A DNA stretch of 64,000 nt, from NCBI GenBank assembly GCA_033961575.1, contig CM066732.1:110238687-110302686 (forward strand). Reading direction: 5' to 3'. Source of the DNA: Aselliscus stoliczkanus (taxonomy: Eukaryota > Chordata > Mammalia > Chiroptera > Hipposideridae). A model generated the notes under the pieces. The model was not told the origin of the DNA. It did not search any database and saw only the letters and a list, made by a program, of their open reading frames with translations. Below, one piece after another: positions 1-64,000 of this stretch (its first letter is position 1; each line of letters opens with the position of its first letter). The position numbers and the translations under genes were made by a program.

Positions 1-570
1 CTGTTGGCGGGAATGTAAAATGGGCAGCTGCTGTGGAAAACAGTCTGGAATTTCCTCAAAAGGTTTAACTTAGAGTTACCATATGCCTCAGCCATTCTAA
101 GTATAAATTCAAGAAAATGTAAACCATATATCCACAAAAAAATCTGTACCAGAATACTCATAGCATCATTATACATAGTAGCTAAAAGGTGGAAACAACC
201 CAAGTGTCTATCAACTGATAGAAGAATTAACAAAATGTGGCATAAACATTCAATGGAATATTATTTGGCCATAAAAGGAGTTAAATTTTGATACACAGAT
301 GGACAAGTATTACATGATTCCACTTATATGACATGTCCAGAGTAGGCAAATCCATAGAGACAGGTTAGAGGCTACCAGGGGCTACCAAGGGGAAGATATG
401 AGGAGAGACTGTAACGAAAATGGGGTTTCTTTTTGGGATGATGGAAATGTTCTGGAATTAGATGGTGAAGATACACTGATGATATTAAAACCCACTGAAT
501 TGTATACTGAAAAGGGTGAATTTTATTGGTGTGCATTATATTTCAATAAACCTGTCATTAACAAAACACT
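1..570 (+). repeat. L1 3' end fragment, sense
   Basis: The sequence follows the terminal part of mammalian L1 elements read in the sense direction. It has the stretch equivalent to 'aacaacccaagtgtctatca', then the 'ggaatattatttggccataa' stretch, and ends near an AATAAA-containing A/T-rich tail around 546-570. It starts at the window edge, so its 5' extent is unknown. It is diverged and not coding. Confidence 0.75.
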
Positions 571-1139
571 CGAATAAGAAATAACAACTTCTATTAAAAA
601 ATGTAATAAGAATAGATGCATGGTCCCGACTTCGGGTTCCAGTACAGCTGGGCCGATGTAGATTCTGTCTCCTTTTTCCTGGCCAGCATCCATCTTCTGC
701 GAGGTGACAGCCTCTGGTGTCTCTGGATAATGAGCTTCTTCTCAGTGGTCCTGTTGGGAGTATTATTCACAGGGCCCCTTACCATCCACAAAAAGGTCAA
801 ATGACCCTCCCTAAGCCAGATCAGACTCTGAGCTAAGTGGGAGCTGTTAGGACTAAATCATTCTCAGGAAAGCCTTTGAAAGTTTCCAGCTGAGATCCCT
901 GGAGCTGGCCCCATTCTTGTGCTTAATTTTGGATACAGTCTTCTAATACACTTCTTTTCTGCCTAGGTTATCAAGAATTGGTTAAACAGAAGTTGCTTAC
1001 AAAAGGAAAGCGCAACTGATACAATGACTAAATGGTGGCTTAGCAGGGGCATGTGCAAAACATCCAAGAGGCTTAGCAGAGACATATGCAAAACATCCAA
1101 GAGGTTTAACACCAATGTTAGCAACAGCAGCTTGCCATT
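571..1139. other. No recognised feature
   Basis: Short open frames on both strands lack any recognisable motif. A short imperfect duplication around 1038-1110 repeats 'gcttagca.aggcatatgcaaaacatccaagagg'-like units of about 30 bp. Nothing here supports a gene. Confidence 0.5.
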
Positions 1140-1365
1140 ATTAATCATTTCTGTGGAGCTGATACTGTGCTAAGAACTGTACATGCTTTTTCCCATTTAA
1201 TTTGACCCTCAAATTGACTTCAGGAGGGAGGTACTACCTTGGCTCCAGTTTACACAGAGAAATTGGGTAAAATTTTTGAAGTCATACAGCCAGTAAACGT
1301 TGGAATCAGGATTCAAGTCCAGGTCTACCAGAATTTGGACTAGAACTCATAACCACTTCTCTGTA
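1140..1365 (+). repeat. MIR (ancient tRNA-derived SINE), sense
   Basis: The core shows the MIR order: 'gtgctaagaactgtacatg', then a 'cccatttaatttgaccctca' stretch, a grossly diverged 'cacagagaaattgggtaaa', and 'cagccagtaaacgttggaatc'. Divergence is high, as expected for an element fixed before placental radiation. Confidence 0.7.
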
Positions 1366-1509
1366 CTTCCTCAAAAGAAATCAGCATTGTGAATGGCTGC
1401 CCAGAGTGAATAGGACCTCAAAACATGACCTGGGAAGTTCAGGGTAACAAAACTTGTCCTACCTTTCTCTGGTAGAGGTCTCAGAGGTAGGGCCTTTGAG
1501 ATGCTCCAA

Positions 1510-1935
1510 TGGCAGAGTTCTCAACCCTGGCTACACACCAGGATCGCTGGCGGAGCTTTAAAACCCCTATTGTCTGGATCCCATCCTTTGATGTAATTGA
1601 TCTGGGGTACCATTGAGCCATGTGATTCCAGTTTTCCAGGTGATTCTAATATGGTTGCCAACCTCTATTTTTTCAAACTGTAAAGCACATTCAATGGACC
1701 TGTGGATCTTGTTAAACTATAGATTCTGATTCAGGAGATCTGGATGGACCCAAGAGCCATGTTTTTAACAAGCTCCAAGTGATTCCAAGTAAGAAGTCCA
1801 TCCCAAGTGGAAGTAGTGACCAGCCTCCAAGAACTTGTTAGAAACCCATACTCCTAGGCCCCACCCAGACCTGGAACCGAGAGGGAACAACAATGAGAGC
1901 CCAGGTGATTTTTATGCACATTAAGGTGACAGAAG
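1510..1935 (+). repeat. MER5-like hAT-Charlie DNA transposon remnants
   Basis: Around 1520-1660 'gttctcaaccctggctacac' and 'ccaggtgattctaat' match the ends of the non-autonomous MER5A family. A second, more diverged stretch to about 1935 repeats related words such as 'gattctgattcagg' and 'cccaggtgatttttatgc'. These are fossils with no coding content. Confidence 0.65.
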
Positions 1936-1975
1936 CACTGTGGGCCCAGCGCATAATTAAAGAAGAGCAATTATG

Positions 1976-2109
1976 GGGCCAGCCAAGTGGCTCAGTTGGT
2001 TAAGAGCTTGCTGAAGAGTGAGAGCTGAGCTCTGAGCAACAGCAGAGCTGAGCTGCTGCAGAGCTGCCAACAGGTGGCAGGATGACTCAGCTAAAAAAAA
2101 ACAAAACAC
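1976..2109 (+). repeat. tRNA-derived SINE, family B (head only)
   Basis: Head starts gggccagccaagtggctcag with tRNA-like A-box spacing and ends in an A-rich tail. It is flanked by 'gcaattatgg' on the left and 'gcaattagg' on the right, a target duplication. A second family-B SINE inserted at the same target immediately downstream. Confidence 0.8.
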
Positions 2110-2117
2110 GCAATTAG

Positions 2118-2616
2118 GGGGCTGGCTGAGTGGCTCAGTTGGTTAAGAGTTGGCTTAGAGTGTGAGCTCTGAGAAACAGGGCAGCCGGTTCGATTCCCAC
2201 ATGGACCAGTGATGCTGAGCCTGAACTGAGCTGTCACTGAGCTGCCAACAGGTGGCAGGATGGCTCAGCTGGTGTAACAAGATTGCCCATTCGATGGTGG
2301 GCTACGGAACTAAGACTGAATTCAGCACCTTGAGCTGAGCTGCCACCCAGATGGCTCAGTAGATAGGGTGTGCGCTCTTAACAACAAGGCTGCCAGGTTC
2401 AACTCCCGCATGGAATGGTGGCTATGCCCAACCGCAACTAAGACTGAGCACAGCACTTTGAGCTTTGAGGCCACAAGCTGCTGACAGGAAGCCAGATGGC
2501 GACTGACGCCCTCCACAACAAAGATTGAAGAACAACTTGGCTGGTCCCCTTCCCTAATTCTCCAACACTGTTCCCCTTCCCCAATTCCCCAATAAAATCT
2601 TTTTTTTTTTAAAAAA
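2118..2616 (+). repeat. tRNA-derived SINE, family B (full length, about 500 bp)
   Basis: Begins gggctggctgagtggctcag, has a B-box-like 'ggttcgattcccacatgg', several internal tRNA-like modules, and a C-rich 3' end 'ccccaattccccaataaaat' followed by 'cttttt' and A residues. The right target duplication is 'gagcaattagg'. The modular layout resembles bat VES-type SINEs. Confidence 0.85.
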
Positions 2617-4382
2617 AGAGCAATTAGGATAGTGAGGGAGTTCAGAACTGAAGCATGTGAGCAGACACAGAAGGAATAGAAGATGTTTAGCCAGGAAGGG
2701 AAAAAAAGAGCAAAAGGAGGCAGGTAAGTGCCTTGACTCTGGAAGGGCTGCCCATGAAAGGGGCTGGGCACCTTGTGTGTGCCAGAGGAAGCACTAGGAG
2801 AATGGAAGGACTTGTTTCTGTCCAGCAGTGGTGGATGGTCCCACCCCCCTTTTGGGGGCTATACTTCTTGTTTTGTCAAGGAGGACACATGCCACTAATT
2901 ATGGCCAGAGGGACTTAAGTATTGTAAGGATTTGATGACTTTTAAGCTCTCTGGCTACCCTGAAATTCAGAGTCTATACAGTCAAGGTGGCAAGATTGTT
3001 GGGTCACCTGGGCACTCATCAGTGCCTATGGAGCTGAGGTGTGATGTATTGGAACTTGGGCTGGAGGTCAGGACATGTGCAGTGTCTTAGATTGAAACAG
3101 ATAAAAACCAACCTCATGTGGGGAGGTGCCCACAGAGGAGAGACACGCATCTTACACAAGTGTGTGTGGGAGGAGACTGCAAGCCCCCAAATCTGGCAGA
3201 GGTGACCCCAAAGTTTTCAGCCCCTGACTTTCTCTCACAAGTCATGCTATGATTTAATGTCTGAGGTAATGAGGTGGGACCAGAGACCGGTGGGCTGTCA
3301 GGAGCAAGAAAACAGGAGCCGAGGCTAAGAGTTAGGGTGAGGTTGGGTGAAGGGTGTTCACCTTGCACCAGCCAGGGAAGAGGGGCATGGGTCTGGGTGG
3401 CCTGGTGCTGGTCCTTTAGATATAATAGATGCAACCCTAGAAAGGGCAGGGGAACAGTAGTGCCATGACTTCCTTGGGTGAAAGGACTAGAGCCAGATTA
3501 TCTCAAGCATTGTGGGTCAGTGTGAAGACAAGTGCTATGAACAAGAAGCTGGGCCCCGGGTGGCTCCACAGCTGTGGGCGGTGTGACTTTCTAGGTCTGC
3601 CTTCTCCAACTCCATCTTTTGTATGACTCAGTTCCCCTCTTTGCCTCTGTGCGTTTCTTGTGTCGGCCAATTGGCTCCTCAGCCTCTTTGCAGCTTCCAC
3701 AGCCCTGGAAGATGGCTGGGAGAGAGCCCAGGGAACCGCCAAGGACACTTGGCTTCAGGATGTCCAGGGGCTGTGGCCTAATTCCTGGCTTTCCTAGACT
3801 AGACAAAGACCTTGGATAAGTCACATTCTTTCAACCTGAAAGGTTTTGCTTACAAATTAAACACCCAGGAAAATTCTTCATTTCCACAAAGGAACTTCCT
3901 CTTTTCTATCTGTGTTGCAATACGAAGCCCTCTTGGGCAACCTTGCATTTATTTGGCAGAGAGAGAAATTCAGAGAAATATTTGCGCTGAGTTTCCAGGA
4001 GCCTGGGTTCTCATGAGAGGGCCTCTCTGGGGCTTTTCCTGCCTGCCATCACGGAGGGCTTTTGCTTGAGCATGGAGGGAGGTGAGGGTGGGGGATAGCA
4101 GTAGGAAGGTGCCAGGGACTTGCTCAGGGACCTGCTTAGCCTTCCTTAGGAACAAACCACTTGTCTTAGGGCAGGTTTCATGGGCCTTCCTCATGGACAG
4201 GGGAGTTTCTGACTTTCTTAGAACCTGGGAAAGGCCAGTCAGATGCAAAAGCAGTCAAATGCTCTGGAGCAATAAAGGGGGGACTTGTATGGGACTTTCC
4301 CTTGGTCAACTAATGTGGGAGGGGTGGGGAGGCAAAGGGGAACAATGTGAATTGAGTTCCTATTATGAACTGTGCCATGTTC
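2617..4382. other. No recognised gene or repeat
   Basis: Moderately GC-rich sequence with overlapping short open frames on both strands, none longer than about 106 codons and none with a recognised domain. I find no splice-flanked exon I would defend. Confidence 0.5.
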
Positions 4383-4573
4383 TTTTTTTTTAAGATTCTA
4401 CTGCGGAATTGGGGAAGGAGAACAGACAATTTGCTATCCTTGTGTTCTTCAGTCTAGTTGCAGAGGACGTTGCTTCACTGGCCCATGTTGGTATTGTCAT
4501 TGCGCTCTTCCCAGTTGAGGCAGATCAGTAGCCGGCCACTGGTCCGCTGCTCACAGCGGTTCTTGGCAGCTCT
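4383..4573 (-). repeat. SINE family A, 5'-truncated, minus
   Basis: On the plus strand the oligo-T and 'aagattctactgcggaattg' tail is followed by the family-A body. The copy stops near 4573 before the tRNA-like head, so it is a 5'-truncated and rather diverged insertion. Confidence 0.75.
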
Positions 4574-4730
4574 CGAATTGTGCATGTTCTTATGTTTATA
4601 ATCTCATTTAGTCCTCATAAAACTCATATCAGAGATCAGAAACTGGCTCACAGAGGAGGCATCACTTGCCCTAGGTTACCACCCAGTGAGCTGTAGAGTT
4701 GGGGTGCCCAGGACTCTCTCCCATTCTACA
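4574..4730 (+). repeat. MIR fragment, sense
   Basis: 'ataatctcatttagtcctca', then 'gaaactggctcacagaggag' and 'gccctaggttaccacccagt' follow the MIR core order. Diverged. Confidence 0.6.
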
Positions 4731-5534
4731 TGGGTGCTCTTGCAAAGGCTTGGGCCACCTGTGGGGGGCCCTTCCTGTTCAGGTGCCTTAGCTGCTAGGA
4801 CACGTGGAAACACTCACTTTTAAACCAGAAGAAAGGGCTATTGTTCTCTATAACAAGCCCATGATCCATGTCAGGGCCCTTTGGCTTTTTAATCATTTTT
4901 TAACTGATTATTGTAATTCCAGGAAGCCAGTCTTTGATTTCAGTTAACTTCCTGTTTGTTTTGCCGCTGCTTTGTCTTGGAGGCCTCACAAAGGAGGAAC
5001 TTTCTCAGAGCTAAATGTTCCATGGGCCTCTTTTTTTTTTTAAGTCACTGAGATGAATGTTCTGTTGCACCTGTTGGTTGAATATTTTCCAGGCAACAAT
5101 TATTGCAGCCTTGCTCCAGGGTATGTTAGCTACCTGTCTTAGAGCAGAATAACATGGATGTCTGAGGACATTTTCAGCTCACCTCTGAAAGGGTAGAAGT
5201 GACTGTCTCCTCAGGTGCTGGTTTTGGTCTGGTTCTTTGGTTCATGCTCTCAGCTCTGTTGACAATGAAATCTCATAGCTCTCCCTAAACCTGGCTATGT
5301 GCCTGCTATTTTCCAGGGACACCACAGCAAAGTCATCAAGAAACCATACTTAATGGGGAATTTCTTGATGCTATACAATTACTCCATTTTTTCTAAATCA
5401 GGGGATGATTGCAGTAGTCTGTTAGTAGATATCCTACTGCTTCCAGCAGTCAGAGCAGTCCTTCAAATATTTAAGTTAGGTGATATCATTTCTCCACTCC
5501 ATGGCCTCCTCTGAAGTACCTAAAAGATCTACCA
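4731..5534. other. No recognised feature
   Basis: Ordinary intergenic or intronic sequence with a few T-runs. No gene signal seen. Confidence 0.5.
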
Positions 5535-5751
5535 GGCCTTATGTTACCTGCCCTGCCCTTCTACAATATCTTCTTTCCCTTAGGGTTTCTTGGCTCATGC
5601 TTGCTTTTTGCTCTCATCACATTAGCTTGTGTCCTGTTCCTCCAACAAAGCAAGCCCCTCTCTACCTCAGAGCCTTTGCACTTTATGTTTCCGCAGATAT
5701 CCACACAGGTTCCTCGCTTCTTCCAGATCATTACTCAAAAGTGACCTTCTT
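5535..5751 (-). repeat. L2-like LINE fragment
   Basis: The words 'ctcagagcctttgcactt' and 'ttccagatcattactcaaa' resemble the antisense 3' region of mammalian L2 elements. Assigned by pattern only. Confidence 0.45.
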
Positions 5752-5844
5752 GGGCCGGCCCAGTGGTGCGGTGGTTGGGCGCTGGCTTGGGAAGCCAGCG
5801 ACCCAGGTTCGGGTCCCACATATGAGGGCCAGTGACACTGTCCT

Positions 5845-5888
<44 letters not shown>
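5752..5888 (+). repeat. SINE family D (short head monomer), plus
   Basis: A roughly 90-bp tRNA-like head (gggccggcccagtggtgcgg) ends 'gacactgtcctc', followed by a long pure A tail. Target duplication 'agtgaccttctt' on both sides. The long uninterrupted A tail suggests a young insertion. Confidence 0.9.
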
Positions 5889-5891
<3 letters not shown>

Positions 5892-5893
<2 letters not shown>

Positions 5894-6952
5894 GACCTTC
5901 TTAGGGAGGATACTCTATAAAGTTTTCCTCCCTCTAGCACTCCCTCTCCCTTTGTTGCTTTATGATTTTCTATATAAGTAGACATCTGATAAGACCACAT
6001 ATATTTACTTAATTATCTATTGCCTCTTCCTTTCTACTAGGATTTGGGCTTCCTGAGGAAGAATGTTTGCTTGCTTACGGAGAACAGTGCTAGGCAATAA
6101 CACGTACTCAGAAAATACCTGTTGAGTGAGTAAGTAAATGAATGGGGTCTCCAACGCAATGCTTTCAGGGACCAGTTAATGCAACATGAATGTATGAAGT
6201 GATGGATTAAAAAGAATAGAGGTGGCCAGTGGCCCCGGTTCAGTCCCACATATGAGGGCCAGTGACACTGCCCTCAAAAAAAAAAAAAAAAGAATAGAGG
6301 TGGAGAACTGGGGCATGCACGCTCCTCCTAAAGGCATTGACTTGAACACATCAGCAATAACAATTACGAAACAGTTCCAGCAAACTAAGCCCATCTGTGG
6401 GTTGCCAGTTTATGGCTGGGTAAGTCGGACCAGCAGATGGAACGGATATCTGGGGCCTGGCCTTCCCTAGAATTGACTACAATAAATGGCTCTGTGGAGA
6501 GATGCCCATGTTTTCCTTGAGGGATCTTGTAAGAAGTAGCTTTATGACTCTGTCACTTTGCCCATTCTAAAGTTGGTGTTGAGATATCATTCATCCCATT
6601 ATATCTATAGAAGAAATTTCTTTCTTCTATTGGTATTGGGTCAGATATGTGTTTCTCAAACTGTTTTATTTTTTTTTAAATCAGATAGACCCTAAGATTC
6701 ACGTTACTGATAGTTTTTGGGTTATTTTTAAGCTAGAAAACTTAGAATAGAATTTTTAACCCTACTTGTTAAAGGTAGAAGACTTCCTTTTATATTAGCC
6801 ATGTTCTGTTCTTAATTTCATTTTATGTCCTGTCCTTTTGCCTCATTTTTTTGCATATTTTAATTAAATCTTTTTAATTTTTGTTGTATATTTTAATTAA
6901 AACTTTTTAGGATCAGTGTGGTATAAGTAAAGAAAGAAATGAACTGAATACT
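5892..6952. other. Mostly unrecognised; contains a short SINE fragment
   Basis: Apart from the 6226-6288 SINE fragment I see AT-rich sequence with T-runs and no gene signal. Confidence 0.5.
6226..6288 (+). repeat. SINE family D, 5'-truncated
   Basis: Only the 3' part of the head (from 'ccagtggccccggttcag') plus an A tail is present, yet it is flanked by the duplication 'aaagaatagaggtgg' on both sides. This is a genuine 5'-truncated retroinsertion and not a later deletion. Confidence 0.85.
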
Positions 6953-7842
6953 TGCGGGGGACCAGCCTCTGCTGACCAGGGTTTCCCTCAGGTGGAGAGG
7001 GCGTCGGCGAGGGAGGAAAATAAGGGAGATAGTGGAGACACCTGGGAGTTAAAGAGAAAAAGAAAAAAGTGTCACACTTTATTGCCAGAGCATGTTCATT
7101 TTATAGGGATACTTGACCATTGTCTCAATCACATGAGTTTGGTGGTTTCTAGTTCCCAGGATTTACTCAGTCTTTACTTATGTCTACATATCGCCTAAAG
7201 AGTGGTTACCATGACTACCTAGCCATTATCCCAAATTCCAGCAGCTAGACTCACAGGGCTATACTGAAAGGACTAGGAGTGGCTGTGCTTATGGTAAAAC
7301 CATCTAAAATTTATTCCTATGTAAATATAATACTTAACATCTTTTGTCCTAGGATGGCTACATCTGTTTCTCAGTCAAAGCTTCAGTATCTGTTTAATTA
7401 ACATACCCTATGGTCAGGGAGGAGCTGCCTCTTACTGGAACTCTCATGGCCTGAAGACCTTTAATCTTCAAGGAGACCTTTCACAGCAGGGCCCTTAGGC
7501 CACAGGCAGGCTTCTTGGCCTATGTTGTCAGAGGTCTGTGCCTCAGTTTCCAAGGGGTTTGAGACCCCAATATCTCAGTTCAGGGGTCCCCTCGGGTTGT
7601 AGCCTGTTTTAGGGAGTTTCCTTCTCTTTAGGAAATCTTGCCCCGTCTCTGGCTTACACAACCAACTGTCATCAGGGTACCACAAGAACTTGTCACAAAT
7701 GCAGTGAATATATTGTCTCCTATAGGAAAGGCACATGGGTTCATAGAGGCAGGAGACATCACATGACCAACCCTAAGGCAGCACTCCAAACATCCAGTGC
7801 TGAGCAGGGCAATGTGGCCTTGTCAGATGTCGGCTCCCGGCA
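6953..7842 (-). mobile_element. Solo LTR, ERV2/betaretrovirus-like, minus
   Basis: The 890-bp unit starts TGCGGGGG and ends CTCCCGGCA on the plus strand, so it has TG...CA ends. It is flanked by perfect 6-bp duplications 'aatact' (6947-6952 and 7843-7848). Read on the minus strand, the AATAAA polyadenylation signal lies at about 7078-7083, roughly 125 bp from the LTR end, giving U3-R-U5 polarity. No internal retroviral sequence adjoins it, so it is a recombination-derived solo LTR. A 6-bp duplication is typical of alpha- and betaretroviral integrases. It does not obviously resemble the LTR of the provirus at 42753-51672. Confidence 0.8.
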
Positions 7843-7848
7843 AATACT

Positions 7849-8970
7849 AACTTGCTCAGACTTCCAGGAATGAAAAACACTCACAAGAAATTATTTTGTT
7901 TTTGTTTTCCCCCACTAACACACTCTAATTCAAAGGTGTCATGAGCTGTAATAGTCACTGGAAATTGGGAAAGAAATAGAAGTGGGATCTAAGAGGGACA
8001 GAGGGAAGGAGAGGAGATGGAAGAGGCTGAAGAGGAAGGTGGAAATAGTTGGTGAGAGAGGGGCAGAGCTTTCCGCAAAGCAGAATGAAATCGTTCTTCT
8101 CCAAGAATTAATTTCCAACTTTTATTATAGAAGATCAGACCTCAAGTGATACAAAGGACATGGCCACAGTGACCTGGCTGACCACAGGTGATTATGGATA
8201 CATGTGTTGAAAGAAGTGTAGCTTCTCTCATCTGGCGGATTGGGGATGTCTAAATGGCCCTTTTTCACACACAGGTTCTGGGCCCCTCTGGTTTCTTCAT
8301 GACTCACAGACACGAATGGGGGTCCCATCCAGCAGTGACTGCTCAGTAAAAGTCACTCATTATTTGTTTATATAGGCCCTCCCATTTCAAGGACGTCATA
8401 TTTGTGGTAAAGAAAAACTCAGCCACATGCCTGAGCCATGAGTTGGATAAGCACAGTTGTAAAACTGGCAGCAACCTTAACCCCATTGGAGTTATCAGAG
8501 GAGAGGCTTTATCCTTATGATCTGACTCCATCTACCAGGAAACGTTCCAGTTTTCACAGTCTCCATGATTGGTTAATGCATTTATGCAGAGCACAGAGTC
8601 AATGTTTAACCTTGCTGCTTTATCACCATTCATAGATGTATTTTAATACCTGTATTGATTCTGTGTTCCCTTGTTGCAAGACTTCCCTATCTCCCTCTAG
8701 GAAGGCTTTAATCTTCAACATTTCCTGGCCCTTTATGAAAATTACCAATTGCATGACTCATGTTTACCCATGATTCTCTTCTCAGTGCTTCACTTCCTGT
8801 TTTTGTTACATACACACTCTACCAATTTTAAAAAGCACCCCCAAAAGAGGGGCCCCCACCTATCTACTCGTTTTTCTTGTCTTTTCTTTTGGCAGGTATT
8901 TAAGTAAACCAATTTGGCTTGTTATTCCATCTCCCTGTCCAGGATTCAGTAAAAAAAATCAAAAACACAC
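7849..8970. other. No recognised feature
   Basis: Mixed intergenic sequence without recognisable repeat or gene. Confidence 0.45.
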
Positions 8971-9505
8971 CAAGGTATCAAGCACCTTCTATGTACCACA
9001 CACTATTCTAGGAACTGGGAATACAGCAGTGAACAAAAGAAATTCTCCTTGCTCTCATGGAGCAAAGTTTGCAGCAAAGATGGGCAATAAATCAAATAAC
9101 AAAAATATGTGGTGGTAAGTGCTATGGAGGTAAATAAACCAGGAAAGGGAGATAGAGTGTGCATATATGTAGAGGGCTTTCCTGAGAAGATGATATTTGG
9201 GTAATGACTTGAAGGAGTGTGACTTGTGGACGACCAGGGATGTGTGCTCACGTAATGAAACATGAGTGTGTACAGAGGCCCTGAGGAAGGGAGATGTACG
9301 TATGGCAGGAACAGCTGAGAGAACCATGGCGGAGCCATGGGGAGATGGGAGACAGGAGAAGGATAGGAGAAGTGATCTGAGAGTTGGAAGGAGTGAAGCA
9401 GATTAGGTAGAGCCTTAAAGGGCCTTGTAAGGAGTTCGCTTTGGCTGAGTTGAGAGCCATTTTGAAGGTCGTGAGCTGAGGAGTGACATGAGCTGGCTTA
9501 CATTT
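8971..9505 (+). repeat. Ancient mammalian interspersed repeat, family not assigned
   Basis: The order 'aggaactgggaatacagcag', 'gctctcatggagcaaagttt', 'ggtaagtgctatggaggt', 'gaggccctgaggaagg' is one I know from many diverged mammalian loci. I cannot name the family with confidence. Open frames on its minus strand are shadows. Confidence 0.5.
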
Positions 9506-10989
9506 TCGTGTGTTCTCTGAAACTACCATGTTTCAAACCATCAAAGTTAAAGATGGAAGTTCTAAATTGGATGATTCAGAAACCAATAAATGAATATTTC
9601 GTTCTATTTAGAAAGATAAAAGTAATATTGGTGAATTGTTACACTTTACAAAAATGCTTTTTATACAAAATGCTAGTCTTTTCAACTAGTCCCTGAGATA
9701 TGCATCATTATTCATTATTATTTAAATTATGTTTTAAGAAAAGTAATACACCCAAGATAAAAGTCAGAACCATAATGGTACAAAAATGAGAGACAGAGGA
9801 CTACTTGCTCATCCTTGCTCTGTCTAACTCTAAGACCATTTAAGTTTCCCAAGGGTCCATGGATAAACTATCTAGCACATTGAAGCTTGTAAGTTATATC
9901 ATAGAGCAAATGAGATGACACAGTATATTCTGTTTTGTGCCTTATGTGTTTTCACTGATTAATCTATCTTGGTGTTCTTTTCATATTGGTACAGAGTCTA
10001 TCCCCCATCTTTTTAATATCTGCATAGAATTCCAAGGCATGGATGTATCATATATTAAACAAGATACGAACATCTTGGGAGATAGGCAGAGTCATTTTAT
10101 AAATGAGGAAACTCTGGTTAAGAGAGAAAGCAACTGATCCCATTTGTTGAAATTTGTGAAAGAGCTAAGCCTTAGGTCTTCTGACTCTCAGTTCCTTATA
10201 AATTCTGTCATAACCGAGAAAGCATCAGGAGGGACAGGAACAGAAGGCAGATTCACCTGTTTCCATGTGGTGGTGGTGGTCGTGGGGGTGGGGGTGGGGC
10301 TCTCACACTATCAAGAAGTCACCAAGAAAATCTCCTGCTTCCTTGTCAGTAAGTAACCTGCTTTTACCTTCTTAAGCAATTGCTGAAGGCCTAATCTTGG
10401 AAACTCTTAAAATGGGAGCAATTAAGCTGTCAAGTTTGAGATAACCCAGCTGGATGATAAAGAGTCAACACTGAGCCACTCATCTGTTTGCATTTCTGTG
10501 TCATTTCCCCATCCAGGTGCTATGTGCTGGCCCAGGTGGCCTTCCTTTGTAGAAACAAAGGGAGTGGCTGACAAAGAAGTTCTGTCTTTTAAACGTTTTA
10601 TATTTTCAAAATGGATGGATCCTAACCTTTGTCTGATTACAAAGAACGTGCATGTTTATAGCATATCCATGTATACACATAATACATGTATATAAAATAG
10701 AAAATGAAAGGGTTTTTTTGTGTGTAATTCTCCCAGGTAGTGAAGCACTGTTAGTGATTTGGGTCTGTTCTTTCCAAGCTTTTCTTGTGTGTCGGCATGT
10801 GTGGGTGTGTTTGTGTGGTTCCTGTTTATAAAGATGAATTGTGTTATTCATATTCCCCTACACCTGTTTTCATTGATTGACAACTGTTGTGGCTATTTTC
10901 CCATGCTGTCTCATTCTTTCTATGCTCTATTTTTTTTTTTTTAGGAGATTCCAAATACTCTGTTAAAATGCTTTAATGACTTCATAATC
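9506..10989. other. No gene recognised; possible MIR traces
   Basis: A MIR-like 'ttataaatgaggaaactctg' stretch lies near 10097-10200, and a short GGTGGT/GGGGTG run near 10268-10298. Otherwise nothing recognisable. Confidence 0.4.
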
Positions 10990-11442
10990 TTTTTTTTTTT
11001 AAAGATTTTATTGGGGAATTGGGGGAGGGGAATAGCGTTGGGGAACCGGGGAAGGGGAACAGACAAGTTGCTGTCCTTTGGTTCTTCAGTCTAGTTGTGG
11101 AGGATGTTGCTTCATTGGCCCATGTTGGTATCATCATTGTGCTCTTCCCGGATGAGGCAGATCGGTCGCCGACCTCTGGACGGCTGCTCACAGCAGCTAT
11201 TGGCAGCTCACGCTGGCTGCCAGCCGCTCACGCTGGCTGCCGGCCACTCATTGTAGCCTAGGGCAGCCCACTGCAGCAGGGGCTGCACCCTACACCGTTG
11301 CCTGGACTCACATAGCCCAGCTCCAGGTGGAGCTGTTGTTAGCTGTAGAGGGCAGTGTCACTGGCCCTCATATGTGGGATCCAAACTGGGGCCGCTGGCA
11401 TCCCAAAACCAGCTCTTAACCAATGCGCCACTCGTTCGGCCC
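10990..11442 (-). repeat. SINE family A, full length, minus
   Basis: Oligo-T then 'aaagattttattggggaatt' at the left end and the tRNA-like head at the right. Target duplication 'cttcataatc'/'cttcataacc'. The reverse complement carries AATAAAATCTTT before the A tail. Confidence 0.9.
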
Positions 11443-11674
11443 CTTCATAACCTTTTATAGTCTGGAAGGACCATCATGCAATCAAGATTATTTTGTTTTC
11501 AGTTTTTCACTCTTAAAAATAGAATGCTGGTAGACATACATGCATACGTTTTAAATGCTTAATTATTCAACTCATCACTGTGGGGTGGGGTGGGGTTGGG
11601 GGAAACAGATCAGACTTGTAAGCTAGAAGTCTGGAGAGCCAGGCTTCCTTTCCTGCTATCTTAGATATGTTCTT

Positions 11675-11779
11675 TTTTTTTTTTTGAGGGCAGTGTCACT
11701 GGCCCTCATATGTGGGACCCGAACTGGGGCCGCTGGCTTCCCAAGCCAGCACTTAAGCACCGTGCCACTCGGCCGGCCC
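11675..11779 (-). repeat. SINE family D, minus
   Basis: Oligo-T, 'gagggcagtgtcactggccc', and head end ggccggccc. Target duplication 'tcttagatatgttctt' with one mismatch on the right. Confidence 0.9.
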
Positions 11780-11795
11780 TCTTAGATGTGTTCTT

Positions 11796-12164
11796 ACTCT
11801 GCTGTGTGAAGTTAGGCCAGTCCCTTCACCTCTGAACTCTTTCCAACTGCAAAAAACAAAACTTTTGAATGTACTCAAAAGTGGAAAGCTGGGCACTGTG
11901 GGGATACTGAGAGAGCAGAACATGTACCTTGTTCCCTCAAGTATCATAACCCTGGCGACATGACATATGCATGTGGTAGGCTGGGAGAGTTTGGGATGCT
12001 TCCCACAGACACAGGCAAGGTCTTGATAATGGAAAAAGATGGCAATTTGGAAACAGCATGAACAAAAGCAGGTGGGAAAATGGAGGGAGCATTTGGGGAC
12101 CATGAGGAGCACAATGGGCTAAGAGGTGCAGGTGAGTTAGTGATAAAATTAAAAAGACAGTTCG
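11796..12164. other. No recognised feature
   Basis: Intergenic sequence between two SINEs, no gene signal. Confidence 0.45.
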
Positions 12165-12165
12165 G

Positions 12166-12604
12166 GGGCCGGCCGAGTGGCGCATTGGTTAAGCGCTGGT
12201 TTTGGGATGCCAGCGGCTCCGGTTCGGATCCCACATGAGGGCCAGTGACACTGCCCTCTACAGCTAACAACAGCTCCACCTGGAGCTGGGCTGTGCGAGC
12301 CCCGGTGATGGTGTGGGCTGCAGCCCCTGCTGCAGTGGGCTGCCGTAGGCTACAGTGAGCGGCCCGCAGCCAGCGTGAGCTGCCAATAGCCGCGATGAGC
12401 GACATCCAGAGGCCAGCGACCGATCTGCCTCATCCGGGAAGAGCGCAATGACGATACCAACATGGGCCAGTGAAGCAACATCCTCCGCAACTAAAACTGA
12501 AGAACAAGAAGACGGCAACTTGTCCGTTCCCCTTCCCCGATTCCCCAACGCTGTTCCCTTCCACCAATTCCCCAATAAAATCTTTAAAAAAAAAAAAAAA
12601 AAAA
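12166..12604 (+). repeat. SINE family A, full length, plus
   Basis: Starts gggccggccgagtggcgc, ends 'ccccaataaaatctttaaaa'. Target duplication 'aaaagacagttcgg'. Low divergence from the other family-A copies here. Confidence 0.92.
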
Positions 12605-12618
12605 AAAAGACAGTTCGG

Positions 12619-13164
12619 TTGTACTAGGATCTTGAAAGTCGAGAAAAGGAATTTGGGCTTGACGTGATTGGAAGGCAATGAGTAGTCCTGGAAGATGAGG
12701 GTGGTGTTGGAACTTCAGATAATCCAGATGACTGTTTTGTGGCCTGTGGTTTGTGCAATAGGTAGCACGTATGTGTGTATATGCTTGTGAATTTGCATTG
12801 AAATAACACTTTAGAATATAATTGCTGAAAGGCACTTAGAATCTGTCCAGCCTAACCCTTTTGGTCTAATAAGGGAACCAGAACCCAGAGATAAGGAGAA
12901 CCTTATCCCAGGGCACACACCATCGTCAGCTGTGGACACACAACCAGGCCATGACACACAGATGATGCTCTAGCCTCACTGGTAACTTGCTGATGACCTG
13001 TAATATGGCACCTTGGAAAAGCACTGAGCTTGGCATCAAGAGGTCAGTGTCCGAATTCCAACTCTGCCCCTGACTGAGGTTTCTAGACCCTGTCAGCTAG
13101 CAGTTTCCACAGGTAAAAGATGTTGGAGTAGAGCCTATGATTTTTTTCTCCACCCTGACAACCT
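12619..13164. other. No recognised feature
   Basis: No gene or repeat that I can name. Confidence 0.4.
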
Positions 13165-13385
13165 GAATCATACTTTTGTGTATTTTGGAAAGTTCTTTTG
13201 TACATATCAGCTCCTTTGATTCTTAACCCAGCTGTGGGTACAGATGGAAAAGATGTTACAGAACAGGAATTTAGGGTTTCGAGAAGGATTAAGTGACTTG
13301 TCCTGGGTTATTGAAAAGGAAAGAGCAGAACTGAAGTTCTGAACTCCCCTTCCAGTGCCCTTTCCGCTACACTACACCACTGAAA
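13165..13385 (+). repeat. MIR, sense
   Basis: 'ctcctttgattcttaaccca', 'ggattaagtgacttgtcctg' and 'cagaactgaagttctgaac' follow MIR order. Confidence 0.6.
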
Positions 13386-13489
13386 GAAAAGCACTTCCTT
13401 TCTATCTGTTAATTCAGATTTTCTCCAAACGAGATCCATCCACATTTAAGTAGAGGTTAACATGTGTTTGCCCTATTGGAGGTAGTTAG

Positions 13490-14851
13490 CACTGTGGGTT
13501 AAAGAAGAGAGAGATAAATTCCAAAAGGATTGAAGATTTAAATGTAAAAGCGAAAGTCATAGAAGTGCTGGAAGAAAACATGGGAGAATTCCTTCAGATG
13601 CTTAAGTGGGGATAGACCTTTCTAAATCTGACTCCTAAATAGAATCCAAAAAGAGAAGGCATTTAAGTTTGATCACATGAAAAACAAACAAAATGAACTC
13701 TTCTGATTGGCAAAACAAAACATAAACCATGAGAAAAGGCAGAAAGCAAATGGCAATTTGAGAAAAATAGCTGCAACTCATATCACAGAAAAAGGGCAAA
13801 GGTCTTATCTCCCTAGTGTGGAAAGAATTCCTAGAAACTGAGAAGAAAAGGATTAAAACTCAAAAGAAAGATGTGCAAAAAACTGTGAACAAACAGTTCA
13901 CAGGCAAGGAAATAAAAATGTTCCTTATATATATGGAAAGATAGGGCTCAAATTACACATAATCAAAGAAATGTAAATTAACATTATGCTGAGATACCAG
14001 ATGGGCAAAAATGGCCTGATTTGATAACACACTGTTGCCAAGGCTGTGAGGGAATAGGCATTTTCATACATGGCTAGTGGAAGTGCAAATTGGTTCTGTA
14101 TTGATTACATCTATCAAAGTTACTAATACACACTTTGTCACAGCAATTCAATTTCTGCTGCTTTATCCTACAGATACATATGTGTGCTCATATGAAATTA
14201 TGTATATGTAAAGTTATTCATTGTAGTATTCTTTGCAATAGCAAAAGATTAGAAACAACCCAAATGTTCTTCAATAGAGGACTAGCCATGGTACATACAT
14301 ACATACATACAAAGGAAAACTATACAGCTTCAGAAGAAAATATGTGGAAAGAGCTCCAAGATCTTTTGTTAACTAAAACACAAAGCAAACAAACAAAACC
14401 CAACCAACAAACATCAAGAGTAAATGATAGGGCCGGCCGAGTGGCGCATTGGTTAAGCGCTGGTTTTGGGATGCCAGCGGCCCCGGTTCGGATCCCACAT
14501 GAGGGCCAGTGACACTGCCCTCTACAGCTAACAACAGCTCCACCTGGAGCTGGGCTGCGAGCCCTGGCGACGGTGTAGGCTGCAGCCCCTGCTGCAGTGG
14601 GCTGCCATAGGCTACAGTGAGTGGCCCGCAGCCAGCGTGAGCGGTCAATAGCCGCGGTGAGCGACATCCAGAGGCCAACGACTGATCTGTCTCATCCGGG
14701 AAGAATGCAATGACGATACCAACAGTGAAGCAACATCCTCCGCAACTAGACTGAAGAACAAAAAGACAGCAACTTGTCTGTTCCCCTTCCCCGATTCCCC
14801 AACGCTATTCCCCTCCGCCAATTCCCCAATAAAACCTTTAAAAAAAAAATG

Positions 14852-14882
<31 letters not shown>

Positions 14883-15170
14883 AAAGAGTAAATGATAACA
14901 TTACACTTATATCTTGTGTAAAAGAAGGGGAGGGTAGTAGGAATATATAGTGATATGTCCTTGTATATGCATTTTAAAAAAACTCTGCTAGGATACATAG
15001 GAAACTAATAAAAGTAGTTTTACATAAGAGAGTATGAAGGCAGTGGGTAGCAGAGGAGAAGGGTGGGTGGCAGCATGATTTTTCACTGTATACCTTAAGA
15101 AACACTTCTACAATGAAACATGACATATACTGAAAAAAATAGAAAACACATTGCCCTATGTATCTCTTCA
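13490..15170 (+). repeat. L1 3' region, sense (interrupted by a SINE)
   Basis: Follows the end of L1 ORF2 and the 3'UTR in sense direction, for example 'aggcatttaagtttgatcac', 'gagataccagatgggcaaa' and 'agaaacaacccaaatgttct'. Old, with many stops. Split by the family-A SINE at 14430-14881. A (CATA)n run lies at about 14294-14311. Confidence 0.7.
14430..14881 (+). repeat. SINE family A, full length, plus
   Basis: Starts gggccggccgagtggcgc and ends in 'aataaaacctttaaaa' plus a long A tail with one interruption. Target duplication 'agagtaaatgata'. Nested in the L1 at 13490-15170. Confidence 0.92.
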
Positions 15171-15179
15171 TCTGGCTCT

Positions 15180-15515
15180 TGCTTAATATCCTTTGTAATA
15201 AACTAGTAATCTAATGAGAATATACATTCCCTGAGTTGTGTGAGTCAGCAAATTAATTGAAACCAAGGAGGGAGTTGTGAGAAGTTTTGATTTACACTTA
15301 GTCTTCAGCACAGATAACAACCTGGGCTTGTGGAGGGCCATCTTGTTGGACTGAGCACTTCACCTATGAAACTCGATGCTATCTACAAGTAGATGGTGTC
15401 AGAATTGAGTTGAGTCATAGGGCATTCAGCTGGTATTACAGAATTGCTTAATGGTGTGGCAAACCTCCTCCCCATACATTGAAATTGGATGTGCAGAACT
15501 TAGAGGGGCTATTAA
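15180..15515 (+). repeat. ERV-L-class LTR fragment (3' part), sense
   Basis: 'gtaataaactagtaatctaa' and 'gcaaattaattgaaaccaag' match in order the 3' part of the LTR at about 58880-59720, including its AATAAA signal. The 5' part of the LTR is absent. Confidence 0.6.
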
Positions 15516-16189
15516 AGATAAGGCTAACTTTAACTGTTAAAGGTAAGGGAACTTTTTTTATGCATGTATCTTGGTAAACATGTACACACATTTCTGTTAT
15601 ATACCTAGCAGTGGAAGTGCCGAGTCACAGAGGATGAATATCTTCAACTTCAGTAGATACTCTCAAACTGTTTTCAAAGTGGCTGTATCAATTTTTACTC
15701 CAACACTGGAGTGGGGAAGGGTTCCATTACTGCACATCCTCACCAACACTTGGCATTGTTAGCTTCTAAACTTTAGCCATCCAGCAAGTCTATAATGATA
15801 TCTCATGGTTGTTTTCATTTGCGTTTTCTGATTACTAATGAGGCTAAGCACATTTTCATGTGTATTGGCCATTTGGATATCCTCTTTTGTAAATGTCTCA
15901 GTCTCTTACCATTTTTTCCTCTTAGTTTCTTGTCTTTGTTTCTCACTGCAAAACATGCACGTTTTGTTATATACACGTACTTATGTTAAAAGTGTTCCCA
16001 CTCTGTGGCTACTCTTTTCATTCTCATCCATTCCCTTGCTCCCTGGTTTTCTTCATTTGGCAATATACTGTTCTACAACTTGTCCTTTAAACATATATCC
16101 TGGGGATCTTTTTACTAGCACGTAAAGAGCTCTTCCCCTCTTTTTACAGCTACACTGTGTACTATTATATGAATTTACCATAATTCATT

Positions 16190-16315
16190 TATTTGTTTGT
16201 TTGTTTGTTTGTTTGTTTTTTGAGGGCAGTGTCACTGGTCCTCATATGTGGGACCTGAAATGGGGCTGCTGGCTTCCCAAGCCAGTGCTCAACCACCGCG
16301 CCACTCGGCCGGCCC
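16190..16315 (-). repeat. SINE family D, minus, with (GTTT)n tail
   Basis: The tail has evolved into a (GTTT)n run, then 'tgagggcagtgtcactggtc' and head end ggccggccc. Target duplication 'ataattcattta'-like on both sides. Confidence 0.85.
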
Positions 16316-17160
16316 AAATAATTCATTTTAATTAACTTTAATTAGACCCTATTGATGAATGTTGAGGTAGTTTCTACTACTTTGCTATTGATAATCTCAG
16401 CCTAACATATTTTTACACATATTTAAGTACTTCTGTAGCATAAGAAGTAGCACTGCAGGTAAGAGAGTAAGTGCATTGGTTAGTTTGATAATTATTGTCA
16501 AATAGCTCTCCACAGAGGCTGCCCCTTACCTAAGCACCTGTTTCTGCACATCTATGTGGTTCTGTCAGGCTTTAATGTTTTCAAATCTAATAGACAATAA
16601 ATGGTGCCTCGAAATAGTTTTTCTTAAATACAGCTTTACTGAGATATGATGATTGATATACAATAAATGGCACATATTTAAAGTGTATAATTTGATAAGT
16701 TTTGACATACATATACATTTGTGAAGCCATCACCACAATCAAGATAATGAACATATCTGTCATCCCTCAAAGTTTTTTCCTGTTCCTTTGTATCCTCTTC
16801 TCCCCCAGAACCTCCTTTTCCCTCCCTAAGCAACAAGGATCTATCACTATATTTTTCTGTCACTATAGTTTAATTGGCATTTTCTAGTTTGTTTATCCAT
16901 TTACCATTTGATGGACACTTGAGCTGTTTCCAGTTTTGTCTTTTACACTTTCAGAAAAAAACCTATTACAGGCATTCACATACAAGTCATTTTATGGGCA
17001 TATATTTCCCTTTCTCTTGGGTAAATACCTAGGAATGGAATGGCTAGATTACGTCGTAGGTGTATAACGTCTTAAGAAACTGCCAAATGGTTTTCTGAAG
17101 TAGTTGTACTATTTTTCATTCCCACCAGCAGAGTATGAGAGTTCCAATTTCTCCACATTC

Positions 17161-18122
17161 TTTTTTCTTTTTCTTTTTTCTTTTCAAAATTGGGGAATTG
17201 GGGGAGGGGAACAGTGTTGCGGAATTGGGGAGGGGGACTAGCCAAGTTGTTGTTCATCAATCTTAGTTGTGGAGGACGCCAGTTGCCATCTGGCTTCCTG
17301 TACTCGTGACCTCTAAACTCAAGGTGCTGTGTTCAATCTTAGTTGCAGGTGGGTGTAGCCACCATTCCATGTGGTAGTCAAACCAGCAGCCTTGTTGTTA
17401 AGAGTGCATGCTCTATCCACTGAGCCACCCGGGCAGCAGCTCAACTCAAGGTGCCAAGTTCAGTCTTAGTTGCCGGTGGGCATAGCCCACCATCAAACAG
17501 GCAATCTTGTTGTTACACCAGCTGAGCCATCCTGCCACCTGTTGGCAGCTCAGCTCAGGCACAGGGTCACTGGCCCATGTGGGAATTGAACTGGCGGCCA
17601 TATTGCTCAGAGCTCCTGCTCTTATGCTAACTTTTTTTTTTTTTTTTTAAAGATTTTATTGGGGAATTGGTGGAGGGGAACAGCGTTGGGGAATCGGGGA
17701 AGGGGAACAGACAAGTTGCCGTCTTCTTGTTCTTCAGTTTAGTTGCGGAGGATGTTGCTTCACTGTTGGTATCATCATTGCGCTCTTCCCGGATGAGGCA
17801 GATCGGTCGCTGGCCTCTGGATGTCGCTCATCGCGGCTATTGGCAGCTCATGCTTGGCTGCCAGACGCTCACGCTGGCTGCGGGCCACTCACTACAGCCT
17901 ATGGCAGCCCACTGCAGCAGGGGCTGCAGCCCACACCATCACCGGGGCTCGCACAGCCCAGCTTCAGGTGGAGCTGTTGTTAGCTGTAGAGGGCAGTGTC
18001 ACTGGCCCTCATGTGGGATCCGAACCGGGGCTGCTGGCATCCCAAAACCAGCGCTTAACCAATGCACCACTCAGCCGGCCCTCTTACGCTAACTTTTAAC
18101 CAACTGAGCCACTCGGCTGGCC
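17161..18122 (-). repeat. SINE family B, minus, split by a nested family-A SINE
   Basis: A long composite SINE read on the minus strand occupies 17161-17631 and 18082-18122. Its outer duplication is 'ctccacattctt'/'ctctacattctt'. The modules contain repeated 'cagctcaactcaaggtgcc' and 'ccatcctgccacctgttggc' blocks. The interruption orders the two families here: B was present before this A copy landed. Confidence 0.85.
17632..18081 (-). repeat. SINE family A, full length, minus, nested
   Basis: Complete family-A copy inside the family-B SINE, with target duplication 'tcttatgctaactttt'/'tcttacgctaactttt'. Confidence 0.9.
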
Positions 18123-18353
18123 TCTCTACATTCTTAACACTTGGTATGGCCAACCTTTTTAATTTTTGCCATTTTAATACATGTGTAGTGGTATCTTGTG
18201 GTTTTAATTTACATTTCTCTAATGACTAACGATGTCAATCATCTTTTCATGAGCTTTTTTGCCACCCCTATATTTTTTTTGGTGAAGTGTCTATTTGAAT
18301 CTTTAACCCAGTTTTAAATTGTGTTGTTATTTTTGAGAGTTCTTTATAGTTTT

Positions 18354-18465
18354 GTTTTGTTTTGTTTTTTTGAGGGCAGTGTCACTGACCCTCATATGTG
18401 GGACCTGAACCAGGGGCACTGGCTTCCCAAGACAGCGCTTAACCACCGTGCCACTTGGCCGGCCC
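18354..18465 (-). repeat. SINE family D, minus
   Basis: Tail (TTTTG)n, head end ggccggccc, target duplication 'tatagtttt'. Confidence 0.88.
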
Positions 18466-19360
18466 TATAGTTTTTGAATATAGGTTTTATTCCAAATGTA
18501 TTCTTTGAAAGGATTTCCCTCCAATCTGTGGCTCATCTTTTCATTCTCTTAACAGTGTCATGTGAAAAGCAGAAGTATTTAATTTTGATGAAGTCCAATT
18601 TATCAATTTCTTATGTATTGTGCTTTCAGTGCCACTCATACTTAAGAAATTTTTGTGTTACACAAAATCACAAAGATTTCTTCTATAATTTTCTCTAGAC
18701 ATGATAGTTTTAGATTTTACATTTATTTCTATGATTGGTTTTTTAGTTAATTTGAGGTATTTGTCCAAGTTTTTTTTTGTGTTTTTTTTTAACATGTGGA
18801 TCTTTAATTGTTTCAGGGTCATTTGTTTAAAAGGCTATCCCCTCTCCAATGCATTGGCTTGGCACATTGTATTATTTTTTTTTAAATCAGCTCATATGTA
18901 TGTTGGTTGTTTTGGATCCTATTTATGCTGTTTTGATTGCTGTAGTTTCATCAGTCTTGAAATCAGATAGTGTTAGACCTTGAACTTTGTTCTTTTCAAA
19001 GTTGTTTTAGCTAATCTTTTGCAAGAACTTTACAATCAGCTTGATGATTTCTACAAATGCAGCTGAGATTTAGATTGGCATTTATTGCACTGAATCTATG
19101 TATCAATTTGGAAAGCTGTTAATGGTGCTTTTACTCTTTTGCTGATTATCTTAAGACCATAAGGCACTTTGAGTTCATTTACATCCCATCTGACTTATAT
19201 GTGATTTTTGTGAAATATTTTAGCTCTATCTGAATTCTAAGCCCTGCAAGACATTGCTGCTATGTTTTATATTCTTAGATTTCCTGATTTTGTTCTTGTT
19301 CCTTCCTTCATTTCTGTGCTTCCACATGGAATTGTTTTTTTCCAGCCTGATGATAACTCT

Positions 19361-19778
19361 TTTTTTTTTTTCAAGATGTTATTGGGGAATTGGGGGAGGG
19401 GAACAGCGTTGGGGAATCGGGGAAGGGAAACAGACAAGTTGCTGTCCTTTTGTTCTTCAGTCTAGTTGTGGAGGACACTGCCTCACTGGCCCATGTTGGT
19501 ATTATCACTGCGCTCTTCCTAAGTGAGGCAGATCAGTAGCCGGCCTCTGCCAGTCACTCACCCTGGCTGCCCATTGCTCACTGTAGCCTATGGCAGCCCA
19601 CTGCAGCAAGGGCTACAGCTATGCCACCCCGGGGATTCATTGCAGCCCAGCTCCAGGTGGAGATGTTCACCATCTTAGCTGTAGAGGGAAGTGTTACTGG
19701 CCCTCATATATGTGTTCCGAACCCTGGGCTGCTGGCGTCCCAAGCCAGCTCTTAACCAACACGCCACTCCGCCGGCTC
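19361..19778 (-). repeat. SINE family A, minus, diverged
   Basis: Family-A body with several substitutions and an extra 'caccatcttagctgtagagg' module also seen in the copies at 31488, 37186 and 41147, which marks an older subfamily. Target duplication not clear. Confidence 0.85.
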
Positions 19779-19784
19779 TGAAGG

Positions 19785-20460
19785 TCACTCTTTAATGTTT
19801 TCTTTATTGTAGTCGGCCAGTAACATTCTTAGTTTGTGTCTAGAAATTATTTTACTTTCATTCTTCAAAGATAATTTCATTAATTATAGAATTCTAGGTT
19901 GTCAGTTATTTTCTTTCAGAAGTTTGATGATACCTTTTCATTATCATTTGGTTTTTACTATTGAGGTTGAAATGTTAGCTCTTAGTCTAATTGTTTAGAA
20001 AGCAATAAGTCTTTTTTCCTCTGGCTGCTTCTGGATTTTAGGATTTTCTCTTTGCCTTTGGTCCTCTGCAGTTTTTCTACCATGTGTCTAGGAAAGATTT
20101 CTTTTTATTTTTTATTTATTCTGCTTGATGTTGAAAAGACTTCTCAAATCTGTAGATTAATATCTTTTATCAGTTTTGGAGGATTTTAGGTAATATCTTG
20201 GTGAAGGTCACTTCTATCCCATTTTCTCTCTGCTCTTCCTCTGGGACTCACATTAACCATATGAGACCTTTTCACTGTATCCTTTTTTGCTGTCTTACCT
20301 CTCATCTGCATTTTTCATCCTTTGACTCTCTGTGCTTCAATACAGATATTTTCTTCAGAACCAGTCATGTCCTGGAACCTGCTCTCAGCAGCTTACAAGA
20401 ACCTATTAAATTTTGTGTGAAAGATGTTTGTGAGCTGGTTGTTGATAACTTGAAATGAGA
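19785..20460 (-). repeat. Old L1-like sequence, antisense
   Basis: T-rich sequence with 'ctgcagtttttctaccatgt' and 'tgtctaggaaagatttcttt', resembling antisense L1M ORF2 regions. Low certainty. Confidence 0.4.
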
Positions 20461-20764
20461 CATGATAAGAGTATTTGTATCAGAGAAATTGGCAAGCACT
20501 ATAAATTGGGGGTTCCCCTATTAATTTCTACTTAGTGCAGAGCCTTATTAATACACTAATCTATTTATCCAAAATGGTTAGTACACTGGGTGTAGCCTGA
20601 TTTACTGAAATTTCTATTTAAGGGACATTTTCTATATTTACTACACATGGATAATTTATTTTTAAGCAATGAACCCATAACTATCAAATGAAATTATACC
20701 TTAAATTACATCACACATAATGATTATGCATCATAATCTTTGAGCTTGATTATACATCATAATA

Positions 20765-21365
20765 TTTTTTTTAATTAAAGTGTATTGGGGTGACAATGGT
20801 TAGTAAAGTTACATAGGTTCAAGTGTACAATTCTGTAATACATCATCTATATATCACATTGTGTGTGTACCACCCAGAGCCAGTTCTCCTTCCATTACTC
20901 TATATTTGATCCCATTTATCCTCATCTACACTCCTCTCCACACTTACCCTCTAGTGACCACTAAATGATTGTCTGTGTCTATGAGTTTTTGTTTCTTTAT
21001 TTGTTTGTCTTGTTCCTTTGCTGCTTTTAGCTTCATATCCCACATATCAGTGAAATCATATGGTTCTCGACTTGTTCTATCTGACTTATTTGCTTAGCGT
21101 AATAATCTCAAAATCTATCCATGTTGTTGCAAATAGCACTATTTCCTCTTTTCTCATGGCAGAATAGTATTCCATTGTGTATGTATATCACAACTTCTTC
21201 ATCCAATCATGTATCGAAGGATGTTTTGGTTGTTTCCAATCTTGGCCACCGTAAATAAAGCTGCAATGAACATCAGAGCACATATATCTTTATGGATAAG
21301 TGTTTCCAGATTTTTGGGTTAAATACCCAGGATTGTTGGGTCATATGGTAATTCTATTCTTAATT

Positions 21366-21448
<83 letters not shown>

Positions 21449-21603
21449 AGTGTCACTGGTCCTCACATGTGTGACCGAACTGGGGCCGCTGGCTTCCAAG
21501 CCAGTGCTTAACCACCGCGCCACTCGGCCGGCCCTATTCTTAATTTTTTGAGGAACCTCCACACTGCCTTCCATAATAGCTGCCATCATAATCTTGATTA
21601 ACA
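20765..21603 (-). repeat. L1 3' end, antisense, fairly young
   Basis: Begins with the reverse complement of an L1 tail ('attaaagtgtattggggtga'), then 'gttacataggttcaagtgta' and the conserved 'gaatagtattccattgtgta' region, ending near 'tgaggaacctccacactgcc'. Split by the SINE at 21366-21533. Confidence 0.75.
21366..21533 (-). repeat. SINE family D, minus, with (AT)n-expanded tail
   Basis: The tail consists of an (AT)n microsatellite of about 48 bp (21368-21416) followed by oligo-T, then the head. Target duplication 'tattcttaattt' brackets the microsatellite as well, so the repeat grew out of the SINE tail. Confidence 0.85.
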
Positions 21604-21680
21604 CCAATTATCATTGTACAAGCTGTAGCTGAAAATGGGTGTAGGAGATTGGGTGAATGAGTTTAATGACATAACTGGAT

Positions 21681-22116
21681 TTTTTTTTTTTTTTTTAAGA
21701 TTTTATTGGGGAATTGGGGGAGGAGAACAGCGTTGGGGAATCGGGGAAGGGGAACAGACAACTTGCTGTCTTTTTGTTCTTCAGTCTAGTTGCGGAGGAT
21801 GTTGCTTCACTGGCCCATGTTGGTATCGTCATTGCGCTCTTCCCGGATGAGGCAGATCGGTCGCCGGCCTCTGGATGTCGCTCACCGCGGCTATTGGCAG
21901 CTCACGCTGGCTGCCGGCCACTCACTGTAGCCTATGGCAGCCCACTGCAGCAGGGACTGCAGCCTACACCGTCGCCGGGGCTCACACAGCCCAGCTCCAG
22001 GTGGAGCTGTTGTTAGCTGTAGAGGGCAGTGTCACTGGCCCTCATATGTGGGATCTAAACCGGGGCTGCTGGTATCCCAAAACCAGCTCTGAACCAATGC
22101 GCCACTTGGCCAACCC
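21681..22116 (-). repeat. SINE family A, full length, minus
   Basis: Oligo-T, 'aagattttattggggaattg' and a complete body. Target duplication 'ctggattttt'. Confidence 0.9.
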
Positions 22117-22253
22117 TGGATTTTTTTTTTTTTAATTCATAGAAAAGTCCCAATATGACCTTCTCATTTGTTGTTCTCATAGCTTAAACAAAAAAAGAGA
22201 AAATGTGGTTTGGCTGGGAGTAGGGGATGGGAGATGGAAATATTCCGTTTTAT

Positions 22254-22590
22254 TTTATTTTATTTAGAGTTTATTGGGGAAGAGGAACAGTGTTGGGGAA
22301 TTGGGAAAAGAAAACAGCCAAGTTGTTGTCCTTCAATCGTTTTCTTTTTTATTGGGGAAAGGTTTTATTGGGGAAAGGAAGCAGGACCCATCAGCTTCCA
22401 GTCAAGTAGTTGTTTTCAGTCTAGTTGTGGAGGGCTCAGCTCCTTGCCCCATGTGGGAATCAAACCGGCAATCTTGGTGTTATAAGCCTGTGCTCTACCC
22501 ACCTTTGCCCATGTTGTCCTTCAGTCTTAGTTGTGGAGGGCTCAGCTAGTTCAACTTCAAGTCCAGTCACCATCTGGCTTATTTTATTCT
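22254..22590 (-). repeat. Composite SINE-like unit, minus
   Basis: The tail 'agagtttattggggaagagg' occurs, and a second tail-like 'attggggaaaggttttattg' follows about 90 bp on, then 'gttgtggagggctcagct' twice. This looks like two family-B-type SINE 3' ends fused or nested, without a clear head. Confidence 0.6.
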
Positions 22591-24535
22591 TGATAAATGA
22601 GAATATGCCAACTTAAATCAACATTACATTGCTGCTGAGTTAATAATGAATCTCATGGCAATAAAAACCTGATTATTGCCCCTATACTGGTACCAAACGA
22701 ACTCCAGATGTTGTAATAAACCTCAGACTTTGCAATTTCCCAGAAATTGGAAAATAAAACATTCCAAATCAAATGAATATCTTAGGGAGGTAACTTATCC
22801 TGGTTCAAGGAAAACAGGCATGAGATTTTTTTCCCACCACTTAATTTTTGCTTTCTAAGGACTCCCATCAAGTGTCTGAACTTAGGAAAAAGTGCCAATC
22901 TTATCTAACATTTTTATTATTTGTTAAAGTATAAAAATCACTCAGAAGTCACCCACCATTGTATAGTAATCTTTCTTTCTTTTTCTTTTTTCTTTTTACT
23001 GATTAGGTATATGTGTGTATGAATGTGCACTGTGTATAATACTTCCACGGGCATAAGTGTTTGCACATTAAATGTACCAATTCTAAATTAATTGGAAGTA
23101 ACATATGAACTCATTCATATAATTACAATTATTGTTGTATACAATTATTGTGATACAACCATAGTTATATTAAGTATCACAAAGTCTAAGATTTTGAAAT
23201 AATCAGGGTCTAAAGATGCTCTTGAGTCACTTTCAGCCTTTAACAGCCCAGGCTTTCACTCCCCTCCCGCCCCAGTACCTGCAGTTGCAATCTCCATCTC
23301 TTTAGTACCTTTATGAACTGAAAGTATAATTTTAAGGGATAGTGAAGAAGATGAGGGTTGTCATCTACATTTTCTATTTGATTTAACTCAGACTTAGTTT
23401 TCATCCCTAATTGAATTATATCATGCTAGAAATTAAATGGCTTTTCTTGGAAGTCACCCGGATCCTTTGAACAGATGTTCATTACTGAGTGACAGTCCTT
23501 CAAGATCCATGAGTAATCTTTTCAACTCCTCCAGTCTGAAAAGAATAGACAGTTTCTACTATATGCATTTCTAGGTAATTTTTTGTGTATCCAGCAGATT
23601 TTTGTTTTAAAACTGCATCACGACTGAGAACAGCATACCTCACTTTTGTGGCATGCCTATCACAAGCAGGAGGAAACTTCAGACATAATCCCAGGTGATG
23701 GACGTTCTACATAATAACAGGTCTGCGCTCTTCCAACAAAGCAGTGTCATTAAATACAGAGACTGAGGGAAAGCTTAAGATTGAAAGGCGATGAAAAAAT
23801 TAGGACCACTAAATGCAGTGTGTGATCTAGAATTTTCTTTTGCTAAGCACTTAATTACAATTGGGACAACATATGTGAGTAAGGTCTATAGATGAGATCA
23901 TAAAAATCTGAGTAGTGTCATGTTCCTTTCGGATTGGTTGGTAGGGAGACGTTTTTTACCTGCACATCAGACCCAGCCTTCCCTCCTCCCTGAGCCCATC
24001 TTTATGCTAGACCTCAGCCTCCTTAGACCCCATTCTGGATGGGGCTAGACCTGGCCACAGCCAGAGCTATGTGGGTGATAACTTGTCTGACCCTGAGCCT
24101 CATGTCCTCATACTTAGTGACACAGTTGCCTTCTCTCCATGATGACTGTTAGCAGCATTACATTCTGTTTAACCACCAACTGACAGCATTTCACCTTTTG
24201 TCAAAACAAGATGAGGGCATATGGGGAGGGAGGCTGGCCACATACCTTTGCCTCTTCTCTGAATAAAAAGCTCTGTGCTCAGAAAAGGGGGCGGGGGAAG
24301 CATTGTATCAATGTTAATCTTCAGATTTGGATAATTGTATCATGGTAATTTAAGAAAGTGTTCTTATTTTTAGTAAATACAAACAGAAATAGTTAGAGAT
24401 GAATATGCACCATGTCTGTAACTGACTTTCCAATCATTCATAAAGCAAACAAAATGTATTTGGGGAATCTCAGTGAAGGGTATAAGGGAATTTTTTGCAC
24501 TATTTTTGCAAATTTTCTGTAAGTCTGAAGTTGTC
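22591..24535. other. No recognised feature over about 1.9 kb
   Basis: SINE-free, AT-rich stretch. No open frame above 60 codons with any motif. It is the longest interval in the left half free of recent insertions. Confidence 0.45.
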
Positions 24536-24549
24536 AAAATCAGAAGTTA

Positions 24550-24920
24550 GGAGCTGGCCAAATGGCTCAGTTGGTTAAGAGTTGGCTTAGAGCACCAGCT
24601 CTGAGCAACAGGGCCGCCGGTTCGATTCCCACATGGGCCAGTGAACGCTGTACCTGACCTGAGCTGTTGCTGAGCTGCCAACAGGTGGCAGGATGGCTCA
24701 GCTGGTGTAACAACAAGACTACCTGTTCAATGGGGGCTATGCCCACCTGGAACTAAGACTGAACTCAGCACCTTGAGCTTTGAGGCCATGAGCTGCCAAT
24801 GGGCAGCCAGATGGCGGCTAGCATACTGAAGAACAACAACTTGGCTGGTCCTTTTCCCCAATTCCCAGCACTGTTCCCCTCCCCCAATTCTCCAATAAAA
24901 TCTTCAACAACAACAACAAA
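24550..24920 (+). repeat. SINE family B, plus
   Basis: Starts gagctggccaaatggctcag, ends 'ctccaataaaatcttcaaca' with a (CAA)n tail. Target duplication 'aaaatcagaagtta'. Confidence 0.88.
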
Positions 24921-25080
24921 AAAATCAGAAGTTAAAAAGGAAAGCTGCATTCTGATGTAATCACTTTGAAGATATTTTAGGGAAGACTGAAGAATCCAAA
25001 TTAAAATTAAAATTTTACTGTGTGGAGTCCCACAAATATGGCGACACATGTAGGGACACCTGTGCTGCCCAGACAAGTTT

Positions 25081-25520
25081 TTTTTTTTAAAGATTTTATT
25101 GGGGAATTGGCGGAGGGGAACAGCATTGGGGAATCGGGAAAGGGGAACAGACAAGTTGCTGTCTTTTTGTTCTTCAGTTTAGTTGCGGAGGATGTTGCTT
25201 CACTGTTGGTATCGTCATTGCACTCTTCCCGGATGAGGCAGATCGGTCGCTGGCCTCTGGATGTCGCTCACCGCAGCTATTGGCAGCTCACTCTTGGCTG
25301 CCAGCCGCTCACGCTGGCTGCGGGCCACTCACTGTAGCCTATGGCAGCCCACTGCAGCAGGGACTGCAGCCCACACCATCACCGGGGCTCGCACAGCCCA
25401 GCTCCAGGTGGAGCTGTTGTTAGCTGTAGAGGGCAGTGTCACTGGCCCTCATGTGGGATCCGAACCGGGGCCGCTGGCATCCCAAAACCAGCGCTTAACC
25501 AATGCGCCACTCGGCCGGCC
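25081..25520 (-). repeat. SINE family A, full length, minus
   Basis: Target duplication 'ccagacaagttt' on both sides. Very similar to the copies at 28631 and 61778. Confidence 0.92.
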
Positions 25521-25817
25521 CCAGACAAGTTTACATACATACAGCAATGACAGCCATATGTACCACAACTCATCCCTTTGCCTAATGGCCCTTTGATGTA
25601 GATTATAAGAAGATAATAGTAGTAGATGTTGAGCAGCTAATTTTATGTTAGGAAATTTCTTTATATTATTCAATTTAATTTTCACAAAATACTTCTGCTT
25701 TGAGGAATATGTAAGTGTTTTAGAATTAAGGAAATATGGCATTGATATTGATAAGTAGAATTGATAGGACCTGATATGTTCACATGAGAAAAAAGTTGGT
25801 TTCAAGAATGACTCCTG

Positions 25818-26274
25818 GGGCCGGCCGAGTGGCGCATTGGTTAAGCGCTGGTTTTGGGATGCCAGCGGCCCCGGTTCGGATCCCACATGAGGGCCAGTGA
25901 CACTGCCCTCTACAGCTAACAACAGCTCCACCTGGAGCTGGGCTGTGCGAACCCCGGTGATGGTGTGGGCTGCAGCCCCTGCTGCAGTGGGCTGCCATAG
26001 GCTGCAGTGAGTGGCCCGCAGCCAGCGTGAGCGGCTGGCAGCCAAGCGTGAGCTGCCAAGAGCCGCGATGAGCGACATCCAGAGGCCAGCGACCGATCTG
26101 CCTCATCCGGGAAGAGCGCAATGACGATACCAACAGTGAAGCAACATCTTCCGCAACTAAAAACTGAAGAACAAGAAGACGGCAACTTGTCTGTTCCCCT
26201 TCCCCGATTCCCCAACGCTGTTCCCCTCCACCAATTCCCCAATAAAAAAAAAAAAAAAGATTATTTAAAAAAAA
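25818..26274 (+). repeat. SINE family A, full length, plus
   Basis: Target duplication 'aagaatgactcctggg'. The tail signal reads AATAAAAAA without an intact TCTTT. Confidence 0.92.
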
Positions 26275-26518
26275 AAGAATGACTCCTGGGTTTCTCATAA
26301 AAGCCATTGGTATCAATAACTGAAGGGAAACATGGAAGAGAAGATGATTTAGTTGGGGTGGGGGCTGGTTAATGGAGGAGATATCAAGAGTCTAACTTCA
26401 GAAATTATAAGTCCAAGTGCATGATATATCTGAAGGGAGAGAAATATATAGATCTGAATTCCAGAGGAGAGGGGCTGGGAGTTGAAGAAATTTGTCCCTC
26501 TCTGTCATGGAACATTTG

Positions 26519-26562
<44 letters not shown>
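26519..26562. repeat. (GT)n microsatellite
   Basis: About 21 uninterrupted GT units, likely polymorphic. Confidence 0.95.
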
Positions 26563-26563
<1 letters not shown>

Positions 26564-26800
26564 ATGAAACCAAGAAGAATGGAAAACTCTGGTAAATGTC
26601 AATTGTTCCACATTAGATGGGTTTTCAGGGATTAAGTACTAGGGCTGAAGTCTGCAGATGGCCTTGTGTTTTTTTAGCACATCCTTGGCTTTGTATTGAG
26701 GGTTAGGATGCCCTTTTGGGAAGGATTGAAGGGCGACAATCATAGGAGCAAGACTGACTTCTCAGCAAGTTCCCAGCAGTTGCCATTTTCCTTGATTTTT

Positions 26801-26917
26801 TTTTTTTTTTTTTTTTTTTTTTGGAGGGCAGTGTCATTGGCCGTCATATTTGGGACCCGAACCGGGGCCGCTGGCTTCCCAAGCCTGTGCTTAACCACCA
26901 CGCCACTTGGCCGGCCC
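26801..26917 (-). repeat. SINE family D, minus
   Basis: Oligo-T, 'ggagggcagtgtcattggcc', head end ggccggccc. Target duplication 'ttttccttgattttt'. Confidence 0.9.
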
Positions 26918-27875
26918 TATTTTCCTTGATTTTTGAATGCTGAACTTATAGCTTGAAGTCATAGATGGCAGGATCTCAGTCTATATCAGGAACAATGGTC
27001 TCTGAATATTGTCTCAAATTGAACATATGCAACTATGTTGAGAGATTTACCAGAAAGCATTATAAAGGGCTCTCAAAATGATTAGAAGTTGTTACCTAAA
27101 GTATAAACCAATAAACAGCAGTGATCTCTGTTCTTCCTGACTCTAAAAACTCAAGTCCAAGCACTTGATGATTAATACCTGTAATTTCCCAGGGACAGAT
27201 AAGACTAAAAAGTACATACATGTGCTCAAACCCCAATTAAAGAAATGAAATAGCAAACATTTTTACTTAATCTGGACTAAATATCATAAAACTAGAAATG
27301 AGTAGAGTAGGAACTAAAGTCATCAAAAGCTTACATGTTAACTCCCAGGTATCATCCTTTTATAGCAATCCACAGTTTACTTTCACTGGGTGAAAATTTC
27401 AGGACATCATGCATTTACATTATGATTCCAGATCTCATCTCCTGGGGGAGGGATGTGTTATTCAGAGAGGTCATTTCTGCCTCCATTCTAAGAAACAAGC
27501 CATGCCACTGTTACATCCTTGTGCTGTCCCATATTTCCCAGCCCCACAATGCTAGTCAGGGCCATGTGACCAGTTTTGGTCAAGGAATTAAGTAATAGTT
27601 GAAGTACTTAAGAACTGGTATGGGACCCTACAGTTGTTTTTTTCCCTACCACAAAACTATCAACCAACTTGATCTGATCACTATAGAATACTCTTCCTAA
27701 CAACAGCATAATACCCATTCTCTTTAACTGCACATAGAACATTTACCAAGATAGACTGTAATCTGAATCATAAAACAGTTCTCAATAAATTGAAAATTGA
27801 AATAATAAAGTGTGTTTTCTGACCACAGTTAAATTAAATTAGAAATCAATAATAGATAACTGGAAAATCTGCAAA

Positions 27876-28032
27876 TGCAGTAAAACCTTGGATTGTGAGT
27901 AACGTGGTTTGTGAGTGTTCCGCAAGACGAGCAAACATTTCTAATACATTTTAACGTGGTAAATGAGCGATGTCTTGCAATATGAGTAGTTTGTTTCCGG
28001 AATTAATTATGCTCTCAAACCAAGATATTATT
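27876..28032. mobile_element. Tigger/pogo-like non-autonomous DNA transposon remnant
   Basis: A roughly 157-bp insert splits the L1 text. Its left end is 'cagtaaaaccttggattgtg' and its right end contains 'ctctcaaaccaag', whose reverse complement matches the left terminal region. TA-like target bases follow on the right. The CAG start and TA target fit pogo/Tigger-type elements. Family not named. Confidence 0.5.
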
Positions 28033-28630
28033 ATACTTAGAAACTAACACAATTCTAAATAACCCTTGCACCAAAAAGGAAATCAAAAGTAAAACTAGAA
28101 ACTTCTAAATTAAATGAAAATGAAAACCCAGAATATTGATATATCTGTAATATAACTAAAGTTGTACTTAGAGGAAATTTGTAGCACTGAACATCTCTAT
28201 TAGAAAAGAAGAAGGGTCTCAAGTTAGGTACTTTAGCTTCTACCTTTAGAAACTCGAAGGAAGAGAAAATGAAATCCAAAGTATGCATAAGGATGGAAAC
28301 AATAAAGAGAACAAAGTCAGTGTAACAGAAAACAGAAAAACAATACAGAAATTAATAAAAACCAAAAAACTTGTTCTTTGGTAAGATTGATAAAATTTAT
28401 AATCCTCTAGACTGATCAAGGATTAAAAGACATAAATTTTACCAATATCAGAAATAATAAATGTGGCATCAGTACAAATTCTACAGATAGTAAAAGGATA
28501 ATAAAGGAATATTAAGAACAACTTTATGCCAATAAGCTTGACAACTTAGACTAAATGAACAAATGATTTGAAAGACACAACTACTACAGCTCACTCAAGA
28601 AGAAATAGATAACTTGAATAGTTCTAAATC

Positions 28631-29078
28631 TTTTTTTTTTTTTTTAAAGATTTTATTGGGGAATTGGCGGAGGGGAACAGCGTTGAGGAATCGGGGAAGG
28701 GGAACAGACAAGTTGCTGTCCTTTTGTTCTTCAGTTTAGTTGCGGAGGATGTTGCTTCACTGTTGGTATCGTCATTGCGCTCTTCCCGGATGAGGCAGAT
28801 CGGTCGCTGGCCTCTGGATGTCGCTCACTGCGGCTATTGGCAGCTCATGCTTGGCTGCCAGCCACTCACGCTGGCTGCGGGCCACTCACTGTAGCCTATG
28901 GCAGCCCACTGCAGCAGGGGCTGCAGCCCACACCATCACCGGGGCTCGCATAGCCCAGCTCCAGGTGGAGCTGTTGTTAGCTGTAGAGGGCAGTGTCACT
29001 AGCCCTCATGTGGGATCCGAACCGGGGCCGCTGGCATCCCAAAACCAGCGCTAAACCAATGCGCCACTCGGCCGACCC
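28631..29078 (-). repeat. SINE family A, full length, minus
   Basis: Target duplication 'agttctaaatct'/'agtcctaaatct'. Confidence 0.92.
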
Positions 29079-29253
29079 AGTCCTAAATCTATTAAAGAAA
29101 ATGAATTAGTAGTTAAAAACCTTCCCATACACAAAAGCAATCTCCAAGCCCAGGTGGCTTCACTGTGAATTCTGCCAGCCATTTAAGAGGGGAAACAACA
29201 CTTCTATACACACTGTTTTGGAAAATGAAGAGGAGGCAGTACTTGCCATTTCT

Positions 29254-29367
29254 TTTCTTTTTTTTTTTTTCTTCGAGGGCAGTGTCACTGGCCCTCAGAT
29301 GTGGGACCGAACCGGGGCCACTGGCTTCCCAAGCCAGCGCTTAACCACCGCGCAACTTGGCCGGCCC
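29254..29367 (-). repeat. SINE family D, minus
   Basis: Target duplication 'gtacttgccatttct' on both sides. Confidence 0.9.
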
Positions 29368-29996
29368 TGTACTTGCCATTTCTATAAGACTAGTGTTTCT
29401 ATGATACCAAAACAAGACAAACAGTTTCTAAGAAAAAACTATCAGACAATATCTTGTATGAATGTAAATGCAAAAACTCATAACAAAATGTTAACAAAAC
29501 AAATCCAATAGTATACAACAAGGATAACACATTGTGACCTTGTGAGACTTATCTAGGAATACAAGGTTGGTTTAACATTTGAATATCAACGTATTTTACC
29601 ATATCAAAAGACTAAAAAAGAAAAAGCATAGCCATCTCAATAGAAGTAGAAAATGCATTTGACAAAACCCATTCCTGCTTTCAAAAAACCCTCTCAGCAT
29701 GCTAGCAATCCTCAATCTGATAAAGGACATCTACAAAAAACCCTATAGCTAACATCATACTCAGTGGTGGAAGATTGACTGCTTCCCTCCCAAGATTAGG
29801 AACAAGTCGTAGCTATCTGTTCTTAACAATTTATTCAACAATTTATTCTCCAAATGTATTGGAGATTTCTGCCAGTGCAACTAAAGCATGAAAAAGATAA
29901 TCTAAATTGAAAGAAAGAGATAACATTTTATTTACAGATTGACAAGTTGTTTCTAAAATGCATGTGTAAATGCAAAGGACCTAGAGTAACTGAAAC

Positions 29997-31130
29997 TGTT
30001 GTCGGAGAGTGGGCCTTTCTCGGCGCAGAGTCCAGGTCCTTGGCAACTCGAGCAAAGAATTGAACGAGATACCAGAGTAAAACAGTAAAATAAGTAGTTT
30101 ATTAGAAAAGACAGTACATCCAGACTAGAGGGTGGCCCAAGGGCCCATTACCAAAGAGTGTGGAGGGGGCACATGCAAAGGTGAGGCTTAAAGGGAAGAA
30201 GCAGCAACAGAAGTAGCAGTAGCAGCCGCGTGCGCTTCCCTCCCAGCACTTGGGGTTTTTATCCTTTTTCTCCAGGATGGGCTGTTCTTCCTGGGCATAG
30301 GACCACTTGATTGGCCCCTGTGATTAACAAGAGGTCCTGTGTAGGTGTGAGTGACTGGTGATCTAGTTGGATATTTTGCGCCCATTTGCTCTTCCCGCAG
30401 GGGTAGGTAATTACAATACAAAGGGGAGTTTTGGGTGGAGAGGGGATGTCCCCAGGTGGTCACACTGTGGGACGTGCAGGAATGCAGAGACCCAATGCCT
30501 GCCTCTAACTACCTGCCTAGGTTTTCCTTGAGAGACGTGATCCCCGTAAAATCTCTATGGGAAGCTGAGGGACAGGAGGTCTCTTCTTCTGTATCTGCTT
30601 CCTGCTGGGCAGAGGCGTAGAGCTGTCCTTGCCTATTGGGGCTCACGGAACTCTCACCCTAGCTGATCTCAGATGAGAGGAAGGGGTCTCAAGCTCCACC
30701 TGGAAGACTTGGGGTATCCGCTGTATCCTCAAGGCTCCTGAATGAGGACAAAAATATAAATCTGTTAGTTCTTATGAAACTTGTGGCTATTCAGTCCATC
30801 ACTCAGGTGGTATCATCAGTTGTCCGGACACAGAATGGGTTTGACAATTAGCTTCCCTGCCTGGGGGATATTAAGAAGTCTCAGGCTTTCAAATAGTTAC
30901 CTGAAGCAGGGGTAGGAGACTTCTATTGTTTCAGATTCAGGAACTAATTTACAAAGCAATTAAGAAGCAAGGGGGATCTTCCTGTCAGAAAAGCAATCAA
31001 GGCCCAAGAGCTAAGAAACTAAAGAACTAGGAAGGAGACTTAACATTTTTATACATAACATTTCTATAGAAAAGAAAACATTAAAGTTTTTCAGTGGTGG
31101 GGGTTGGTGCTGCTCAGTTGGCCCGTAACA
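29997..31130 (-). mobile_element. Solo LTR of a 1.1-kb ERV1-like family, minus (copy 1)
   Basis: Starts TGTTGTCGGAGAG and ends CCCGTAACA on the plus strand; the duplication is 'aaac' (29993-29996 and 31131-31134). The same sequence appears in the opposite orientation at 52653-53862 and 54275-55412. Read on the minus strand, AATAAA and a U5-like 'gccaaggacctggactctgc' lie near the end. A 4-bp duplication is typical of gammaretroviral (ERV1) integrases. It interrupts the L1 ORF2 sequence. Short open frames inside it are not supported as genes. Confidence 0.85.
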
Positions 31131-31487
31131 AAACTACTATAAAAAAGAATAACAACATGAGGATAAAAATGTTACCTGCCTGATTTCAAGAACTAATTAT
31201 AAAGGTATAGAATTAAAAACAGTGTGATATTTTCATATAGATAGATAAATAATTCAATGGAACAGAATAGACTCATACATATATGGTCAATTGATTTTTC
31301 ACAAAGCAAAGGCAATTCACTTGAGAAAGACTCATTTTTACAACCGATGGTTTTGGAACAATTGAATATCTATATGCAAACAAACAGAACTTTATACCTT
31401 GTATTATATACTAATATTAGTTCAAAATATAGTATATATCTAAATGTAAAATCTAAAACTAAATCCTCTTTAAAAAAAAATAGAAGA

Positions 31488-31917
31488 GGGCTGGCCGGGT
31501 GGTGCATTGGTTAAGAGCTAGCTTCGGATGCCAGTGGCCCCGGTTTGGATCCCACATATGAGGGCCAGTGACACTGCCCTCTACAGCTAAGATGGTGAAC
31601 AACAGCTCCACCTGGATCTGGGCTGTTGGGAATCTCTGGCGACGGCATAGCTGTAGCCCCTGCTGCAGTGGGCTGCCATAGGCTACAGTGAATGGCCGGC
31701 AGCCAGCGTGAGTGGCTGGCAGCCAGTGTGAGTCTAGAGGCTGGTGACCACATCTGCCTCACCCGAGAAGAACCTAATGATGACACCAACATGGGCCAGT
31801 GAAGCAAAGTCCTCCCCAACCAGACTGAAGAACAAAAGGACAACTTGTCTGTTTCCCTTCCCAGGTGCCCCAACGCTATTCCCCTTCCCTGATTTCCCAA
31901 TAAAGTCTTTAAAAAAA
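31488..31917 (+). repeat. SINE family A, older subfamily, plus
   Basis: Head gggctggccgggtggtgc, extra 'taagatggtgaacaacagct' module, tail 'cccaataaagtctttaaaaa'. Confidence 0.85.
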
Positions 31918-32150
31918 GAAATCACAAAGTTGGGATTTGAACGCAGGTGTGCTGCACCTGCACCAGTGCCTATAACATTGCATTGTCCTGAGCAGGCCGG
32001 GCATGCCCTGTGGTGGCCCCTATGTGTCCAGGGCTCTGAAACTCCCACAGATGCTGCATCAGAAGTGGTGGCTCCTGGGAGCACTTAAGATCTTGCTCCC
32101 TGGTATATGTTGTCAGTTCAGCTCAGATAAACTCTTCAAAAATTCAAAAA
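31918..32150. other. No recognised feature
   Basis: Short open frames on both strands cross this interval and the adjacent SINE. They are not supported as coding. Confidence 0.4.
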
Positions 32151-32154
32151 AACA

Positions 32155-32547
32155 GGGCCAGCCAAGTGGCTCAGTTGGTTAAGAGCACGAGCTCTGAGCA
32201 ACTGGGTTGCCAGTTCGATTCCCACATGGGCCAGTGAGCTGTGCCTGAGCTGAGCTGTTGCTGCCAGTGGCTGGTGGCAGGATGGCTCAGCTAGTGAGAG
32301 CATGTGCTCCTAACAACAAGGTTGCCGGTTTGACTCCCTCATGGGATGGTGGGCTATACCCTTCTGCAACTAAGATTGAACATGGCACCTTGAGCTGAGC
32401 TGCTGCGAGCTATGGCTGGGCCACTGGATGATGACTGGACTTGGAGCTGAGCTAGCTGCACCCTCCACAACTAAGACTGAAGGACAACAACTTGGCTGTT
32501 CCCCTTCCCCAATTCCCCAATTTAAAAAATCTTAAAAAAAAAAAAAA
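32155..32547 (+). repeat. SINE family B, plus
   Basis: Head gggccagccaagtggctcag, tail 'ccccaatttaaaaaatctta'. Target duplication 'aattcaaaaaa'. Confidence 0.85.
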
Positions 32548-32559
32548 ATTCAAAAAACC

Positions 32560-32960
32560 AAAAAAGTGGTGGCTCCTTCCTCACTGTATCTAGTCACTCC
32601 CAATACCAGCCCTTTAGATAACATGGAATGGCTTTTTAGTGGTTCAGTTCCTTTATCTCAGCTTTGTAAAGCCAAGTGTACTGAAACAAACGTATGAGAA
32701 GGAAATATCAACTTCTTCCACTTGAGAGTACTGAAGTCACTTCTGTGTGGCAACATTTACTTCTTTCTCCTGATCTTTAATTCTCCTTTGGCAGAAGTAA
32801 AGTTTACTTCAGAAATCCCTATAACCATATGACTACGTGATAGTCTTTCCATTGTATACATTAGGGAACTGAAGCTCGGATAAGTTCTTCCCCAGAAACT
32901 CATTAAATTATATGCCATTTTGGAGAGGGGCAATTGCTCAAACTGGACTCAAAGGATGCC
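32560..32960. other. No recognised feature
   Basis: Possibly a diverged MIR around 32830-32900 ('attagggaactgaagctcgg'); otherwise nothing. Confidence 0.4.
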
Positions 32961-32963
32961 TAC

Positions 32964-33074
32964 GGGCCGGCCGAGTGGCACGGTGGTTAAGCGCTGGCTT
33001 GGGAAGCCAGTGGCCCCGGTTCGGGTTTCACATATGAGGGCCAGTGACACTGCCCTCAAAAAAAAAAAAAAAAA
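32964..33074 (+). repeat. SINE family D, plus
   Basis: Head gggccggccgagtggcac and a pure A tail. Target duplication 'aggatgcctac'/'aggatggctac'. Confidence 0.9.
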
Positions 33075-33079
33075 AAGGA

Positions 33080-33840
33080 TGGCTACGATGTGGAGAGGAA
33101 GGGCAGCCCCAGCATGTCCAAGGCCCAGTACTAGGATCATTAGCCTGAATGATTTAGAACAGTAGAGTCTGATGCTTTTTGGGGGGGCAGGTGTGGGGGG
33201 GTGTACGAGGGAGTGAGTGGGGATGAAGAGGAATTCCTGCAGCGTTGTGGGAGGTGGCATCTGGGTGGGTGTTTTTATAAATTATTATTTGACCAGGAGA
33301 TGCCTGTCCATCTAGCTCTATTAACTTTTCTCCTCCAGGGTGTTTAGTGTAACACCTTAGTTTTTCTAAAAATAACATTCAAGCATCCAAGCCAAACTCA
33401 AACAAATAATGATTGTCTCAGATACCTAGAAAATAGAATAAATAAATAAATTGTAATTCTTGAAAGACAAATTTAGAGTTTTCCTCATGGTTGAGTTTTA
33501 CTGCTTTCAAACAATAAAATGCAAAATCAAACGGCAATCGAAGAAATTGTATTGTGCAGAGGACAATGCCCCTATTCCTCTAAGCTCCAAGCCCTGGGGT
33601 GGGTCCACATAGTTATATAAACAAGCAGGTGACAAAGAAATACTCATTGTCCAAGAATGGACCTATGAATGAGGAAGATGGGTTAGAGAACACCTTTGGG
33701 TGGATGCTGCCATTCAAATGATGTTTACAAGGAGGCCCTTATGACATGAGTAACAGCCTAGCATACAATACTAAGCGAAAAGCGTAGGTCCAATACTGTG
33801 TACATAGTATGAATTTTCATGCATTAAAATAAGGCTGAAG
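33080..33840. other. No recognised gene
   Basis: Contains a G-rich run near 33179-33200 and otherwise unassigned sequence. Confidence 0.4.
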
Positions 33841-33841
33841 A

Positions 33842-33965
33842 GGGCCGGCTGGTGGGCACAGTGGTTAAGAGCTGGCTTGGGACACCAGCAGCCCCGGTTT
33901 GGATCCCACATATAAGGGCCAGTGACACCACTGCCCTCTAAAAAGACAAAAAAAGATAAGAAAAG
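33842..33965 (+). repeat. SINE family D, plus, variant
   Basis: Head gggccggctggtgggcac, tail 'ctctaaaaagacaaaaaaag'. Target duplication 'aaggctgaag'. Confidence 0.85.
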
Positions 33966-33975
33966 AAGGCTGAAG

Positions 33976-34600
33976 ATAAACCAATATGATTTTATGTTAT
34001 GAGAAGATACATGAAATTTTGTCCTTTATTGTCCTTTCTAAGTTTTTACAAGCCTCTGACTCAATCCCCCTCACTCCACCCCCACCCCCCACCCCTGTCA
34101 TTCACCTGTATTTAGATATATTGCCACACAGACTATAGTTCTTGGACATTGAATCTATCCCCAACTCTAACTCTAAATGGTTAAGAACATTATCTAAACC
34201 ATTCCAGCCTCCATGATCTTTAATTTGACCCTTTAGTTTTTTTCTCTGTTTGTTTAATACAAACCAAAATGGAGAAACTTCATTTTCTTAAAGAGTTATT
34301 TTTTTGGTGCACAGCTTATAAGTGAATTTCTAAAGGCTGCATATCAATCTAAAATTCCTAAAGGATTCCTCGTCCCTCTCAGTAGATGAACTTCCAGATC
34401 TCAAGGATATAAAATTGATTTCAAACACTATGCAGTATACTTTCCTTTCTCCACAAATCTATATGAGTGAAGTCCTCTCTTGAAAGGGACAGCAATTTAT
34501 TAAGCAAGACTACTTAAATGCTAAATATTATCATTCCACTTTATAAGAAAAGTAATGTTTCAAAACCACTTGCTTGAGAAAAAGTAAAGGAAACCTTTTA
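33976..34600. other. No recognised feature
   Basis: Unassigned AT-rich sequence with a C-rich run near 34076-34096. Confidence 0.4.
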
Positions 34601-34604
34601 ATAA

Positions 34605-34765
34605 GTTGTGTAACAGAAAGAATAGAGGACTAGAAGCTGGAAGACCCTGGGTCCTCGTGATTTGACCGGTGCAAGCCTCCACAACCTTGAGCAGGCCATC
34701 TAACAAATTTGTGAAATGCTCTATTCCCTCACCCCCAAGTAAAATAGGAACCACCAGATAGCAAA
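34605..34765 (+). repeat. MIR, sense
   Basis: 'gaatagaggactagaagctg', 'agaccctgggtcct' and 'ccttgagcaggccatctaac' follow the MIR 5' order. Confidence 0.6.
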
Positions 34766-34899
34766 TCCCTTAATTCTCTATTAAACCCACCTGAATTACC
34801 CACGGTCAAATCTATACTTTTCATAGTACCTCCTGTTACAATGTAGGAGCTACTCAGGACAATGTCACATTAACGCAAAACCAAAACCAAAATCTTTCT

Positions 34900-35190
34900 T
34901 CATGGGTCATTTCTCTCCCTCCTCCACTTCACAGCCAAACTTTTCTATGAAGTTGTCTCCACACACTCTCTCTACTTCTCTACCTTGCTTAGACCCCTTA
35001 TCCTACTCCCAGCTAATCCACTGCATTTGCTTTTCCTAAGACCAACCATAAATCTTTCCGACTTTTTCTTTGGTGACTTCCCAGCAGCATTTGCCAGTAT
35101 TACTCATGTCCCCCTCTTGAGATGCCTTCTCTGGCCTTCCATGACATCACATTCTGTGGACTGTCTTATCTTCTCAGAAGATTCCTCCAT
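34900..35190 (-). repeat. L2-like fragment
   Basis: 'atgaagttgtctccacacac', 'cagcagcatttgccagtatt' and 'ttctctggccttccatgaca' resemble antisense L2 3' ends. Low certainty. Confidence 0.4.
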
Positions 35191-35247
35191 TGAATAACTG
35201 TGATGTACACCTGAAACTAATATAATATTATATGTTAGCTATATTTT

Positions 35248-35406
35248 ATTTATTTATTATTTATTTATTTTTTTAGCTGAGCCATCCTGCCACCTGTTGG
35301 CAGCTCAACGGCAGCTCAGCTCAGGCTGGCATCGAACTGCTGTTGCTCAGAGCTCAGCTCACACTCTTGAGCGAGCTCTTACCCAACTAAGCCACTCGGC
35401 CAGCCC
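35248..35406 (-). repeat. SINE family B fragment, minus
   Basis: Only the head-proximal modules remain ('tgagccatcctgccacctgt' to ggccagccc), with duplication 'tagctatatttt'. The insertion was therefore short when it happened. Confidence 0.8.
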
Positions 35407-35450
35407 TAGCTATATTTTCATCAAAATCTTTTTTTTTTTAAGTTTCTTCC

Positions 35451-35898
35451 GGGCCGGCCGAGTGGCGCATTGGTTAAGCGCTGGTTTTGGGATGCCAGCG
35501 GCCCCGGTTCGGATCCCACATGAGGGCCAGTGACACTGCCCTTTACAGCTAACAACAGCTCCACCTGGAGCTGGGCTGTGCGAGCCCCGGTGATGGTGTG
35601 GGCTGCCGCCCCTGCTGCAGTGGGCTGCCATAGGCTACAGTGAGTGGCCCGCAGCCAGCGTGAGTGGCCGGCAGCCAAGCGTGAGCTGCCAATAGTCGCG
35701 GTGAGCGACATCCAGAGGCCGGCGACCCATCTGCCTCATCCGGGAAGAGCGCAATGACGATACCAACAGTGAAGCAACATCCTCCGCAACTAAACTGAAG
35801 AACAAAAAGACAGCAACTTGTCTGTTCCCCTTCCCCGATTCCCCAACGCTGTTCCCCTCCGCCAATTCCCCAATAAAATCTTTAGAGAAAAAAAAAAA
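35451..35898 (+). repeat. SINE family A, full length, plus
   Basis: Target duplication 'aagtttcttcc'. Tail 'ccccaataaaatctttagag' then A residues. Confidence 0.92.
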
Positions 35899-35909
35899 AA
35901 GTTTCTTCC

Positions 35910-36349
35910 AAAGGTCTCCTTGGAGTTTTCCTTTTCCTTGGCCCTTATTCAAATGGTAGCATTCCTCAGGGTTCTATCTAATGCCGTTGTCTCTCACTCT
36001 CACTCATACTCTCTCTGGGCATTCTTACCCAGTGGCTCTTATTTCTAGAATTCCTATCCAGGTCTGTCTCCTGAACTCCAAAACTATATGTTCAACCACT
36101 TGCTGAACATCTCCAGTAGAATCTTCCTCTCATCTTAGATGCCTGTCCACAACTCTGCCTGTCATTTCCCACACAGATGTTGACCAACTTCTATGCACCC
36201 CTGCTCAGGGAAAGGCATTGCCATCCATCCAGTTATGCAAGCTAGAAATTTCGGAGTCATTCTCGACACTTTCTTATACCCAGTTGATCACGAAGTCCTA
36301 TTTGTACTCAGAATCTGTTATCTACTTTTTTCCCGCCTTCAGGAGGGGA
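35910..36349. other. No recognised feature (L2-like text possible)
   Basis: Pyrimidine-rich sequence that may be further antisense L2. No gene signal. Confidence 0.35.
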
Positions 36350-36590
36350 CGATGTAATGATTAAGAGCATTGGTGAAATCACAATCGGTGAATTCTGGTT
36401 CTGTTTTTGCTGCTGTATGGCCCTGGACAAGTTATTCAAGTTCTCTCTGCCTCAAATGTAAAACAAAACTAGTCATAGCGTCTTTCTTATGGGCTTGCTG
36501 TGGGGGTAAATAATTAATGCATGTAAAGTGCTTGGGATTATGCCTGGCTATGGCAGTGTGTTAAGCAAGTACTGATAGTGTTGCTCTCCC
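36350..36590 (+). repeat. MIR, sense
   Basis: 'gatgtaatgattaagagcat', 'ctggacaagttattcaagtt', 'aattaatgcatgtaaagtgc' and 'ttgggattatgcctggc' follow the MIR consensus order almost end to end. Confidence 0.7.
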
Positions 36591-36599
36591 AGAGTCATT

Positions 36600-37025
36600 T
36601 TATTTCACTGTGAGTTAGTCTAAGACACTCCTACCTGGTCCCCTTGTGTCTATTCTTATTCCAGTCTATACCCCACCTGCCAACAGGTGGATAGTTCTAA
36701 AACTTGTATTGTGTCACTCTCCTCCTAATTGCACTCAGCAGGTGGCAGGAGACGGCAGGTCCAAATTCCTTAGTTTATAAAGGTTTCTCATAAACTGGCC
36801 TTTCCACCTCATCTGTTGTTGTCATCTCAATTTGAGAGCTGCAATCTTCTGTAATCTGCTCTATTGGAAGCTCAATCTCTTCCTTCTCACCTTCAAAGCT
36901 TTCCATGTGCTGTCCCCCTTTTCTCCTTTCCCTGGTCAATGCTTCAAGTCTCAGCTTAGGTCATTCTCCCTGGGAATCCTCCCCATTCTTCCAAGCAAAG
37001 GCCAGCTTGCCTAGAAAGCTTGTGT
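36600..37025 (-). repeat. L2-like fragment, antisense
   Basis: 'caatgcttcaagtctcagct' and 'ctccctgggaatcctcccca' resemble the antisense L2 3' end. Confidence 0.5.
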
Positions 37026-37185
37026 GGTAAACACAGATTCCGTGTCTGCCCAGAAGAATGCCACCTTCTCACCCCCAGCACATGCTGTGCCTGAAAGGGT
37101 AAGAATAGAACGGGTATGTACTGGAAAGGTACTTTAGGGATGATTTTAACCTTCTTGCTCTCTCTCTGTTCTTTTTTGTTTTCTT

Positions 37186-37638
37186 TTTTTTAAGATTTTT
37201 TTTTTAATTGGGGGATTGGGGGAGGGGAACAGTGTTGGGGAACGCGGGAAGGGGAACAGACAAGTTGCCGTCCTTTTGTTCTTCAGTCTAGTTGTGGAGG
37301 ACATCGCTTCGCTGGCCCATGTCAGTATCATTAAGCTCTTCCCGAAAGAGGCAGATCTGTCGCTGGCCACTGGACGGCCGCTCATGGTGGCTCACAGCAG
37401 CTCACGCCAGCTGCAGGTCACTTATGGTAGCTTCCGGCATTCCACTGCAGCAGGGGCTGCAGCCTACGCCATCGCTGGTGACTCACGGCAGGCCAGCTCC
37501 AGGTCGAGCTGTTGTTCACCATCTTAGCTGTAGAGGGCACAGCGTCACTGGCCCTCATGTGGGATCCAAACCGGGGCCCTGCTGCTCAGAGCTGTTGTCC
37601 CAAGCCAGCTCCTAACCAACGGCGCCACTTGGCCGGCC
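37186..37638 (-). repeat. SINE family A, older subfamily, minus
   Basis: Target duplication 'cttttttgttttctt'. Has the extra 'caccatcttagctgtagagg' module. Confidence 0.88.
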
Positions 37639-37669
37639 CTCTTTTTTGTTTTCTTGAAGAATGTCTTTT

Positions 37670-38115
37670 TTTTTTTTTTTTTTAAAGATTTTATTGGGGA
37701 ATTGGCGGAGGGGAACAGCGTTGGGGAATCGGGGAAGGGGAACAGACAAGCTGCTGTCATTTTGTTCTTTAGTCTAGTTGCGGAGGATGTTGCTTCACTG
37801 TTGGTATCGTCATTGAGCTCCTCCCGGATGAGGCAGATCGGTCGCCGGCCTCCGGATGTCGCTCACCGCGGCCATTGGCAGCTCACGCCGGCTGCCAGGC
37901 GCTCACGCTGGCTGCGGGCCACTCACTGTAGCCTATGGCAGCCCACTGCAGCAGGGGCGGCAGCCCACACCATCACCGGGGCTCGCACAGCCCAGCTCCA
38001 GGGGGAGCTGTTGTTAGCTGTAGAGGGCAGTGTCACCGGCCCCCACGTGGGATCCGAACCGGGGCTGCTGGCATCCCAAAACCAGCACTTAACCAATGCA
38101 CCACTCGGCCGGCCC
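37670..38115 (-). repeat. SINE family A, full length, minus
   Basis: Target duplication 'aagaatgtctttt'. Lies 31 bp from the previous SINE, in the same orientation. Confidence 0.92.
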
Positions 38116-38254
38116 AAGAATGTCTTTTCTTAAAGAATGTCTTTAACAGGGCCAGGTTACTCATATTTCTTTGCAATTAACTGGACACTCCATGGAGATC
38201 CACTCTCAAATAGGAGTCCCTTTGGTGTTCCCTCCTAGCAGCCCAACACATTTT

Positions 38255-38945
38255 TTTTTATTTTGTGCTGCTACAGAGGGTCCATTCACCAGCTGGTTTG
38301 ATGGTCATGTCTAGGGCTCGAGTTCACACATCCTGGGGATGTCTATTCCTTCTGTCAGTTTCTTGAGCCCAAATTCAGCTTGGCCTAGGGGTTGTCCTAG
38401 TGTTGTCCATCCCTTCCAAATATAGGGACAGATCTGTGTACCTGAAGTAGGTTCCCTTGTCAGTCCCTGAGTTAGAATTTGTGTGCATTAGATCAGTTCA
38501 TGGAGGGCAGGCAGTGGAAACTAAGGTAGGGTACATGCATATGAAGCCCAAGGGCTGTAATGCGGCCCATTCCACCCTGTCTGTGTACCCGAGAAACACA
38601 GGGCCGGAAGCTGATGTAGGCATCGGGGAGGGCCAAGGTTGGCCAATGGAGGCAGCACTGGTGATGTCCCCAATTCTCTGCTTGTTTTGAAGGTAGCACT
38701 TGAGGTCAGAGCAAGCACTTTTACCATAGTAATTGTCAGAAAACAGGCGCAGAGCATGGATCTGCTGATACAGAAAGAGTGGACAAGTGCATCTCCTGGC
38801 CAGCACCCACTGAGGTTGGGGCTGGCACTTACAAGCCCTGCAGACAGGTTTCAGAAATGTTTCCATGCAGGAAAAACAGCCAAATTCAGGGCCCAGCCTT
38901 GCCCACCCATGCCACTGCCATCCTCATCCTCAATCACCTGTTTAA
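38255..38945 (-). pseudogene. Possible processed retrocopy, parent not identified
   Basis: Read on the minus strand this block ends in 'gcagcacaaaataaaaaaaa', a polyadenylation-like signal merging into an A run (plus-strand T run at about 38250-38262). Upstream of it lies a relatively long open frame, 38866 to 38498, of 122 codons, cysteine-rich at its start (VCRACKCQPQPQWVLARRC) and followed by CPLFLYQQIHALRLFSD. The GC content and coding-like composition differ from the flanking AT-rich L1 and SINE DNA. These are the marks of a retrocopied mRNA, but I do not recognise the parent, see no intron comparison, and found no clear target duplication. It could also be an unusual unique segment. Confidence 0.35.
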
Positions 38946-40787
38946 ATTAGGTAAAAATTAAAAATTTAATTGATGGCAGAATCGTGCCTGCATTTATTAT
39001 ATTGTCCTATTGTGCTTTAGAGTTTGACATTCAAACTTTGGCTATAAATTACTTATTTGATTTATCAAAAAATATTTAGTTATTGTTAACGTTCCTGGAT
39101 ATACCTTTTTTTTTTTTAACGTGGAGAAGAGGGAGTACAAAGAATTTTACTGTTTTTTTTTCCCCTCCCAGATTAGATTAGTTACAGGTGTTACTTCTTA
39201 ATCTTGTTCTATGGAGATAAACACCTAAGCTCTTAACAGATGCAATGACAAACTTTTTTTTTTTTTTATTGAGTTATAATTAAGATAACATATTTGTTTC
39301 AAGTGTACAACATTGATTCAGTATATGTATGGTCACACATATTCTCCCAATAAATGCCCAGAAATGGAATTACAGGAGCATATGGTAATTCTACTTGTAA
39401 TTTTCTGAGAAACCTCCAAATTGCTTTCCAATTTACATTCCCACCAACAGTATACAAAGGTTCCCTTTTCTCTACATCCTCAAAAACATTTATTTCCTTT
39501 TCTTTTTTAACCTTTTGACCTTCTTTACCCATTTCTCCAACCCTCCCCCACACCTCACCTCTAGCAACCACTAATCTGTTCTCAGTATCTATGAGCTTGG
39601 TATTTGGGTTTTTTGTTTTGTTTTGTTTTGTTTTTTTAAAGATTCCACATATAAGAGAGATCATATAGTATTTCTCTTTCTCTGTCTGACTAATTTCACT
39701 TAGCATAATGCCCTCAAAGTGCATTCGTATTGTCACAAATGGCAAGATTTCATTCTCCTAGAGGTTGCATAATATTTCATTGTATACACATACAACAATT
39801 TCTTTATCCAGTTATCCATTGATGGGCACTTAGGTTGTTTCCATATCTTGGCTATTGTAAATAATGCTGCTGTGAACATGGGAGTCCATATATCTTTTTA
39901 AATTAGTGTTTTAAGTTTTTCTGGATAAATTCCAAGAAGTGAAATTTCTAGATTATTTAAGTTTTATTTTTAATTTTTTTGAGGAGCCTCCACACTGTTT
40001 CCATAGTGGCTGCACCAATTTACACTCCCAACCAACAGTGCACAGGGTTCCCTTTTCTCCACACCCTCCTCGCCAACCCTTGTTCTCTTTGATAATAGGT
40101 ATGAGGTGACATCTCATTGTGGTTTCGATTGGCATTTATTTCCATGATGATTAATGATGTGGAACATCTTTTCACGTACCTGTTGGCCATCTGTATCTAT
40201 TCTTTGGAAAAATATCTATTCAAATCCTCTGTTCATTTTTTAATCAAATTTTGTCTGGATTTTTTTTTCTGTTGAGTTGTATGAGCTCTTCCTATATATT
40301 CTCAATATTAGCCCCTTATCAGATATATGATTTGAAATATTTTCTCCCATTCCATAGGTTGCCTCTTTATTTTGTGGATGGTTTCCTTTGCTGTGCATAA
40401 TCTTGTTAGTTTGATATAGTTCCACTTGTATCTTTTTACTTTTGTTGCCTTTCCTTTTGGTGTCAATTTCAGAAAATCATTTCCAAAAATGATGTCAAGG
40501 AGCTTATCACCCATGTTTTCTTATGGGAGTTTTGTGGATTCAGGTCTTACATTCAAGTCTTCATTTTGTGTTAATTTTTGTGTATAGTGTAACACAGTGG
40601 TTAGTTTCATCCTTTTGCATGTAGCTGTCCAGTTTTCCAAAGTCATTTTTTGAAGGGACTGTCCTTTCCCCGTTGTATATTCTTGGCCCCTTTGTCATAA
40701 ATTAATCGACCACATATGCATGAGTTTATTTCTTAGCTCTCAATTCTGTCCCATTGATCTGTGTCTGTTTTTATTGCAGCATGATAC

Positions 40788-40878
40788 TGTTTTGGTATAA
40801 AAAAACTTTGTATAAAACTTTGGTATAAAAAAACTTTGGTATAAAAAAACTTCGGTATAAAAAAAACTTTGGTAAAAG
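40788..40878. repeat. Short tandem repeat of a 16-18 bp unit
   Basis: About five copies of 'actttggtataaaaaa' with small length changes, at the junction between the outer L1 and the nested L1 3' end. Confidence 0.85.
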
Positions 40879-41146
40879 TTTTTTAAGACTTTCATTAAAA
40901 ATATAGCTAACATACAGTATTATGTTATAATCATTTCAGGTGTACACCATAGTTATTCAACATTTACATACCTAGAGAAGTGATCATCATAAGTCCAGCA
41001 ACCATCTAACACTGTACCACGTTATCACAATATTATTGACTATATCCCCTATGCTGTACATTACATCTCCATGACTTATTTGTTTTATACCTGGAAATTT
41101 GGACCTCTTATTCCTCTACACCTTTTCCCCACCTTTTAATTTTTCT

Positions 41147-41579
41147 TTTTAAAGATTTTATTGGGGAATTGGGGGCGGGAAACAGTGCTGGGGAACCGGG
41201 GAAGGGGAACAGACAAGTTGTTGTCCCTTTGCTCTTCAGTCTAGTTGTGGAGGACATCGCTTCACTGGCCCATGTTGGTATTTCATTGCACTCTTCTCAG
41301 GTGAGGCAGATCGGTTGCCAGCCTTTGGACAGCCGCTCATAGCAGCTCTTGGCAGCTCACACTGGCTGCCAGCCACTCACTGTAGCCTATGGCAGCCCCA
41401 CTGCAGCAGGACTGCAGCTATGTCATCCCAGGGACTTACAGCAGCCTAGCTCCAGGTGGAGCTGTTGTTCACCATCTTAGCTGTAGAGGGCAGTGTCACT
41501 GGCCCTCATATGTGGGATCCGAATCGGGACCGCTGGCATCCCAAGTCAGCTCTCAACCAATGTGCCACTTGGCCGGCCC
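41147..41579 (-). repeat. SINE family A, older subfamily, minus
   Basis: Target duplication 'taatttttc'. Nested inside the inner L1 3' end. Confidence 0.88.
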
Positions 41580-42387
41580 TAATTTTTCAATTACAGTTGA
41601 CATTCAATATTATTTTGTATTAATTTCAGGTGTACAGCATAGTGGTTAGACACATGTAATTTAGGAAGTGATCCCCCTGACTAGTCTAGTACTCACCTGA
41701 CACTATACATAGTTATTTCCGTATTATTGACTATATTCTCTATGCTTTACTTTACATCCCCATAACTATTTTTAACTACCATACTGTTTTGATTGTGGTT
41801 TTATAGTATAGTTTGATATCAGGGAGAGTGATAACACCTATTTTGTTCTTTCTCAGGATTTCTTTGGCTGTTTGGGGTCTTTTGTGGTTCCATATGAATT
41901 TTAGGATTAGTTCTAATTCTAAGAAGAATGCCATTTATATTGGGTTAGAAAACTCATGATGTATTTTTTCTATGTTTTCATTACAAAAACGCATCTTGAC
42001 TTTTCCGACAACCCAATATTTTAACAGGAATTGCACTGAATCTGTCTATTACTTTAGGTAGTAAGGACATTTTAACAATATTAATCCTTCTAATCCATGA
42101 GCAAGGTATATCCTTCCATTTATTTGTATCTTGTTCAATTTCTTTCTTCAATGCCTTCTAGTTTCCAAAGTAGAGGTTTTTCACCTCTTTGGTTAATTTT
42201 ATCCCTAAGTATTTTATACTTTTTGATGCAATTGTAAATGGAATTTTTTTCTTAATTATTTCTTCTGATTGTTTATTATTGGTGTATAGAAATGCAACAG
42301 ATTTCTGTATATTGATTCTGTATCCTGCAACTTTACTGAAGTCATATATTAGTTCTATTAGTTTTTTTGTGGAGTCTTTAGGGTTTT

Positions 42388-42506
42388 TTGTTTGTTTGTT
42401 TTGTTTTGTTTTGAGGGCAGTGTCACTGGCCCTCATATGTGGGATCCGAACCAGGGCCGCTGGCTTCCCAAGCCAGAGCTTAACCACTGTGCCACTCGGC
42501 CGGCCC
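42388..42506 (-). repeat. SINE family D, minus
   Basis: Tail (TTTG)n, head end ggccggccc. Target duplication 'tttagggtttttt'. Inserted in the L1 ORF2. Confidence 0.9.
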
Positions 42507-42746
42507 TTTAGGGTTTTTTATATATAGTATCATGTTATCTGCAAATAATGAGAGTTTACTTCTTCCTTTATAATTTAGATGCCTTCTATTTCCTTGTCTT
42601 GTCTGATTGCTGTGACTAGGACTTCCAATACTATGTTGAATAGAAATGGTGATAGTAGGCATCCTTGTCTTGTTCCTGATCTTAGACAAAAGGCTTTCAG
42701 CTTTACACCATTGAGTATGATATTAGGTGTGGCCTTTATAATATTG

Positions 42747-42752
42747 AGAGAT
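42747..42752. repeat. Provirus target-site duplication, left copy (agagat)
   Basis: The bases agagat directly precede the LTR and recur at 51673-51678. The joined flank reads as continuous L1 with a single agagat, so this is the integration site. Confidence 0.93.
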
Positions 42753-43197
42753 TGCCCCGACCGGCGGGGCATTCAACAGGGGCCGAGGGGCAGCCTTCTG
42801 AAAGGAGAAAATAGGAGGCGCGAAGAAATGGAGGCAAGACAGGGTTCTGATCAAGCCTCGTTTATTGAAGAACAGGAGGGGGCTTATATAGTCAAGGAAC
42901 TGGAAGGGGAGGGAAGGAATGTAAAGGCGGGAGTTGCCAATAGCAACGGGACTAGAAGGGGAGGAGGAATACGCAAAGGCGGGAGTTGCCAATAGCAACG
43001 GGACTAGTGGGGGAGGTAAAAAGAAAAAAGAAAATGGAAGTACCGAAAGGAGGAAGCACTATGGCTGTAGGGGGTAACCTTATAGGGCTCTGCTGATCAG
43101 AATGTGTTTGTTTAGACTCTGAGCCAAGGTTTGTTTAGACTCTGAGCCAATTACCTGTATGCAGTTGGGGAAAGTTCCTCATGCTCAGGCCCCAGCA
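42753..43197 (-). mobile_element. Provirus 3' LTR (445 bp)
   Basis: Bounded by TG...CA. Read on the minus strand it carries, in order, two tandem 22-bp repeats, two 33-bp repeats with CCAAT/X-box-like cores (42975-43007 and 42923-42955), TATATAAG (42883-42890) and AATAAA (42861-42866). It differs from the 5' LTR only around 43166-43175 by one substitution and one single-base indel. It can act as terminator and, in principle, as promoter for flanking host DNA to the left. Confidence 0.95.
42861..42866 (-). terminator. LTR polyadenylation signal AATAAA (3' LTR)
   Basis: AATAAA on the minus strand, 17 bp downstream of the TATA box. In betaretroviruses with a very short R region the signal lies this close to the cap site; the equivalent in the other LTR is 51335-51340. 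Confidence 0.8.
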
Positions 43198-43209
43198 TCT
43201 CCTCCCTCT
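43198..43209 (-). promoter_or_regulatory. Polypurine tract
   Basis: Minus strand AGAGGGAGGAGA directly abuts the TG of the 3' LTR. This is the expected position of the plus-strand DNA primer. Confidence 0.85.
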
Positions 43210-43489
43210 GTGTTTTAGAGGGTGGGCCTTAACCGAGTGGGAAAACAGTGGCCTGATTCCTCCCCAGGGGTCCGGCAGGGCCGAAAACCTTTGATGCCCT
43301 TGGTACCTTTTGTGGGAGGAAAGGCAGGGCAGAGAATATGAAAGGGTACCAACCTTTATGCAAATCAGGCATGTAATCAGGGAGATCTGAAGTTGGGTCT
43401 GTAAGGACCCTCCCTTGCAGTACTCAATAGCTGCAGCCAACTCGGTGCCCAGGGCTCGGAGGCCGGCATGTCTTCAGCCCACATGCCAT
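43210..43489 (-). promoter_or_regulatory. env-to-LTR untranslated interval; candidate RNA export element
   Basis: The 280 bases between the env stop and the polypurine tract have no open frame of note. Type-D retroviruses keep a constitutive transport element at this position, which binds the host NXF1/TAP exporter. Here I see an AAGACA motif on the minus strand near 43460 and an inverted repeat, ttggtacc/ggtaccaa at 43300-43307 and 43345-43352, able to form a hairpin. These are suggestive only; the classical duplicated internal loops are not obvious. Confidence 0.4.
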
Positions 43490-45277
43490 CTAGATATCAA
43501 TATATCGGGGGCCTGGCTTGGGAGGTCCTTGTTCCTCGGTGTCTGCCATAGCCAACCGATGGTAATGAACATGAATGGGTTTGGCCAGAATGTTATCAAT
43601 CTGCTGTTTGATAAAATTTGTCAGCGTTTTCCATGCCCAAGGCCCGAAGGAAAGAATTAGGAGCAGTCCTAAAAGGGGGCTGAGAATAGGGAGGAGGTAA
43701 GGCAAGAGACCGTGAAACCCGGTCAGGAAGGGGTTTTCAAGGAGTTGTTTTTTGCGTTGGAGCAGGTCGTCCTGGAGCTTCTTGACCTTATCTCGGACTA
43801 TGCCGGACTTGTTAGCGTAGAAGCAGCATCGTTCCTGCAGGGTCAAACAGATTCCCCCCTGTTCTGCAGTTAAAAGGTCAAGTCCCCGTCTGTTTTGCAA
43901 AACTACCTCAGCTAGTGAGTCAATTTGGTCCTGGAGATCACTAATGGTGCCAGACAGGGTGGTAACATCCTCAATAAGCTGGAGAGAGAGCTTTTGATAA
44001 GTGTGGATGGCTATTCCCGTACCAGTGGCGCCGGCCGCCATGGCCGTGGTAATGCCCAGCCCTGCCATGAGGGGGATAAATTGGAGGGCTCGCTTTGAGC
44101 GTCCTGGGAATAGATCAAGGGCCGGTACAGGGACCGGCTGGTCTCCAGGCAGAATGTCAATGTCAGGTAGGAGGAGGGCCTGGGCACAGAGACCAGACCA
44201 GTTAGCGGGGAGAGCCGTGAAAGCCAGGCTGTTGCCACAGACAAAAACGTGCCGAGGGCCGGGACAAGCGGGGGAGGTAGAATTGATGATGGAGGTGCAA
44301 TTTAAAGAAAAGAAACCAACATCAAGGGTGTCATTACTGGTGACGTTGGAAAACAGGCATGGACCATAGACCAAGCCCATGGGTTGAGTTCGGAAAGGGG
44401 ATGAAATATTGCAGTTTGAGGAGTTAAAAGAGGGCTTGGACAAGTTACTAGGAAGGGCAAGGGGTATGGGAATCCCCATAGCTATGCATAGCCAGCAGTC
44501 CTGAGCCAGAGTAGGGTTACTGTTATTTAAAGCCTGTAGCGTGGAGTTGAGGATGGACATGGTGTTAAAGTCTAAGTCAGTGGGCTTATGTTTTGGGAGA
44601 ATTAAGGGGTGATACGCAAGGGACGGAAAGTGGGCGGCAGCAAGTTCTTCTAGGCGTTTTTCGACCAGGATTTGTCTTACTTGGTCAGAGGGGCCTCCTC
44701 CATCCGACAAGTGGATAGGGGGGCGTTGGGGCCAGCAGACAGTGTCTCCCACCTTTTTATTATGTCCGCAGCCGGCCTGACTGCGGTGAGAGACTCCCGA
44801 GGGGCTGGTGTAGTCGCCTTCACCCCCCGTGGATCCCCGAAAAAGACGGGTCAGGATGGCTGTAAAATAAGTGACATTGTGTAACGTACATGTCTGTGCT
44901 GTAGCATAACAGGTACTATGGACGATTTGAGGGAGCGAGGCCCCAGCAGTGGTACAGGCCGTTGGGCAGGGACCAGGGCGGCCTCCGACGCTAGGGATGA
45001 CTGTGGGCTTGGGGACACAAACCCATCGGAAAGAGCTTGTATAGCCTCCGGTGACAGAGGGTTGTGACAATAGGTAGGCCAACTTAGAGCCACAGTCACT
45101 GTGAGTAAAGGAGGCACCAAGACCGTGGATGGTGCTGGTGGTACCGCCTCCACAGTCGCATGGCTTGCCGGCTAATTGTCGGTAGAGTTTTTCTCTGGAC
45201 ACAGGGGGGCCGAAACCCGCAGACACATATGAAGGCAGCAGGAGCGAGGATCCCAAAAGGAGGGTCAGGAGTAGCAT
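43490..45277 (-). CDS. env: Intact retroviral envelope glycoprotein (595 aa, RDR/type-D group)
   Basis: The Env precursor would mediate receptor binding and membrane fusion. The frame opens at ATG 45277 with a hydrophobic signal peptide (about residues 1-20) and runs unbroken to the stop. Visible in order: SDGGGPSDQVR at 191-201, matching the motif linked to the ASCT2 (SLC1A5) receptor in this group; CWLC at 261-264 for the SU-TM disulfide; RSKR at 393-396, a furin site; a glycine/alanine-rich fusion peptide at about 400-423; heptad region; an immunosuppressive-type segment at about 460-476 (LQNRRGLDLLTAEQGGI); C-X6-CC at 477-485; a membrane span at about 524-548; and a tail with YHRL at 572-575. 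About eleven N-glycosylation sequons are present. The length is normal for the group. Env starts 36 bases after the pol stop and would be expressed from a spliced mRNA. Receptor use is inferred, not shown. Confidence 0.95.
   Translation of the reverse strand: MLLLTLLLGSSLLLPSYVSAGFGPPVSREKLYRQLAGKPCDCGGGTTSTIHGLGASFTHSDCGSKLAYLLSQPSVTGGYTSSFRWVCVPKPTVIPSVGGRPGPCPTACTTAGASLPQIVHSTCYATAQTCTLHNVTYFTAILTRLFRGSTGGEGDYTSPSGVSHRSQAGCGHNKKVGDTVCWPQRPPIHLSDGGGPSDQVRQILVEKRLEELAAAHFPSLAYHPLILPKHKPTDLDFNTMSILNSTLQALNNSNPTLAQDCWLCIAMGIPIPLALPSNLSKPSFNSSNCNISSPFRTQPMGLVYGPCLFSNVTSNDTLDVGFFSLNCTSIINSTSPACPGPRHVFVCGNSLAFTALPANWSGLCAQALLLPDIDILPGDQPVPVPALDLFPGRSKRALQFIPLMAGLGITTAMAAGATGTGIAIHTYQKLSLQLIEDVTTLSGTISDLQDQIDSLAEVVLQNRRGLDLLTAEQGGICLTLQERCCFYANKSGIVRDKVKKLQDDLLQRKKQLLENPFLTGFHGLLPYLLPILSPLLGLLLILSFGPWAWKTLTNFIKQQIDNILAKPIHVHYHRLAMADTEEQGPPKPGPRYIDI
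44675..44707 (-). other. env: Env receptor-group motif SDGGGxxDxxR
   Basis: Residues 191-201 fit the pattern exactly. The motif is described in the literature for Envs of the RD114/type-D interference group, including human syncytin-1. Confidence 0.85.
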
Positions 45278-47337
45278 CTGTAAAGGGGGAGAGGGAGGAA
45301 GCGTCTCAGGGATCAGGTCCCTGGCGGTGGGGAGTTAGTGTTAGGGAGGTTGACAGGCTTAACTAGGCGAGCAGGCAACCAACGAGGGTTACATTCTTTG
45401 GTGTCATACACACAGGCAGATCCTCGTGCCCAGATAAGGACCGGGTCAGGCCCATTCCATATTGCAGTGAGGGGGTCTCGCCACATAACCCTGGCATATT
45501 GGTGTTTAGTTTTTGGTGCCAAAGACGGTCAGCGGCAGAGTTGCCCTGATCATCAAGTTGTAGGAAATTGAGCACAAATAGGGCGTGATGAAGGGTGTTA
45601 CGGTAAGAGCCTTTAGTGGGATAAGCTGTGGAAGCCTTGAGCTTGGACAAGGTGTTTTTTAAGGTTTGATGCGCTCGTTCGACGATTCCCTGCCCCTGGG
45701 GGTTGTAAGGGATGCCAGTGACATGGCAGATCTGAAATTGACCACAGAATTGTTTAAAAGCCTGGGAAGTATACCCGGGGCCATTGTCAGTCTTTATTTT
45801 TTGTGGTTTTCCCATCACCGTGAGGCATTGAAGGACATGAGCTATAACATTTTTTGTGGCTTCCCCCGTATGAAGGCTAGCGAAAATGAAACCACTGTAA
45901 GTGTCAATAGTGACATGAACATATTTTAAGGACCCGAACTCCGGGATGTGGGTAACGTCCATCTGCCAGATTTCGTTGGCGATAATCCCCCGGGGATTGA
46001 CCCCTAAATGGGGTGTGGGCAGGAGGGTAACGCATCCTGGGCAGGCTTTGACTATTTCTCTAGCTTGATCCCTGGTGATTTTGTATAGGAGGCGAAGCGT
46101 GCGGGCATTAAGATGGTGGAGCGCGTGACTTTGTTGAGCCCTTGTCAGAGGGTCAGCTAGGACTGGAAGGGCAAGACGGGTGTTGGCGTCTGCGAGGGCA
46201 TTGCCCTGAGCCAGTGGGCCAGGAAGGTCTGAATGGGCCCGCAGATGGCCGATAAAAAAGGGGTGGTGGCGTTTGGTGATAAGCTGTTGGAGCTCGCAGA
46301 AAAGAGGGACAGCGTTGCTGGAGGGTTTGATGTGGGGTACAGTTTCCAGAAGGGGCAGGGAAAAAGCAATGTAGGCACTGTCTGTATACAAGTTAAATGG
46401 GGTATCTTGTAGCTGAGTAAAGACTTGTAGTATGGCGAACAATTCTACGAGCTGCGCAGAATGATAGGGGGAGGGAACGGTAAAGGCTTGATTATTGATA
46501 ATGTATGCAGCCCTGCCTCCGGAGGAGCCATCAGTGAAAACCAGGGCGGCCGCCGGCAGGGGCTTGGAGCTTGTCACCTTAGGAAAGATAAAAGGGTGTA
46601 GCCGGGTGAACTGGAGTAGCCTATCTGCAGGGTAGTGATTGTCTATGTCCCCCAGGAAGGAGGAAAGAACCACTGGCCAGTCATTTTCGTTTTGCATGAG
46701 CCACTGAATTTGGGTCTTAGTATAAGGGAGAATGATTTTGTCAGGATCTTTTCCAAAATGTTGTCGGCTTTTTCTCTTCCTAATTGGATGATGTTAGCCG
46801 TCAGGGTGTAGTATGTGGTGAGAACCTTGTTGGGTGAGGAGGGCAGATGGACCCAGAGCAGGGGGCTCCTTGCCATAGTACTGCTGTGGGCGTATGGGGA
46901 GTGGCACAGACAACCAGGGAGAACGACTGGTGATAGGATATACATGTGATTTGTTGATTTTCAATAGCCGACTGGATTAGTTGAAGGGACTGTTGAGCCT
47001 CTCGAGTGAAATATCGGGGGGAGAGAGGGTCCGAATCGCCCTGGAGAAGGTCAAATAGGGGCTTTAATTGTGCTGTAGTTAGCTTAAGGTATGGCCTAAG
47101 CCAGTTGACGTCCCCCAGAAATTTTTGGAAATCATTAAGGGTATGTAGGTGAGATGTCTTTAATTGGATTTTTTGTGTGGTAATAGAGTTAGCGCGAAGC
47201 TCAAAGCCAAGGTAATAATAAGGGTCTGTTTGTTGGATTTTATTAGGGGCTATTTGAAGACCAAGCTGGGCAAGGTTTTTGGTGAGTTCCGCGGTACATT
47301 GAAGAACTTTATCTTGGGACGAACCAGCCAGGAGAAT

Positions 47338-47349
47338 ATCGTCCATATA
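47338..47349 (-). other. pol: Reverse transcriptase YMDD active site
   Basis: Minus strand encodes YMDD within IHYMDDILLAG. The two aspartates bind the catalytic metals in all known retroviral RTs. Confidence 0.95.
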
Positions 47350-47890
47350 ATGGATGATATAGATATAAGGCCATCGGGCGCGGAGAGGGTCTATTGCTTG
47401 AGCCACGAATTTTTGACACAGTGTGGGGCTGTTAGCCATACCTTGAGGAAGGACTTTCCACTGATAACGGGGCATGGGCCCTTTAAAGTTAACGACCGGG
47501 AGACTAAAGGCAAACCGTTCCCTATCTAAAGGATGAAGGGGGATGGTGAAAAAGCAATCCTTGAGGTCGATAATAATCTTTGAAAAGTCTGCTGGGATGG
47601 CAATGGGGAGGGGAGACCTGGTTGAAGGGCCCCCATGGAAAACATGGTTTTGTTTACCTCACGGAGATCCTGGAGAAGCCTCCAGGTTCCAGTTTTTTTC
47701 TTAATCACAAAGATAGGGGTATTCCACGGAGAGGTGGTAGGTTCAAGGTGGCCGGCCTTTAGCTGTTCCTGTACTAACTGCGTGGCGGCCGCGAGCTTTT
47801 CTGAGGTAAGTGGCCATTGATTTACCCATACAGGTTCATCCGATTTCCATCTTATTTTGTCTGCATGGGGTACAGGGAAGTCAATGGCCA

Positions 47891-48829
47891 CTAGGCTAAA
47901 TTTTGGTCGGGGTGGCCCAGGCCTGCCCGAGCGTGGTTTGGGCGGACCGTAATGGGCTGTTTAATGCCTTGTCCTGATTTGCCAAGCCCTTGTCCTGGGA
48001 GGAACCCGTGATTGAGCATCTGGTGGCCAACCACCTCATTTGGACTACACATAATAAGGTTCATCTGAGAAAGAATGTCGCGTCCCCAGAGATTGACTGG
48101 CAATCCAGGGACTATGTAGGGCCGTACATGGCCAGTATTGCCCTCTTTGTCAGTCCAGGTAAGGAGTCGGGTGCTCTGTTTGGGATTAGCAGATTGTCCT
48201 ATGCCTTGAAGGTGAGTGAGGGCGACGGTGGTGGGCCACGAGGGGGGCCACATATGAGAGGCAATAACCGTGGCATCAGCCCCGGTGTCAATAAGACCCT
48301 CAAAGGCTTTACCGTCAAGGTGTAAGGTGAGTAGGGGCCTGTTAGGCGTAACCTGTTTAATCCAGTATGTGTCTGAGGATCCGAAGGCAGAATGTTGTCG
48401 GGAATGAGGAAGGTTAGGTTGGTGGGAGGAGTTTAGAGGGAGTAGGACAAGTTGAGCGATTCTCTGGCCCTGTTGAATGGAGACCGGGCCACTGGGGGCC
48501 GAAACCGCGAGTGTGATGGTGCCTGTATAATCGTTGTCGACCACTCCCGGGACGACGTGGAGTCCGGCCAGGGCCGAGCTACCGCGTCCTAATATCAGGC
48601 CGAAAGTAACCGGGGGCAAGGGGCCACGTGCATTAGTAGGAAGAAGCCTGATTCCCTGATCAGGGGTTAGTATTGTTGAGGTGGAGGACAAGAGGTCCAG
48701 TCCCGCACTCCCTGGGGTGGCCCGGCAGAGGGAAGTGACGGGGAGTTTGGGGAGGGGAACTGTGGAACAAACCGTGTTGCCCCTGGTTTGTTCTGACGGC
48801 CCGGGGCCAGGGGCTGGCCCCGCAGGGAG
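47891..48829 (-). CDS. pro: pro: dUTPase, aspartic protease and G-patch, entered by frameshift
   Basis: This frame is reached by -1 frameshifting at 48829-48835 and is open to the stop at 47891-47893. In order it encodes a dUTPase (GSAGLDLLS start; [14 protein letters not shown] and [11 protein letters not shown] motifs), which hydrolyses dUTP; a retroviral aspartic protease with catalytic [10 protein letters not shown] and the downstream NLWGRDIL; and a G-patch ([19 protein letters not shown]), a feature of type-D and related betaretroviral Pro. No independent start is expected. The region appears intact, including the protease D-T-G and the glycine-rich patch. It overlaps gag by about 160 bases and ends at the AAATTTA site leading to pol. 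Confidence 0.93.
47897..47903 (-). promoter_or_regulatory. pro-pol -1 frameshift heptamer AAATTTA
   Basis: The minus-strand heptamer is in phase with pro as A AAT TTA, two codons before the pro stop (47891-47893). This fits the X XXY YYZ rule. After slippage the pol frame is open. Confidence 0.85.
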
Positions 48830-50725
48830 TTTCCCGATCGGGGGGGAATAGGATTTCCTGAGATATCAGTCTTTGAATGACAGTCTCTGGCCCAATGTTT
48901 ACCGCGTTTGCAACGAGGGCAGACGGTGGAAGGAGGTTGACGAGATGGTCTATCTAAGGGGCAGTCGCGGACAAAATGGCCGGGCTGTTTACAATTGAAG
49001 CAAGATTTGTGGTTATCTATAGCAAGGTTTTTGAGGGCAGCCCCAATGGCAACACCTATGGCATGAGATGTCCCTACATTAGAACAGAGTTTGATGTACT
49101 CTGAGAGAGGTCTATCACGATGGGAGCGAAGGGCATCCTGACAGGCAGAATTGGCATTTTCAAATGCAAGGTGTTTAATGAAGGCGCTCTCTGACTCCTC
49201 CTTGCCGATTAAGCGCTCAGCGGCTTCCGTTAAGCGGCTGATGAAATCACAGTAAGACTCGTCAGGTCCTTGATGAATCTTGGCTAGAGAGGTGCTGGCC
49301 GGTCCCTTAGGGGGAAGTTTGCGCCAGGCCTTGAGGCCAGCGTTTTGGATCTGGGCCAATAAGCCAGGGGGGAAGGCAGCCTGAATTTCATTGGTGTTAA
49401 AGGCTCCTCGGCCGAGGAGTCGGTCCCTCGTCCAATTACGAGAGGACCGGGTCTGAGCATTACGCTCCGCCGTTCTTCGGCAATTTTCTGCGTACTCAGT
49501 ACGCCATAAGACAAAATCGCCGCCGGACAAAGCAGCATGAGCTAAGGTATACCAATCATTAGGTGTTAGCCACCGGTCAGTAAGGCTCTCGAGCAAGGCA
49601 AGTGTAAAAGGGGCAGTCGGGCCATAAGTATGGACTGCGGATTTTAAGTCCTTAAGATATCTAATATTTAGGGGGCGGTATTTATGTCTACGTCCTGAAG
49701 TCTCTGAGGACTCAGCCTCCTCATCCGAAGGGGAGGGGTCTCGTTCTTCGGGCTCGTTATCGGACTCTACCGCAATTACCTCCTCATGGGAGGCTTCAGG
49801 GTTAGGGGTGTCAGGGTCGGCCTCAGCGGCCTGCCTTCGAGTGACTGGAAAGGTGAAAACGGGCTTTTGTTTGGGAGATGGCCTTGTTGAATGTTGGGAC
49901 GCAGGGGGAGCAGAGAGCGAGGCAAGTTCAGCCTCAAGAGCACGGAGTTCCTTGAGCAGGTTAAGGTGTTGGCGCTTTTCTTGAAGGGCCTCTCTGAGAG
50001 AGGCTATTTGTAAGGTTAGGGGAACATTTGTCTGGGTCCCTGGGGCAGTAAGGGGAGCGGATGGAGGGGTCAAATTAGTGACGGGAGTGTCCACGATAGA
50101 GGCAAAAAAAGGAGGTTGGTGAGGAGGCAAATATGGGGGTGGCTGAAAAGGCGGGGCAACCTTGAAGGGGGGGTCCTCTTGATGGTAGCGGGCAGCCTCC
50201 TCATCGAGGGTGGCCTGGTCTTCGGGAGGGAGGACTGTGTCTGAGCCCGAAGAAAGGTTTTGTAAACAGGGATAAAGCCTTGTTGACGGTTGGTTTAATG
50301 ACTCAGCCGGACTGGGGGCAGTAGGGGGCTTATTTTCTTGAGAAGGAATATCTATGCAAACCGACCCACAGGCAGACGGAGGACGAGAGGATTTCTTTAA
50401 TAGGTTTTCCCCTGTTTTGAGTATCTCTTTAACATCTGGGTCGTGGGAATGTACTTGGAGGATATCATTAATGAGACTCCAATAAGTAAAGGCAGAAACG
50501 GGGACCTTTTCGGGCCCGAATGACTTATAAAAATCCTGGAGAGCGTTACCGACACGCTTCCAATAGCACACGTCTATCGTTCCCTCCTGGGGAACCAGGG
50601 ACAGATATTTGTCAGAAGACCGAAGAATTGGCGGAGATCCTTTTTCTAGCCTTAATTCCCCGCACCTTGAGGGATGACTTTAAACCCGAGAGGAAAAGTT
50701 CGTGTGAACTTGTTGTTTGGCCCAT
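48667..50725 (-). CDS. gag: gag polyprotein, with two frame breaks near the N-terminus
   Basis: Gag builds the virion. The likely start is ATG at 50725-50723, encoding MGQTTSS, an N-myristoylation signal. The frame shifts by one base at about 50641-50645 and again at 50589-50592, both at homopolymers; from there it is open for about 640 codons to the stop at 48667. The matrix segment contains WKRVGNALQDFYKSFGPEKV, followed by a proline-rich region with the late-domain PPPY. The capsid has the major homology region (QGPDESYCDFISRL). The nucleocapsid has two CCHC zinc knuckles, CFNCKQPGHFVRDC (48961-49002) and CPRCKRGKHWARDC (48880-48921). The open 635-codon part has no ATG near its beginning, its first codon in common calls being GTG, which supports the upstream start. 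If the two shifts are real, Gag is truncated after about 40 residues. Confidence 0.92.
48802..48822 (-). promoter_or_regulatory. Frameshift-stimulating hairpin (9 bp, 3-nt loop)
   Basis: Minus strand CGGGGCCAG, loop CCC, CTGGCCCCG: a perfect nine-pair stem, mostly GC. The distance from the slippery site is 6 bases, within the usual 5-8. A pseudoknot with downstream G runs is possible but not shown. Confidence 0.85.
48829..48835 (-). promoter_or_regulatory. gag-pro -1 frameshift heptamer GGGAAAC
   Basis: In phase with gag as G GGA AAC, the classic slippery arrangement. It is followed after 6 bases by a strong hairpin. Confidence 0.92.
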
Positions 50726-51204
50726 TGTTTTCTCCTCGGCCCTTCAAACACTCGAAAAAACACTCAGATGCCCGTCTGGCCGTGCCCCTCGCGGGACTAA
50801 ATCTGTCTTGGCAAAAGCTCTGCGGTATAAGCCCCGCACTGGTGGACTGGGGCGACTCCGGAGAGTTCCGGAGTCGGCCACTCACAGCCCAGTCGCCGTT
50901 TAACCTTACGACAGAAACGGAACCGCAGATTAGGGCCCAATCAGATTCCGCGACCCGAAGTCTTGGAACCTCCACGCACTCACACAGACATACGACCGAG
51001 GAGACTATCACACCAATTTGTCATCCCAGAAACGTCTATTTTCTGTCAGTCTGCTCACCTTACTCAGATCAGGCTCACGGACCGGCTTTGTCCGTGGAGA
51101 TCAGGAAACGAGTCAGACTCGCGGGTCAATACCACGCGGCAACTCAGCGGTGTGTCCGGCCGGACTTGAAGCAGACAGTCTTCCGGAGGGCATGCAGTCC
51201 TCTG
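50726..51204 (-). other. Provirus 5' leader (packaging region)
   Basis: About 480 bases between the primer site and the gag start. By analogy it should hold the packaging signal and the major splice donor; I cannot assign either with certainty. Plus-strand open frames here are shadows. Confidence 0.7.
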
Positions 51205-51222
51205 GCCCCACGTTGGGCGCCA
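51205..51222 (-). promoter_or_regulatory. Primer-binding site, tRNA-Lys1,2
   Basis: Minus strand TGGCGCCCAACGTGGGGC is an 18-base match to the complement of the tRNA-Lys1,2 3' end, the primer of type-D retroviruses. It lies 4 bases after the 5' LTR. Confidence 0.93.
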
Positions 51223-51356
51223 GAAATGCCCCGACCGGCGGGGCATTCAACAGGGGCCGAGGGGCAGCCTTCTGAAAGGAGAAAATAGGAGGCGCGAAGA
51301 AATGGAGGCAAGACAGGGTTCTGATCAAGCCTCGTTTATTGAAGAACAGGAGGGGG

Positions 51357-51364
51357 CTTATATA
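51357..51364 (-). promoter_or_regulatory. LTR TATA box (TATATAAG)
   Basis: Minus-strand TATATAAG within the 5' LTR. Transcription should start about 25-30 bases on, near 51330-51337. Confidence 0.8.
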
Positions 51365-51396
51365 GTCAAGGAACTGGAAGGGGAGGGAAGGAATGT

Positions 51397-51481
51397 AAAG
51401 GCGGGAGTTGCCAATAGCAACGGGACTAGAAGGGGAGGAGGAATACGCAAAGGCGGGAGTTGCCAATAGCAACGGGACTAG
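51397..51481 (-). promoter_or_regulatory. LTR enhancer-like duplicated 33-bp elements
   Basis: Two identical 33-bp units (51397-51429, 51449-51481) each contain GTTGCTATTGGCAAC on the minus strand: an inverted CCAAT box (ATTGG, NF-Y) inside a GTTGC...GCAAC palindrome like the X-box bound by RFX proteins. The unit also carries a GC-rich CCCGCC. Factor binding is inferred from motif only. Confidence 0.6.
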
Positions 51482-51672
51482 TGGGGGAGGTAAAAAGAAA
51501 AAAGAAAATGGAAGTACCGAAAGGAGGAAGCACTATGGCTGTAGGGGGTAACCTTATAGGGCTCTGCTGATCAGAATGTGTTTGTTTAGACTCTGAGCCA
51601 AGGTTTGTTTAGACTCTGAGCCAATTACCTGTATGCAGTTGGGGGAAGGTTCCTCATGCTCAGGCCCCAGCA

Positions 51673-51678
51673 AGAGAT
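51673..51678. repeat. Provirus target-site duplication, right copy (agagat)
   Basis: Pairs with 42747-42752. The L1 text continues directly after it. Confidence 0.93.
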
Positions 51679-51872
51679 ATTCCTATTATACCCACTTTGT
51701 GATAGGTGTTTAAGTTCAGATATATTCTATAAGGACTACTATGTTTTTACTTCCCTCTCCATGCTTTATGTTATTGATGTCATATTTTAAATATTTTGTG
51801 CTCTCTTCTAACTACTTATTTTGTAGTTCGAGTTCAGTGACTCTATACAGTCTCTGTCTTGACTGTTTTACA
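51679..51872. other. L1 continuation, then unassigned insert
   Basis: The first 25 or so bases ('attcctattatacccacttt') continue the antisense L1. From about 51704 the text no longer matches L1, and the L1 resumes only near 54206, so 51704-54205 is inserted material, partly unidentified. Confidence 0.6.
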
Positions 51873-51886
51873 AAAAGTCCCATGTA

Positions 51887-52329
51887 GGGCCGACCGAGTG
51901 GCGCATTGGTTAAGAGCTGGTTTTGGGATGCCAGCGGCCCCAGTTCGGATCCCACATATGAGGGCCAGTGACAGTGCCCTCTACAGCTAACAACAGCTCC
52001 TCCTGGAGCTGGGCTGTGCGAGCCCCAGCGACGGTGTAGGCTGCAGCCTCTACTGCAGTGGGTTGCCATAGGCTACAGTGAGTGGCCAGCAGCCAGCGTG
52101 AGTTGCCAAGAGCCGCGGTGAGTGACCATCCAGAGGCCGGCAACCGATCTGCCTCACTCGGGAAGAGCGCAATGAGGATATCAACATGGGCCAGTGAAGC
52201 AACGTCCTCCACAACTAGACTGAAGAACAGAAAGACAGCAACTTGTCTGTTCCCTTTCCCCAATTCCCCAATGCTGTTCCCCTTCCCCAATTCCCCAATA
52301 AAATCTTTAAAAAAAAAATTTTTTTTTTT
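51887..52329 (+). repeat. SINE family A, full length, plus
   Basis: Head gggccgaccgagtggcgc, tail 'ccccaataaaatctttaaaa'. Target duplication 'aaagtcccatgtag'. Confidence 0.92.
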
Positions 52330-52343
52330 AAAGTCCCATGTAG

Positions 52344-52648
52344 AAGAGACGTTTGTGTAGGCTCTATGTGCTGGGTAGTTTTTGGAAGTTGCTCGGAGCT
52401 AGGTAGACACTTATGGTGCCTGGGGCACCAGCCTGCATCTGGAACAGCTCTAGGCAGGGAGACCAGGTGGGTGTGATGATGCCCTGTTGTTCCGGCTTGC
52501 TCCCTTTGTTCAGAGGCAAAAGGCTCCAGGCATTGTAGCTATGTATGTGCTGCGCGGAAATCTTGCAGGTGGGCCAAAGTACCTGAATGGAGCTCTTACC
52601 TGCCCTATCAAAATGGAGGGGAACATAAACAGTAGCACTCACTGGCTC
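52344..52648. other. Unassigned sequence
   Basis: Part of the insert between the two L1 halves. No motif recognised. Confidence 0.4.
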
Positions 52649-52652
52649 CTCT

Positions 52653-53862
52653 TGCTACCGGCCAACTGAGCAGCACCAACCCCCACCAATGAAAAACTTT
52701 AAAGTTTTCTTTCCTATAGAAATGTTAAGTATAAAAATGTTAAGTCTCCTCCCTAGTTCTTTAGTTTCTTAGCTCTTGGACTTAGATTGCTCTTCTAACC
52801 AGTTTGTGAATCATGGATTGAAGATCCCCCTTGCTTCTTAATTGCTTTGTAAATCAGTGTCTGAATCCTAAACAATAGAAGTCTCCTACCCCAGCTTCAG
52901 ATAACTATTTGAAAACCTGTGACTTCCTAATGTCCCCCAGGCCAGGAAGCTAAATGTCAAACCCATTCTGTGTCCAGACAACTGACGCCACCTGAGTGAT
53001 GGACTGAATAGCCACAAGTTTCATAAGAACTAACAGATTTATATTTTTGTCCTCATTCAGGAGCCTTGGGGATACAGGGGATACCCCAGCAAGATTTCCA
53101 GTCACAACCAAAGAAGCCAACGCGGTCTTCCAGGTGGAGCTCGAGACCCCTTCCTCTTATCTGAGATCAGCTAGGGTGAGAGTTCCGTGAACCCCCAATA
53201 GGCAGGGACAGCTCTATGCCCCTGCCCAGCAGGAAGCAGATACAGAAGAAGAGACCTCCTGTCCCTCAGCTTCCCAGAGATTTAATGGGGATCATGTCTC
53301 TAAGGAAAAACTAGGCAGGCAGTTAGAGGCAGGCATTGGGTCTCTGCATTCCTGCACGTCCCACAGAGTGCGACCACCCAAAACTCCCCTTTGTATTGTA
53401 ATTACCTACCCCTGTGGGAAAAGCAAATGGGCACAAAATATCCACCTAGATCAGACCAGTCACTGGCACCTGAGCAGTACCTCTTGTCAATCACAGATGC
53501 CAGTCAAGTGGTCCCACACCCAGAGGAGAACAGCCCATCTTGGAGCAAAAGGGATAAAGACCCCAAGTCCTGGGAAGCCCATGCTGCTGCTTCTGCTGCT
53601 GCTTCTTCCCTGCTCCTTTTGACCGCTTCTTCCCTTTGAGCCTCGCCTTTGCGCGTGGCCCACTCCACTCTTTGCAATGTAACTTCTAGTAATGGGCCCT
53701 TGAGCCATCCTCTAGTGCTCAGGTCTACTTTTACTTCTAAATGTACTATCTCTTCTAATAAACTACTTATTTTACTGCTTTATTCGGTATCTCGTTCAAC
53801 TCTTTGCTCAAGTTTCCAAGGACCTGGACTTTGCGCCAGGAAAGGCCCACTCTCTGACAACA
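52653..53862 (+). mobile_element. Solo LTR of the 1.1-kb ERV1-like family, plus (copy 2)
   Basis: TGCTACCGGCC...CTGACAACA, 1210 bp, with duplication 'ctct' (52649-52652 and 53863-53866). AATAAA lies near 53757. It is longer than copies 1 and 3, which share a deletion relative to it around the 'gattgctcttctaaccag' region, so it belongs to a different subfamily. Confidence 0.88.
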
Positions 53863-53866
53863 CTCT

Positions 53867-54064
53867 GAACTTGCAGAGTTCCCACAATTCCCAGGGGACT
53901 CCCTCGAATGCCCAGTCTTCTCTATTCAGTCTCTTCCTCTTCTTTGTTGTCAGAAGCTGTTCATTCAGTGCTTGGTTTCCTCACAGGAGTAATATATATG
54001 TTTATGTATATTATGTCAGTTATATATATATTTGCTCATGTGATGGGGTAAGTTCTGTGTTCTC
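53867..54064. other. Unassigned sequence with AT-rich dinucleotide run
   Basis: Contains a (TA)-rich stretch near 53991-54030. Not recognised. Confidence 0.4.
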
Positions 54065-54081
54065 CTATACCTCCATCATTT

Positions 54082-54189
54082 TTTTTTTTTTTTTTTGAGG
54101 GCAGTGTCACTGGCCCTCATATGTGGGACCAAACCGGGGCCGCTGGCTTCCCAAGCCAGCACTTAACCACCGCGCCACTCGGTTGGCCC
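54082..54189 (-). repeat. SINE family D, minus
   Basis: Target duplication 'ctatacctccatcattt'. Confidence 0.9.
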
Positions 54190-54205
54190 TATACCTCCAT
54201 CATTT

Positions 54206-54274
54206 TGTACCTCCTCCCTTTCATTTTGTTAATGTGATATATCACATTGATTTGCCCATGTTGACCCATCCTTG
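54206..54274 (-). repeat. Antisense L1 ORF2, middle piece
   Basis: 'cattttgttaatgtgatata' to 'ttgacccatccttg' is L1 ORF2 antisense text that joins directly to 55413 once the LTR is removed. Confidence 0.8.
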
Positions 54275-55412
54275 TGTTACCGGCCAACTGAGCAGCACCA
54301 ACCGCCACCACTGAAAAACTTTAATGTTTTCTTTCCTATAAAAATGTTAAGTCTCCTCCCTAGTTCTTTAGTTTCTTAGCTCTTGGGCCTTGATTGCTTT
54401 TCTGACAGGAAGATCCCGCTAGCTTCTTAATTGCTTTGTAAATTAGTTCCTGAATCTGAAACAATAGAAGTCTCCTACCCCTGCTTCAGATAACTATTTG
54501 AAAGCCTGAGACTTCCTAATATCCCCCAGGCCAGGAAGCTAAATGTCAAACCCATTCTGTGTCCAGACAACTGACTCCACCTGAGTGATGGACTGAATAG
54601 CCAGAAGTTTCATAAGAACTAACAGATTTATATTTTTGTCCTCATTCAGGAGCCTTGAGGATACAGGGGATACCCCAACAAGCAAAGAAGCCAACACGGT
54701 CTTCCAGGTGGAGCTTGAGACCCCTTCCTCTCATCTGAGATCAGCTGGGGTGAGAGTTCCGTGAACCCCAATAGGCAAGGACAGCTCTACGCCCCTGCCC
54801 AGCAAGAAACAGATACAGAAGAAGAGACCTCCTGTCCCTCAGTTTCCCATAGAGATTTTACGGGGATCACGTCTCTCAAGGAAAACCTAGGCAGGTAGTT
54901 AGAGGCAGGCATTGGGTCTCTGCATTCCTGCACGTCCCACAGTGTGACCACCTGGGGACATCCCCTCTCCACCCAAAACTCCCCTTTGTATTGTAATTAC
55001 CTACCCCTGCGGGAAGAGCAAATGGGCGCAAAATATCCAACCAGATCAGACCAGTCACTCACACCTACACAGTACCTCTTGTTAATCACAGGGGCCAATC
55101 AAGTGGTCCTACGCCCAGGAAGAACAGCCCATCCTGGAGAAAAAGGATAAAAACCCCAAGTACTGGGAGGGAAGCGCACGCGGCTGCTACTGCTACTTCT
55201 GTTGCTGCTTCTCCCCTTTAAGCCTCACCTTTGCATATGCCCCCTCCACACTCTTTGGTAATGGGCCCTTAGGCCATCCTCTAGTCTGGAGGTACTGTCT
55301 TTTCTAATAAACTACTTGTTTTACTGCTTTACTCTGGTATCTCGTTCAATTCTTTGCTTGAGTTGCCAAGGACCTGGACTCTGCGCCGAGAAAGGCCCAC
55401 TCTCCGACAACA
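54275..55412 (+). mobile_element. Solo LTR of the 1.1-kb ERV1-like family, plus (copy 3)
   Basis: TGTTACCGGCC...CCGACAACA, 1138 bp, duplication 'cttg' (54271-54274 and 55413-55416). It interrupts the L1 word 'catccttgcattact', so the pre-insertion site can be read exactly. Most similar to copy 1. Confidence 0.9.
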
Positions 55413-55890
55413 CTTGCATTACTAGAATAAGTCCCACTTGAATATGGTGTATGATCCTTTTAATGTACTATTGAATTTGGTTTGCTAATATTTTGTTGAG
55501 GATTTTGAGTCTATGTTCATCAGGGATATTGACTGTAAGTTTTTTATTTTTTTCTTGTAATGCCCTTGTCAGGTGTTGGTATCAGGGTAATGCTGGCCTT
55601 ATGAAATGAGTTTGGAACTGTTCCTTCCTCTTCAATTTTTTGGAAGAGTTTGAAAAGAATATGTATTATTTCTTCTTTAAATGTTTGGTAGAATTCACCA
55701 GTGAAACTCTCTGGTCCTGGACTTATGTTTGTTGAAAGGTTTTTGATTGCTGATTCAATCTTTTTATTAGTAATAGGTCTGTTGAGATTTTCTGTTTCTT
55801 CATGATTCAGTCTTGGCAGGTTGCATGTTTCTAGGAATTTATCCATTTCTTCTAGATTGTCCAAATGGTTTGCATATAATTTGTTATAGT
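55413..55890 (-). repeat. Antisense L1 ORF2, 5' piece
   Basis: The minus strand still encodes L1 ORF2 text including [20 protein letters not shown] (55544-55864). The L1 is truncated at about 55890. Confidence 0.85.
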
Positions 55891-56915
55891 AGTTATCAGA
55901 TATTAATTAAATTTGCTTACCAGTATAACCAAATGATTTGTCTCATAGCTGCATGATAATATTCAGTAATTTTAAAATATTTTAGTGAAATTTGTAGTAT
56001 GAAAATTAGAAGAGACAAAATGATTTTCTAGCTAGACTATCCAAGTCAATGAAAAAATTAGAATAAAGGAATTCAGTAAAATAGTTGGATACAAAATAAA
56101 TATACAATAATCAATAACAATAACCAGTTAAAAGTGGAAAAATTTTTAGATTCCACTCGCAGCAGTATAAAAAGTAAAATATGGGAATAAATTTAACACA
56201 AATTGTCTGGTACCAAGTGAAGAAAATGATTTTTTTTTTTTAAATTATCAAAGAAACAAACAACAACAACAACAAAATGAACAAAATACATGGGTGGAAA
56301 AATCTAATATCATAAAAATATCTAGCCTTTTTAAAGAGATTTAATAAAATTCAAAAAAAAGCCAAGCTTTTAAAATTATGACCAAAATGTTTTAAAGTTA
56401 CAAAAGAAGGAAAATGTGTAAAAACATAATTTTTTAAAAAACTGAATGAGGGTTAACATAAGATATTAAAGCTTACCATACAGCTATAAGTATGACAGTA
56501 TGGCTTTCCACAGACAGATCAATGAAAAATAATAGAAAGTCCAGAAAACTTTTCAAGTATGTAGGGGAAATTAATGTCTGATCAAAATGGCATTTTAAAT
56601 GAAAAAAATATTTTATTTTTCATTTTGATCTATTCCATGTATTCTATTCCAACAACATTTATTGGGCACAAATATAAGTCACAATCCTAGGTACTAGAAA
56701 CACATAATGAGTAAAATACAGTCTTTATCTGCAAGAAGGTATTATGCCAAATGAATGAGGTGGTGGGCTGCAAGTACAGATATTACATCACTGTCTACAC
56801 CTCACTGTGACAAGTGCTAAAAGAAGTTCATATTTTGATCTGCATAATTCTTGTATTTAAGCTTTCTGCTTATAAAACAAAATGAAAAAAATTAATAGAC
56901 ACAAATATCAGGTCT
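55891..56915. other. No recognised gene; possible old repeat traces
   Basis: AT-rich sequence. From about 56640 'caacatttattgggcacaaa' and 'ctaggtactagaaacacata' suggest an ancient MIR/L2-like remnant. Confidence 0.4.
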
Positions 56916-56919
56916 CAGC

Positions 56920-57140
56920 CTAGGTGTGACCTCTTTAAGGAGCCCTCCCTGACCCAGATATTTGTTTCCAAACACCTTATAACAGCACTTAACACAGTTT
57001 AATCCCTTCTTGTATTATCCAGTAGTTCGTTAAATTTTTTGAGGTAAGGACACATGTTTGGTACACCAAGAATATCCATGTATCCACTACAGGCTGAAGG
57101 AATGATAAATGTTCTTTGTGATGATATCATAAAAAGAATA
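56920..57140 (-). repeat. L2-like fragment
   Basis: 'gtgacctctttaaggagccc' and 'ccaggctgaaggaatgataaa'-like text follow the L2 3' end. Confidence 0.5.
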
Positions 57141-57170
57141 CAGCACTTGCTTCCCTTGAGGAATATCTTT

Positions 57171-57279
57171 TTTTTTTTTTTTTTGAGGGCAGTGTCACTG
57201 GCCCTCATATGTGGGACCCAAACCAGGACCGCTGGCTTCCCAAGCCAGCGCTTAACCATCGCGCCACTCAGCCGGCCCT
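57171..57279 (-). repeat. SINE family D, minus
   Basis: Target duplication 'cttgaggaatatcttt'. Confidence 0.9.
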
Positions 57280-57330
57280 CTTGAGGAATATCTTTATTCC
57301 AAATTTAGGTTTTTAAAACTATACATTTTA

Positions 57331-57510
57331 TGATATTGTGATTTGTAAGAAATATATATTTGGTCATTTGGTCTGCATGACCAAATATATATTTCTCACA
57401 TGGCATTGGTACTTAGTATTGGTCCACAATTCCTGGCTCACAGCTTCTGGAACTCTTGAGATTTCTTAAGTGTTAAGAGTAAAAAAAGCATCTTTTGTTG
57501 TGACTTTGGA
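57331..57510 (+). mobile_element. ERV-L 5' LTR fragment, sense
   Basis: 'attgtgatttgtaagaaata' and 'tccacaattcctggctcaca' repeat the start of the LTR at about 58885. The LTR breaks off near 57510 and runs into internal pol-like sequence. Confidence 0.55.
57348..57396. repeat. Perfect inverted repeat, 19-bp arms, 11-nt spacer
   Basis: Arms 57348-57366 and 57378-57396 are exact reverse complements (aatatatatttggtca core) around 'tttggtctgca'. The equivalent position in the 3' LTR copy lacks the second arm, so it arose in this copy only. Confidence 0.9.
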
Positions 57511-58870
57511 AAACAGGTATTCCCATGTGTACCCTTGAAGGGGGCCACCTGAATCCATGAAAAGAGTAGATAATTGGCGACTGCAGCAATGCAGAGAAGG
57601 GCTGAATGGGGACACAGCGCTCTTACACCCTCTGAGGCAAGCATGCCTCTGAGGCAAGCATGTCTATCAGCAAAAGAGACAGAGACTGCAGACAGATATA
57701 TGGCAGGTTCCCGGATGACAGGCCTGATCATAGCTGGCAAGTGAGGCTGATGCTGCTAGCCCCAAGGGGCTACAAATGGGTCTTGACGGGAGTGGACACT
57801 GACTCTGGCCTGGGCTTTGCTGACTGATGGTACAAGTAGATGCTCAGCGTATTGTGAAAGAACCTGAACAGAAAGTATTGCACCAATTTGGATGACTGAG
57901 CATTTCTTCAGAACATGGAACACACTTTACAGACTATAAGGTCCAAAAATGAGCACTTATTTGATAGAGAACTGAATGGGCAATTAAAACATTGCTTGTC
58001 TAAAATGGGGCTGGAGAAAAGTATGAAGGGCTGGTTTATACACCTTCACAAGTGTGTGAGCACACTCAACCTTTAAACATGAGTACAGCTAAAGGAATGT
58101 TCCCCCGAGGTAGATTTCTCTGTTTTTCTAGTCTAGTAGACCTAGGGAGGAGGTGGTGGTGAAGGATACTGGTTTCTTTCTTCCCCATATCACCTAAAAA
58201 AAATTTTTCCCTACTTGAAGCATTGGTCACAGGATGAGGGCTGCAGCTCCAAGAACTGTAAACAGGGATGTTTCGTAAGCAAGAATCTGTACGTGTGTTT
58301 TTGACCTTCATGTCACAATTCCTAAGGGCCTGATGAGGCAAGATGTGCCTTCCATGCCATCTGCCAAACTGGGATTACCAGTGAATTCAGCTCTATTGCC
58401 TGGTGGTAAGGAGTCCACCAGTTCTGCACCTGTGTAATCTTACCCCATCTGAACAGGAATGACCTGGGGAAGAGGCACTTGCTGGGTTAATACAGCTGCC
58501 AGCCATCTAGATCAGCACAGTGGCAAATTTAACGTCCCTTCCTAAGGTGTTTGGGTATAGGTAGAAAGAAGGAGAAATAGTAACTATGAGTAAAGGGATG
58601 AATAAATGGGTTATGTAATGAGAATAACCCAATACTACATTAACATCTTGAAAAAGGCTCAGAGCAAGAGAATACTATTGTCTCCTAGCATAATTACAGG
58701 TGGTGCCTGTAAGGGTGAGACCATTTCTGCTCTCAGAACCTGACAACATCAAAGGGAAGTCTGCAAACCTGAGTAGCTCCACTTTGGGAGACATTTCCAT
58801 ATGATATAATGATGGATTGGCTAGTTAATGGCTGGGGTCCTTTTGACTTTTATGTTTTATTGTAAGGAAT
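57511..58870 (+). pseudogene. ERV-L pol remnant (integrase region), sense
   Basis: Around 57765-57830 the plus strand translates to YKWVLTGVDTDSGLGFAD, then a stop, then VDAQRIVKEPEQKVLHQFG; this matches the style of the integrase core of ERV-L (class III) elements, with the first catalytic aspartate in GVDT. Many stops and shifts follow. It lies between two related LTR fragments, so this is one decayed class III provirus with most of gag-pol deleted. No function is expected. Confidence 0.65.
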
Positions 58871-58879
58871 CTGTGTTCG

Positions 58880-59720
58880 AAGACCAGGGGGTTGACTGCA
58901 ATATTGTAATCTATAAGAAATATGTATTTGGACATTGTCCACAATTCCTGGTTCACAGTTCCCGGAATTCTTGGAATTTCCCAAGTGTTGAGAGTGGATA
59001 AAAAGGCGCCTTTTGTTATGTTAAAGAGGCGACTTTTGGAAAGCACCTAAGGATAGGGGGTTCCAGTAGAAAACAACCAAGTGATTAGAGGGTTGAAACT
59101 TTCAGACCCACCCCTCTGGGGGAAGGGAGAGGGGCTGGAGATTGAATCAATAGCCAATAACCAGTGATTTAATCAACCTTGACTATGTAATGAAGCCTCC
59201 ATAAAAACCCAAGAGGATGGAGAGCTTCTGGGTTGGTGAATACATGGAGATGCAGGGAGAAGTGGGACTGGAGAGGCCATGGAAGCCCTTTTGCCATACC
59301 TTGCATCTCTTCCATCTGCCTGTTCCTGAGTTACATCCTTTTACAATAAACCAGTGATCTAGTAAGTAACCTCTTTTCTCTGAGTCCTGTGAGCCAGTCT
59401 AGCAAATTAATTGAACCCAAAGAGGGGGTTGTACAAACTTCTGATTTATAGCCAGTAGGTCAGAAGTGCAGGTAATAATCGGGCCTTTTGACATACTACA
59501 TTCTGAGTTGGAAAGTGTGTGTGTGTGTGTTTTGTCCTTGGAACCTTCATTCTGTGGCCAGCCTGTCAGAAGCACAGGTACCCTGGGGTTGCCTCTGAAG
59601 TGTGTGTATTTGTGTATGGGGGCAGTTTTGTAGGATTGAACCCCTCCCTTAACCTATGGAATCTGATGTGATCTCCAGGTAGTAGTATCCAAATTGAGTT
59701 AAATTCTAAGACACCTGTTG
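58880..59720 (+). mobile_element. ERV-L-class 3' LTR, sense
   Basis: Starts near 'ttgactgcaatattgtaatc', contains 'cataaaaacccaag' (TATA-like), AATAAA near 59345 and the conserved 'gcaaattaattgaacccaaa'. It is related to the fragment at 15180-15515. A short (GT)n run lies at 59516-59531. Confidence 0.6.
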
Positions 59721-61762
59721 GTGGCTGAGAATTGTTTGCTGGTATGGGGACCCCTGCCTACCCCCCCACACACACACACACATACACTTCCATGGTGAAA
59801 TTGGGTCTAGAAATCCAATTTACCTTTAAATGTTTAAAAGTCGCAAAATTCATTTTCAAAATGAAAAATGTATTAAAAACGTGTCATGGAAGACATGTTA
59901 TAGATTATCATAAATTGTCTTCTCACGCTAGAAATACTGATTTTGGGGCCAGTGAATATTTTTCTAGCGTGACAGATCTATTGGTTGCTGCCTTTTGATA
60001 CCCGCAGATGAGGAAGTTGTTAAAAATGAGCATGCAGGAAGAAAGGCTTGAGTATGGAAAGCCTGCTACGTGCCCCTGGAGCAATGGAGCAATGAACGGA
60101 AGCAGCAGTTTTGTCTGGGAGTTCAGTATGAAGGAGCCTGATTGCTGAGTGAAAGTGACTGGATTTTATTCTCTGAGCCCAAGTAAGGGGCAGCTCTCAG
60201 GGGTGTGTTTTAGCCGGGGAGTTGCCAGGGCAGAGCTGTGTTTCCCAGCGATAATCTGAAAACAGGAGGGGTTAGACTGGGGCAACAGAACGAGTTATGC
60301 CACCTAAACCAAAGCAAAGAAAGGAGAGTGACAAGGAGAGTCAAGGAGGAATCTGAGGTCCTTGGCAATTGGCTAAAAGACAGCTTTGCTCACTTCTCTG
60401 TATATACTCAGTGCCTGGTATAAATTGCTCCACAAATGTTTTATTGAATGAGAGAATTCACATAGATAGGAAGGAAGAAAGAGGAGCCTGACACGTCATT
60501 TAAGAGTCTGGTCTGTTTGCCTGGGTGGGCGTTGGCATTGGCGTTGGCAGAGATTTGGCACTACAGAGCTGGCTGGAGTGGGAATAGCAGGAAAGGTGAT
60601 GTGTTCAGATTGGGTCAGCTGAGGTGACCAGCAACATGCCTTTTCCCAGTTCTATCCTTCCTGTGACCTATACCTTTGCCCTCCAGCCAGCCTCCCCCAG
60701 TTGTGTAGAACAACTGGGAGTGCCAATTTTCATATTTTAAAAAAAAATTTACAGGCACTTTCATGGTCCTTGGAAAACTCACGTGGTCTTTGCAGTAAGG
60801 GCTTAATAAGACAAAATGCTCAGTTACTGGGGAGTGGTGTTCCATTTGATTGAATTTTCCTGATGTTCTGCCAGTTGGGTAGAAAATCTTTTAAAAATAC
60901 TCAGGTGAAACATTTGTACAAAGGAGACGTCTACTTTCCTTTGAAGGCAGATGGTTGACTGTGACCATTAAGGAAAATTATGTAAAACTTGGAAATAAAA
61001 AAAGGTGAGTCACATATTCTTGCAATGATGACCTTGTCTTACAAGAGCATTCTATAACAAGCCTATCCCGTGGTGAATTATCTAGGGCAGGGCCTCTCAA
61101 CCTTCCCATTGCTGATATTTATAAATGTCTACCCCTAGCCTGTTTCTCAAGATGCTCTTTGAGCCAGCTGTATCGTCTTGTTTCTTCTCTCATTAATTAG
61201 TAATTTTTTGACACATGTTCAGTGTATATTTATGGAGAATCATGGTTTTTAACTTTTGTGAACATTGTACTTCAGCATGATTGACTTTTCCTTTCCAGGC
61301 TGGCATGGCCTGGGGTCCCCTTTGTGAATGTTGGGTCGGAAGGCTCCTCCTAGCTTTCAGATTTGGTTTCCAAGCTTTCTCAAGCCTATCTCTGTGGTGC
61401 TTTTAAGTTCTTCCAGTGTCTCCCAGCCCTTGCTTCTTCCTATCCTCATTGTCACTGACCTGGTTGTGTCCTCATCATTTCCACTTGGACCACGGCAATA
61501 TCTCTTCTTCTGACCTTCTCACTTTCAACCTTTCGCATCTTCTTTTAATCATTGGTGAGTTCTGCCACCAAGTAAGGATTCTTGAATCATGACTCCGACA
61601 TCATGCTCCCAGGAAAAGATGCTAGGCAGCAAGGTCACAGGATTTCAGACCTGAAAGCTCTGGACTTTCAGATTCGGGGTTAGGGGTTAGGATTAGGCTT
61701 CCTACAGTGAGGAAACTGAGGCCCAGATAAGCCAAGTAACTGACTAAAGTCGCACAGTGAGG
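59721..61762. other. No recognised gene over about 2 kb
   Basis: A (CA)n run lies at 59767-59781. Around 61676-61698 'ggggttaggggttaggatta' resembles degenerate telomere repeats but is only about three units. Otherwise nothing is recognised; open frames are under 90 codons. Confidence 0.45.
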
Positions 61763-61777
61763 GACAGGAATATTTTT

Positions 61778-62220
61778 TTTTTTTTTTAAAGATTTTATTG
61801 GGGAATTGGTGGAGGGGAACAGCGTTGGGGAATCGGGGAAGGGGAACAGACAAGTTGCTGTCTTTTTGTTCTTCAGTTTAGTTGCGGAGGATGTTGCTTC
61901 ACTGTTGGTATCGTCATTGCGCTCTTCCCGGATGAGGCAGATCGGTCGCCGGCCTCTGGATGTCGCTCACCGCGGCTATTGGCAGCTCACGCTTGGCTGC
62001 CAGCCGCTCACGCTGGCTGCGGGCCACTCACTGTAGCCTATGGCAGCCCACTGCAGCAGGGGCTGCAGCCCACACCATCACCGGGGCTCGCACAGCCCAG
62101 CTCCAGGTGGAGCTGTTGTTAGCTGTAGAGGGCAGTGTCACTGGCCCTCATGTGGGATCCGAACCGGGGCCGCTGGCATCCGCAAACCAGCGCTTAACCA
62201 ATGCGCCACTCGGCCGGCCC
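61778..62220 (-). repeat. SINE family A, full length, minus
   Basis: Target duplication 'gacaggaatattttt'. Very low divergence from the copies at 25081 and 28631. Confidence 0.92.
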
Positions 62221-62235
62221 GACAGGAATATTTTT

Positions 62236-62844
62236 AAAGAGTTTGGTAATCAGGTTGCTTGTGCCTTGGACAGTCCCTGGAAAATGACTTGGTGTATAAA
62301 TCCTGGATATTATCCAGTTCCCTCTTCATTTCCATTGCAGAGTACAGGGCAGAGATGAATAGGGATGGATGGAGAAGGGAGTGCCAATTAAGCCAAGCTT
62401 TTCCAGCCTCAATCAATACCTTCCCAGAACAATCCTGATCTGGTTTCCTTTGGCAATGACCCCAGAAAGGTCTGGCTTCCTTATTCTGCCACACTCATTT
62501 GATCTCATGGCTGGTTTTTCCTCATACTCCCATAATTCATTGTATTTGCTTTTCACCGTATGTTTCTGCTCTTTCCGCCTTCTGGCTTCCCCATGGCACT
62601 TCCATCTTCTTTCGCCACTAACCTCCTCTTTTTGTCGGTTCTCCCACAGGAACCAGTAAGTGAGTTAGCCCCTTAATTAAAAAAAAAAAAGAAAGAGAAA
62701 ATTTCCCTACATGTATAATTGGATCAGCTTTGTGTTGGATGCCATTTACAGGAACTTAATTAGAGCCCCAAGAGTATCTTGTGTAAATACTGCCCCAGGT
62801 ACATGGCTTCTGCCACTCAGACTGTGGTCAAGATTAGGTGCTTT
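62236..62844. other. No recognised feature
   Basis: Pyrimidine-rich, possibly antisense L2 around 62440-62660. No gene signal. Confidence 0.4.
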
Positions 62845-62859
62845 CTAATAGAGGTAATA

Positions 62860-62978
62860 GGGGGCCGGCCAAGTGGCGCGGTGGTTAAGTGCCGGCTTTG
62901 GGAAGCCAGTGGCCCCGGTTCCGTCACACATATGAGAGCCAGTGACACTGCCCCCCCAAAAAAAATAAAAATCTGCAG
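62860..62978 (+). repeat. SINE family D, plus
   Basis: Head gggccggccaagtggcgc. Target duplication 'ctaatagaggtaata'. Confidence 0.88.
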
Positions 62979-62994
62979 CCTAATAGAGGTAATA

Positions 62995-63290
62995 AAATCC
63001 TTTGTGTATATCAATTCAGATTTGGCTTGTTTGCTTTCTCTTTTATGCATCAGGTTCCGGTTGTCACTGGCTTTGTGTGGTTTTTCAGAATCACTGACTG
63101 GTGTTTATAGATCCAAAATCAAATGTGTGTTTGAAACTTGGTGACCCATTGTTTTCAATGCAGCTCTTCTTCTTTGGGTCTGTCCCCCCTTCCTTCTCTC
63201 ATTCATTGATATTTGGCATTTTCCCGAAGTGCCAAGCCCAAAGGTTAACAACTTGATTTCAAAGCTTAGCTGTTTGGTCTCATGGCAAAA
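62995..63290. other. No recognised feature
   Basis: Nothing I can name. Confidence 0.4.
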
Positions 63291-63945
63291 TCATTGACTT
63301 CTCAACTTCATTCTTCAATATATCAAAATATATTCCAGGTGGATCCAAAATTTAAATGTAAAAAAAACTCTACAATTTTATATGACTCTGAGAAGCCAAA
63401 AGCAAAAGTCTAGGTTAATTTGACCACATAAAGTAATTGCAAACTTCTATATATCAAGTGTTCCACCTAGGAAGAACCCCATAAAAACCTATTCAAAGTC
63501 AAACAATGTACTGGAGTGAAACAGTTATAAAACAAGAATGAAGGGCAGATAACCAATAAACTTAAAGAGCTCTTACAAATTATTAAGAAAAACTAACAGT
63601 CCCATAGAAAAATGGGTAGAAAACACCCCAACAGGAATGGAATTTAAGAAGAAATGCAAGTGGCCAAAAAATGAAGAGAGGCTCAAGTTTACTAGTAAAG
63701 AAATGCAGATGAAAAGCATAGTGGGGTATCATTTTCTACTATTGATTGTGGGAAAGACAAGCACAAAAGATAATTCCAGGAGCTAAAGGGGGTGGGGAGC
63801 AGTACTTTCACAGGAAGTGGGGAAAACTGTGTGGGTAGTGTCAACGGAAAAAAAAAATTAAAACTGCGTAATCTTTGACCCATAAGTTATACTTCTAATA
63901 ATTTGTTCTATAAAAATAGTTGCACAAATGCACAAAGCTATGCAA
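63291..63945 (+). repeat. L1/HAL1-like fragment, sense
   Basis: 'ccaaaatttaaatgtaaaaa', 'agctcttacaaattattaag' and 'gaaatgcagatgaaaagcat' follow L1 ORF2 3' text in sense direction. A T-rich run at 63947-63970 may open another minus-strand element cut by the window edge. Confidence 0.6.
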
Positions 63946-64000
63946 TTTTTTTTTTTTTTTTTATTTTTTTAGTAAAGGATGCTTTCACTTTATTTTCAAT

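What the first reader, a model, noticed from the sequence alone, without database searches (positions are those of the whole stretch)
42753..51672. Near-complete type-D betaretrovirus-like provirus in a probable bat genome
All structural parts of a type-D betaretrovirus are present in order on the minus strand, with catalytic residues retained and pro and env open. Outside the near-identical LTRs, no later SINE or L1 has inserted into nearly 9 kb, while the flanks carry roughly one SINE per 1.5-2 kb. It is the one locus here that could have been a replicating virus recently. I cannot say whether this lineage has been described.
Basis: partly seen in the sequence, partly recalled or inferred. 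Interest (0 to 1): 0.92.

Follow-up and report, generated by a model that had tools for sequence, protein, structure and literature searches.

The report
Young, broken MPMV-like betaretrovirus provirus
A nearly complete but disabled copy of a Mason-Pfizer-monkey-virus-like retrovirus sits in this mammalian genome, inserted fairly recently by evolutionary standards; it is a new locus of a well-known kind of endogenous retrovirus rather than something unheard of.

Summary
The provirus is real: window 42753-51672, minus strand, 8,920 bp. LTRs of 446/445 bp differ by one substitution and one base of length; there is a 6-bp target duplication (AGAGAT), an 18-nt lysine-type primer site and a purine tract. 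gag, pro (dUTPase, protease, G-patch), pol and env follow in betaretroviral order, with -1 frameshift heptamers at both frame changes. Gag, Pro and Pol match betaretroviral structures best. Env is gamma-type, open for 595 codons, with the SDGGGxxDxxR motif of the RD114/D-type interference group. The downstream flank is clearly L1 ORF2. This is the layout of Hayward's bat "group VIII" betaretroviruses and of MPMV, SMRV, PSRV1 and koala phaCin-beta. As assembled this copy cannot replicate: gag has one frameshift, pol two. LTR divergence suggests about 0.5-6 million years, depending on rate and on counting the indel. The bat host was not testable. No tree could be built and no host copies counted: the protein database was off and the genome search did not complete. 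New member of a known kind.

The parts
51227..51672 (-). 5' LTR, 446 bp, TG...CA; TATATA at LTR position 309, AATAAA at 333, two tandem repeat arrays in U3 (52 nt x 2.3; 23 nt x 2) with GTTGCTATTGGCAAC palindromes at LTR positions 200 and 252
42753..43197 (-). 3' LTR, 445 bp; one substitution and one base of length from the 5' LTR
51673..51678 (.). target site duplication AGAGAT (5' side of the provirus)
42747..42752 (.). target site duplication AGAGAT (3' side of the provirus)
51205..51222 (-). primer binding site, 18 nt, 4 nt after the 5' LTR; tRNA-Lys1,2 type (identity of the tRNA recalled)
50612..50725 (-). gag start (ATG at 50725, Met-Gly) in a frame whose stop codon begins at 50614; the main gag frame opens at 50679, so a frameshift lies between 50679 and 50614
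48667..50679 (-). main gag frame, 670 codons: matrix remainder, PPPY/PSAP, capsid with MHR, two CCHC knuckles
48829..48835 (-). candidate gag-pro -1 frameshift heptamer GGGAAAC in the right register, followed by two predicted stems
47891..48865 (-). pro frame, 324 codons, open: dUTPase, aspartic protease (DTGA), G-patch
47897..47903 (-). candidate pro-pol -1 frameshift heptamer AAATTTA in the right register (no stable simple stem downstream)
47526..47960 (-). pol piece 1: RT N-terminal part
   Evidence: no Pfam hit
46801..47658 (-). pol piece 2 (other frame): RT palm with YMDD, thumb
45363..46793 (-). pol piece 3 (back in the first frame): RNase H and integrase (HHCC, D, D, E present)
43490..45277 (-). 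env, 595 codons, open: hydrophobic signal-like start, SDGGGxxDxxR, CWLC, RSKR, immunosuppressive-type stretch, CX6CC, membrane span
43198..43489 (-). env-LTR spacer ending in the polypurine tract (43198-43209); open frame of 112 codons (43473 into the LTR at 43135) with its only Met at codon 98
42508..42746 (-). host L1 ORF2 sequence downstream of the insertion
51679..51884 (-). host sequence upstream of the insertion, probably the same L1 ORF2 (only about 7 residues of the ORF2 match lie on this side)

Best explanation
This is an endogenous provirus of the gamma-env (MPMV/SMRV-like, 'type D') betaretroviruses. Shown: LTR-flanked integration with a 6-bp duplication into L1 sequence; betaretroviral gag-pro-pol layout with -1 frameshift heptamers in register; dUTPase and G-patch in pro; an Env of gamma type with the RDR-group receptor motif. 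Inferred: a virus with this genome entered germ cells using its Env (probably ASCT1/2, from the motif), reverse transcribed from a tRNA-Lys primer and integrated within the last few million years; the copy is now inherited as host DNA. It is defective as assembled (one frameshift in gag, two in pol), so it could contribute at most Env and separately read fragments, or be carried by helper proteins from intact relatives.
For: Exact LTR/TSD/PBS/PPT anatomy. Retroviral Pfam families in order in 5 of 8 pieces given. Matches by sequence to solved structures: capsid 50.5%, protease 59.8%, dUTPase 52.0%, TM core 72.5% identity, M-PMV proteins by recall. RT pieces score 261 and 112.5 bits against 7sr6 versus 112 and 69 for the next chain (best 60 of 205 shown in each). 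Integrase scores 260 bits against 5cz2/3jca versus about 120 for the next integrases (best 60 of 130 shown). Heptamers GGGAAAC and AAATTTA in register. SDGGGPSDQVR, RSKR, CX6CC. L1 ORF2 match over the joined empty site. Group VIII description (PMC3621094).
Against: The highest-scoring solved chain for Env is Syncytin-2 (174.6 bits over 242 residues), then Syncytin-1, ahead of the shorter 4jf3 TM core, so Env alone does not single out MPMV. The post-env ORF described for bat group VIII members is not matched in its details. Hayward reports four-nucleotide TSDs for bat betaERVs; this one has six, as koala phaCin-beta does. Three coding frameshifts look many beside one LTR substitution, which may mean assembly indels or LTR gene conversion.
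Confidence: 0.9

Rival explanations
1. The three coding frameshifts are sequencing or assembly indels, and the real locus carries full reading frames, so it could be a virus that replicated very recently.
For: Three frameshifts but otherwise long open pieces of 670, 324, 144, 285, 476 and 595 codons, beside one LTR substitution in 446 sites. One of the two LTR differences is a length difference in a run of C.
Against: Few changes are expected at this age, so the lack of further stops says little. DrERV QR09 and the Pteropus group VIII copies also carry stops or frameshifts. No reads were available.
Confidence: 0.2
2. An older insertion whose LTRs were made alike by gene conversion, so that the age from LTRs is too low.
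For: Frameshifts in gag and pol with nearly identical LTRs. Hayward names gene conversion as a caveat of LTR dating.
Against: No SINE head inside 8.9 kb where 4.9 are expected (P about 0.008). Six long open pieces remain, and the TSD copies are identical.
Confidence: 0.12
3. The locus was kept because Env was co-opted by the host (receptor interference or a syncytin-like role) while gag and pol decay.
For: Of gag, pol and env, env alone is open at full length from an ATG. The RDR motif and the fusion-related motifs are kept; Env's best solved matches are syncytins.
Against: At one LTR substitution, chance alone can easily leave a 595-codon frame open; pro is open too. Syncytins are themselves gamma-type Envs. 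No expression or selection data.
Confidence: 0.05
4. A gammaretrovirus (RD114-like) rather than a betaretrovirus.
For: Env is gamma-type (PF00429; syncytin matches).
Against: dUTPase and G-patch in pro, separate pro frame, lysine-type PBS; Gag, RT and IN match betaretroviral structures best.
Confidence: 0.01

Closest known systems
Group VIII bat betaERVs, PvERV-betaJ/K and PaERV-betaA (Hayward 2013, PMC3621094)
   Same: Gamma-type Env on a betaretroviral core with dUTPase; PBS Lys1,2 (J, K); similar length (J: 8,773 nt, LTR 427; here 8,920 and 446); gag defective in all three
   Different: 6-bp TSD here, 4-nt TSDs reported for that paper's bat betaERVs; the post-env ORF does not start or stop where reported and lacks an early Met. 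Sequence identity not measurable here.
Mason-Pfizer monkey virus / simian type D retroviruses
   Same: Layout, dUTPase, gamma-type Env; also G-patch, frameshift heptamers, PPPY and PSAP in Gag (seen here; their presence in MPMV is recalled)
   Different: Only 50-60% identical in capsid, protease and dUTPase, 72.5% in the TM core (chain identities as M-PMV recalled): clearly not the same virus
SMRV, PSRV1, koala phaCin-beta, pangolin ERV-Beta lineages; DrERV and TvERV as clade mates
   Same: Betaretroviral core; gamma-type Env reported for SMRV and phaCin-beta, PSRV1 and pangolin; DrERV and TvERV seen only as members of the same clade
   Different: No sequence of these was available, so the nearest relative among them is unknown
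RD114/D-type (RDR) interference group Env
   Same: SDGGGxxDxxR, ISD-type stretch, CX6CC
   Different: Receptor use untested

Membership tests
Betaretrovirus (class II ERV) | pro in its own frame between gag and pol, each reached by -1 frameshift | tested here: met
   Frames and overlaps; GGGAAAC and AAATTTA in register, with a CCCAAAC also in register in each overlap; stems after GGGAAAC, none convincing after AAATTTA. Shifting itself not assayed
Betaretrovirus (class II ERV) | dUTPase domain in pro | tested here: met
   PF00692, E 6e-25; defining role from PMC3621094
Betaretrovirus (class II ERV) | Lysine tRNA primer binding site | tested here: met
   18-nt site at 51205-51222; that it is the Lys1,2 type is recalled, no tRNA sequence was fetched
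Betaretrovirus (class II ERV) | RT/integrase inside the betaretrovirus clade | tested here: inconclusive
   Best PDB scores are to 7sr6 and 5cz2/3jca (HERV-K RT and MMTV integrase, names recalled); no tree possible
MPMV-like gamma-env betaretroviruses (Hayward group VIII) | Gamma-type Env (clusters with gammaretroviruses) | tested here: met
   PF00429 E 5.8e-134, CX6CC and ISD-type stretch, TM 72.5% to 4jf3; by family model and motifs, not by a tree
MPMV-like gamma-env betaretroviruses (Hayward group VIII) | PBS Lys1,2 and LTR of 300-500 nt | tested here: met
   (tRNA identity recalled); Hayward's values
[quoted passage not shown]
   Open frame of 112 codons here begins 17 nt after env and ends 63 nt into the LTR, only Met at codon 98; mononucleotide-shuffle P 0.036
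RDR interference group | SDGGGxxDxxR in SU | tested here: met
   Env residues 191-201; motif definition from PMC12584738 and PMC10152393 passages
RDR interference group | Use of ASCT1/ASCT2 as receptor | not testable with these tools
   needs a bench assay
Replication-competent provirus | All of gag, pro, pol, env open | tested here: not met
   gag one frameshift, pol two as assembled

The most novel reading that the evidence does not exclude
An undescribed MPMV-like betaretrovirus lineage has been colonising this host's germline within the last million years or so and may still circulate; this locus is one of several young, possibly insertionally polymorphic copies, some with all genes open, carrying an RDR-type Env.
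Probability: 0.2. Interest if true: 0.6.

Novelty: new member of a known kind. Interest (0 to 1): 0.3.

Why it matters
It adds a well-preserved, datable locus to the record of gamma-env betaretroviruses, a clade whose hosts are so scattered that cross-species jumps are inferred (PMC9825726 passage). If the lineage proves young and polymorphic, it would be another natural case, like koala phaCin-beta, of a betaretrovirus entering a germline in recent time. If not, it is an ordinary ERV.

Tried and rejected
Gammaretrovirus identity rejected (dUTPase, pro frame, PBS, Gag/RT/IN matches). Other copies in the window: none found; beyond the LTR pair only a 25-nt hit of 92% at 22975-22999, and the best hit of any of six protein pieces outside the provirus has E 0.16. 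Rfam found nothing over the window at gathering threshold or over 43100-43550 at E up to 1, so an MPMV-type transport element is not shown; the env-LTR spacer folds only slightly better than shuffles (z -1.45, 17 of 200 as good). AlphaFold models of the RT piece and of Env, made without relatives, were poor (mean pLDDT 45.0 and 42.2), so no fold search was run. IMG/VR scans with Env, RT and Pro matched 1, 2 and 3 stretches, none confirmed as a relative. A scan with the 18-nt PBS returned one contig, not identified further, with no tblastn similarity (E up to 1e-3) to six provirus protein pieces: taken as a chance match. Eight literature searches gave no paper that I could tie to this locus; as the species is unknown and only open papers are held, that is not proof of absence. 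The SINE paper search did not identify the SINE.
Full report
Anatomy. The two LTRs were found by an exact 300-nt repeat at spacing 8,474 and delimited to 51227-51672 and 42753-43197. They begin TG and end CA and are flanked by AGAGAT on both sides. Aligned, they differ by one substitution and one base of length, within a few nucleotides of each other near the start of U3. The 18-nt primer site follows the 5' LTR after four bases and occurs once in the window. The 3' LTR is preceded by a purine tract. The LTR has TATATA at 309, AATAAA at 333, and tandem 52-nt and 23-nt U3 repeats; the 52-nt array holds a GTTGC-GCAAC palindrome twice, which resembles RFX-type sites (recalled).

Genes. Of 8 open pieces given to Pfam, 5 hit retroviral families in the expected order and 3 hit none; one of those three is the RT N-terminus by comparison with solved structures. 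gag starts at ATG 50725 (Met-Gly), but its frame closes at 50614 and the remaining 670 codons lie in another frame from 50679, so the matrix region holds a frameshift. The rest of Gag has PPPY, PSAP, the capsid with its major homology region, and two zinc knuckles. The gag-pro overlap holds GGGAAAC at 48835 in the register needed for a -1 shift, followed by two predicted stems (60 nt downstream z -3.3 against mononucleotide shuffles; 76 nt from the heptamer z -2.3, 2 of 200 dinucleotide shuffles as good); a second heptamer, CCCAAAC, also fits the register (downstream z -1.1). pro is open and carries dUTPase, protease with DTGA, and G-patch. The pro-pol overlap holds AAATTTA at 47903 (downstream z +0.7) and a CCCAAAC (z -0.8), neither with a convincing simple stem; pseudoknots were not modelled. 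pol starts in the frame that a -1 shift reaches, moves to another frame inside RT and returns near 46.8 kb: two frameshifts. The catalytic motifs looked for are present: YMDD, RNase H FTDGS, the HHCC zinc motif, and integrase D, D and E. env runs 595 codons from ATG 45277, with a hydrophobic start, SDGGGPSDQVR, CWLC, RSKR, an ISD-type stretch, CX6CC and a membrane span near residue 523.

Relationship. Sequence matches to solved structures: capsid 99 of 196 identical, protease 67 of 112, dUTPase 79 of 152, TM core 74 of 102. Those chains are M-PMV proteins by my recall; the tool's own names say M-PMV only for some matrix entries. A second Gag chain, 8c9m, scores nearly as high as the capsid chain because it is longer (203 against 212 bits). 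RT scores best against 7sr6, ahead of lentiviral chains among those shown, and integrase against 5cz2/3jca, ahead of chains that I recall as alpharetroviral and ones named HTLV-2 and lentiviral (HERV-K RT and MMTV integrase by recall). For Env the highest-scoring chain is Syncytin-2, then Syncytin-1, then the 104-residue 4jf3 core, which has the highest score per residue of these three; all are gamma-type Envs. A betaretroviral core with a gamma-type Env and a Lys1,2 primer site is what Hayward et al. describe for the bat members of group VIII (PMC3621094), with PvERV-betaJ as representative. A betaretroviral core with a gamma-type Env is also reported for MPMV, SMRV and koala phaCin-beta (PMC9231498), PSRV1 (PMC7997422) and pangolin lineages (PMC12584738). 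The SDGGGxxDxxR motif is described as important or essential for ASCT1/2 binding in the RDR group. No sequence of these relatives was available, so the nearest relative is unknown.

Insertion site and age. Joining the flanks with one AGAGAT gives a host frame in which 66 residues match human L1 ORF2p, E 4.1e-19. Most of the match lies downstream of the insertion; about 7 residues lie upstream, and a five-residue gap falls a few residues past the junction, so the upstream side is weaker evidence. One LTR substitution in 446 sites gives 2.8, 1.2 or 0.5 million years at 0.4, 0.95 or 2.2e-9 substitutions per site per year; counting the length difference too gives 5.6, 2.4 or 1.0. The first two rates are my back-calculation from Hayward's Table 3 and the third is a recalled mammalian rate. 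So few differences leave wide bounds. No SINE head lies in the provirus where 4.9 would be expected, but the flanks gathered SINEs over a far longer time, so this shows only that the provirus is younger than most of them.

State. As assembled the copy is defective. The mix of three coding frameshifts, otherwise long open pieces and almost identical LTRs fits either a few chance indels since insertion, indel errors in the assembly, or an insertion somewhat older than its LTRs suggest. These cannot be separated without reads.

Oddities. The 670-codon Gag piece has no methionine at all (Markov expectation 6.9 per frame; Poisson P about 0.001). A 205-codon antisense frame spans the 5' LTR end, leader and gag start (Markov P 0.03).

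Limits. The protein database was switched off and the host-genome search did not complete (7 of 7 tries). Copy number, orthology, host identity and trees are therefore open. Interest is modest: a good specimen of a known kind.

Noticed in passing
48670-50679 (-): The 670-codon Gag piece contains no methionine; ATG is present 15 times in the next frame. Markov expectation 6.9 in frame. May be an amino-acid-level oddity of this lineage.
   Followed up: partly
50671-51288 (+): Antisense open frame of 205 codons (204 from ATG at 50674) across the 5' LTR end, leader and gag start; no Pfam hit at E up to 1, Markov P about 0.03.
   Followed up: partly
43135-43473 (-): Open frame of 112 codons between env and the 3' LTR, near where bat group VIII members have an ORF, but without an early Met; no Pfam hit at E up to 1.
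   Followed up: partly
51407-51473 and 42933-42999 (U3): GTTGCTATTGGCAAC palindrome twice in the U3 tandem repeat, RFX-site-like and containing ATTGG (likeness recalled).
   Followed up: no
whole window: 30 heads of one SINE family; the SINE looks tRNA-derived and like those of some bats by recall only, and the literature search did not settle it.
   Followed up: partly
39302-39757 (-): 152-codon open frame with a sub-threshold Gag_p10 match (E 0.047) and no tblastn hit from the provirus Gag piece; probably chance.
   Followed up: partly
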